Part shown: in pieces, positions 1 through 24,693 of the stretch
Layout: the number at the start of each line of letters is the position of its first letter
Numbering within the stretch: the stretch's first letter is position 1
Source of the DNA: a virus
Virus record (IMG/VR): IMGVR_UViG_3300009785_000085
Span: 1 to 24,693 of that record
DNA: 24,693 nt
Direction: 5' to 3' (one strand)
Program-made: the position numbers and the translations under genes
Notes under the pieces: model-generated
Told to the model about the DNA's origin: nothing
Database searches by the model: none
What the model saw: the letters and a program-made list of their open reading frames with translations, nothing else

Positions 1-788
1 AATATTCTACTAGATGCTTCTGCCATTTCAGCGTTTTTCTTTAGCTCTATATTAGCCTTAGCAGTTTCTAGTGCATTTGATATGCTTACTTTTTTCATGC
101 CTTCAACTACCTGTTCTCCGATAGCTCCAACCTCTGTAACTGCTTCTGCAAAATTTGTAACAACACTTTTACCCGCAGATATAGCTTCGTTTGCGGTTTC
201 GGCTAAACTTTGTTTTGTTTCTAATATTGACTCATTAAGTCTTTTAACTGTTTCAGGATCGCCATCTCCAAACATACCCTCTTCCCATGCAAGTTGAGCA
301 GATAAAAGAGCAAGTTTAATTCCATCAAAAGCTAATTTTAATGGTGTTATTGAAATAGTTAAAAGCCCTTTTATAACTTTTCCTAATGCATCAAAATTTT
401 CTGATGACGATGATACCGCTTTATATACGTCTGTAAATACATTAACAATTTGATTAAATACAATTTGAGCAGTTTCAAAAATGGTGTTTAAACCATTCAT
501 TACTTCTTGATTTTCTTGTATTGCAGAAGAAACAAACTCGAACGCTTTCTGTAATAAGAATACAACTCCAGAAGCCTTAGCAAGATTACTCATTGAGATG
601 CCTACTTTTTTAACTCCCTTTGCGCTATCCTCTGCAGTTTTTTCTACATCTTTAAGCTGTTTCTCTGTCGCTTCGTTAGAGTCCTTAACGTCCTTCCGAA
701 CGTCTTTAAGCTCCTTTTGAAGTTTTTCAATACTCTTTAAGGCGTCTTTGTATTGTAACTCAAATTCTACTTCTATTTTTTCTGCCAT
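1..788 (-). CDS. Tail tape measure protein, N-terminal part (cut by window edge)
   Basis: Translating the minus strand from the ATG at 788 gives 262 codons without a stop, running off the left edge, so the gene is partial at its 3' end. The protein starts MAEKIEVEFELQYKDALKSI. Residues 5-60 are rich in heptad-like Lys/Glu/Leu, a likely coiled coil. Two hydrophobic stretches follow around residues 68-85 and 128-150, then more Ala/Glu-rich helix. This composition, together with the position as the last visible gene after a tail assembly chaperone and tail proteins, fits a tape measure protein, which sets tail length and is expelled during DNA injection. No catalytic domain is visible in the part present. 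The start overlaps the preceding 48-residue ORF by 16 nt. The function call rests on composition and synteny, not on a sequence signature. Confidence 0.72.
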   Translation of the reverse strand, partial: MAEKIEVEFELQYKDALKSIEKLQKELKDVRKDVKDSNEATEKQLKDVEKTAEDSAKGVKKVGISMSNLAKASGVVFLLQKAFEFVSSAIQENQEVMNGLNTIFETAQIVFNQIVNVFTDVYKAVSSSSENFDALGKVIKGLLTISITPLKLAFDGIKLALLSAQLAWEEGMFGDGDPETVKRLNESILETKQSLAETANEAISAGKSVVTNFAEAVTEVGAIGEQVVEGMKKVSISNALETAKANIELKKNAEMAEASSRI

Positions 789-919
789 CTCAATTGTGTT
801 AATGTTTGTTTATATCCTTCTGAAAAGGATTCGGCTAGTTTATACTTGCCTTGAGCAATTCTAATTGACTCTGTTTCGCCTTTTACTACTCTTAATAATT
901 CTAATATATTTTTTATCAT
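773..919 (-). CDS. Small protein between tail protein and tape measure gene
   Basis: A 48-residue ORF from the ATG at 919 to the TAG at 775-773. It begins MIKNILELLRVVKGETESIR and is predicted to be largely helical and charged, with no Cys and no membrane segment. It fills the gap between the 798-residue tail protein (ends at 929) and the tape measure start at 788, overlapping the latter in another frame by 16 nt. The tight fit and lack of other coding in this gap support it as real. No family is recognised. Because the tail assembly chaperone is found further upstream, this ORF is probably not that protein. Confidence 0.6.
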   Translation of the reverse strand: MIKNILELLRVVKGETESIRIAQGKYKLAESFSEGYKQTLTQLRWQKK

Positions 920-928
920 AATTTTATT

Positions 929-3325
929 TTAAGGGCAACCACAAACTAAATTAGTAATTACTCCATTTGAGTCAACAGTTATTGTAAGATAACATCCGTT
1001 ATCACAGTAAGTAGTTGTAGCCGTTGTACCCGCCTGTATATAGCTTCCACTTGAAAGCCTTATTGTTAAACCTGTGTTAGTATAAATTACATCTCCAACT
1101 GATAGATTTAAAACTGTTCCTATTGATGCTTTATAATAATAATTTACAGGAGTTGATCCACCAACATATATATCAAATAAAATATTATAATATCCAATAT
1201 CTTTATTTAATAGCTCCATATCACTTTTACCGTTTTGTAGGTTTGTGGTTACAGAATTGATTATGTAATTCCTAGAGTTTATTGTAAAAGTATCGTTTAG
1301 CTTAAAATTATATAATATCCTTAATGGCAAATAAGCTGTAACTTTTGTTAGCCTTCTGCTTTGATTAAAGACGTCAATTATATATTCGCTATGATATTCA
1401 GCAAATAAAGTCTTTGGAAAATTTGTGTCTTCTTTCCATTCGTTTAATTCTAATCCTAAATTTATGTTAGATGTTCCTAAAGCAGCATTTAGATTTAAGC
1501 TATTTGAAGGAATCCAATAGGCATTTATAGATATATGCGCCGTCGTAGAATATTGATAGCTTATTGATGTTGACGATGTTTTTAGTATTGCATAAAATAT
1601 AAGCGGTTTTCCAATATATGGTTGTTGATTTTCGTTTACTGAATAGCCCCATTGAGTATCTATAAACGATTCAGTTGTTACGTCTCTTAACCTTTCAAAT
1701 TTCATGTGTTCAAAAGGTACTTTAACGCTATAAGTTTCTGTTGAGGCATTATAATTTTCTCCACCTGTTCCTGTACTTTCCGTCCCTCCTATGTATTTTA
1801 AAGTGCCCCAAGAATTACCAAATAGCTGTGCATGTTGTTTAGCTAGGTATGTTCCTGTTCCTTCATATTCATATATAATCTCTTTATAAGGCAAGGCTAC
1901 ATTTACGATGCTTGTAGTAGTGTCTACATATTTTGATATGTCGTAGTTTACTGGTGCGTCATTTCCATCAATATCCCCAGAAGTATAATAACTATAATCA
2001 ATTCCTGAAGATCCCTCTAATGGTCTTATAACGATCGTACCTGCGTCGTTGATATAAGCGACTAGATTAAACATTTTAAATAGACCAGTTAAAAAAGACA
2101 TAACAGTTACGTCAGGTACTTGCTCGGCAACAATAAAATCAAACTCTGCTGTTCCAGTAAAAGATCCAATAGATGCTGTTACATCATAAGTAACTGGCAC
2201 TTGTGTTGGTCTATAAAATCCTTCAAATCGCCAAGTAATAGTTGAAAATACTATAGCTGCGTTATGTATAATAGTAACTGAATAAACTCCATTAGCTACT
2301 AATCCAACTCCATTTAAGTTAGTTATTGAAGTTGTGCCTGTAGTAAACGCAGTCGTTAAAATAGTAACACCCCCTAGATTTACTCTGACCTGATACTCAA
2401 CAGAATTACCCGCTGCAGGGGTTACAATTAAGTAGTTATCTATTGCGTGAGAACCTGTTACTAAAATTGATGGTACAGTTAATGTGTTTCCACTTCTTAT
2501 TATTGGCGATACAGATCCAGTCCAAGATGGAGTTATGGTTGTATATGTAACAATATCTGATGGTGCTTCAACACCTCCACTCTTACGATGCAACCACATA
2601 TAAAGATTGTAAAAATCTAAATTAGAAGTACTAAAGAAATCCCTTGAGAATACAATATTATTAGAATAAAGATTGGCAATAGTATATTTAGATTCTATTT
2701 CCAGTAAGATCTCATATAGTCTTATAGCATATTTTAACTGATTCCATTCAACTCCTTGCTGAAGAGTATAGCTGTACCATAAGTTATCACTACTAGCTGC
2801 CGACAAAGCACTTTGATAAAAAAGCCTTTGCGAATGTGTAATTAAAGGAACAATTATTTTGCTATTACCTTGTGCGCTAGTTAAAAAAGCACGTATTGTT
2901 TGCCAATTATAAGTTACTGTATAGTCAGGGCTAGAAAATGGTAGCTCTCCTAATTTGTCTTTGCCTATAATATCAGGTAATTCTACTGTATTTCCAAAGA
3001 ACGTAATTCGATATGTATGGGCTAGGTTGTTTTTTAAGTTAACGCCTTCAAGTTTTATACGACCACTTTTATATGGCAAACTATTTAATTCAATTTTACC
3101 TGCTTTTTTAATTCTTGCATCAAAACCGTCTACAATATTATAATTATAATAATGCTTGAATATCTTATTATTGGCTTTACTCGCAGGTAATGAGAATGTC
3201 TTTGTAAATGATGTAAATATCTTTGATACATCTTTAACATTCTGAATTGTTTGAGTAAGAGAGACTGATTCATCTTTGAATAACTCAAGCCTTTCGCCTT
3301 CAATATATAGTTGTAATTCTTGCAT
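929..3325 (-). CDS. Large tail protein, distal tail/baseplate candidate
   Basis: A 798-residue protein, start MQELQLYIEGERLELFKDES. The N-terminal 120 residues contain a segment around residues 34-60 (KIFTSFTKTFSLPASKANNK, then KIFKHYYNYNIVDGFDAR) that I recall as characteristic of a large structural protein in Bacteroidota phages. The middle, about residues 260-400, is Thr/Ser/Gly/Val-rich and looks like beta-sandwich repeats. The C-terminus, about residues 720-798, is another beta-rich module with four Cys near the end (CDNGC then CGCP). It lies directly 5' of the tape measure region and 3' of another tail protein, with only one base separating it from the upstream stop. Function in tail tip or baseplate assembly is inferred from position and size. 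It has no peptidase or glycosidase motif that I can see. Confidence 0.62.
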   Translation of the reverse strand: MQELQLYIEGERLELFKDESVSLTQTIQNVKDVSKIFTSFTKTFSLPASKANNKIFKHYYNYNIVDGFDARIKKAGKIELNSLPYKSGRIKLEGVNLKNNLAHTYRITFFGNTVELPDIIGKDKLGELPFSSPDYTVTYNWQTIRAFLTSAQGNSKIIVPLITHSQRLFYQSALSAASSDNLWYSYTLQQGVEWNQLKYAIRLYEILLEIESKYTIANLYSNNIVFSRDFFSTSNLDFYNLYMWLHRKSGGVEAPSDIVTYTTITPSWTGSVSPIIRSGNTLTVPSILVTGSHAIDNYLIVTPAAGNSVEYQVRVNLGGVTILTTAFTTGTTSITNLNGVGLVANGVYSVTIIHNAAIVFSTITWRFEGFYRPTQVPVTYDVTASIGSFTGTAEFDFIVAEQVPDVTVMSFLTGLFKMFNLVAYINDAGTIVIRPLEGSSGIDYSYYTSGDIDGNDAPVNYDISKYVDTTTSIVNVALPYKEIIYEYEGTGTYLAKQHAQLFGNSWGTLKYIGGTESTGTGGENYNASTETYSVKVPFEHMKFERLRDVTTESFIDTQWGYSVNENQQPYIGKPLIFYAILKTSSTSISYQYSTTAHISINAYWIPSNSLNLNAALGTSNINLGLELNEWKEDTNFPKTLFAEYHSEYIIDVFNQSRRLTKVTAYLPLRILYNFKLNDTFTINSRNYIINSVTTNLQNGKSDMELLNKDIGYYNILFDIYVGGSTPVNYYYKASIGTVLNLSVGDVIYTNTGLTIRLSSGSYIQAGTTATTTYCDNGCYLTITVDSNGVITNLVCGCP

Positions 3326-4357
3326 CTATCTTATGTTGTTTATATAATCAAAGGCATCTTCAAATTCAATAGTATATTCGATTAGCCTATCGTTTACTGA
3401 CGTCTTATAAATCATGCTAGATGTTTTAACTATTACTGGAATAGTCTCGTCTGAGTTAGGCTGATTATCTTCAGGTCTTGTGTACCATACATATTCGCTT
3501 AGCAGTAACTCTTCGAAATAAGCGTTTGCATATTCAGGATAATAACCGCTAGATAAAACATGCTTTTGTTTTGCCTGTGTATTAAATAGCTTTTTAGGAG
3601 CATTAGTTTGAGAGTAGGAAACACTACCTGCAGCACTTGTTATTGTGTTTGATTGATAGCTTTCGTTTGTTCTATTAATGTTTTTAACTATTTTTAAAAA
3701 GAACCATAAATCTTGTAACACTCCGTACTTATTTATAAATGTTATTTTTCTGCCTGTTCCGTATTTAGTACAATCTATTCTTGTAATATTTAATTTTACA
3801 CCCGTACTAGGAGTTGTCGATGTATCAGTTCCGTTAAAAGATTCAAAAGTTATTACTCCTGCATAGCTTATCATAGCGACTTTTCCTGAAACTCCGTCTG
3901 GCACAAACACATAAAAATCGTCATCAGCAACACCAGTTGATGGTCTCCTTTCTGCTAGTAACCATGTAGGGCTTGTTCTATTTTCAAAAGGCAAAACAGG
4001 ATTTACACCATCAGTAAATAAACCGTATGCCTCCCAACCATCGCCGCCTATTGTAGTTATTGCAGCACCTACTGCCGAACCTCCTGCGTTTGGTTGATCA
4101 AAGAATTGAATAGTAGATGTAAAGGTTATTGAATGTTTGTTATAAGTAGTTCCATCAAAAACAATATCTAAGTAATCCCTAAGTAATTCAGCAATTTCAA
4201 ACACAACCGTTACGTTTGTAGCTGCCTCTTTTACGATTGTATATACTGGATTCGTTTGTCCTGTAATATTTAGCAGTAATTTAGCTGATAGTATTCCAGT
4301 TGTTGTGCTGCTTGTTGAGGCATAAATCGGTGTTCTAAGTGCGTAATTTGTTGGCAT
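3326..4357 (-). CDS. Putative tail structural protein (343 aa)
   Basis: A 343-residue protein starting MPTNYALRTPIYASTSSTTT. It is rich in Thr, Ser, Val, Phe and Tyr with alternating hydrophobic residues, as in beta-structured virion proteins, and has no Cys-rich, nucleotide-binding or membrane motif. It sits between an HK97 gp10-like protein (its start is 3 nt after the stop of that gene) and the 798-residue tail protein, whose start follows its stop with no gap. The position would suit a tail tube, tail-tip or adhesion protein. I recall similar proteins in metagenomic marine Bacteroidota phages but know no experimental role. The start is supported by the A-rich upstream sequence and the tight spacing. 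Confidence 0.55.
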   Translation of the reverse strand: MPTNYALRTPIYASTSSTTTGILSAKLLLNITGQTNPVYTIVKEAATNVTVVFEIAELLRDYLDIVFDGTTYNKHSITFTSTIQFFDQPNAGGSAVGAAITTIGGDGWEAYGLFTDGVNPVLPFENRTSPTWLLAERRPSTGVADDDFYVFVPDGVSGKVAMISYAGVITFESFNGTDTSTTPSTGVKLNITRIDCTKYGTGRKITFINKYGVLQDLWFFLKIVKNINRTNESYQSNTITSAAGSVSYSQTNAPKKLFNTQAKQKHVLSSGYYPEYANAYFEELLLSEYVWYTRPEDNQPNSDETIPVIVKTSSMIYKTSVNDRLIEYTIEFEDAFDYINNIR

Positions 4358-4360
4358 AGT

Positions 4361-4900
4361 TTATTTCTTTTGTCCCAGTATTATTGCGTTCTCTATGTCT
4401 AAAGCGAATGAAGAGGCAAGATCAGGGTTTAATTTTTTTAATCCTTTATAAAATGGCTTTGTAAAAAAGTAATTCGGCTTTAAACCTTGAGCGAATATGC
4501 TCCTTTGTAAAGCGAAGCCCATACTTTTATTGTTCCCTTTTGCGTATTGACCTTTGGCGTTTCTAAATCTTATGTTTTTAGACTTTGCCCAGTCAGCTAA
4601 TATCTGCATTGGAGGCATTTTTCTTTTGTAACTAAATTTACTTCTCGGTGCTTTCTGAACACCTCCCTTAATTAGAGACGGGTTTGCGCCCTTAACTCCC
4701 TCATCGACATATATTCCGTAGTCCTCCATTAGAAAGTTCAGTAGAAATAGGTCTGGATCGGTTTCTAGGGTATATTTAACTGAATCGTATAATGCGCCAG
4801 ATCCCTTTCCATCTTTAGACAGATTAGATTTTGATTGTTGCACTACATATTTTGCGTATTTATTTAAAACATCTTCTATATTTGAAAAGTCCATTAGCAA
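4361..4900 (-). CDS. HK97 gp10-like neck/tail completion protein
   Basis: A 179-residue protein, start MLMDFSNIEDVLNKYAKYVV. Features seen: an N-terminal helix, then QSKSNLSKDGKGSGALYDSV near residues 22-41 (the pattern of a residue-rich loop followed by L-x-x-S-I/V common in HK97 gp10-family proteins), a Lys/Arg-rich middle (KAPRSKFSYKRKMPP) and a C-terminal helix ending IENAIILGQKK. The HK97 gp10 family acts at the head-tail junction or tail end. It overlaps the preceding gene by 7 nt and is followed by a tail protein, which agrees with that role. The alternative initiator Met3 (MDFSN) would be equally compatible with the sequence. Confidence 0.65.
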   Translation of the reverse strand: MLMDFSNIEDVLNKYAKYVVQQSKSNLSKDGKGSGALYDSVKYTLETDPDLFLLNFLMEDYGIYVDEGVKGANPSLIKGGVQKAPRSKFSYKRKMPPMQILADWAKSKNIRFRNAKGQYAKGNNKSMGFALQRSIFAQGLKPNYFFTKPFYKGLKKLNPDLASSFALDIENAIILGQKK

Positions 4901-5364
4901 ATGTATATGTCGTTATAAATCATGATGGTCATACTAGCAGACCAACCTGCTAACTGATTCTCGAATCGATCATAAAAAGGTGTCAAGGTAGGATTACCGT
5001 CTAGCTGATACATATCAGTATAAAGAGTGCCCATTCTAAGTCGTTGCGTTAATCTGTTTAGTACTGCTAGTTGCGTATTTAGAATATCTTGCACATCGTT
5101 ATTGCCTTTAAATCTGTCAACAGTAAATTCCTTAGCCTGATCTACAATATCACAAGCTAATACTGTAATGTTAAACCTCAGCACTTGCTCTTCGTCTATT
5201 ACGCTGTCAATGATAATATGCCCTAAAGGAAAAATATCCTGTTTGTTTAGGTTGACGTCTGTTAGATCTCCAGTCGTTACAGTATTAATGTTTACGTCTT
5301 GAAGTAGCTCTGTCTTTATTGTTTCCGTTAATTGGTAGAAACCTCTTACACCTTGATTTGCCAT
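4894..5364 (-). CDS. Putative tail terminator/minor tail protein
   Basis: A 156-residue protein starting MANQGVRGFYQLTETIKTEL. The ATG shares its A with the TAA of the frameshifted tail assembly chaperone ORF (TAATG), so translation is probably coupled. The pattern of an N-terminal helix, a segment with DIFPLGHIII in the middle and a C-terminal beta-rich part ending WSASMTIMIYNDIYIC is one I recall from Bacteroidota phages, in the place where tail terminator or tail completion proteins occur. There is no enzyme motif. The role is inferred from synteny (tail assembly chaperone on one side and HK97 gp10-like protein on the other). Confidence 0.55.
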   Translation of the reverse strand: MANQGVRGFYQLTETIKTELLQDVNINTVTTGDLTDVNLNKQDIFPLGHIIIDSVIDEEQVLRFNITVLACDIVDQAKEFTVDRFKGNNDVQDILNTQLAVLNRLTQRLRMGTLYTDMYQLDGNPTLTPFYDRFENQLAGWSASMTIMIYNDIYIC

Positions 5365-6103
5365 TATTTAAAGTTCTTTTTTATTTGTTTTGCTTCTAGC
5401 TCTTGTTTTTCTTTTGTGTATTCTAAAGCATATAAGCATCCATGTAGGTTTAATTTAGTGATATGTTCAAGTCTTGTAATATCTCCTTGAGCGAGTCCTG
5501 AGAAAAGGCTTTGATACCATCCCCATTTTTTTGAAAAATTTGATGATGCATCGAGCTGTCCCTCCTGTTCTCTTCCAAATAATCCATCATAACTTTCGAT
5601 AAGTCGATCCCTAAATTGTGTAAAAAAAAAACTGCACCTAAAACGACATCAATACTAATATCAGTTAACTTGTCTTTTGTTTCAAGGTCGTATTCTTTAA
5701 TCAAATACTTGTCGCCTATCTTTTCGGATATTGGTCTGAATAAGACATTCATAGCCACTAGCATGTTGTCCCAGTCTCCGATATTTGTATCAAGATCGAT
5801 ATACTCTCCTAATGACATATCGTCTAGCTGAGGGATTAATCCGTATTCAATACCTCCTGTTTTAAAGGTTCTTATTAGAGTCGGCTTTACATCAAACATT
5901 TTGTTTAGTATTCCAACAATCCTGTCTGCATCAAAGACCTTTAAAAGCCTTACTGTCTTCGCATCTAAATTGCAAAAGATCTCGATCATTTTACATTGCA
6001 GAAAATAGTTGTCAGTATTATTTTTCTGAATTTTCAGATATTTTTGATACTGCTTTAGCGTGATTTCGCCTAAGTTGTTTGGTATTAGTAATGAACCTTT
6101 CAT
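5364..6103 (-). CDS. Tail assembly chaperone, -1 frameshift product (about 246 aa)
   Basis: The first 161 residues are shared with the 217-residue form. After TTA at 5623-5621 a -1 slip continues with ACA CAA TTT and gives 85 more residues, including KKWGWYQSLFSGLAQGD, then LEHITKLNLHGCLYAL and ending KQIKKNFK, with the stop TAA at 5366-5364. The -1 frame is closed upstream by TGA at 5651-5649 and has no ATG between that stop and its end, so a frameshift is the simplest way to express it. Its stop overlaps the ATG of the next gene as TAATG, typical of coupled neighbours here. The WGWYQS..LAQGD pattern is, as I recall, conserved in proteins at this locus. The arrangement matches the lambda gpG-gpGT and equivalent tail chaperone pairs. 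Confidence 0.75.
5450..6103 (-). CDS. Tail assembly chaperone, unshifted product (217 aa)
   Basis: A 217-residue protein starting MKGSLLIPNNLGEITLKQYQ. It has the features of a tail assembly chaperone in this phage type: an N-terminal domain with LGEITLKQYQKYLKIQ, a middle segment GEYIDLDTNIGDWDNM then LFRPI around residues 98-125, and a helical C-terminus. Two-frame tail chaperones (lambda gpG/gpGT) help the tape measure and tube proteins to assemble and are not in the mature virion. The gene follows an intrinsic terminator and begins the tail operon. At Leu161 it contains a run of ten T in codons GTT TTT TTT TTA, a slippery site, and a second frame then stays open to 5364. The last 56 residues of this unshifted form overlap that second frame. 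Confidence 0.68.
   Translation of the reverse strand: MKGSLLIPNNLGEITLKQYQKYLKIQKNNTDNYFLQCKMIEIFCNLDAKTVRLLKVFDADRIVGILNKMFDVKPTLIRTFKTGGIEYGLIPQLDDMSLGEYIDLDTNIGDWDNMLVAMNVLFRPISEKIGDKYLIKEYDLETKDKLTDISIDVVLGAVFFLHNLGIDLSKVMMDYLEENRRDSSMHHQIFQKNGDGIKAFSQDSLKEILQDLNISLN
5621..5630 (-). promoter_or_regulatory. Programmed -1 ribosomal frameshift site in tail assembly chaperone
   Basis: On the minus strand ten T are followed by A, read in the zero frame as GTT TTT TTT TTA CAC. Both T TTT TTT (5630-5624) and T TTT TTA (5627-5621) have the X XXY YYZ form of canonical -1 slippery heptamers. A weak stem, ACTT at 5604-5601 with AAGT at 5595-5592, lies about 16 nt downstream. No strong pseudoknot was recognised by eye. 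The product frame is open for 85 codons and ends at the start codon of the next gene. Confidence 0.75.
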
Positions 6104-6150
6104 ATATATATAACGTATTTTTTGATAAACTTTGTGTTAATGTTCCAATT

Positions 6151-6178
6151 AAAAAAAAGGCAGCCATTTCTGACCACC
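6151..6178 (-). terminator. Intrinsic terminator before the tail operon
   Basis: The minus-strand RNA reads GGUGGUCA GAAA UGGCUGCC (6178-6159) followed by eight U (6158-6151). All eight positions of the stem pair, counting three G-U wobbles, and the loop is a GNRA tetraloop. This is a good factor-independent terminator. It lies between the small zinc protein gene (ends 6210) and the tail assembly chaperone (starts 6103), separating the small-gene operon from the tail operon. The tail operon must therefore have its own promoter in 6104-6150 or depend on read-through. Confidence 0.78.
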
Positions 6179-6209
6179 CTTATTAGATGTAAGTTTTCCC
6201 AAGTTATTC

Positions 6210-6335
6210 TTACATCATGTCTGCTTCGAAACAACCGTTACTGCAGTACGTTCTATCTTCATGCATCGGCTTCTCGCAATGTGAGCAAGTGTATTCTGGC
6301 TGCTCGTGTGGATTTAAATAGTCGTCCCAACTCAT
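6210..6335 (-). CDS. Small zinc-ribbon protein (41 aa)
   Basis: ORF of 41 residues from the ATG at 6335 to TAA at 6212-6210. The sequence has CSHC at residues 17-20 and C31-S-N-G-C35, a C-x2-C...C-x3-C arrangement that could bind one zinc ion, with His19 and His25 nearby. The ATG overlaps the TGA of the upstream 41-residue ORF (ATGA). Small zinc-finger proteins of this sort are common in phages, and their roles range from DNA binding to protein contacts. No specific function can be given. A terminator follows 32 nt after its stop, so it is the last gene of its operon. Confidence 0.65.
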   Translation of the reverse strand: MSWDDYLNPHEQPEYTCSHCEKPMHEDRTYCSNGCFEADMM

Positions 6336-6457
6336 ATCTTAAATAATTTAGCGATTTCTAATATTTCTTTTTTGTCTTCTGTTTGATTATATGCCTCTAG
6401 TTGTAAAAGCCTATATAAATAATTACTGTCTGCTTCTGTAATTTTAACTGTTCTCAT
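6332..6457 (-). CDS. Small helical protein (41 aa)
   Basis: ORF from the ATG at 6457 to TGA at 6334-6332, encoding MRTVKITEADSNYLYRLLQL and 21 more residues. It is probably two helices, mixed charge, with no Cys and no membrane segment. Both ends overlap neighbours by ATGA: its ATG with the TGA of the upstream ORF, its TGA with the ATG of the zinc-ribbon ORF. These overlaps and its position in an otherwise empty stretch support that it is translated. Family not recognised. Confidence 0.55.
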   Translation of the reverse strand: MRTVKITEADSNYLYRLLQLEAYNQTEDKKEILEIAKLFKI

Positions 6458-6579
6458 ATATCAAATATTATACTGATTAATGTTCTGACTATAAAATAAG
6501 TAGGGAATAAAATCAAAAATATAATTTGTGCTTTTTTAAACTGTCTACCTAATTTAGCTGCTCTTGTATGTTTTCTCAT
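6454..6579 (-). CDS. Small single-pass membrane protein (41 aa)
   Basis: ORF from the ATG at 6579 to TGA at 6456-6454. The first 17 residues are basic (MRKHTRAAKLGRQFKKA), followed by a hydrophobic segment of about 18 residues (QIIFLILFPTYFIVRTLI), which suggests one membrane span with the basic end in the cytoplasm. The TGA overlaps the next ATG. Three 10-nt tandem repeats cover its start region. Function unknown. It is too far from the lysis genes to be called a holin with any confidence. Confidence 0.5.
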   Translation of the reverse strand: MRKHTRAAKLGRQFKKAQIIFLILFPTYFIVRTLISIIFDI

Positions 6580-6607
6580 GTTACTTTATGTTAGTTTATG
6601 TTATTTA
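6578..6607. repeat. Three tandem decamers at a start codon
   Basis: On the plus strand the sequence reads ATGTTACTTT, ATGTTAGTTT, ATGTTATTTA in series. Each copy carries the reverse complement of the TAACAT preceding or containing the start of the 41-residue membrane protein, and the last copy overlaps the stop of the upstream gene. It may have arisen by slippage around a translation start, or could be a short protein-binding array. Confidence 0.5.
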
Positions 6608-6790
6608 CGATCTAATTAAAGTTAAATCTAATTGATCCGCTACATAATTGATGTGCTTCTGCGTCGTTTGTGACCAATAACCTAATTGTATTAGATCGTT
6701 GTTTTCTATAGTCGCTACGTGCGTCGTATAGCTCCAGACTTGGTTTCCTTGAATACTTAAGTTTTGCTTGTACTTGTCTAATTTTCTCAT
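6605..6790 (-). CDS. Hypothetical protein (61 aa)
   Basis: A 61-residue protein starting MRKLDKYKQNLSIQGNQVWS and ending LDLTLIRS. The start is preceded by AAACGGAAC two bases before the ATG, a variant of a motif found before several starts in this window. It is the second gene after the promoter at 7115-7145, separated by 24 nt from the 90-residue protein upstream. A YTTHVATI segment is followed by a LGYWSQTTQKHINYVA segment. I recall short phage proteins with a similar pattern next to terminase genes but have no functional assignment. Confidence 0.6.
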   Translation of the reverse strand: MRKLDKYKQNLSIQGNQVWSYTTHVATIENNDLIQLGYWSQTTQKHINYVADQLDLTLIRS

Positions 6791-6814
6791 TTGTTCCGTT
6801 TTTTTAAGGTTAAA

Positions 6815-7087
6815 TTATATATATCTTTCTAAATTTAAATCTCTAAATAAAGAGTTAAAAACTCTTCTATCTTCTATTTTATTAGCCCTTCTAGTAATAG
6901 CGTTAATCTTTTTTATTATACCGTTTAAAGCGATTATAATGTCGTTTCTAGTGTCTCCAATAATTCCTACCCTCCATTTAACTCCGTCGATATTTAGGGT
7001 ATCGCCTAGCTCTCTATCGAATTTAGACTCTAGATATTGTACTCCTACTATTTTCTCGTTTTCTAATTTGATTAAACCTAATTTCAT
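6815..7087 (-). CDS. Hypothetical protein (90 aa)
   Basis: A 90-residue protein starting MKLGLIKLENEKIVGVQYLE. The N-terminal half looks like a small beta barrel (LGDTLNIDGVKWRVGIIGDT), the C-terminal half is helical and Arg/Lys-rich (KKINAITRRANKIEDRR). It is the first gene downstream of the promoter at 7115-7145 and has AAATAGAAC two bases before its ATG. It follows the terminase large subunit. Its basic helix could bind nucleic acid, but no family is recognised. Confidence 0.6.
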   Translation of the reverse strand: MKLGLIKLENEKIVGVQYLESKFDRELGDTLNIDGVKWRVGIIGDTRNDIIIALNGIIKKINAITRRANKIEDRRVFNSLFRDLNLERYI

Positions 7088-7114
7088 TTGTTCTATTTAT
7101 TTATTATTGATATT

Positions 7115-7145
7115 CAAAGATAACACTAATAAAGTTATAATACAA
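7115..7145 (-). promoter_or_regulatory. Bacteroidota-type promoter downstream of terL
   Basis: Minus strand has TTG at 7145-7143, a 20-nt spacer, and TATCTTTG at 7122-7115, which matches the -7 consensus TAnnTTTG used by the Bacteroidota primary sigma factor. Transcription would start near 7108 and give a leader of about 20 nt before the ATG at 7087. The -33 region lies within a 29-nt block that is repeated at 15282-15310. Confidence 0.72.
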
Positions 7146-7162
7146 GAAATTTCATAACTATT
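7134..7162. repeat. 29-nt block shared by two promoters, copy 1
   Basis: Plus-strand bases 7134-7162 match 15282-15310 at 24 of 29 positions without gaps. The block covers the -33 element and about 17 nt upstream of it. In this copy GTTAT (7134-7138) and ATAAC (7154-7158) form an inverted repeat separated by 15 nt, so it could be an operator as well as a promoter part. Confidence 0.55.
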
Positions 7163-7164
7163 TT

Positions 7165-8328
7165 TTAATGTATTGTATATGAGCCGAATCTAGGCTTGGA
7201 TAATATAGAGTAAGTTGCATAGCGGCATGGATCGATTATATGATTGTGATCGTCAATAGGTGTATTAAGTAATGCACCAGTTTTATCTTCACGCCACTTA
7301 TAGTTTCTAAACTCCGATATGGCATTAGACGATGAGGCTAGTATGTTAATCTTGTACCTCTTCAGTAAATCTATTCCTGCATTAATCGAGTCTTTACCTT
7401 TTAGACTTGGAAATATATTATGCCCCATACGTCTTAACTCGCTGATCAGTCTAGGCTCTGCGCTATCTGCGTATATAGGTTTACTGCTTAGCTCTTCACT
7501 TAGCAAGAACTTATGTATGTCAGTAGTCGTCATAGCGGTTCGATATAGATGCTCTTTTACATAAAGGTTTATGTCTTTAGTATATACTGAAACAAGCGTA
7601 CTAGGATCGTTCGTGTAGCCAAAATCCATTCCGTATGCGACAAGCTCTGCGTCTTCAGGTATATGAGTAACCTCAGCATATCGAAATACAGTACTCCGAC
7701 TTGCAGCTCTTTCGCCTAAGCCGTATATCTGCCAATACTGCTCGTCTGTATCTCTAAGTAGCTCGATCTCTTTTTTAATGGAATCTTCAACAAATGGATT
7801 ATCTAAGTACGTTGTTTTAAAAAAGTCGCAGTCCTCTCTAGGCAATACCTTGTCATAGATCCAATGATATTCGTCTGACGGATTAAAGTCAATTACAATC
7901 CTTTCCTGAGTCCTAAATATTAGCTGCTGCCAGTCCTCAAAGTATAACTCGTTGGCTTCATTAATAAAAAGCAGATCCCTTTTACGTCCTCTAATCTTTT
8001 GCGGTTGATCAAGCGAAATGAACTCCACAAGATTACCAAACAGATAATACTCAGAATTAGACTTATTATGGAACTTCTCGCTGTAAAGGTTATGACCTTC
8101 TAGTATGCTCATAAAGTCTCTTAGAACGGTCGCACGTAAGCTAGGGAATGACTTACGGCATACGGTTATGACCTTATTATTATTATTAGTACAATACTCG
8201 AATATGATCCACAGTATTATATTATAGGTTTTGCCAGACCTTGTTCCGCCTTGTTCTACAATAATCTTCTTATCTGAAACCAATAAGTGATCATAAACAA
8301 TGTTAGTCTTTATCTTTAGTTGATCCAA
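7165..8328 (-). CDS. terL: Terminase large subunit
   Basis: A 387-residue ATPase-nuclease that cuts and pumps phage DNA into the prohead. The ATPase domain shows Walker A GGTRSGKT at residues 27-34 and Walker B LLFINEAN at 119-126, with the Glu of the NEAN motif as likely catalytic carboxylate. The C-terminal RNase H-like nuclease domain shows GMDFGYTNDP (Asp235), YADSAEP (Asp288) and the region DDHNHIIDPCRYA (Asp360, Asp366). The total length fits PBSX/Terminase_3-type subunits. The start overlaps the terminase small subunit gene by 26 nt. A promoter follows its stop. No portal gene follows, which is unusual. The identification is firm. Confidence 0.95.
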   Translation of the reverse strand: MDQLKIKTNIVYDHLLVSDKKIIVEQGGTRSGKTYNIILWIIFEYCTNNNNKVITVCRKSFPSLRATVLRDFMSILEGHNLYSEKFHNKSNSEYYLFGNLVEFISLDQPQKIRGRKRDLLFINEANELYFEDWQQLIFRTQERIVIDFNPSDEYHWIYDKVLPREDCDFFKTTYLDNPFVEDSIKKEIELLRDTDEQYWQIYGLGERAASRSTVFRYAEVTHIPEDAELVAYGMDFGYTNDPSTLVSVYTKDINLYVKEHLYRTAMTTTDIHKFLLSEELSSKPIYADSAEPRLISELRRMGHNIFPSLKGKDSINAGIDLLKRYKINILASSSNAISEFRNYKWREDKTGALLNTPIDDHNHIIDPCRYATYSILSKPRFGSYTIH

Positions 8329-8662
8329 TTATCTCAATTTGAAAGTTAGTCGGCATTCCTTCAACACCTGTAATTTCTTGACGTTCTACATAACCTCTGT
8401 TCTTGCCCTTAGTCTTTAAGTAAAAGATAGTTGCTGAGGTGTTATTGTCTGATATTTGTTTATGGAGCTTACTCTCTGCGAAGTCTAAAGCTACGTTTTC
8501 AATATCGGAAACCTCAGCGGCAAAGACCTCATCTTCTTTTAGCCATTTATAGTATGTGCTTCTAGGAATGTCAGCCTCCCTACATGCTACGGTTACAACG
8601 CCTAAACTCTGCTCAAGCGATTTCAGTAAGCTCTCCTTTTTTATGTGTCTACTTTCGTCCAT
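8303..8662 (-). CDS. terS: Terminase small subunit
   Basis: A 119-residue DNA-binding protein. Residues 10-45 form a helix-turn-helix of the type in phage small terminase subunits (SLGVVTVACREADIPRSTYY, followed by KWLKEDEVF). Residues 50-90 are a helical oligomerisation segment containing ALDFAESKLHKQI and ATIFYLKTKGKNRGY, a pattern commonly seen in such subunits. It lies directly upstream of the large subunit and overlaps it by 26 nt. The role is to recognise the packaging start on phage DNA and load the large subunit. Start is preceded by an A-rich tract (AAATAAAACA). Confidence 0.88.
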   Translation of the reverse strand: MDESRHIKKESLLKSLEQSLGVVTVACREADIPRSTYYKWLKEDEVFAAEVSDIENVALDFAESKLHKQISDNNTSATIFYLKTKGKNRGYVERQEITGVEGMPTNFQIEIIGSTKDKD

Positions 8663-8666
8663 TGTT

Positions 8667-8741
8667 TTATTTTTTAGTTTCTCCTTTTATTAATATTAAT
8701 AGTAATAATGCTGCGCAAATTAGCGTGATGCTATATGTCAT
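8667..8741 (-). CDS. Very small membrane peptide (24 aa)
   Basis: ORF of 24 residues, MTYSITLICAALLLLILIKG plus ETKK. It is a single hydrophobic segment with a short charged tail. Its ATG overlaps the TAA of the upstream 44-residue ORF (TAATG), and its stop lies 4 nt before the terminase small subunit start. The arrangement suggests translation, though the size makes this uncertain. Possible roles include a lysis accessory or membrane-acting toxin, without direct evidence. Confidence 0.42.
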   Translation of the reverse strand: MTYSITLICAALLLLILIKGETKK

Positions 8742-8875
8742 TATATTTGTGTTAGTATTATGATTAAAGTTAATGCTATTAAAGTTATACAACCATAAGT
8801 CATAGCTTTCATAGTCGATGTATATTGTTTGTCTGACCTTCCTTGCCTCGATCTAAACTGTCTTTGTTTTTTCAT
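8741..8875 (-). CDS. Small single-pass membrane protein (44 aa)
   Basis: ORF from the ATG at 8875 to TAA at 8743-8741. The first 23 residues are basic and polar (MKKQRQFRSRQGRSDKQYTS), followed by a membrane span (YGCITLIALTLIIILTQI). The start lies 23 nt inside the end of the IbrB-like gene, and its stop overlaps the next ATG. The basic N-terminus predicts an N-in orientation. Function unknown. Confidence 0.5.
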   Translation of the reverse strand: MKKQRQFRSRQGRSDKQYTSTMKAMTYGCITLIALTLIIILTQI

Positions 8876-9518
8876 CTTGTTTATGTTTTAATTTAAGTCT
8901 TATTTGATTAGCTGATTCCCAAGCCTTATTGTATTCTGCGTCAGCGAATAGTTTAGAGAATCCTGTAATGTGTTTTAGCTTGACTAGCTCTTCAACTCCC
9001 ATACCTAATTCGTTGCATATCTCTTTATCGCTCCACCCATTTTCTAACATAGTAAATACCATGCTTGACATCCCCGCTATTGAGTGCATACCTCTTGCTC
9101 TATTATGGCGAACCGTACTTGCCATTCGGTCGTTTATATCCTTTTCCAATACTACGATCGGCAGATAGCCTTTATTACGTTCTAGGATGTCGGCATTAGT
9201 CTTAGCAGTATAGTATCTATGAAATCCGTCTATGATTACATACTTTCCTGATTCTTTGTCTTGTATGGTTACGATCGGCTGAGTATATCCATCATGCTTA
9301 ATAGACGTATATAAGAGTCCCATTTCTTTTTTAGCTACTGAATTAGGGTTGTAGTCGTTTGGCGACACCTCGTCTATTAATACCCATCTTATTCTGTTTA
9401 CTGGCTGCTCTTTTAATGGCGACAAATTATGCAGCAATTCTTTAACCTCTTCAATTAGGTTTATGTTGTTTTCTGTTCTTAACTCTTTTATGAGCAAATT
9501 CTTTAGTGTTGTTTTCAT
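8853..9518 (-). CDS. ibrB: IbrB-like ParB-fold protein
   Basis: A 221-residue protein with a ParB/sulfiredoxin-fold domain. Motifs seen: NDYNPN at residues 54-59, the loop IIDGFHRYY around residues 95-103 containing DGFHR, and STVRHNRARG at 134-143, followed by a helix-turn-helix-like segment (WSDKEICNELGMGVEELVKL). This layout matches the ParB-like partner of the IbrA/YbdN PAPS-reductase-like family; E. coli IbrB and YbdM are encoded beside IbrA and YbdN. Here the pair is the same, with ATGA overlap. The ParB fold can bind CTP or act as a nuclease or ATPase in different families, and I cannot tell which applies. E. coli IbrAB were described as regulators of immunoglobulin-binding protein expression, but their biochemistry is unclear. 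Confidence 0.82.
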   Translation of the reverse strand: MKTTLKNLLIKELRTENNINLIEEVKELLHNLSPLKEQPVNRIRWVLIDEVSPNDYNPNSVAKKEMGLLYTSIKHDGYTQPIVTIQDKESGKYVIIDGFHRYYTAKTNADILERNKGYLPIVVLEKDINDRMASTVRHNRARGMHSIAGMSSMVFTMLENGWSDKEICNELGMGVEELVKLKHITGFSKLFADAEYNKAWESANQIRLKLKHKQDEKTKTV

Positions 9519-10681
9519 ATTAATCCTTTGACGTATTTATCATACTTTCTGTTAATCTCAATGTTTTTGCTGTTTAGCTTTCCGTTTACAAACTTCTTTA
9601 CTGTGTTAAAATGCTGAGACGTTAAAAAGTTGCCAAGCTTAGTAAAGTCAAAGTCTTGCGACAATACTGTTTTTACTATTGTTTTAAAGAAATCCACATA
9701 AACCTTATTTGATACCATGTATTTTTTGTTTTTATCTATATGCTTATTTAGCTTAGTAATAAACTGCTCATCATTAGTAAGATTATCTGCTAGGTATAAT
9801 GCATACTCCTTCCATGAGGTAAACATATAGGGTAAATTAGTTGGGCATCTAAAGGCATCGCTTTTAAGATGTTTGATTGCATTAGTCCCTTCTATCCTTT
9901 CAGCGATCTTATTCCATGTATCGGGTTCGATCTCCTGTATTAATAACAGATTTTGTATTGCGGTTTCGTGATGCAGGTTAGAGATCCGCATATCGCTTAC
10001 ACTTACTCCATGAGTAAATAGAGCATCGTATATTCTATTGTAAACAATATTGTTGTCAAGTATATATTTCCATACATCCGAATAGCTCCAGTCATAAATA
10101 GGGTAAAATGTATAATGTCCTAGTTTTTCGTTTAGCTTCTTGCCCCAAGTAATGTCTTCATAAGTCAAAGAGCTTGTAAGGCTCATCATTCTTTTAGGGC
10201 TTTCCTCTGTTCTAACTCCTGAGATATAACATGATTTTTTATTAGGGAAATGAACATCAAAGATTTCTTTAAATAACTCGTGAAATCCAAACTCTAAATA
10301 CTTGTTTTCTTTTATTGATATATCTGATTTTGTACGCATATGTTTTACGCCCTCTTGCCATATATAAATGTATTTACTATGAGACGATACATTATTGTAC
10401 CACTTCATTGGCATTTGAAACCACATAGGCTCGATCCTTTTGTCCTTAAATACTGATTCGCAATAGTCGGCAGTACCTTGCCATTCAGCTTCTTGGTCAA
10501 CCCATAAAACCTTGAGAGGTAAACGGTTTCGCTCCTCTGCTATTTTTAAAGTAAGGTTAAGGCATACGGTGCTATCCTTACCGCCTGAAAATCCCACGAC
10601 TACATTCTCAAAATCGTCAAACAGTCTATGTATTCTTTTTTCTGCCTCAACTAATACGTTATTCTTACTGTATATTTTCAT
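9515..10681 (-). CDS. ibrA: IbrA-like PAPS-reductase-fold protein (DUF3440 type)
   Basis: A 388-residue enzyme of the adenine nucleotide alpha-hydrolase (PP-loop ATP pyrophosphatase) fold. The loop VVGFSGGKDSTVCL covers residues 28-41 with SGGKDST at 32-38, followed by VLWVDQEAEWQGT near 58-70, which is typical of the DUF3440/IbrA/YbdN group. The C-terminal half (about 150-388) is the family extension containing YISGVRTEESPKR and SDMRISNL. Related proteins include PAPS reductases and DndC of DNA phosphorothioation. The substrate of the IbrA group is not established. The gene overlaps the methyltransferase gene by 17 nt and the IbrB-like gene by 4 nt, so the three are likely made together. Confidence 0.87.
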   Translation of the reverse strand: MKIYSKNNVLVEAEKRIHRLFDDFENVVVGFSGGKDSTVCLNLTLKIAEERNRLPLKVLWVDQEAEWQGTADYCESVFKDKRIEPMWFQMPMKWYNNVSSHSKYIYIWQEGVKHMRTKSDISIKENKYLEFGFHELFKEIFDVHFPNKKSCYISGVRTEESPKRMMSLTSSLTYEDITWGKKLNEKLGHYTFYPIYDWSYSDVWKYILDNNIVYNRIYDALFTHGVSVSDMRISNLHHETAIQNLLLIQEIEPDTWNKIAERIEGTNAIKHLKSDAFRCPTNLPYMFTSWKEYALYLADNLTNDEQFITKLNKHIDKNKKYMVSNKVYVDFFKTIVKTVLSQDFDFTKLGNFLTSQHFNTVKKFVNGKLNSKNIEINRKYDKYVKGLI

Positions 10682-11294
10682 CCTTTTTTAGCGAATTTAT
10701 TGTTTTCTCTAATCTTTTAGAATTAAACTCATTTCCTACAAACCTCATCTTGTTTTTAATTGCACCACGAGCCGAGTTGCCCATCCCGCAAGTAGGATCT
10801 AATAGGATAGCCCCCTCTTTAGCAAGTAATGGAATAGCTATCTTTAAACTATTCTCATCTAATGCCCCTTCTAGATCCTTTAAATCAGGTAATGTAATAT
10901 TAGGGTTTGTGGTTGCTACAATTACTGGATTAGGCAGCACCTTACTTCCTGACTTATATGTTAGTTGATACACCTCTTGATTAAACAATACGCCCTCTAG
11001 ATCTTTGATCGTTTCGTCTAGCCATTTATTACCTGTTTCTAGAAATACATAGCCGTCTACATGATTAACAATCATTTCTTTAATTATACCTATTAGCTTC
11101 TTATATGTCATAGGCTCGTTTTCCTGCCCCGTATGACGTTTGTTTAACGTACACCAATATTTCATATTGCCATCGCCCCAAGGTGGATCAGTATAAAGTA
11201 TATGAGCTTTTTCGCCGTTTAATAATTTATTAAAATCTACATTTTGCACATCTTCATTTGAGACAGTATGCTTACCTATTTTAATTGTTTTCAT
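10665..11294 (-). CDS. DNA amino-methyltransferase, DPPW type
   Basis: A 209-residue predicted SAM-dependent DNA methyltransferase. The catalytic motif DPPW is at residues 36-39 (ILYTDPPWGDG), and the SAM-binding motif DPTCGMG is at 166-172, followed by GNEFNSKRL with the acidic residue that usually contacts SAM ribose. The order DPPW before DPxxGxG is that of beta-class N6-adenine/N4-cytosine enzymes. There is no target recognition domain of normal size between them (residues 40-160 are short), so specificity may be relaxed or come from a partner such as one of the ParB-like proteins. It follows a 92-residue unknown protein by 3 nt and overlaps the IbrA-like gene by 17 nt. Confidence 0.86.
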   Translation of the reverse strand: MKTIKIGKHTVSNEDVQNVDFNKLLNGEKAHILYTDPPWGDGNMKYWCTLNKRHTGQENEPMTYKKLIGIIKEMIVNHVDGYVFLETGNKWLDETIKDLEGVLFNQEVYQLTYKSGSKVLPNPVIVATTNPNITLPDLKDLEGALDENSLKIAIPLLAKEGAILLDPTCGMGNSARGAIKNKMRFVGNEFNSKRLEKTINSLKKDENIQ

Positions 11295-11297
11295 AAT

Positions 11298-11576
11298 TTA
11301 TATTTTTGCTCGATTAATTATTGCAGTAGAGTCTTCAAAGCCTTGATCGTCTGTCATAACCCAATACTTAAATGTGCCTATGTTATAATAAATGTATTCT
11401 TTATTGTAAAATTTTTCTACATATCCATTATCCTTAATAAAATTCATGGCGGTTAAGAATTTAGCGTCTGGATAGTATTTTCTGCATATCCAACTATGCG
11501 GAATATTAGCCATTGATTTTGCAAACATAAATGTCGTTTCTAATTCCAAGAATAAATGGATCTCTTCTTTTGTCAT
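11298..11576 (-). CDS. Conserved small phage protein beside methyltransferase (92 aa)
   Basis: A 92-residue protein starting MTKEEIHLFLELETTFMFAK. It contains IPHSWICRKYYPDAKF, FIKDNGYVEKFYNKEYIYYN and IGTFKYWVMT, ending AIINRAKI. The pattern of H-S-W, an aromatic strand with YWVM and a terminal INRA is one I recall from many unrelated phages, always without a known function. The start overlaps the SpeD stop by ATGA and the stop lies 3 nt before the methyltransferase start. Its place between two SAM-using enzymes makes a link with modification plausible, but there is no motif that proves it. Confidence 0.65.
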   Translation of the reverse strand: MTKEEIHLFLELETTFMFAKSMANIPHSWICRKYYPDAKFLTAMNFIKDNGYVEKFYNKEYIYYNIGTFKYWVMTDDQGFEDSTAIINRAKI

Positions 11577-11941
11577 AATGATGTCCCTCTTAATATTACT
11601 GTTTCCTTTAGATCCTTTGGAAGAAATAAGTTGTTAATGTATTCAATCACAGAATCATGTTGAAAGTCTTTACAAGAATAAATGTCGGCAGAAAAATAAT
11701 TTAACTCAGGAAACGCATGGAAAGTAAAATGAGACTCCATAAATATAATGCCTCCAGTAATCCCTGTGCTTTTGATGTCAATCATTGTTTCGTCTACTAC
11801 ATAGATTAAAGGATCAGAGAGCGGTTTTAAGCCTATCAATTTAGTTATATCTAGTAACATATCTCTGATAAGAGCTGAGTCGCATAGAGGCTCTTTACCG
11901 CATCCATAGGCGTCTATTAATAAATGTTTTCCGTCCTTCAT
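11573..11941 (-). CDS. speD: S-adenosylmethionine decarboxylase proenzyme
   Basis: A 122-residue homologue of class 1B AdoMet decarboxylase, which makes decarboxylated SAM (the aminopropyl donor for spermidine) through a self-generated pyruvoyl group. Seen: the N-terminal HLLIDAYGCGKEPL, the processing site FMES at residues 67-70 with Glu69-Ser70, His75 in HFTFHAFPEL and Cys90 in ADIYSC. The Ser-His-Cys spacing (70, 75, 90) is the same as Ser63, His68, Cys83 of Thermotoga maritima, so self-cleavage and catalysis appear intact. The usual HTWPE is HAFPE here. Its TAATG junction and ATGA junction join it to a ParB-like gene and the 92-residue gene. No spermidine synthase (speE) is visible, so its product may serve the host polyamine pathway, lower SAM, or feed DNA modification. 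Confidence 0.9.
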   Translation of the reverse strand: MKDGKHLLIDAYGCGKEPLCDSALIRDMLLDITKLIGLKPLSDPLIYVVDETMIDIKSTGITGGIIFMESHFTFHAFPELNYFSADIYSCKDFQHDSVIEYINNLFLPKDLKETVILRGTSL

Positions 11942-12489
11942 TATTCTTGTGCTACATTAAACTCATGACCACATTCTGGGCACATGGTTTCTATGAATTT
12001 TTTTTCTGTTCCTTTTTGGAATGTCCCGCCTATTTGATCAACGCCCTTTTGGATGTCTTCGTCAGTCACTTCTTTATCGGATTGACTAGGAAACATTGAT
12101 GGCTCAAACGCAGTAGTTTCGTCTTTGTTTTCCCATACTCCTAATCCCCATTCGTTTAACTCGCTAGACTTCCAGTCGTTGGCTAAGATGTCCCAATCCC
12201 ACTCTCCAAAGCTTACGTTATCTTTTATAATGAACTGCTCTATTTGGGCTTCTGTGAGGTTCTCTGCTCTTATTATAGGGATCTCTTTTAGTCCAATCTC
12301 TTTACAAGCCAAGTATCTCATATTACCGCCTATGATACCACCCTCGCTGTTTACAACGATTGGTCTTAGGTTTAACATTTCAGGAAATTCTTTAATACTT
12401 TTTACTAGCTTTTTAAATTCGGCTTGTTTTATTGTCCTTGGATTTACAGGATTTGAAAACACTTCGTTTATCTTAACTTTCTCAATCAT
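11941..12489 (-). CDS. ParB-fold protein with C-terminal zinc motif
   Basis: A 182-residue protein with an N-terminal ParB/Srx-like domain: NPRTI at residues 16-20, a helix, then IVVNSEGGIIGGNMRYLACK at 44-63 with GGNMR in the position of the usual G-x-H-R loop. The His of canonical ParB is replaced by Met. A helical segment follows (residues 75-120), and the end has CPECGHEF (170-177), half a zinc ribbon. ParB-like proteins of this type are often next to or fused to phage DNA methyltransferases. Here the methyltransferase is two genes downstream. It could guide modification enzymes to DNA. It ends in TAATG with speD. Confidence 0.78.
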   Translation of the reverse strand: MIEKVKINEVFSNPVNPRTIKQAEFKKLVKSIKEFPEMLNLRPIVVNSEGGIIGGNMRYLACKEIGLKEIPIIRAENLTEAQIEQFIIKDNVSFGEWDWDILANDWKSSELNEWGLGVWENKDETTAFEPSMFPSQSDKEVTDEDIQKGVDQIGGTFQKGTEKKFIETMCPECGHEFNVAQE

Positions 12490-12492
12490 GGT

Positions 12493-12882
12493 TTATTTGT
12501 TTTTTAATGTCTCTTCTATTAATTTTTTCTCAAGTCTTTTACACTTTTTTTCTAAGTAGCTAATCTTGTTAATCTCGTCGTGAGATATATCAGGATCAAA
12601 AAGGAACTGACTCTCTAATTTTATTAATGTTGTATTGTGCTGTTGATAATAAGGATATTTTTTATAGCTATGCATTACATTTGCCATATTGATTTTCTTA
12701 CCGTTTTGATCATAAAACAGAACTATATTTTTCCATCTCATTTTTAGCTTGTCCCTTAACAAGTAAGTAAGTAGGGAGCGAACCTCAACGACCTTGCGCT
12801 CCCGATTATCTTTAAAGACATCGATCCCTGAAAGCTCAGAGATCTTATCTGCTATATTTATTGGTTTTAAATTATTTAGCAT
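12493..12882 (-). CDS. DnaA domain IV-like DNA-binding protein with coiled-coil tail
   Basis: A 129-residue protein. Residues 10-75 resemble the C-terminal DNA-binding domain of DnaA: DNRERKVVEVRSLLTYLLRD then a helix-turn-helix region ending in NMANVMHSYKKYPYY, analogous to the DHSTVLHA-type recognition loop. The AAA+ part of DnaA is absent. Residues 95-129 are Lys/Glu/Leu-rich and look like a coiled coil. It overlaps the preceding ParB-like gene by 11 nt. It may bind DnaA-box-like sites to start phage replication or to compete with host DnaA. The assignment is from remote pattern similarity, hence moderate confidence. Confidence 0.6.
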   Translation of the reverse strand: MLNNLKPINIADKISELSGIDVFKDNRERKVVEVRSLLTYLLRDKLKMRWKNIVLFYDQNGKKINMANVMHSYKKYPYYQQHNTTLIKLESQFLFDPDISHDEINKISYLEKKCKRLEKKLIEETLKNK

Positions 12883-13579
12883 ATTTTTTATATAAATCAG
12901 TTAAATACCTTGTTTGATCAGAGGCATTTGTATAATGTTCTAGGTAATGTTTTTTGTTTATTTTTTCTATTATCTTATAATCTAAGCCTTTGAAATTATA
13001 ATCTAAACTTTTTAATATCCTGCTAATATTTGCTGAGTAAGAATTAAATTTCGGGTTTTTATTATTTGACAATATTTTAATACAATTATAGATTCGACAA
13101 GCTGTAGAAATATCTGCTGTGAATTTATTGTTTTGTAGTGTTTTTGTAATGTTGTTTTTTTGACCGACCGATAATAATGTCAATATGTTTGTTTTACTAA
13201 ACTTCTTTTTAGATTCAATATACCAGTCGTTACATACCTCTAAGGCGTCTATGCATTCTTTGTTTCCTTTTGCAGCATTACGAAGAGCGAAATCAAAGGC
13301 AGTCCATTTTTTACTTATTTGTAAGTCATGGATATTCTCTTCTTTAAAATTAGATACAACATAATAAGAGATTGGTATTTCTAATTCTTTGGCGACCTGT
13401 AGCCTGTGTTGACCGTCTATAACACCGTGCTTATAGTTTACCATCATTGGCGTTTGTAACCCGATTAATTCTACAGACTCTTTTATTCTTTTGACATTGT
13501 TAATGTCTAGAAGTCTGTTTCCAATAATTTTTGTAAATAGATTGTAATTTTTTGTTGATTTAATTTGTTGTTGTTTCAT
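12872..13579 (-). CDS. ParB-fold protein, AT-rich
   Basis: A 235-residue protein starting MKQQQIKSTKNYNLFTKIIG. A ParB/Srx-like domain covers about residues 10-90, with VIDGQHRLQVAKELEIPISY at 53-72 (DGQHR at 55-59), and a helical region follows. The C-terminal 120 residues are rich in Asn, Lys and Ile and show no known domain. I recall similar proteins in flavobacterial phages and mobile elements. It appears more AT-rich than the flanking exonuclease and ParB-zinc genes. It begins 7 nt after the exonuclease stop and overlaps the DnaA-like gene by 11 nt. Likely DNA-binding or nucleotide-dependent; enzymatic activity is unknown. Confidence 0.74.
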   Translation of the reverse strand: MKQQQIKSTKNYNLFTKIIGNRLLDINNVKRIKESVELIGLQTPMMVNYKHGVIDGQHRLQVAKELEIPISYYVVSNFKEENIHDLQISKKWTAFDFALRNAAKGNKECIDALEVCNDWYIESKKKFSKTNILTLLSVGQKNNITKTLQNNKFTADISTACRIYNCIKILSNNKNPKFNSYSANISRILKSLDYNFKGLDYKIIEKINKKHYLEHYTNASDQTRYLTDLYKKYAK

Positions 13580-13585
13580 GTTTAT

Positions 13586-14296
13586 TTAATTTGTCCTAAG
13601 TTTTAGGAGGTTATAGCATTCGGAGTATTTCTCTTTTGCTTTGCTTTTGTATTTTTCTTTAAATAGTTTATATAGTTTTTTTCTGTATTGATATTCAGTC
13701 TCGCATTCTGCGTAGTATTTCTCGCAAAACCTCTTGCCTTTACCTTTAAAGTAATTGACGTTATCTGCGGCGTCCCCTGCGATCATCTGCTCATAGAAAT
13801 TGTATAAGGCTTGATCTTCTGATATATCGTAGATCTCTCTATGTTTATAATGGTAGTTATATAATAGGCAAGGAAATTGCTTATAATCTTTATCGATGCT
13901 CACTATCATTACGTTTGATCTACCATCCTCTTCGCTTAGTTTTTTCCAATATCTTGCTACCATGTCGTCTGTTTCTACTCCGTACCCAACTATGCTATCG
14001 TATTGAGTCTTAACATAGTCATGCATTTCGAACAATAGAGGCGGTTTCTCGTACGTTCTGTTTTCTTTATATTGATTCCCTATAAACTTTCTGAAGTTGC
14101 CTCTAGAGCCGTTAAATGTTATAACCTTCTCGATCGTGTACATCTCTTCTAGGGAGTTTACTATACTCATAAACTGTTCGTCGAATTTGTTACGAGCTTC
14201 CGATATATCTGTTTGATGGTAATCATCTTCTGGTGTCTCTCTTTTCTTACAACAACTAGCATATACTAGACTGTCGGCGTCTACTAGTAAAATCAT
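13586..14296 (-). CDS. 5'-3' exonuclease, FEN/PIN-fold
   Basis: A 236-residue nuclease with the acidic residues of the flap endonuclease family: Asp6 and Asp8 in LLVDADSLVY, Glu109-Asp110-Asp111 in GVETDDMVARYW, Asp135 and Asp137 in VSIDKDYKQFP, and Asp175/Asp178 in AGDAADNV followed by a Lys/Gly-rich helix-hairpin-helix-like part (YFKGKGKRF). The segment YKENR at 76-80 corresponds to the basic helical-arch region in T5/T4 exonucleases. The role would be RNA primer removal or DNA resection during replication and recombination. The start overlaps the upstream 59-residue ORF by ATGA. Confidence 0.85.
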   Translation of the reverse strand: MILLVDADSLVYASCCKKRETPEDDYHQTDISEARNKFDEQFMSIVNSLEEMYTIEKVITFNGSRGNFRKFIGNQYKENRTYEKPPLLFEMHDYVKTQYDSIVGYGVETDDMVARYWKKLSEEDGRSNVMIVSIDKDYKQFPCLLYNYHYKHREIYDISEDQALYNFYEQMIAGDAADNVNYFKGKGKRFCEKYYAECETEYQYRKKLYKLFKEKYKSKAKEKYSECYNLLKLRTN

Positions 14297-14472
14297 ATGT
14301 TTTTAATTAATTTCCTTATTCCTTTATAAGCAACTTGGCATAATTCATTTTCGTTTGATCCCATTTCAATAGAACCTTTTGTTATAGTATAAATTTCTAG
14401 TATTAGTTTTCTAATTTCTGGATATTTTTCTATGTTGTGAATACAACAATTGGATAAGTGATATAGTCTCAT
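14293..14472 (-). CDS. Hypothetical protein (59 aa)
   Basis: ORF from the ATG at 14472 to TGA at 14295-14293, starting MRLYHLSNCCIHNIEKYPEI. It is helical and basic at the C-terminus (YKGIRKLIKNI), with Cys9, Cys10 and Cys45. Both ends overlap neighbours by ATGA (14469-14831 gene upstream, exonuclease downstream), which argues that it is translated. No family recognised. Confidence 0.58.
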   Translation of the reverse strand: MRLYHLSNCCIHNIEKYPEIRKLILEIYTITKGSIEMGSNENELCQVAYKGIRKLIKNI

Positions 14473-14831
14473 AAGTCGTTTAGTTTATCTAGAGTGCCTT
14501 CAAATAATGGTATCTCTTTTGTTTCTGTTTTGTCTTCAGGATCTAGCTCTTTTAATTCGTCTTTTATTTTGTCTAAATACCACTCCTGCATTTTGGCGTT
14601 TTCCTTTACCACTTGATTTATAATAAATGGTAGATCTTTAAATAGCTGATCTGTATTATATACTAGCCAATTTGAATCGTCTGAGTCTCCGTATCCAAAG
14701 TGCATCTCTCCGTCGCTGCATTCTAAATGATGCGTCTCGTGTATGTATGTGTGTTTTTTCTCTGCTCTAGCTTCTAGCAAATCGCCTTCTAACTCTGTAA
14801 TTCTTTGTTGTAGTGTTTCTGTTGAACTCAT
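14469..14831 (-). CDS. Hypothetical coiled-coil protein (120 aa)
   Basis: A 120-residue acidic protein. Residues 1-26 form a likely coiled coil (ETLQQRITELEGDLLEARAE). The middle contains HETHHLECSDGEMHFGYGDS with several His and acidic residues, and residues 80-120 are again helical and acidic. Both ends overlap neighbours by ATGA. The His-rich HETHH sequence could bind metal, but it does not fit the HExxH zinc peptidase motif. Function unknown. Confidence 0.6.
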   Translation of the reverse strand: MSSTETLQQRITELEGDLLEARAEKKHTYIHETHHLECSDGEMHFGYGDSDDSNWLVYNTDQLFKDLPFIINQVVKENAKMQEWYLDKIKDELKELDPEDKTETKEIPLFEGTLDKLNDL

Positions 14832-14980
14832 CCTTTTAGTGTTATGTTTATTTTTAAAAAGTTTTTTTCCCTATCTGTTTTTTTTATTTGATAGTTAATT
14901 ATTACGTCAGTAATCTGCGGATCTATATCACTCATTTCTTGAATGGTATTTTTGATATACATTAATTCTTTTGCAGTCAT
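14828..14980 (-). CDS. Hypothetical protein (50 aa)
   Basis: ORF of 50 residues from the ATG at 14980, starting MTAKELMYIKNTIQEMSDID and ending NFLKINITLKG. It has a helix followed by two predicted strands. The ATG overlaps the TAA of the upstream gene (TAATG) and the TGA overlaps the next ATG (ATGA), so it fits exactly in the coupled chain. No family recognised. Confidence 0.57.
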   Translation of the reverse strand: MTAKELMYIKNTIQEMSDIDPQITDVIINYQIKKTDREKNFLKINITLKG

Positions 14981-15240
14981 TATATAGCTTCTACTAAGCA
15001 CTCCTCGAAAATCATGATACCGTTATCTCCTGAAAACTGTAGCTCAGTATATTCGTTGCCGTCTGTTCCTTTAAGGCACATAACAGTTACTTTACCGCCC
15101 TCGTGCATTTCTAAGTCATTATAAAAAACATCTGAGTGCTTTTCCCTCATCCATTCTAGTAATCTAATTTCCAGTAAATTCTTAGATAATTCTACGTTTA
15201 TCATAATTCCTGATTGATCGTTTTGAAATAATTTTGTCAT
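14980..15240 (-). CDS. Hypothetical protein (86 aa)
   Basis: An 86-residue protein, MTKLFQNDQSGIMINVELSK and onward. It is acidic and mixed helix/strand, with a segment EGGKVTVMCLKGTDGNEYTE in the middle. It is the first gene behind the promoter-like region at 15263-15293 and has AAACAGAAC one base before the ATG. As first gene of the operon that leads into the exonuclease and modification cassette it could be regulatory, but no DNA-binding motif is seen. Confidence 0.6.
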   Translation of the reverse strand: MTKLFQNDQSGIMINVELSKNLLEIRLLEWMREKHSDVFYNDLEMHEGGKVTVMCLKGTDGNEYTELQFSGDNGIMIFEECLVEAI

Positions 15241-15262
15241 TGTTCTGTTTTTAAATTATACG

Positions 15263-15293
15263 CTAATATATAACAAAAAAGGTTACGATACAA
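15263..15293 (-). promoter_or_regulatory. Promoter of the exonuclease/modification operon
   Basis: Minus strand has TTG at 15293-15291, a 20-nt spacer and TATATTAG at 15270-15263, one mismatch from TAnnTTTG. Spacer length and the upstream 29-nt block match the better promoter at 7115-7145. The leader to the ATG at 15240 would be about 16-20 nt. Confidence 0.55.
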
Positions 15294-15310
15294 AAAATTC
15301 AATAACTATT
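15282..15310. repeat. 29-nt block shared by two promoters, copy 2
   Basis: This copy is identical to 7134-7162 at 24 of 29 positions. It overlaps the stop of the 69-residue gene (15306-15308) and includes the -33 TTG. The conserved outer part ATAACTATT (15302-15310) is identical in both copies, while the opposite half-site is GTTAC instead of GTTAT. Confidence 0.55.
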
Positions 15311-15515
15311 TACTATTATCCCATACAATATTTATGTCCTTAATCCATCTATTAATCAATTTAGGGTTGCATGTGCAGGGTTTATAAAACGTATGCTTGT
15401 AATATCTTGAGTGTAAGTCGCATACCAAGTCAAATTCGGTTGCACTAATGACATCGTTTTTACCCATTCTAAATTGTTTCCAGTTTTTATGATCATTTTT
15501 TTCAAATTTTACCAT
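15306..15515 (-). CDS. Hypothetical protein (69 aa)
   Basis: A 69-residue protein, MVKFEKNDHKNWKQFRMGKN and onward. It has DLVCDLHSRYYKHTFYKPCTCNP around residues 29-51, giving Cys and His residues that might hold a metal, and ends with a Trp-rich helix. The start overlaps the stop of the 48-residue gene by 7 nt. I recall no family. The upstream gene is a PD-(D/E)XK nuclease, two positions away. Confidence 0.58.
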   Translation of the reverse strand: MVKFEKNDHKNWKQFRMGKNDVISATEFDLVCDLHSRYYKHTFYKPCTCNPKLINRWIKDINIVWDNSK

Positions 15516-15655
15516 CTTTTAATTTTTAAATTGTTTAGCTTATTTCGTCTTTTACCGCATTGGCAATCTGTGCCTTTTGCCTCATGGTATTTATCAACGA
15601 TATATTTAATGCCTGTGTATTTTGTTATGTAATAAATTGCGTCTCCTAGTTTCAT
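15509..15655 (-). CDS. Small conserved phage protein (48 aa)
   Basis: ORF of 48 residues from the ATG at 15655 to TAA at 15511-15509. The sequence MKLGDAIYYITKYTGIKYIV is followed by CQCGKRRNKLN. Short proteins with this IxYIxKxTGIK...C-x-C-x-K-R-x-x-L-N pattern are, as I recall, widespread in Bacteroidota phages and prophages, without known function. The ATG overlaps the TGA of the nuclease gene (ATGA). Confidence 0.7.
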   Translation of the reverse strand: MKLGDAIYYITKYTGIKYIVDKYHEAKGTDCQCGKRRNKLNNLKIKRW

Positions 15656-16077
15656 AGTGTTTTATATTTATACAATAATTCCTTTTTTATTAGATATGCC
15701 TTTTTAGATTTTGTGTCTCCTTTGCCAGTAAATATTGCATATTTTAGTTTGTTCTGTAGTATGCATTTCTTAATGTTATTTACTAGAAACCAGTTATATA
15801 TATTGCCGTCATATATTACCCACCACTTAGCTTTAGATGTGCTTAATGCTGAGGGTTTGTTATTGAATTCGACTTCGATAACTATATTATTAGTGTATAA
15901 GCTCTTCTGATCAGACTTAACCTCAACGCCGTAATTTAATTCAGGAACGAATATGTCCCATTCCTTGCAATAACCGTCGATCATGTAAGCCTTTGGATAT
16001 TTTCTTTTGATTTTATCTAGTACATAAGACTCGTAAATTTTACCTGCTTCTAGATCTCTTTTAAATGTGTTTGTCAT
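15652..16077 (-). CDS. PD-(D/E)XK superfamily nuclease
   Basis: A 141-residue protein. The active-site signature is WDIFVPELNYGVEVKSD: Asp41, Glu52 and Lys54 fit the D...ExK of this fold. After it come NIVIEVEFNNKPSALSTSKA and KAKWWVIYDGN, where the WWVIYDG strand is typical of small phage and restriction-like endonucleases of the group. The protein could act as a Holliday-junction resolvase, recombination exonuclease or DNA-degrading enzyme. The neighbours (NinG-like, SSB-like, annealing protein, ATPase) favour replication or recombination. It overlaps the sigma-like gene by ATGA. Confidence 0.75.
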   Translation of the reverse strand: MTNTFKRDLEAGKIYESYVLDKIKRKYPKAYMIDGYCKEWDIFVPELNYGVEVKSDQKSLYTNNIVIEVEFNNKPSALSTSKAKWWVIYDGNIYNWFLVNNIKKCILQNKLKYAIFTGKGDTKSKKAYLIKKELLYKYKTL

Positions 16078-16577
16078 AGGATCTTTTTTAGTTTATCCTT
16101 TACTTTTTTATATGTAAAATATAAAGCATAGTAATTGATGTTTGATTTCCTAGAAAACTCTGCTATTTTTTCGCCGCCGTTTATGATCTCAAAGACTCTT
16201 CGATCGTACCAGTGCATTTTTTTAAGCTCGTCTGTTACTTTTTGATATGTCTCAATATAATTGACATCATTATATAAGTAATTAAGATCGCCATTCTCTT
16301 CTAGATGGTCTTCTAAGCAGATAACTTGTACATTCTTTCCTTTACGCTTTAAGTCAATAAATAACGTCTTTAGAGTCTTAAAAATGTAATAGTAGTTGAT
16401 CTCTCCTTCGTCATTATATATGATGTCTAGCTTACCCTTTTCGAGTTGTAGTTGTATTTTAATATACATCTCTTGGGTAATATCTTCTGCTATTCTTTTT
16501 GTACATCCGAAGGTCTGTACTATTTCAATCCATGTGTGATGCTTTTTTGCGATCAAAATTAATGTTTCTCTAGTCAT
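16074..16577 (-). CDS. Sigma-factor-like transcription protein
   Basis: A 167-residue protein similar in layout to small sigma-70-type factors. Residues 30-41 (AEDITQEMYIKI) match the region 2 pattern of ECF-like sigma factors (AEDITQE.F). Residues 62-81 (YYYIFKTLKTLFIDLKRKGK) fit the region 2.3-2.4 helix. Residues 126-163 (RRVFEIINGGEKIAEFSRKS onward) resemble a region 4 helix-turn-helix. I recall similar proteins in marine Bacteroidota phages annotated as sigma factors. If it is active it would redirect host RNA polymerase to phage promoters, for example those of the late tail operon, where no TAnnTTTG promoter is seen. The gene overlaps the ATPase gene by 8 nt. Confidence 0.68.
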   Translation of the reverse strand: MTRETLILIAKKHHTWIEIVQTFGCTKRIAEDITQEMYIKIQLQLEKGKLDIIYNDEGEINYYYIFKTLKTLFIDLKRKGKNVQVICLEDHLEENGDLNYLYNDVNYIETYQKVTDELKKMHWYDRRVFEIINGGEKIAEFSRKSNINYYALYFTYKKVKDKLKKIL

Positions 16578-17415
16578 GTCTTTTTAAAGGATCGTATATG
16601 TCTCCAACTATTACGGGTAATCCTATGCTGTTGACTTGAAAGCTGAAAGTTTCGAAAGGATAACCCCTGCTTCTGCCGCATAGAACTGTAACCCAGTCCT
16701 TGTTTACGGTATTTGCCTCTAGTTGGATAACCGTCTCAGCCTTTTTTTCTAGAAAACTCCCTAGATGACCAGTACCTAATTTGGTAGATCCGAAGTTTTG
16801 ATGTATGACATTAATGATATGGCAATTATAATTTGCTGACCACTCCATTAATTTCTGAACTACTGCGTTCGACTCTTCTAAATTATTTACGTCACTTACT
16901 AGATCGGCAATACCGTCTATTATAACGAGAGATGGCTTATCTACGTTCTTAGCTAAGAAGTACTCGATGAACTCTATGCGTCGCTTATGGGCTATCGCTC
17001 GTAATCCAAAGGTATGATATTTTTTCATATCGATATTAAAATCCATATCGTGTAGTCTTTTAAAGACCTTTTGACAATGCCACAAACCTTGCTCGGTGTC
17101 GAAGTGTATTAAATGCCCTTGATCCCTATGACCTTTAATATCGCCGCCGTAGGTATTAGATCCGCTCAAATAGACTGAAGCTAATAAGGATATAAAAAAG
17201 GTTTTTTTGGTCTTTGGTGGAGCGGTTACGACCGATAAATTGCCGTATGTTCCGAGCGGTACTGCAACCTCTATGTTACCTTCTGAGTTTTGTATTATTT
17301 TTTTGCCGTATGATAAAGCTACTGGCGGGTATTCTATTTTTTCTTTTGTATTAACGTGACAATCCTCTTGAATAATCTGCATTAATAACTCGTGTTCTGT
17401 TTCTCTCTCAGTCAT
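16570..17415 (-). CDS. RecA/RepA-type AAA ATPase (AAA_25-like)
   Basis: A 281-residue ATPase if translation begins at MTERETEHELLMQII (ATG 17415). A longer frame to 17457 exists, but its extra 14 codons coincide with the hairpin of a terminator, so I chose the inner start. Motifs with numbering from this Met: Walker A-like TAPPKTKKTFF (about 64-74), in which both glycines are replaced (A at the first, K at the last); HFDTEQG, the strand with an acidic pair typical of the group; and Walker B LVIIDGIADL. The GHLGS segment near 215 is also typical. I recall similar ATPases with a [RK]KT P-loop in Bacteroidota phages and plasmids, as replicative helicase/RepA-type proteins. Function in replication is likely. 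Confidence 0.76.
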   Translation of the reverse strand: MTERETEHELLMQIIQEDCHVNTKEKIEYPPVALSYGKKIIQNSEGNIEVAVPLGTYGNLSVVTAPPKTKKTFFISLLASVYLSGSNTYGGDIKGHRDQGHLIHFDTEQGLWHCQKVFKRLHDMDFNIDMKKYHTFGLRAIAHKRRIEFIEYFLAKNVDKPSLVIIDGIADLVSDVNNLEESNAVVQKLMEWSANYNCHIINVIHQNFGSTKLGTGHLGSFLEKKAETVIQLEANTVNKDWVTVLCGRSRGYPFETFSFQVNSIGLPVIVGDIYDPLKRHD

Positions 17416-17431
17416 TTTAATTAGTAGATAT

Positions 17432-17461
17432 AAAAAAGGGTATGAATAACAACCCATACCC
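17432..17461 (-). terminator. Intrinsic terminator between SSB-like and ATPase genes
   Basis: On the minus strand GGGTATG (17461... read from right) and CATACCC, i.e. plus-strand GGGTATG at 17438-17444 and CATACCC at 17455-17461, form a perfect 7-bp stem with a 10-nt loop, followed in transcription by six U (17437-17432). It would end transcripts after the SSB-like gene, giving more SSB and annealing protein than ATPase. No clear promoter was seen between it and the ATPase start 17 nt beyond. Confidence 0.75.
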
Positions 17462-17486
17462 CTTAAATTAATATTAAGTAAGTGTT

Positions 17487-17831
17487 CTAAAACGGTAAAC
17501 CGTCATCTCCTATGTGAATTGTCTGAGAATCTGTCTTTTGTTCTATTACCTCTTCTTTAACTACTAATTGTATCATACCTTCTTTAACTGCTTTGCCACC
17601 ATTTCCATCATTAATGAAAATTACTGATCCGTTTCCTAGTGTAATTCTAGGCTTCTTAGCCTCTCGCTCTTCCTGCGTTTGACTGTCTGTAATCCAGACG
17701 TTGTTTTTAAATCTTGTTTCGTCATTAATAATAATTGTGAAATTGTAAAATACCTTGCCGTTTTTTTCTGCTTGAAATTTGTGATTAGGTATTGCTTTCA
17801 TGTCAATACTTGCGTTAATAATTGCTCCCAT
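17487..17831 (-). CDS. Single-stranded DNA-binding (SSB-like) protein
   Basis: A 114-residue protein starting MGAIINASIDMKAIPNHKFQ. The main evidence is the acidic C-terminal tip GDDGLPF, which matches the conserved DDxxPF tail through which SSB binds partner proteins. The N-terminal part has strand patterns fitting an OB fold (FYNFTIIINDETRFKNNVWI, ITLGNGSVIFIND, MIQLVVKEEV). It is short for a canonical SSB. It begins 2 nt after the putative annealing protein, which is the usual pairing in phage recombination modules. A terminator follows. Confidence 0.72.
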   Translation of the reverse strand: MGAIINASIDMKAIPNHKFQAEKNGKVFYNFTIIINDETRFKNNVWITDSQTQEEREAKKPRITLGNGSVIFINDGNGGKAVKEGMIQLVVKEEVIEQKTDSQTIHIGDDGLPF

Positions 17832-17833
17832 GT

Positions 17834-18250
17834 TTAGTTGTTTTTAATTGTTATTGGTTTCTTAAAATCTTCTGCCTCATCCTCTCCGAAAACTCCTAGC
17901 TCATAGAACCCTGTAAGTTTTAAGACTGCTCTGGACATAGCTCGTTTTTCTGCCATTTCTGCGACGTACCAACTATTATGGTTTCCGTCTTTGTAATTCG
18001 TTCCTTTTAAGGCACTTCCGAATGTTTCTACTTTGGCTTCTCCTTTACTTGCTTTCGCTTTCATAACTGAAAAATTAGTCTCGCATTTAATTACGTCATA
18101 AGTAATGTAAATTTTTTCTAATGCTTGAATTTTTTCAATCCCTTGCCTAGTAAGAATAATGTAGCCTAGCGTTTTATGCTTGAAAATATCGATCTCTCTA
18201 TTTAGATTGTACTTTTTGTACAACTCTTTTAATCTCTCTGTGTTATCCAT
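17834..18250 (-). CDS. Putative single-strand annealing protein (ERF/Rad52-like)
   Basis: A 138-residue protein. The C-terminal part has a signature shared with ERF- and Rad52-like phage proteins: VETFGSALKG then SWYVAEMAEKRAMSRAVLKL (about residues 93-112), where the MAEKRAxxRAxLKL helix is typical. The N-terminal 50 residues contain a segment with ILTRQGIEKIQ. It is short for ERF (about 200 residues), so family placement is provisional. It lies directly upstream of the SSB-like gene, and three small genes upstream share its promoter. Start is preceded by AAACAGAAC four bases before the ATG and overlaps the end of the 43-residue ORF by 8 nt. Confidence 0.65.
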   Translation of the reverse strand: MDNTERLKELYKKYNLNREIDIFKHKTLGYIILTRQGIEKIQALEKIYITYDVIKCETNFSVMKAKASKGEAKVETFGSALKGTNYKDGNHNSWYVAEMAEKRAMSRAVLKLTGFYELGVFGEDEAEDFKKPITIKNN

Positions 18251-18374
18251 TTTTGTTCTGTTTTAATTGGGTTTTTAATTTAGTAATTTCCTTTTTAAGT
18301 GCTTCAATCCTAAATTGATTATATACTATAATCTCTTGTAGTACTTCAATAGAAGCGTTAATTTTTACATCCAT
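18243..18374 (-). CDS. Small coiled-coil protein (43 aa)
   Basis: ORF of 43 residues from the ATG at 18374, starting MDVKINASIEVLQEIIVYNQ. The pattern of Ile/Leu every three to four residues with Lys/Glu between (FRIEALKKEITKLKTQLKQN) indicates a coiled coil. It overlaps the annealing protein gene by 8 nt and ends there in a different frame. Family not recognised. Confidence 0.52.
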   Translation of the reverse strand: MDVKINASIEVLQEIIVYNQFRIEALKKEITKLKTQLKQNKNG

Positions 18375-18526
18375 TCTAATGTGTTTTTATATGATTTTTT
18401 TTCTAGTAGTCTTTTGTAAAGATCGATTTGTGAGAATGCGTCTTTATGTAGTGCCGCATGAGCTAGTTGGATTTCGAGTGTAATAATCTCGGATTTTACT
18501 TGATCTAATTCTGTTTCGTGTTTCAT
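18365..18526 (-). CDS. Small helical protein (53 aa)
   Basis: ORF from the ATG at 18526 to TAA at 18367-18365, MKHETELDQVKSEIITLEIQ and onward. It is mostly helical and may be a coiled coil. It overlaps the next small ORF by 10 nt. A near match to the AAACAGAAC start motif (AAACAGAC) precedes the ATG. Function unknown. Confidence 0.52.
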   Translation of the reverse strand: MKHETELDQVKSEIITLEIQLAHAALHKDAFSQIDLYKRLLEKKSYKNTLEWM

Positions 18527-18543
18527 GTCTGTTTATTAAAAGG

Positions 18544-18723
18544 TTATATAAAGTCTTTGTATAATTCTAATTTATCTTCAAAGTTTTTTCTATCCTTTAA
18601 AGTTTTTTTAATAGAATGGATTTCATAATGTGTTTTTGTAGTCCAAACCTTCTCTTCTAAAAAATAAAGATGATCGAATAAATCTGGAGTAGACCAGTTT
18701 TCAAAAATTGTAGTGTTTTTCAT
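18544..18723 (-). CDS. Small protein (59 aa), first gene of the recombination operon
   Basis: ORF from the ATG at 18723 to TAA at 18546-18544, MKNTTIFENWSTPDLFDHLY and onward, helical, with aromatic residues and a basic middle (HYEIHSIKKTLKDRKNFEDK). It has AAATAGAAC two bases before the ATG and stands first after a promoter and a leader hairpin. No family recognised. Confidence 0.55.
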   Translation of the reverse strand: MKNTTIFENWSTPDLFDHLYFLEEKVWTTKTHYEIHSIKKTLKDRKNFEDKLELYKDFI

Positions 18724-18787
18724 GTGTTCTATTTATTATTGTTATGTAAATATAGTATAAAAAGTTTAATAAAAAAAATATAAGACG

Positions 18788-18815
18788 AAAAAAAAAGGTA
18801 AATTTAGAATCCACC
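18788..18815 (-). terminator. Leader terminator/attenuator
   Basis: The minus-strand RNA GGUGGAUU CUA AAUUUACC (18815-18797) forms an 8-bp stem with two G-U wobbles, followed by nine U (18796-18788). It lies about 28 nt after the promoter at 18843-18872 and 65 nt before the first start codon of the operon. It may act as an attenuator, or end transcription coming from the NinG-like gene. Confidence 0.65.
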
Positions 18816-18842
18816 TCTCTCTTTTTTAATAAACAGAACGAT

Positions 18843-18872
18843 CAAATATATGTAATTATATTTAATCCACAA
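18843..18872 (-). promoter_or_regulatory. Bacteroidota-type promoter of the recombination operon
   Basis: Minus strand TTG (18872-18870), spacer of 19 nt, TATATTTG (18850-18843). Box and spacing match the Bacteroidota consensus exactly. It overlaps the 3' end of the NinG-like gene. Predicted transcript starts near 18836 with a leader of roughly 110 nt. Confidence 0.75.
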
Positions 18873-19245
18873 AATTTTTGTAGTGATTTATCATTTCTTT
18901 AATTTCTGCATTATTTATTTTGATAATTCCTTGAGCTTTAATATGTAAGCGTCTAGATGTACCCGCACCGTATTTTATATCTAAGTTCTGACCGAACAAA
19001 AACTGCTCTCCATACTTAAATACATTACACCCCGCACATTGTACTTGGCAATTAATCTCATCCCATCTTGTTGAATAATGTCTACGACTTTGAAAGTGTC
19101 CGTTCTGTAGTTTTTTCCAATGATCTTTTTTACCGCAAGTAAAGCATGTGGTAATTTCGTTAACAGAATCCTTCTGTCTTATATACTGGCTAAATACTGA
19201 GTCTAATTGCTTTACTAACTTACTTCTAGATATTGCTTTCGCCAT
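18862..19245 (-). CDS. ninG: NinG-like recombination protein
   Basis: A 127-residue protein similar to the lambda NinG/Rap family, which takes part in recombination and binds branched DNA. Seen: an N-terminal basic helix (SRSKLVKQLDSVFSQYIRQK), Cys34 and Cys37 in CFTCGKK, NGHFQSRRHYSTRWDEIN with His50 and Arg residues, Cys66, then Cys70 and Cys73 in CAGCN followed by GEQFLFGQNL. The zinc-binding Cys pairs and NGHFxSR are the diagnostic motifs of the family. The family length is about 140-200 residues, so this is near the short end. Upstream 150 nt hold no gene. Confidence 0.86.
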   Translation of the reverse strand: MAKAISRSKLVKQLDSVFSQYIRQKDSVNEITTCFTCGKKDHWKKLQNGHFQSRRHYSTRWDEINCQVQCAGCNVFKYGEQFLFGQNLDIKYGAGTSRRLHIKAQGIIKINNAEIKEMINHYKNFVD

Positions 19246-19395
19246 GTTTCTTTATAGGTAAACATATAAATGTACAACAATAAATTAGGATATTCTAAAA
19301 AAAAGTAATAAATTTAATCTTTTTATAAAATTCTTAGAAAAATTCTTTTAAATATATATAGATAAAAGTAATATAGTCGGTACTTTATGAAGCCC
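19246..19395 (-). other. AT-rich intergenic region, no gene seen
   Basis: 150 nt between the 3TM holin-like gene and the NinG-like gene. It is strongly AT-rich, has no ORF of note and no clear TAnnTTTG with a TTG at proper distance; TATGTTTA and TACATTTA close to the NinG start are partial matches. A direct repeat AAAATTCTT occurs twice near 19327-19349. It may hold a promoter of another type. Confidence 0.4.
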
Positions 19396-19818
19396 TTATT
19401 TGCCGATCGCTTTTAGTTTCTCAAACCCTCTACTGCCGAAGTAAGCTGCTACTATTAAAGACAGAAGTCCTGTAATACTATCCAAAGGGTATTCTAAAAA
19501 CCATCCTATAATATAAGATACTGAAAAAAAGACTAAGGTAAGTGGTCTAACATTCTTTGATAACCAACTATCTGATTTCATGTCCGAATCCCATCTCTTA
19601 CTAATCTCCTGAGTCTCTATAATATCCATTTTAAGAAGCTCTAAAGCGGTTTCTTTGTCTTTAGGGCTGAGTACTTCGTCTTTTACTATTAACCCTTTAA
19701 TGAGCTTTAAAACAGTAGACGTTGGGCTTATAGCAGAGGTTATGTCAAAGATATGTGGAGCAACCTTCATTAAGAAGCTGCCTACTTTAGTTTCTGAAAA
19801 CTTCTTTTTAGGCTTCAT
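19396..19818 (-). CDS. Holin-like membrane protein (3TM type)
   Basis: A 140-residue protein. Residues 1-85 are soluble and helical, with SDSWLSKNVRPLTLVFF from about 88; S/D-x-W-x-S/K-x-x-R-P is a typical entry to holin families with two or three spans. Two hydrophobic segments follow (LTLVFFSVSYIIGWFLEY and ITGLLSLIVAAYFGS), with a possible third weaker one near residues 20-45 (PHIFDITSAISPTSTVLKLI). It would form holes in the inner membrane for release of endolysin. It lies one gene after a conserved protein and two after the M15 peptidase, and overlaps the small membrane protein gene by ATGA. Confidence 0.7.
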   Translation of the reverse strand: MKPKKKFSETKVGSFLMKVAPHIFDITSAISPTSTVLKLIKGLIVKDEVLSPKDKETALELLKMDIIETQEISKRWDSDMKSDSWLSKNVRPLTLVFFSVSYIIGWFLEYPLDSITGLLSLIVAAYFGSRGFEKLKAIGK

Positions 19819-19970
19819 TTCTTTTTGTTTTTATTAAGCAAATACCATTTCTGTATTGTGTAACCAATAGTAACACTTACTAAAAGGATTTTTAAAACGA
19901 CATCTATATTTGTCAAGGATATTCCGAAAGTTCCTGCATTAATCAATATTGTATTATAGTCTTGTTTCAT
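19815..19970 (-). CDS. Small membrane protein, lysis-associated (51 aa)
   Basis: ORF from the ATG at 19970 to TGA at 19817-19815, starting MKQDYNTILINAGTFGISLT. A membrane span follows (VVLKILLVSVTIGYTIQKWY) with a basic tail (LLNKNKKK). Its ATG overlaps the stop of the upstream gene (ATGA) and its stop overlaps the ATG of the 3TM holin-like gene. I recall similar 50-residue membrane proteins next to lysis genes in marine Bacteroidota phages. It could be a holin partner or antiholin. Confidence 0.63.
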   Translation of the reverse strand: MKQDYNTILINAGTFGISLTNIDVVLKILLVSVTIGYTIQKWYLLNKNKKK

Positions 19971-20431
19971 TTGTTATCTATTTGTACAAGCTTTTTAGAA
20001 GCCCAATTTATGCCAGTAGTACCGCCCCATCCTAGCCAAGCTACATAACCTGCGTCTTTCCAAGGGGTGTCTTCAAACTCTGGACTTACCTCTGCGTTTT
20101 TTTGATGTCTTTTAAATGCCGACATTCTGGCGATCGTCTCACGACTTATGTTTTCTCTTTTAGCTAACTGATTAGCTCTTGTCCATCCTATTTGAGTCAT
20201 ACCTTTGACATCGTCCTTATACTTATCTCTCCACCGTAAAACCTTTTTGGCGTTATTAGAGACGCTTTTAGGATAGTCGTTATATGTTTCAAGGTTTATC
20301 ATTTTACCTTCAAAAGTTCGGTAACAAATAGCGATTGCCTGAGACTTATTATGGTATCTCATAACTTGAGGTACACACCTTATCATAAAATCACTTTGTT
20401 TCTCTCCTGTTTTTTTGTTAGGTATTGGCAT
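19967..20431 (-). CDS. Conserved phage protein with GWTRANQL domain (154 aa)
   Basis: A 154-residue protein. Residues 1-45 (MPIPNKKTGEKQSDFMIRCV onward, with AIAICYRTFEG) resemble a short segment seen before phage proteins of similar type. Residues 50-150 hold the pattern YPKSVSNNAKKVLRWRDKYK, VKGMTQIGWTRANQLAKREN, RMSAFKRHQKNAEV and PWKDAGYVAWLGWGGTTGIN. I recall this domain alone or fused to phage head morphogenesis or protease proteins, without known biochemistry. It sits between the M15 peptidase and holin-like genes. AAACAGAAC lies two bases before the ATG and inside the end of the upstream gene. Confidence 0.68.
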   Translation of the reverse strand: MPIPNKKTGEKQSDFMIRCVPQVMRYHNKSQAIAICYRTFEGKMINLETYNDYPKSVSNNAKKVLRWRDKYKDDVKGMTQIGWTRANQLAKRENISRETIARMSAFKRHQKNAEVSPEFEDTPWKDAGYVAWLGWGGTTGINWASKKLVQIDNK

Positions 20432-20440
20432 GAGTTCTGT

Positions 20441-20902
20441 TTAGCAGTTATCACAATCAGCATAAGTGTAATAAATGCCTTTTCTTATAATTTTTAATAC
20501 TTGTTTTCTGTTAGTCTTTTCGCTTTCATAAGAAATATGAAGCCATCGAGGCTCTGATCCGTATTCCCAAATTAACTGGTCAAAATCTAAGTTGTCTTTT
20601 ATGTAATGAAACATCTCAAGATTTGTTTTGCCGCCCATAGATGTAATATCTATTGCGTTTCCAGTCATATGGCTCGACGTTTTAGAGCCTCCTATGCCCG
20701 TATTTAATTTTAGAGACCTAAACATACTATTTACTTTAATCGGAGCGTCCACCCATTCTCTAAGAGGCTCAAAGACCTTCTCAGCTACCAGTTCCATGTT
20801 TTTAATATGTTCGGCTTTTGGTTTATTAGATATACCATACGACTTTGCGTAATGTGATTCTGTCGCTTCCTTGTAAGAAATATGTTTACTTATTCTCTTC
20901 AT
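20441..20902 (-). CDS. Peptidase M15 family, probable endolysin
   Basis: A 153-residue Zn-dependent D-Ala-D-Ala-type carboxypeptidase or L-Ala-D-Glu endopeptidase of the M15_3 group. Zinc ligands are seen as His78 and Asp85 in SSHMTGNAIDI and His122 in RWLHISY. FRSLKLNTGIGGSKTSSH precedes them in the expected place. No signal peptide or cell-wall binding domain. Acts on murein of a Gram-negative host after membrane holes form. The start overlaps the coiled-coil gene by 17 nt, and it is followed by the conserved protein and holin-like genes. The C-terminus is unusual in having a Cys pair (ADCDNC). Confidence 0.85.
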   Translation of the reverse strand: MKRISKHISYKEATESHYAKSYGISNKPKAEHIKNMELVAEKVFEPLREWVDAPIKVNSMFRSLKLNTGIGGSKTSSHMTGNAIDITSMGGKTNLEMFHYIKDNLDFDQLIWEYGSEPRWLHISYESEKTNRKQVLKIIRKGIYYTYADCDNC

Positions 20903-21131
20903 CTTTTTCTGGTATTAATTCGTATGAACCGTCCTTTAGATCTATGTTGACTTTACCATAAGCCTCCTCTAGTTCCTTTTTAGATTTGTCTTGCTCAACC
21001 ATTAGCTCTGCGTACATGTGATTTAAGCTGTGGATTTGAGTTTGTAGTAATCCAAGATCATGTAGGATCGCTCCCTTTTTTTGCTCTTGCTCTTGTAAAC
21101 CTTTTAATTCTGATTCTTTAATTTTTGACAT
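20886..21131 (-). CDS. Coiled-coil protein (81 aa), first gene after promoter
   Basis: An 81-residue protein, MSKIKESELKGLQEQEQKKG and onward, a continuous helical coiled coil with two His-containing turns (LLQTQIHSLNHMYAELMVEQ), then KKELEEAYGKVNIDLKDGSY near the end. I recall close relatives in many Bacteroidota phages. The role is unknown; its place between tail fibre and endolysin suggests an assembly or lysis-timing factor. It starts 28 nt after a good -7 box. Confidence 0.66.
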   Translation of the reverse strand: MSKIKESELKGLQEQEQKKGAILHDLGLLQTQIHSLNHMYAELMVEQDKSKKELEEAYGKVNIDLKDGSYELIPEKDEENK

Positions 21132-21158
21132 TTTATTATATTTTTTAAGTTATAAATA

Positions 21159-21166
21159 CAAATATA
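21159..21166 (-). promoter_or_regulatory. -7 box of the lysis operon promoter
   Basis: Minus strand TATATTTG at 21166-21159 is an exact TAnnTTTG match immediately 3' of the tail fibre stop. The nearest TTG upstream gives only a 16-nt spacer, shorter than at the other promoters in the window, so the -33 element is uncertain. The lysis genes start at 21131. Confidence 0.55.
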
Positions 21167-24100
21167 CTAATTTTTACAATTACAATTCTTTTCTAGCATC
21201 TCAACTTTAGCTGTTAGCTCTTGTATTGACTTAACTAATAAAGGAACTATTTTAGAATAATCAACAGACTGCATTTCTTCTGCATCTTTTTCCCCTGTTA
21301 CTGCATCAGGTAAAACCTCTTGAAGTTCGTGAGCCATAACTCCATAACTTCTGCTTTCGTCTGTTTTCCATTTAAAGTCATAAACAGGTATTTTAGAAAC
21401 CATATCTAATCCTGCAAAGTCTTTTAAATCTTCTTTTAGTCTGTAGTCAGATGATGTGTTGTAAGCAGTTGCAGAACCATTAGTAGTTATTGTACCTACC
21501 CAACTATTTGCATTTCCAAAAACCATATGATTTGAAGCACCTGTTCCATTAGAGCCACTATATAAAGCATAATTGTCTTGTGCTTCTATAAATAAACTAT
21601 CTATTGTAGGTGTTGCACTTGTTGTTCCAAAACCAACATCCCCCCCACTTGTAATACGCATTCTCTCTATTGTATTCCCACCAGAGGATGCAGTAGTAGA
21701 AAATTGTAAATAACCTCCTGCACTTCCACTTGTAGAAGTTTCCTTTCTACCTGCAATAGCAGCAAATTGTATTTGTGATGTTCCTGACCACACTCCACCT
21801 AAACTTATTTGTCCACCCTTATCAATTCCTAAAGTATCAGTAGTAGAAACAAATAGATTTCCTGCACTATTAACAGCTTTATTTGTGTCATTTAAAGTCA
21901 ACTTTGCATTAGGACTAGTCGTTCCTATACCTACGTTGCCTACAGTATCAATAACAAGTTTGTCAGAATATCCCGAACCACTTGTTTGGAATTTAATCTT
22001 TCCTCCATCAACGCCCATATATCCTATTGTACCATCGTCAGAATCTTTTAACCCAATAAAAACCGAACCACCTGTACCCTCAAAATTAGCTACAGTGGCA
22101 CTACCCTTTACGTGAAATTCAGTATCAGGACTATCCGTTCCGATACCTACGTTTCCAATATTATTAAAATAAGTATTTCCATTAGCTGAAATTGTGTTTT
22201 TTAATACACCATCAGAAAACATTTGTAAAGTTGCTTCGCCACCTGTTCCTGTTGAATCTATTAGAAAAACTGTATCTCCTGTTTCGCCTACACACTTAAT
22301 AAAATCGCCACCTGCTGTATTGTTTGTAAGAACTAAATTATGGTCTCCTCCTGATTTTGTTATATTTACTTGTCCTGCAAAAGTTGCGTTTGTTCCTATA
22401 CTAACATTATTAGTGTCAAAATTATGTATAATAGTACCTGCTTTTCTTAATCCTAATATCTGACCTTCGCCACCTGTTGAACTTCTACCTAATTGCATAG
22501 CAGCAGAATCTGAAGAAACTTCTATTGTAGGAACTGTAGTTGAATACTTTAATCCTATTCCTGTTTGGTCAGAAAATCCACTTGCTGGGTTTACAACAGT
22601 ATTACCTATTAATACATTTCCTGCAAAAGTTACATTTCCTGCAAAAGTTGAGTTTCCAGAACTGTCTATTGTTAACCTTTCTTCAACTCCATCTGAAATA
22701 TTAAAAACACCATTGTATGTAGCTAAATTCCATTCATTATTACTGTCTTTAACAGACAAAGAAGCACCATTAGAACCACTATTTTGAACCTGTAATACTT
22801 TACCCCATCCTTGAGGATTATCTATTGTTCCACTACCTACTAAAACATTTCCTGCAAAAGTTGCTGCTCCTGCACTATTTATTGAAAGTTTAGCTGTACC
22901 ACCTATATTTATTGCAACTGTAGAACCATCTATAATTAAAGGTTTATAAACACTATTATCTCTATCATAAGACTGGAAAAAACTTGTTTGTGCATTATAG
23001 AAAATTTCAGCTCCTGCTCCTGTTGGATAATTAGGTGTGCCAAAACCTGTTACTTTAAATGCTCCATTTGCCTGTAATCTTCCTGAGAAATTTCCTACAC
23101 CATTAGGGTCAAGATAAAAGTCATTTGATACTCCTGACCTACCTAATAAAAAGTAACCATCATTTCTAGCAATAAAAGTCCAACTTGGAGTTCCTGCTGT
23201 ATTACTATTCATAAAGATTTGAGGCGTAGCTTGACCTTGTACATATAAATAACCATTAGTAGTAACTGCTCCATCAAAAGTTCCTGAACCTGTAAAACCT
23301 ACAGATAGATTATTATTAAAAGTTGATATTGTTGACCCTGCATTATTTCTAACTATTATATTACCATTAGTTGTTCCTGAAGTAATTTGATTTATAATTA
23401 TATTAGATGAAATTAAAGAACCACCTGTAGATACAGTTCCTGTAAAAGTTCCTGTAGTCGCTTCTAATCCTGCTATTAATAAATCTCCTGCTACATATCC
23501 TGCACCACCAATATTAACTGTTGTTGTGGGTTCAACTGTTAAGCCTTTAAATAGCTTAAATTTATTACCATCTGAAGCATCAGAAAATAAACCTAAATAT
23601 CTTCCTGTACCATCATTGTAATCTCCATACAATCCAATATCTAAGCTGTTAGCTGTATTGCCTTTTGCTAATTGTATTAAAGGATCTACGACTGCTAGTG
23701 TTTGCGAGTTTACGGTCGTTGTAGTACCGTTTACTGTAAGATCTCCTGCGATCGTTACGTCACGCCCCGTAAATAAATCGCCGTTCCTAGAGATAGTTAA
23801 TGCAGTTGTATCTAAAACAAAGTTATTTGATGTTCTAAATACTATTGATTGAGTTACTGCTGCTTGGTCTATATAAAAATTACCTGTGAAATTTCTTAAA
23901 ATAGAGCTACCACTAGATTCGTGTCCAATAATAATATCGTCTCCTGTTCCATATTTACCAAATTGAGAATCAGGAACTGAAGTTCCACCTGAAAACGCTC
24001 CATTTCCTGTAACTGATATTCCTGTGCTTAAAGTTGTTAATATTGTTGCACCATTGTTTTTAAGTTCTACTGCATTTCCTATGCAATCAATATATCCTAC

Positions 24101-24693
24101 ACCATTAGTTTTTTGTATTTGTATTCGGCTTCCTCTAATACTTAACCCCCCTGTTCCTGTATCTGTAATAAAAGAATCATTTGAATCGTGATAAATCTCT
24201 AATCCATCACTAGCTGTTCCATAAATAGATTTTACATTATCATTATGGATAGTATCGCCTGTCATTGTTCCACCAATCAAAGGTAGAAAAGAACCACCTG
24301 CTCCAGTAATCGTGCCTGTTACCTCTAAATTACCTGTAACTTTTGCTCCTGCTGAAACTGTTTCTAATCTTTTTGTTCCATCATAGAAAAACTCATTTGC
24401 ACCATCTGAAAAGAAATTAGCGATAAATTCTCCAAGTCCTGGCTTTAAGATTCTAAAGTTAGTTGATGATAATTTTAAATCTCCTGTTGCATTAGCTATA
24501 AAACTATCTGAACCTTCGTGATAAATCTGTAAGTCTTGGCTCGTGCCTAGTCTAATTTTGCTATTATCTAACAAATCAATATTACCACCTGTAACATCAA
24601 CACCATTTGTAACTTGAATAAACCCACTTACTTTTGCTCCTGTGTTTGTAGTTTCAAATTTCTTTGAGTTGTCGTAATATAAAGAAACAGCTC
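21167..24693 (-). CDS. Tail fibre/spike with C-terminal peptidase S74 chaperone (partial at 5' end)
   Basis: The frame is open from the right edge (24693) to TAG at 21167, at least 1174 residues; the first residues in the window read AVSLYYDNSKKFETTNTGAK, so the start lies outside. A TTG at 24574 is within the frame and is not the start. The body is a string of beta-rich repeats with LQIYHEGSDSFI, LEIYHDSNDSFI, NVGIGTDSP, NVGIGTTSPNAKL and repeated FAGNV units. The last about 100 residues are an intramolecular chaperone: SSDYRLKEDLKDF (likely cleavage Ser), FKWK, YGVMAHELQEVLPDAV and VDYSKIVPLLVKSIQELTAK, which trimerises and cuts itself off fibres during folding. It would recognise the host surface. 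Confidence 0.9.
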   Translation of the reverse strand, partial: AVSLYYDNSKKFETTNTGAKVSGFIQVTNGVDVTGGNIDLLDNSKIRLGTSQDLQIYHEGSDSFIANATGDLKLSSTNFRILKPGLGEFIANFFSDGANEFFYDGTKRLETVSAGAKVTGNLEVTGTITGAGGSFLPLIGGTMTGDTIHNDNVKSIYGTASDGLEIYHDSNDSFITDTGTGGLSIRGSRIQIQKTNGVGYIDCIGNAVELKNNGATILTTLSTGISVTGNGAFSGGTSVPDSQFGKYGTGDDIIIGHESSGSSILRNFTGNFYIDQAAVTQSIVFRTSNNFVLDTTALTISRNGDLFTGRDVTIAGDLTVNGTTTTVNSQTLAVVDPLIQLAKGNTANSLDIGLYGDYNDGTGRYLGLFSDASDGNKFKLFKGLTVEPTTTVNIGGAGYVAGDLLIAGLEATTGTFTGTVSTGGSLISSNIIINQITSGTTNGNIIVRNNAGSTISTFNNNLSVGFTGSGTFDGAVTTNGYLYVQGQATPQIFMNSNTAGTPSWTFIARNDGYFLLGRSGVSNDFYLDPNGVGNFSGRLQANGAFKVTGFGTPNYPTGAGAEIFYNAQTSFFQSYDRDNSVYKPLIIDGSTVAINIGGTAKLSINSAGAATFAGNVLVGSGTIDNPQGWGKVLQVQNSGSNGASLSVKDSNNEWNLATYNGVFNISDGVEERLTIDSSGNSTFAGNVTFAGNVLIGNTVVNPASGFSDQTGIGLKYSTTVPTIEVSSDSAAMQLGRSSTGGEGQILGLRKAGTIIHNFDTNNVSIGTNATFAGQVNITKSGGDHNLVLTNNTAGGDFIKCVGETGDTVFLIDSTGTGGEATLQMFSDGVLKNTISANGNTYFNNIGNVGIGTDSPDTEFHVKGSATVANFEGTGGSVFIGLKDSDDGTIGYMGVDGGKIKFQTSGSGYSDKLVIDTVGNVGIGTTSPNAKLTLNDTNKAVNSAGNLFVSTTDTLGIDKGGQISLGGVWSGTSQIQFAAIAGRKETSTSGSAGGYLQFSTTASSGGNTIERMRITSGGDVGFGTTSATPTIDSLFIEAQDNYALYSGSNGTGASNHMVFGNANSWVGTITTNGSATAYNTSSDYRLKEDLKDFAGLDMVSKIPVYDFKWKTDESRSYGVMAHELQEVLPDAVTGEKDAEEMQSVDYSKIVPLLVKSIQELTAKVEMLEKNCNCKN
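22374..22862. repeat. Dispersed 12-nt repeat inside the tail fibre gene
   Basis: CCTGCAAAAGTT occurs on the plus strand at 22374-22385, 22620-22631, 22638-22649 and 22851-22862. Each codes for the minus-strand peptide (N/T)-F-A-G in the fibre repeats. Protein repeats, not CRISPR-like units, explain it; such sequence could promote recombination between fibre modules. Confidence 0.6.

What the first reader, a model, noticed from the sequence alone, without database searches (positions are those of the whole stretch)
5364..6103. Programmed -1 frameshift in the tail assembly chaperone gene
The zero frame ends at 5450, but a run of ten T with two canonical heptamers at 5630-5621 leads into an 85-codon -1 frame with no ATG, closed upstream at 5651 and ending with TAATG on the next gene. 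Both frames contain plausible conserved protein (zero frame ...NGDGI...; -1 frame WGWYQS..LAQGD). This is a dual-coding region of about 170 nt and explains the otherwise empty stretch 5365-5449.
Basis: seen in the sequence. Interest (0 to 1): 0.74.

Follow-up and report, generated by a model that had tools for sequence, protein, structure and literature searches.

The report
Frame-switching tail gene in marine phage
A phage of flavobacteria-like hosts appears to make two versions of one tail-building protein by slipping at a run of ten Ts inside the gene; the arrangement is kept in over 150 distinct relatives, but whether the ribosome or the RNA polymerase does the slipping is still open.

Summary
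On the minus strand a 217-codon frame (6103-5450) contains T10 (5631-5622); a -1 frame, closed just upstream (5651-5649) and without ATG/GTG/TTG, adds 85 codons and ends TAATG on the next gene. Relatives show it is real and programmed. In 155 distinct homologues (viral contigs, cultured Nonlabens phage P12024S, Bacteroidota genomes) the site is always T9 or T10 with T_TTT_TTT in register. Of the 149 long enough to judge, 148 keep the frames out of phase; one Dysgonomonas copy is naturally fused. Both frames are constrained through the overlap, so sequencing error and pseudogene are excluded. By architecture, neighbourhood and fold it works like a lambda G/GT tail assembly chaperone, although no TAC family model matches significantly and four genes separate it from the tape-measure gene. 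The slipping agent is unresolved: at least 9 T everywhere, no RNA structure, no Shine-Dalgarno, avoidance of long T/A runs elsewhere and left/right compensation lean to RNA polymerase slippage (about 55%) over -1 ribosomal frameshifting (about 40%). Part of the zero-frame conservation (NGDGI) is the out-of-frame shadow of the -1 motif KWGWY.

The parts
5450..6103 (-). Zero-frame gene, 217 aa (25.0 kDa): shared N-terminal domain (residues 1-161) plus a 56-residue zero-frame tail
   Evidence: conserved in 133 related loci
5622..5631 (-). T10 slippery tract (GTT TTT TTT TTA), with in-register heptamers T_TTT_TTT (5630-5624) and T_TTT_TTA (5627-5621)
   Evidence: T9 or T10 in all 155 distinct homologues
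5364..5621 (-). -1 frame extension, 85 residues after the shift (TQFRDRL...KKWGWYQS...KKNFK), stop TAA 5366-5364; long product 246 aa (28.5 kDa)
5450..5621 (-). Dual-coding overlap of about 172 nt; synonymous variation reduced in both frames
5649..5651 (-). Stop codon that closes the -1 frame just upstream of the tract, so the switch must happen at or after it
4894..5364 (-). Next tail-block gene, 156 aa, start overlaps the extension's stop (TAATG); PHROG 30964, unknown function
3..788 (-). Start of a tape-measure-like gene (cut by the window end), four genes downstream
   Evidence: weak hits in the window; the syntenic gene in L246 hits a PHROG tape-measure family at 6e-8
7165..8328 (-). Terminase large subunit, upstream landmark of the block

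Best explanation
One tail-assembly gene with two products made by a programmed frame switch at the T10 tract. Standard decoding gives a 217-aa protein (161 shared residues plus a 56-residue zero-frame tail). A fraction of decoding events enters the -1 frame at the tract and gives a 246-aa protein whose last 85 residues are a conserved, mostly helical domain (KWGWY...LAQGDI...). Shown here: the overlap, conservation of the tract, of both frames and of the out-of-phase arrangement, and one natural fusion of the two segments. Inferred: that both proteins are made and that they act like lambda gpG/gpGT, the shared part binding the tape-measure protein and the extension recruiting tail-tube subunits. 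Also inferred: the agent. I lean to RNA polymerase slippage (one extra U, or two fewer; about 55%) over simultaneous -1 slippage of two tRNAs at U_UUU_UUU / U_UUU_UUA (about 40%). The confidence below is for the two-product frame switch in a tail-chaperone-like gene, whichever agent slips.
For: T9/T10 with T_TTT_TTT in register in 155 of 155 distinct homologues, three registers. Of these, 148 are out of phase, 1 fused, 6 too short to judge. Both frames open and constrained. Cultured phage P12024S has the same arrangement, annotated as two genes. Natural in-frame fusion in Dysgonomonas (L221). Tail-block position upstream of a tape-measure gene. The fused protein folds with good confidence and matches phage proteins at full length, two annotated tail assembly chaperones among the weaker hits (E 0.01 and 0.057). 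For polymerase slippage: tract never below 9; T8 3 observed vs 20.9 expected, T>=9 1 vs 9.7, A>=9 5 vs 28.2 in other coding sequence; no downstream structure, SD-like sequence in 4/48; left/right compensation 14/14 vs 54/141.
Against: No protein or RNA data. No TAC family model matches significantly (PF10109 only at E 0.095). Four genes separate it from the tape measure. The compensation signal rests on four origins and is not significant once relatedness is allowed for. Amino-acid needs of the two frames could also keep the tract long. A canonical heptamer is always present, as a ribosomal mechanism requires.
Confidence: 0.83

Rival explanations
1. Conventional -1 programmed ribosomal frameshifting at T_TTT_TTT or T_TTT_TTA, as in lambda G/GT. 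Same two products; differs from polymerase slippage only in the agent.
For: In-register heptamer in every homologue. Known tail chaperones shift on the ribosome, and a ratio as low as 1 in 30 suffices in lambda (PMC5009743), so strong stimulators may not be needed.
Against: Tract never shorter than 9 although 7 T would keep the heptamer; no alternative heptamer in 155 homologues; no structure or SD stimulator, and Bacteroidetes mRNAs lack SD sequences (PMC6847099); left/right compensation of tract length.
Confidence: 0.4
2. RNA polymerase slippage on the T tract (one U added or two lost), with ordinary translation of the edited mRNA.
For: 9 is the length at which slippage is efficient and selected against in many bacteria (PMC1088944, PMC5009743). 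Long T/A runs are avoided elsewhere in these phages. Tract >=9 in all homologues with compensation.
Against: Indirect only; long runs could be avoided because of replication slippage; polymerase of the host or a phage-specific effect not known; no tail chaperone proven to work this way was found in the papers searched.
Confidence: 0.55
3. Sequencing or assembly error: the true tract has 11 (or 8) T and the gene is one uninterrupted frame.
For: Homopolymers are error-prone; one Dysgonomonas copy is fused by one extra T.
Against: An independent contig 99.9% identical over 5 kb has T10; every viral homologue from many samples, and a cultured phage, is out of phase; zero-frame openness and stop position are conserved beyond the tract.
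Confidence: 0.01
4. Two separately started genes, or an unused zero-frame tail with the extension translated by re-initiation.
For: P12024S was annotated with a separate short gene.
Against: The window's -1 frame has no ATG/GTG/TTG at all; conservation of the extension starts at the tract; in most relatives the only ATG/TTG candidates lie about 60 codons inside the domain.
Confidence: 0.02
5. DNA-level phase variation: the tract changes length in replication and switches the long form on and off.
For: Dysgonomonas sp. 520 has one T9 (out of phase) and one T10 (fused) copy.
Against: No fused copy among the viral loci although a phase-variable site should show both states; 198 near-identical pairs differ in tract length only through L080, whose T12 keeps the phase.
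Confidence: 0.02

Closest known systems
Lambda G/GT-type tail assembly chaperone with programmed -1 frameshift (review PMC5009743)
   Same: Short and C-terminally extended product from one gene, overlap in -1 frame, in the tail block upstream of the tape measure.
   Different: No detectable sequence-family match; four genes lie between it and the tape measure; a T9-T10 tract replaces the short heptamer; no stimulators found.
Nonlabens phage P12024S gp38/gp39 (NC_018271, PHROG 32199)
   Same: Homologue in a cultured flavobacterial phage: T9 tract, -1 extension with KWSWY, same downstream gene families.
   Different: Deposited as two hypothetical genes; its zero frame ends about 27 codons after the tract instead of 57.
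9A/9T transcriptional-slippage genes, e.g. Thermus dnaX, IS elements, Shigella mxiE/spa13 (PMC1088944, PMC5009743)
   Same: Homopolymer of at least 9 A/T kept at the frame junction, avoided elsewhere.
   Different: Not tail chaperones; slippage shown there by experiment, here only inferred.
Pfam Phage_TAC_7 (PF10109)
   Same: Weak similarity in two relatives.
   Different: E 0.095, below any threshold; not a member by this test.

Membership tests
Tail assembly chaperone gene with programmed frameshift (lambda G/GT type) | 3' extension in an overlapping frame, without its own start | tested here: met
Tail assembly chaperone gene with programmed frameshift (lambda G/GT type) | Conserved slippery site in register, out-of-phase arrangement kept in relatives | tested here: met
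Tail assembly chaperone gene with programmed frameshift (lambda G/GT type) | Location between major tail protein and tape-measure gene, next to the latter | tested here: inconclusive
   Upstream of the tape-measure gene in the same block but four genes away; the major tail protein could not be identified
Tail assembly chaperone gene with programmed frameshift (lambda G/GT type) | Significant similarity to a known TAC family | tested here: inconclusive
   Sequence: none significant. Fold: two annotated TACs at E 0.01 and 0.057. No solved structure matches
Tail assembly chaperone gene with programmed frameshift (lambda G/GT type) | Both products made; needed for tail assembly; absent from the virion | not testable with these tools
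   Needs proteomics and genetics
-1 programmed ribosomal frameshift site | X_XXY_YYZ heptamer in the zero frame | tested here: met
-1 programmed ribosomal frameshift site | Stimulator: downstream RNA structure or upstream SD-like sequence (common, not universal) | tested here: not met
   mean folding z about +0.15 to +0.18; SD-like in 4/48
Transcriptional slippage gene (9A/9T type) | A/T homopolymer of at least 9 at the frame junction, kept in relatives | tested here: met
Transcriptional slippage gene (9A/9T type) | Such runs selected against elsewhere in coding sequence | tested here: met
Transcriptional slippage gene (9A/9T type) | mRNAs with heterogeneous tract length | not testable with these tools
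   Needs RNA sequencing of infected cells

The most novel reading that the evidence does not exclude
Across Bacteroidota phages the tail-chaperone frame switch is driven by RNA polymerase slippage on an invariant T9-T10 tract and not by ribosomal frameshifting: in a phylum whose mRNAs lack Shine-Dalgarno signals, phages fixed a transcriptional solution to a step that lambda solves on the ribosome.
Probability: 0.45. Interest if true: 0.62.

Novelty: new member of a known kind. Interest (0 to 1): 0.42.

Why it matters
It identifies the frame-switched, probably tail-chaperone, gene of a large and mostly unannotated group of marine and gut Bacteroidota phages, where databases list it as hypothetical or split it in two. 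It gives annotators a simple rule: a T9/T10 tract followed by a -1 frame with KWGWY. It also makes a clean question testable: do phages of hosts without Shine-Dalgarno signals use polymerase slippage where lambda uses the ribosome?

Tried and rejected
(1) Downstream stimulatory RNA structure: mean folding z +0.18 (60 nt) and +0.15 (100 nt) over 48 sequences. (2) Upstream Shine-Dalgarno stimulator: 4/48, and synonymous sites nearly unconstrained to within 5 codons of the tract. (3) Sequencing error, separate genes and phase variation: see rivals. (4) Zero-frame tail as a folded domain: residues 182-217 of the predicted short product have pLDDT below 50 and P12024S lacks most of it. (6) PDB searches by profile and by fold found nothing. 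(7) Flavobacterium phage 6H gp10, a weak fold relative, has only a T6 run and does not show the same -1 arrangement; not counted as a homologue. (8) Literature searches for frameshifted tail chaperones in Bacteroidetes phages found nothing in the held library. (9) The 48/48 figure was not used as evidence, because those genes were picked there by having T>=9; the 132/133 was used instead.

Full report
OBSERVATION. The minus-strand gene reads ...GGT GCA GTT TTT TTT TTA CAC AAT TTA...; the T10 tract is 5631-5622. The zero frame ends at 5450 after 217 codons. The -1 frame is closed at 5651-5649, has no ATG, GTG or TTG, and continues for 85 residues after the shift to a TAA that overlaps the next ATG (TAATG). 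Predicted products are 217 aa (25.0 kDa) and 246 aa (28.5 kDa).

CONSERVATION. The window is a 24.7-kb IMG/VR viral fragment. A scan with the zero-frame protein found 255 related viral stretches (80 kept, each aligned over residues 1-217), and a scan with the extension found 53. Of 133 loci with a zero-frame match, 132 have the T tract in that frame; in the other (L133) the match is broken upstream of the tract. Wider scans with extension profiles and with Bacteroidota genomes brought the set to 155 distinct sites. Every one has exactly 9 or 10 T (a near-duplicate, L080, has 12), in three registers, each containing T_TTT_TTT in zero-frame phase. Of the 155, 148 are out of phase, one is fused and six are too short to judge. 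Matching genomes and MAGs are Flavobacteriaceae, Winogradskyella, Prevotella and Dysgonomonas. The cultured Nonlabens phage P12024S carries the same arrangement, deposited as two hypothetical genes.

BOTH FRAMES. Across 48 non-redundant sequences, synonymous variation is about 0.94 of expectation up to five codons before the tract and 0.29 at the tract. In the overlap it is 0.18-0.84 for the -1 frame and 0.06-0.48 for the zero frame in all five-codon bins but one; right after the zero-frame stop the -1 frame returns to 0.88-0.94. Keeping only one protein and randomising synonymous codons, the other frame stays open in under 1% of trials on average. The zero-frame tail is nevertheless partly a shadow of the other frame: NGDGI is the out-of-frame reading of KWGWY, the tail is predicted with pLDDT below 50 beyond residue 181, and P12024S ends 27 codons after the tract. 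The clearest zero-frame constraint is in the first ten or so codons after the tract, which extend the long helix in which the tract lies.

NATURAL FUSION. Dysgonomonas sp. 520 has two copies. L220 has T9 and is out of phase. L221 has T10, which makes the N-terminal domain and the extension one uninterrupted 251-aa protein. This supports the view that the two segments belong to one polypeptide. Whether that T10 is real or a sequencing error cannot be told here.

FUNCTION. The fused protein is predicted with good confidence apart from a linker (mean pLDDT 81.7). It matches many uncharacterised phage proteins at full length, and two proteins annotated as tail assembly chaperones at E 0.01 and 0.057. 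Pfam, NCBIfam and PHROGs give no named family; PF10109 (Phage_TAC_7) appears only at E 0.095 in two members. Gene order in longer relatives is terminase (seen in L246 and L248) - this gene - about 156 aa - about 170 aa - 309-596 aa - about 700-800 aa - tape measure - XkdF-type protease - ... - portal. A C-terminal extension made by frame switching, in a tail block ahead of the tape measure, is the signature of lambda-type tail chaperones (PMC5009743). I judge this role likely but not shown; non-adjacency to the tape measure is unusual.

AGENT OF SLIPPAGE. For the ribosome: a canonical heptamer is always present, and in lambda a 30:1 ratio suffices. For the polymerase: the tract is never shorter than 9 although 7 would keep the heptamer; 9 is the length at which bacterial polymerase slippage becomes efficient and selected against (PMC1088944, PMC5009743); long T and A runs are strongly avoided elsewhere in these phages; no RNA structure or SD-like stimulator was found, and Bacteroidetes mRNAs lack SD sequences (PMC6847099). 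When the codon before the heptamer does not supply a T on the left, the codon after it always supplies two on the right (14/14 against 54/141, nominal p 4e-6). L251 (GGT TTT TTT TTT) differs in this way from its close relatives L331 and L332 (GTT TTT TTT TAT). That trait arose only four times on the tree (two on well-supported branches), so the test is not significant after allowing for relatedness. I therefore lean to polymerase slippage at only about 55%.

VERDICT. A real, conserved, programmed frame switch, most probably in a tail assembly chaperone.

Noticed in passing
L244:10747-11442 (G138, single 4.3-Mb contig): A Bacteroidales homologue with its T9 tract lies between non-phage-looking genes (a 1001-aa ORF that looks SusC-like by eye downstream): an orphan tail-chaperone-like gene outside any visible prophage.
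   Followed up: no
L219:3615-12207, L220 and L221: Prevotella and Dysgonomonas copies sit in a compact block (recombinase-like gene in L219, this gene, about 190 aa, 156 aa, 500-650 aa, and a 910-aa gene in L219), similar to the phage tail order; could be an integrated element or tail-like particle.
   Followed up: no
L245:10048-10351 (Flavobacterium phage 6H): Unannotated gap of about 300 nt after gp10, a weak fold relative; zero frame stops right after a T_TTT_TTC heptamer and a plausible tail-chaperone extension lies downstream in another frame. Arrangement not worked out.
   Followed up: partly
L246:4316-17486: In this phage group the tail block (from this gene to the tape measure) precedes the head block (protease, likely capsid, portal), the reverse of the usual order.
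   Followed up: partly
window 6210-6338 (-): Small open frame of 42 codons with a CxxC...C-rich (zinc-ribbon-like) peptide, CSHCEKPMHEDRTYCSNGC, upstream of the gene.
   Followed up: no
window and related viral loci, other ORFs: Runs of T8 or longer and A9 or longer are depleted about 5- to 10-fold in coding sequence relative to codon-shuffled expectation, with little depletion below that length.
   Followed up: yes

Follow-up and report, generated by a model that had tools for sequence, protein, structure and literature searches.

A phage gene block around IbrA and IbrB: a probable modular DNA hypermodification cassette beside the terminase genes

The region upstream of the terminase genes in the window (the whole stretch analysed, a 24,693-base virus record that is probably a fragment of a larger genome) is probably a modular cassette by which the phage hypermodifies its DNA against restriction, organized around the IbrA-IbrB pair. 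Its recurring core consists of an unnamed 92-residue domain (U92), IbrA, and IbrB, usually with an upstream ParB-like protein, and the interval between U92 and IbrA forms a slot whose occupant is exchanged among relatives. We infer the chemistry of the cassette and DNA as its target; RNA or a nucleotide is a possible alternative target.

Layout and recurrence of the cassette

A sequence-only reading had described eight same-direction genes, nearly all overlapping or within 7 nt, as a candidate modification cassette adjoining the terminase. All eight open reading frames are present on the minus strand from 13579 to 8853, and the coordinates confirm this layout (Table 1). The order, upstream to downstream, is ParB1, DnaA-like, ParB2, SpeD, U92, MT, IbrA, and IbrB, followed by TerS and TerL, with overlaps of 11 nt (ParB1/DnaA-like), 1 nt (ParB2/SpeD), 4 nt (SpeD/U92 and IbrA/IbrB), and 17 nt (MT/IbrA), gaps of 3 nt (DnaA-like/ParB2 and U92/MT), and a spacing of 190 nt between IbrB and TerS. 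Comparison with relatives (15 pairwise comparisons) gave dN/dS values of 0.036 to 0.224 across the eight genes, indicating purifying selection on all of them.

Table 1. Genes of the cassette and the adjoining terminase genes
Feature	Position	Strand	Basis or remark
ParB1, ParB-fold protein with DGQHR motif, 235 aa	12872..13579	-	phrog_12305, 3.6e-15
DnaA-domain-IV-like small protein, 129 aa	12493..12882	-	weak similarity, below curated cut-offs
ParB2, ParB_N with C-terminal Cys4-like tail, 182 aa	11941..12489	-	ParB_N above cut-off
SpeD, predicted class 1b S-adenosylmethionine decarboxylase homologue, 122 aa	11573..11941	-	PF02675 and aligned pyruvoyl-enzyme Ser/His/Cys
U92, unnamed 92-aa domain, core member	11298..11576	-	putatively reader-like
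MT, putative short beta-class DPPW methyltransferase, 209 aa, slot occupant	10665..11294	-	motifs and PHROG match
IbrA, PP-loop ATP-pyrophosphatase/PAPS-reductase fold with DUF3440, 388 aa	9515..10681	-	Pfam; no conserved Cys
IbrB, ParB/Srx-fold protein, 221 aa	8853..9518	-	ParB_N; DGFHR and TxRxNRAxGxH motifs
TerS, terminase small subunit, shortly 3' of cassette	8303..8662	-	weak PHROG support
TerL, PBSX-family terminase large subunit	7165..8328	-	

Scanning viral contigs with U92 alone yielded 171 relatives, of which the best 80 were kept; removal of U92s at ≥90% identity left 61 non-redundant loci. IbrA or IbrB lies within 6 kb of U92 in 76 of these best 80 of 171 and in 57 of the 61 non-redundant loci, counts biased toward linkage by the fact that the best 80 are those nearest to an IbrA-linked query; two of the four exceptions sit at contig ends. 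Of the same 61 loci, 54 have a tailoring enzyme no more than 4 kb from U92, and only 22 have TerS or TerL within 6 kb (two-seed profiles). When the genes were checked for independent scatter, U92, IbrA, and IbrB stayed together across very different phages, with a gene of transferase type in the adjoining slot almost every time, which supports a single coherent cassette. As for the co-occurrence expected by the sequence-only reading, linkage holds for this core and slot, whereas SpeD is optional and the DPPW methyltransferase is exchangeable; that reading had overlooked the slot, U92 as a core member, and the tie of U92 to restriction nucleases.

Versions of the cassette are carried by the cultured Microbacterium phages Hendrix and Rasputia, in which a profile search was needed to detect U92; tblastn of the window U92 and of the U92 of another locus (L033) against the phage collection gave no match. 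Hendrix has two glycosyltransferases, U92-methyltransferase, N-acyltransferase, and IbrA, continuing across the record ends with IbrB, two ParB genes, a gene annotated Rnase E, and TerL; in Rasputia, glycosyltransferases and an acetyltransferase precede U92-methyltransferase and IbrA. IbrA itself was found in 215 of 50,697 phage records. IbrAB may also act by itself, apart from U92 and the slot, because profiles detected neither U92 nor a slot enzyme in the stretches around IbrAB of Flavobacterium phages 1H and FCL-2, Streptococcus phage CHPC1062, and Mycobacterium phages Gaia, Rita1961, and Baloo.

The exchangeable slot and its neighbours

The slot holds the DPPW methyltransferase in the window and, elsewhere, three glycosyltransferase-like types (GT1 to GT3), a class-I methyltransferase often fused to U92, GNAT, or others, and nearly all occupants belong to a few tailoring classes. 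Exchange is seen even among close relatives, whose U92 and IbrA are 79 to 88% and 86 to 91% identical to those of the window: the slot is occupied by a DPPW methyltransferase in L004 and L039, by GT2 in L037 and L017, by GT3 in L020, and by GT1 plus a small DPPW methyltransferase in L018 and L026. GT1 of L018 is predicted to adopt a GT-A fold (model pLDDT 92.4; Foldseek E 4.8e-9; VIA Z 14.8, rmsd 3.9 over 189 residues). Family support for GT2, GT3, and the oxygenase-like slot proteins is weak or absent; the last show an HxD..H motif by eye and alignment, with no support from Pfam or PDB sequences, and their identity as oxygenases is a guess.

The MT of the window is, by its motifs, a putative beta-class N6/N4 DNA methyltransferase. 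DPPW precedes DPTCGMG (motif IV before motif I), a PHROG DNA methyltransferase is matched at 7.4e-6, and the score against PF01555 (16.8 bits, E 0.007) is under the cut-off of 26.7; no obvious target-recognition domain is present, and tblastn against the phage collection gave no match. Three ParB-fold proteins had been proposed: for IbrB and ParB2 the ParB_N domain scores above the Pfam cut-off, whereas ParB1 owes the assignment to its PHROG match and motif. A ParB-like gene recurs near U92, usually upstream of the core, and ParB1 is confined, in the contigs compared, to the closest relatives. The DnaA-domain-IV label given to the small protein is weak (E 0.0045, below cut-off).

Phages commonly have hot spots at which genes are swapped, and the slot might merely collect unrelated DNA-modifying or host-takeover genes sharing no pathway, with IbrAB and the ParB proteins as regulators or NTP switches. 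Such a reading would suit the annotation of IbrA and IbrB in E. coli and temperate phages, where both are labelled as co-activators of gene expression from prophages, and the DPPW-methyltransferase and GT3-type genes that also lie downstream of IbrB or beside TerS (L064, L065, L106, L112). However, U92 is not swapped and shares one open reading frame with a class-I methyltransferase in 16 of the 61 non-redundant loci from the best 80 of 171 (18 such frames in the 80, by profiles without the cultured-phage seeds), the occupants are nearly all of a few tailoring classes, and IbrA of Hendrix, a phage of an unrelated host, is surrounded by these classes too. We therefore consider a mere hot spot rather unlikely and favour the modular cassette, in which modification genes and exchangeable tailoring enzymes lie within one operon, as in phage DNA hypermodification cassettes.

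IbrA, SpeD, and the chemistry of the cassette

The IbrA/IbrB pair named by the sequence-only reading is present. IbrA combines a PAPS-reductase domain (PF01507, 1.5e-18, 67.9 bits; cut-off 22.5) with DUF3440 (PF11922, 2e-8, 34.6 bits; cut-off 25), and its adjacent ParB-fold partner IbrB scores 27.3 bits for ParB_N (cut-off 26.3), with both of its motifs invariant in 12 sequences. The proposed sulfur chemistry of the DndC kind fared differently. IbrA has the same PP-loop/PAPS-reductase fold and matches the DndC model weakly (TIGR03183, 37.8 bits; cut-off 290.4), and ParB1 carries a DGQHR motif, as does DndB. However, in an alignment of 15 IbrA sequences no column has Cys in more than 5, the Hendrix IbrA has none at all, and DndC is described as relying on Fe-S cysteines and a Cys dyad (PMC10853773). 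In addition, Pfam, PHROGs, and NCBIfam gave no DndA, DndD, or DndE among the eight genes, a result that covers the cassette; host IscS could substitute for DndA. Because IbrA carries no conserved cysteine, sulfur chemistry was dropped as the leading idea, and phosphorothioation or another sulfur modification is now very improbable.

tRNA is a frequent substrate of PP-loop enzymes, and TilS joins an amine to cytidine. IbrA could accordingly be a tRNA-type enzyme, like TilS or TtcA, of a cassette that remodels tRNA or other RNA during infection, and tRNA genes do lie just upstream of the Hendrix and Rasputia cassettes. The window itself, however, contains no tRNA gene, the adjacency to TerS and TerL and the DPPW and ParB partners suggest DNA, and U92 has ties to DNA restriction of the GmrSD/McrC kind; RNA modification is thus unlikely. 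In the accessible text of the open-licence PMC literature, no link between IbrA/IbrB and DNA modification was found.

SpeD is a predicted class 1b S-adenosylmethionine decarboxylase homologue, in agreement with the sequence-only reading. It scores 76.4 bits against PF02675 (2.6e-21; cut-off 25) and 70.1 bits against the NCBIfam equivalog TIGR03330, below the cut-off of 75.65; ESHFTFHAFPE...YSC aligns the catalytic Ser (pyruvoyl), His, and Cys with T. maritima 1tlu, their roles being those given in PMC10407285. As to a preference for AdoMet over arginine or ornithine, the Pro kept in FPE is perhaps the one named there. No SpeD occurs in the best 80 of 171 U92-seeded loci (0/80), so it is a lineage-specific extra, optional to the cassette. 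A tie of SpeD to the DPPW methyltransferase, with decarboxylated SAM as donor, is disfavoured because the relatives that have SpeD show all slot types found in the window lineage. The cassette may still use an amine or aminopropyl building block, since the slot of one unrelated locus (L128) among the best 80 of 171 holds a second amine-making enzyme, a homologue of pyruvoyl-dependent arginine decarboxylase (PDB 1n2m, E 3.2e-12).

SpeD might alternatively serve polyamine or SAM metabolism, giving spermidine that neutralises packaged DNA or decarboxylated SAM that perturbs host methylation, with the other genes separate. It lies near the terminase both in the window and in Croceibacter phage P2559S, where its neighbours are a ParB-methyltransferase-like gene on one side and, on the other, a gene annotated Rnase E, in a region adjoining the record end, and the P2559S protein is reported as a functional AdoMetDC (PMC9992855). 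This explanation accounts for only one gene, however, and 19 of the 22 SpeD loci have U92 while none of the 80 U92-seeded loci has SpeD; we hold it to be quite improbable.

U92, a proposed mechanism, and related systems

U92 has its own motif, FAK[TS]M..xPH ... YW ... INR, and no Pfam family. A known fold was sought and rejected: PDB sequences and a Foldseek PDB search gave nothing convincing (no PDB match at E ≤0.001), and the best VIA-align Z of its predicted model (pLDDT 95.1) was 4.7, no more than a common arrangement. One viral predicted model, A0A516LRX9, which has no name, matches at E 1.3e-7. EVE, ASCH, and SRA are not listed among the U92 matches, a result compatible with such folds.

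In cellular loci, U92 is fused to GmrSD (L182; PF03235, 2.1e-34), an Exo_endo_phos nuclease (L168), an HNH-like protein (L183), NUDIX (L159), or class-I methyltransferases (L147, L160), each nuclease fusion type being a single example, and it directly follows GmrSD in L179 and L185 and McrC in L184. In cells U92 is seldom close to IbrA, which is present at 3 of 46 cellular loci, some on short contigs. The neighbours, with 43 of 71 listed proteins scanned, are mixed: GmrSD, McrC, AbiEii, Vsr, Fic, and WYL stand beside seemingly unrelated genes such as phosphofructokinase and radical SAM. In Bacteroidota, counting the centre genome each time, U92 occurs in at least 3 of 395 class genomes (E 1e-6) and at least 8 of 173 family genomes (E 1e-10) of G001, and in at least 2 of 299 family genomes (E 1e-10) of G002. 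This pattern is likewise described for the modified-base readers EVE/DCD (PMC7641849), and by analogy the fusions and adjacencies to restriction-type nucleases suggest that U92 is a reader-like domain.

In the proposed mechanism, the PP-loop ATPase IbrA, which has no conserved cysteines, would activate a site on phage DNA, or a nucleotide, at the expense of ATP and, assisted by IbrB as a putative NTP-binding ParB/Srx-fold partner, would make or load a chemical handle. U92 would bind the modified base or site and recruit the slot enzyme, which would add the outer group: methyl in the window; sugar, acyl, or others in relatives. ParB1 and ParB2 may provide DNA binding for the methyltransferase, which lacks an obvious target-recognition domain, and SpeD may contribute a building block that is optional, an amine or aminopropyl group, or just polyamine. 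The product would mark phage DNA ahead of packaging by TerS/TerL, and some bacteria may respond with nucleases carrying or accompanying the U92 domain.

A bolder version, which we put forward only tentatively, makes IbrA-IbrB an undescribed non-sulfur base-activating machine that couples an amine to a base carbonyl (lysidine-like). The amine would come, in some lineages, from a cassette-borne pyruvoyl decarboxylase (SpeD, or the arginine decarboxylase homologue of L128), U92 would read the product, a plug-in methyl-, glycosyl-, or acyltransferase would finish it, and bacteria would have taken U92 into GmrSD- and McrC-type restriction so as to attack DNA of this kind. Should the cassette reading as a whole be right, phages would have a modular way of making unusual DNA chemistry, its finishing enzymes interchangeable, and hosts a counter-measure to match. 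IbrA and IbrB are common yet labelled only as regulators; the cassette offers them a testable biochemical setting and connects them with an unnamed domain that also occurs with host restriction nucleases, and Hendrix, Rasputia, and relatives are cultured carriers open to nucleoside analysis.

Among known systems, the CmoA-CmoX-CmoY carboxymethylcytosine system of phage S-B43 is likewise phage-borne, with a SAM-derived donor from one gene, a DNA-acting transferase, an ATP-dependent tailoring enzyme, and, in many contigs, ParBc genes (PMC12783734). In contrast, the eight genes gave no CmoA, C5-methyltransferase, or asparagine-synthetase family match in Pfam, PHROGs, or NCBIfam, and have IbrA/IbrB, U92, and the exchangeable slot instead. 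The DR-cluster phage CaiB resembles the window in placing overlapping modification genes and a ParB-like protein directly before the terminase, in an operon with TET/JBP, pyrophosphorylase, and kinase genes; IbrA, U92, and SpeD are not named in the accessible part of that report (PMC9302106). Dnd phosphorothioation also pairs a PP-loop enzyme with a ParB-superfamily protein (PMC10853773), but differs in the conserved cysteines that IbrA lacks and in DndA, DndD, and DndE, which are absent from the eight genes. EVE/DCD domains resemble U92 in being small, alone or nuclease-fused (HNH, rarely GmrSD), and, for DCD, fused to Rossmann methyltransferases (PMC7641849), whereas U92 has its own motif and matches known domains neither in sequence nor convincingly in fold. 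Finally, IbrA/IbrB of E. coli and temperate phages are the same pair by domain content and adjacency, but the pair of the window is embedded in a packaging-proximal operon with transferases.

Gene content of the cassette in the window and its relatives

The sequence-only reading had described eight closely packed genes running in one direction, and all eight ORFs were recovered, on one strand and with spacings of -17 to +3 nt; TerS and then TerL follow downstream. IbrA, SpeD, IbrB and ParB2 score above Pfam cut-offs, and the methyltransferase (DPPW motif), ParB1 and the DnaA-like protein are assigned from motifs, PHROG matches or sub-threshold scores. The 92-aa protein (U92) had no family match in Pfam, PHROGs or NCBIfam. 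In 15 pairwise comparisons of the eight cassette genes with relatives, dN/dS values were 0.036 to 0.224, so all eight evolve under purifying selection. The record is 24.7 kb in size, and its TerL is ~35% identical to the best cultured-phage matches listed, mostly from Flavobacterium phages; judged from the sequence, a Bacteroidota host is plausible. Elsewhere in the window, a tail-fibre-like protein is matched in otherwise close relatives at its C-terminal end alone, with about 37-40% identity.

Scans with the methyltransferase, IbrA and SpeD returned 11, 24 and 22 loci, together 34 distinct contigs (some of them near-duplicates), and one locus per contig was compared. U92 is present in all 11 methyltransferase loci and IbrA in 10, the eleventh contig stopping at that point. 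Among the 22 SpeD loci, 19 contain U92 and 17 contain IbrA; three contigs (L041, L042, L008) are too short for U92, IbrA or both, and neither gene was found within the 15-20 kb examined of the about 90-kb contigs L046 and L047, which carry a close SpeD (61-62%) and then a small protein that is SET-domain-like by eye. A small number of contigs, some near-duplicates, bears on ParB1: it is present beside a DPPW methyltransferase slot in the closest relatives (L004, L035, L036, L039, L040) and was not detected in L018, L020, L026 and L037, whose slots hold other enzymes. Counter to a strict link, however, the more distant L008 and L045 have the methyltransferase, with ParB1 not detected.

A four-sequence U92 alignment retrieved 171 viral relatives, the best 80 of which were kept, and 61 loci were left after U92s at ≥90% identity were removed; neighbors were called with profiles built for this analysis. 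IbrA or IbrB lies ≤6 kb from U92 in 76 of the best 80 of 171 loci (IbrA in 73, IbrB in 69) and in 57 of the 61 non-redundant loci, figures that selection favors somewhat, since the kept loci are those nearest to an IbrA-linked query. Two exceptions (L093, L110) have contig ends within 1.3 kb, and two (L076, L109) are real, L109 having IbrA about 7 kb off. The non-redundant loci also have a ParB2-type gene ≤3 kb from U92 (54/61), a tailoring enzyme ≤4 kb away (54/61) and TerS or TerL ≤6 kb away (22/61), and U92 shares an ORF with a class-I methyltransferase in 16/61. The cassette has a conserved core. A profile search found SpeD in none of the 80 U92-seeded viral loci.

Alignment of 15 diverse IbrA sequences revealed a conserved PP-loop motif, SGGKDS, conserved GxRxxE...R and P.xDW patterns and no conserved cysteine, and DGFHR and TxRxNRAxGxH are invariant in 12 IbrB sequences. 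PMC12704722 describes ParB-fold proteins as able to bind CTP, ATP or GTP and, in phages, as frequent fusion partners of predicted DNA methyltransferases.

An exchangeable slot between U92 and IbrA

The slot between U92 and IbrA is exchangeable and holds group-transfer enzymes. In close relatives, whose U92 and IbrA are 79-88% and 86-91% identical to those of the window, it contains a DPPW methyltransferase (L004, L039), one of the glycosyltransferase-like types GT2 (L037, L017) or GT3 (L020), or GT1 with a smaller DPPW methyltransferase (L018, L026). The slots of more distant loci contain a methyltransferase with GNAT (L045), GT3 (L022, L048) or GT1 with a small methyltransferase (L019, L043); in L023, GT3 and IbrA lie within a single ORF, which may be an assembly frameshift. 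The predicted model of the L018 GT1 (pLDDT 92.4) matches known structures (Foldseek E 4.8e-9; VIA Z 14.8, rmsd 3.9 over 189 residues), and in that model the protein is a GT-A glycosyltransferase fold. Family matches are weak for the other two types: GT2 hits a PHROG glucosyltransferase (3.7e-4) and GT3 hits Glycos_transf_2 (0.0048).

The slot was tallied in 79 U92-seeded loci, L072 having been dropped under an ORF-overlap rule; IbrA is downstream of U92 in 69 of them. The slots of these 69 hold GNAT alone (12/69), GT1 with another protein (12), a fused (11) or separate (7) class-I methyltransferase, the window-type DPPW methyltransferase with a second DPPW-like protein (7), GT1 with GNAT (6), a DPPW-like protein alone (3) or single combinations (8); three are empty. 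The partner in 10 of the 12 "GT1 with another" slots is, judged by eye, an oxygenase-like protein of ~170 aa with an HxD..H motif. The motif is kept in all eight sequences aligned, and the assignment found no support from Pfam or PDB sequences; in the other two slots the partner is a DPPW-like protein. One of the best 80 of 171 loci, L128, encodes an arginine decarboxylase homologue (PDB 1n2m, E 3.2e-12), which by sequence would add to SpeD another enzyme able to make an amine.

The DPPW methyltransferase is often joined or replaced by a further protein of ~190 aa that bears a degenerate (E/D/A)P(P/S)W-like motif (L068, L075, L079, L084, L086, L090, L101, L138). The two together are reminiscent of METTL3-METTL14, a pair of a catalytic enzyme and a pseudo-enzyme.

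Features with coordinates and arrangements of U92 in cellular genomes
Feature	Locus	Position	Remark
Eight-gene cassette	window	13579-8853	minus strand
Tail-fibre-like protein	window	21167-24574	1135 aa
Pyruvoyl-dependent arginine decarboxylase homologue	L128	5925-6458	between DPPW methyltransferase and IbrA
ParB-methyltransferase-like gene, SpeD, gene annotated Rnase E (consecutive)	L141 (Croceibacter phage P2559S)	42666-44920	record end
U92 at end of GmrSD	L182	4123-6270	Bacteroidales
U92 at end of Exo_endo_phos protein	L168		
U92 at end of HNH-like protein	L183		Pfam Endonuclease_7 only 0.0078
U92 at end of NUDIX protein	L159		
U92 ahead of class-I methyltransferase	L147, L160		
U92 gene immediately following GmrSD	L179, L185		Bacteroidales
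U92 gene immediately following McrC	L184		Bacteroidales

Recurrence in cultured phages and U92 in cellular genomes

The cassette recurs in unrelated phages. Microbacterium phage Hendrix has, in order, a GT1-type protein (gp154), a glucosyltransferase (gp155), a U92 domain ahead of a class-I methyltransferase (gp156), an N-acyltransferase (gp157) and IbrA (gp158), and the opposite record end carries IbrB, a pair of ParB proteins, a gene annotated as Rnase E, and TerL. When Hendrix and Rasputia sequences were left out of the profiles, gp154 matched GT1 (E 9.4e-39) and gp156 matched U92 (1.5e-7), as did the U92 of Microbacterium phage Rasputia (5.6e-8); GNAT and GT2 profiles without Hendrix seeds miss E 1, so those two assignments rest on the record annotation. 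In the stretches examined, U92 was not seen near IbrAB in Flavobacterium phages 1H and FCL-2, Streptococcus CHPC1062, Mycobacterium Gaia, Rita1961 and the B3 phage Baloo, Arthrobacter Wheelbite, Bacillus 035JT001 or Rhizobium P11VFA; IbrAB can therefore exist apart from U92. An annotated helicase adjoins IbrAB in Gaia, 1H and FCL-2 have a helicase-like protein by eye, and a methyltransferase is annotated in Wheelbite and in 035JT001.

In Croceibacter phage P2559S, TerL is at the record start, in line with the SpeD cluster across the record ends; the gene annotated Rnase E is TerS-like by position, and a profile search of the record found no IbrAB. PMC9992855 reports that the SpeD of this phage acts on AdoMet.

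A bacterial-genome scan gave 46 U92 loci, several on short contigs, with IbrA and IbrB in three (L146, L155, L157); the remaining U92s stand alone or are joined to other proteins. The U92 domain is common to the cassette and restriction-type nucleases, and on a Butyrivibrio plasmid it lies near McrC. The pattern of contexts is the same as that reported, in PMC7641849, for the EVE and DCD reader domains, and by this analogy we infer that U92 may be a modified-base reader. Its predicted fold had no convincing match by Foldseek (PDB) or VIA.

In some proteins of ~240-270 aa (L048, L156, L169, L176, L177, L186), U92 makes up the C terminus and the N-terminal part is undescribed; in L156 (Flavobacterium) and L176 (Polaribacter) a TerS-like gene comes directly after. 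ADP-ribosylglycohydrolase genes adjoin U92 in L170 and, by eye, L171 (3/43 scanned neighbors overall), and a WYL-domain regulator adjoins it in L174.

A candidate modification pathway and its known counterparts

The cassette would act on DNA: IbrAB would make a first change, U92 would recognize or position it, the slot enzyme would complete the modification, and the finished product would shield the phage genome around packaging. Three genes seen in part of the lineage only, those for SpeD, ParB1 and the DnaA-like protein, are extras. SpeD may feed the pathway with an amine or dcSAM, or may serve polyamine supply; an amine building block stays possible because of the L128 arginine decarboxylase and because SpeD homologues are reported to be capable of decarboxylating arginine or ornithine instead (PMC10407285).

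No paper tying IbrA/IbrB, U92 or the exchangeable slot to DNA modification emerged from the searches of open-licence PMC papers, and categorically new chemistry in the cassette is possible. Already known are phage cassettes in which a ParB protein and DNA-modifying enzymes precede the terminase (PMC9302106) and handle-and-finish pathways such as CmoX/CmoY (PMC12783734).
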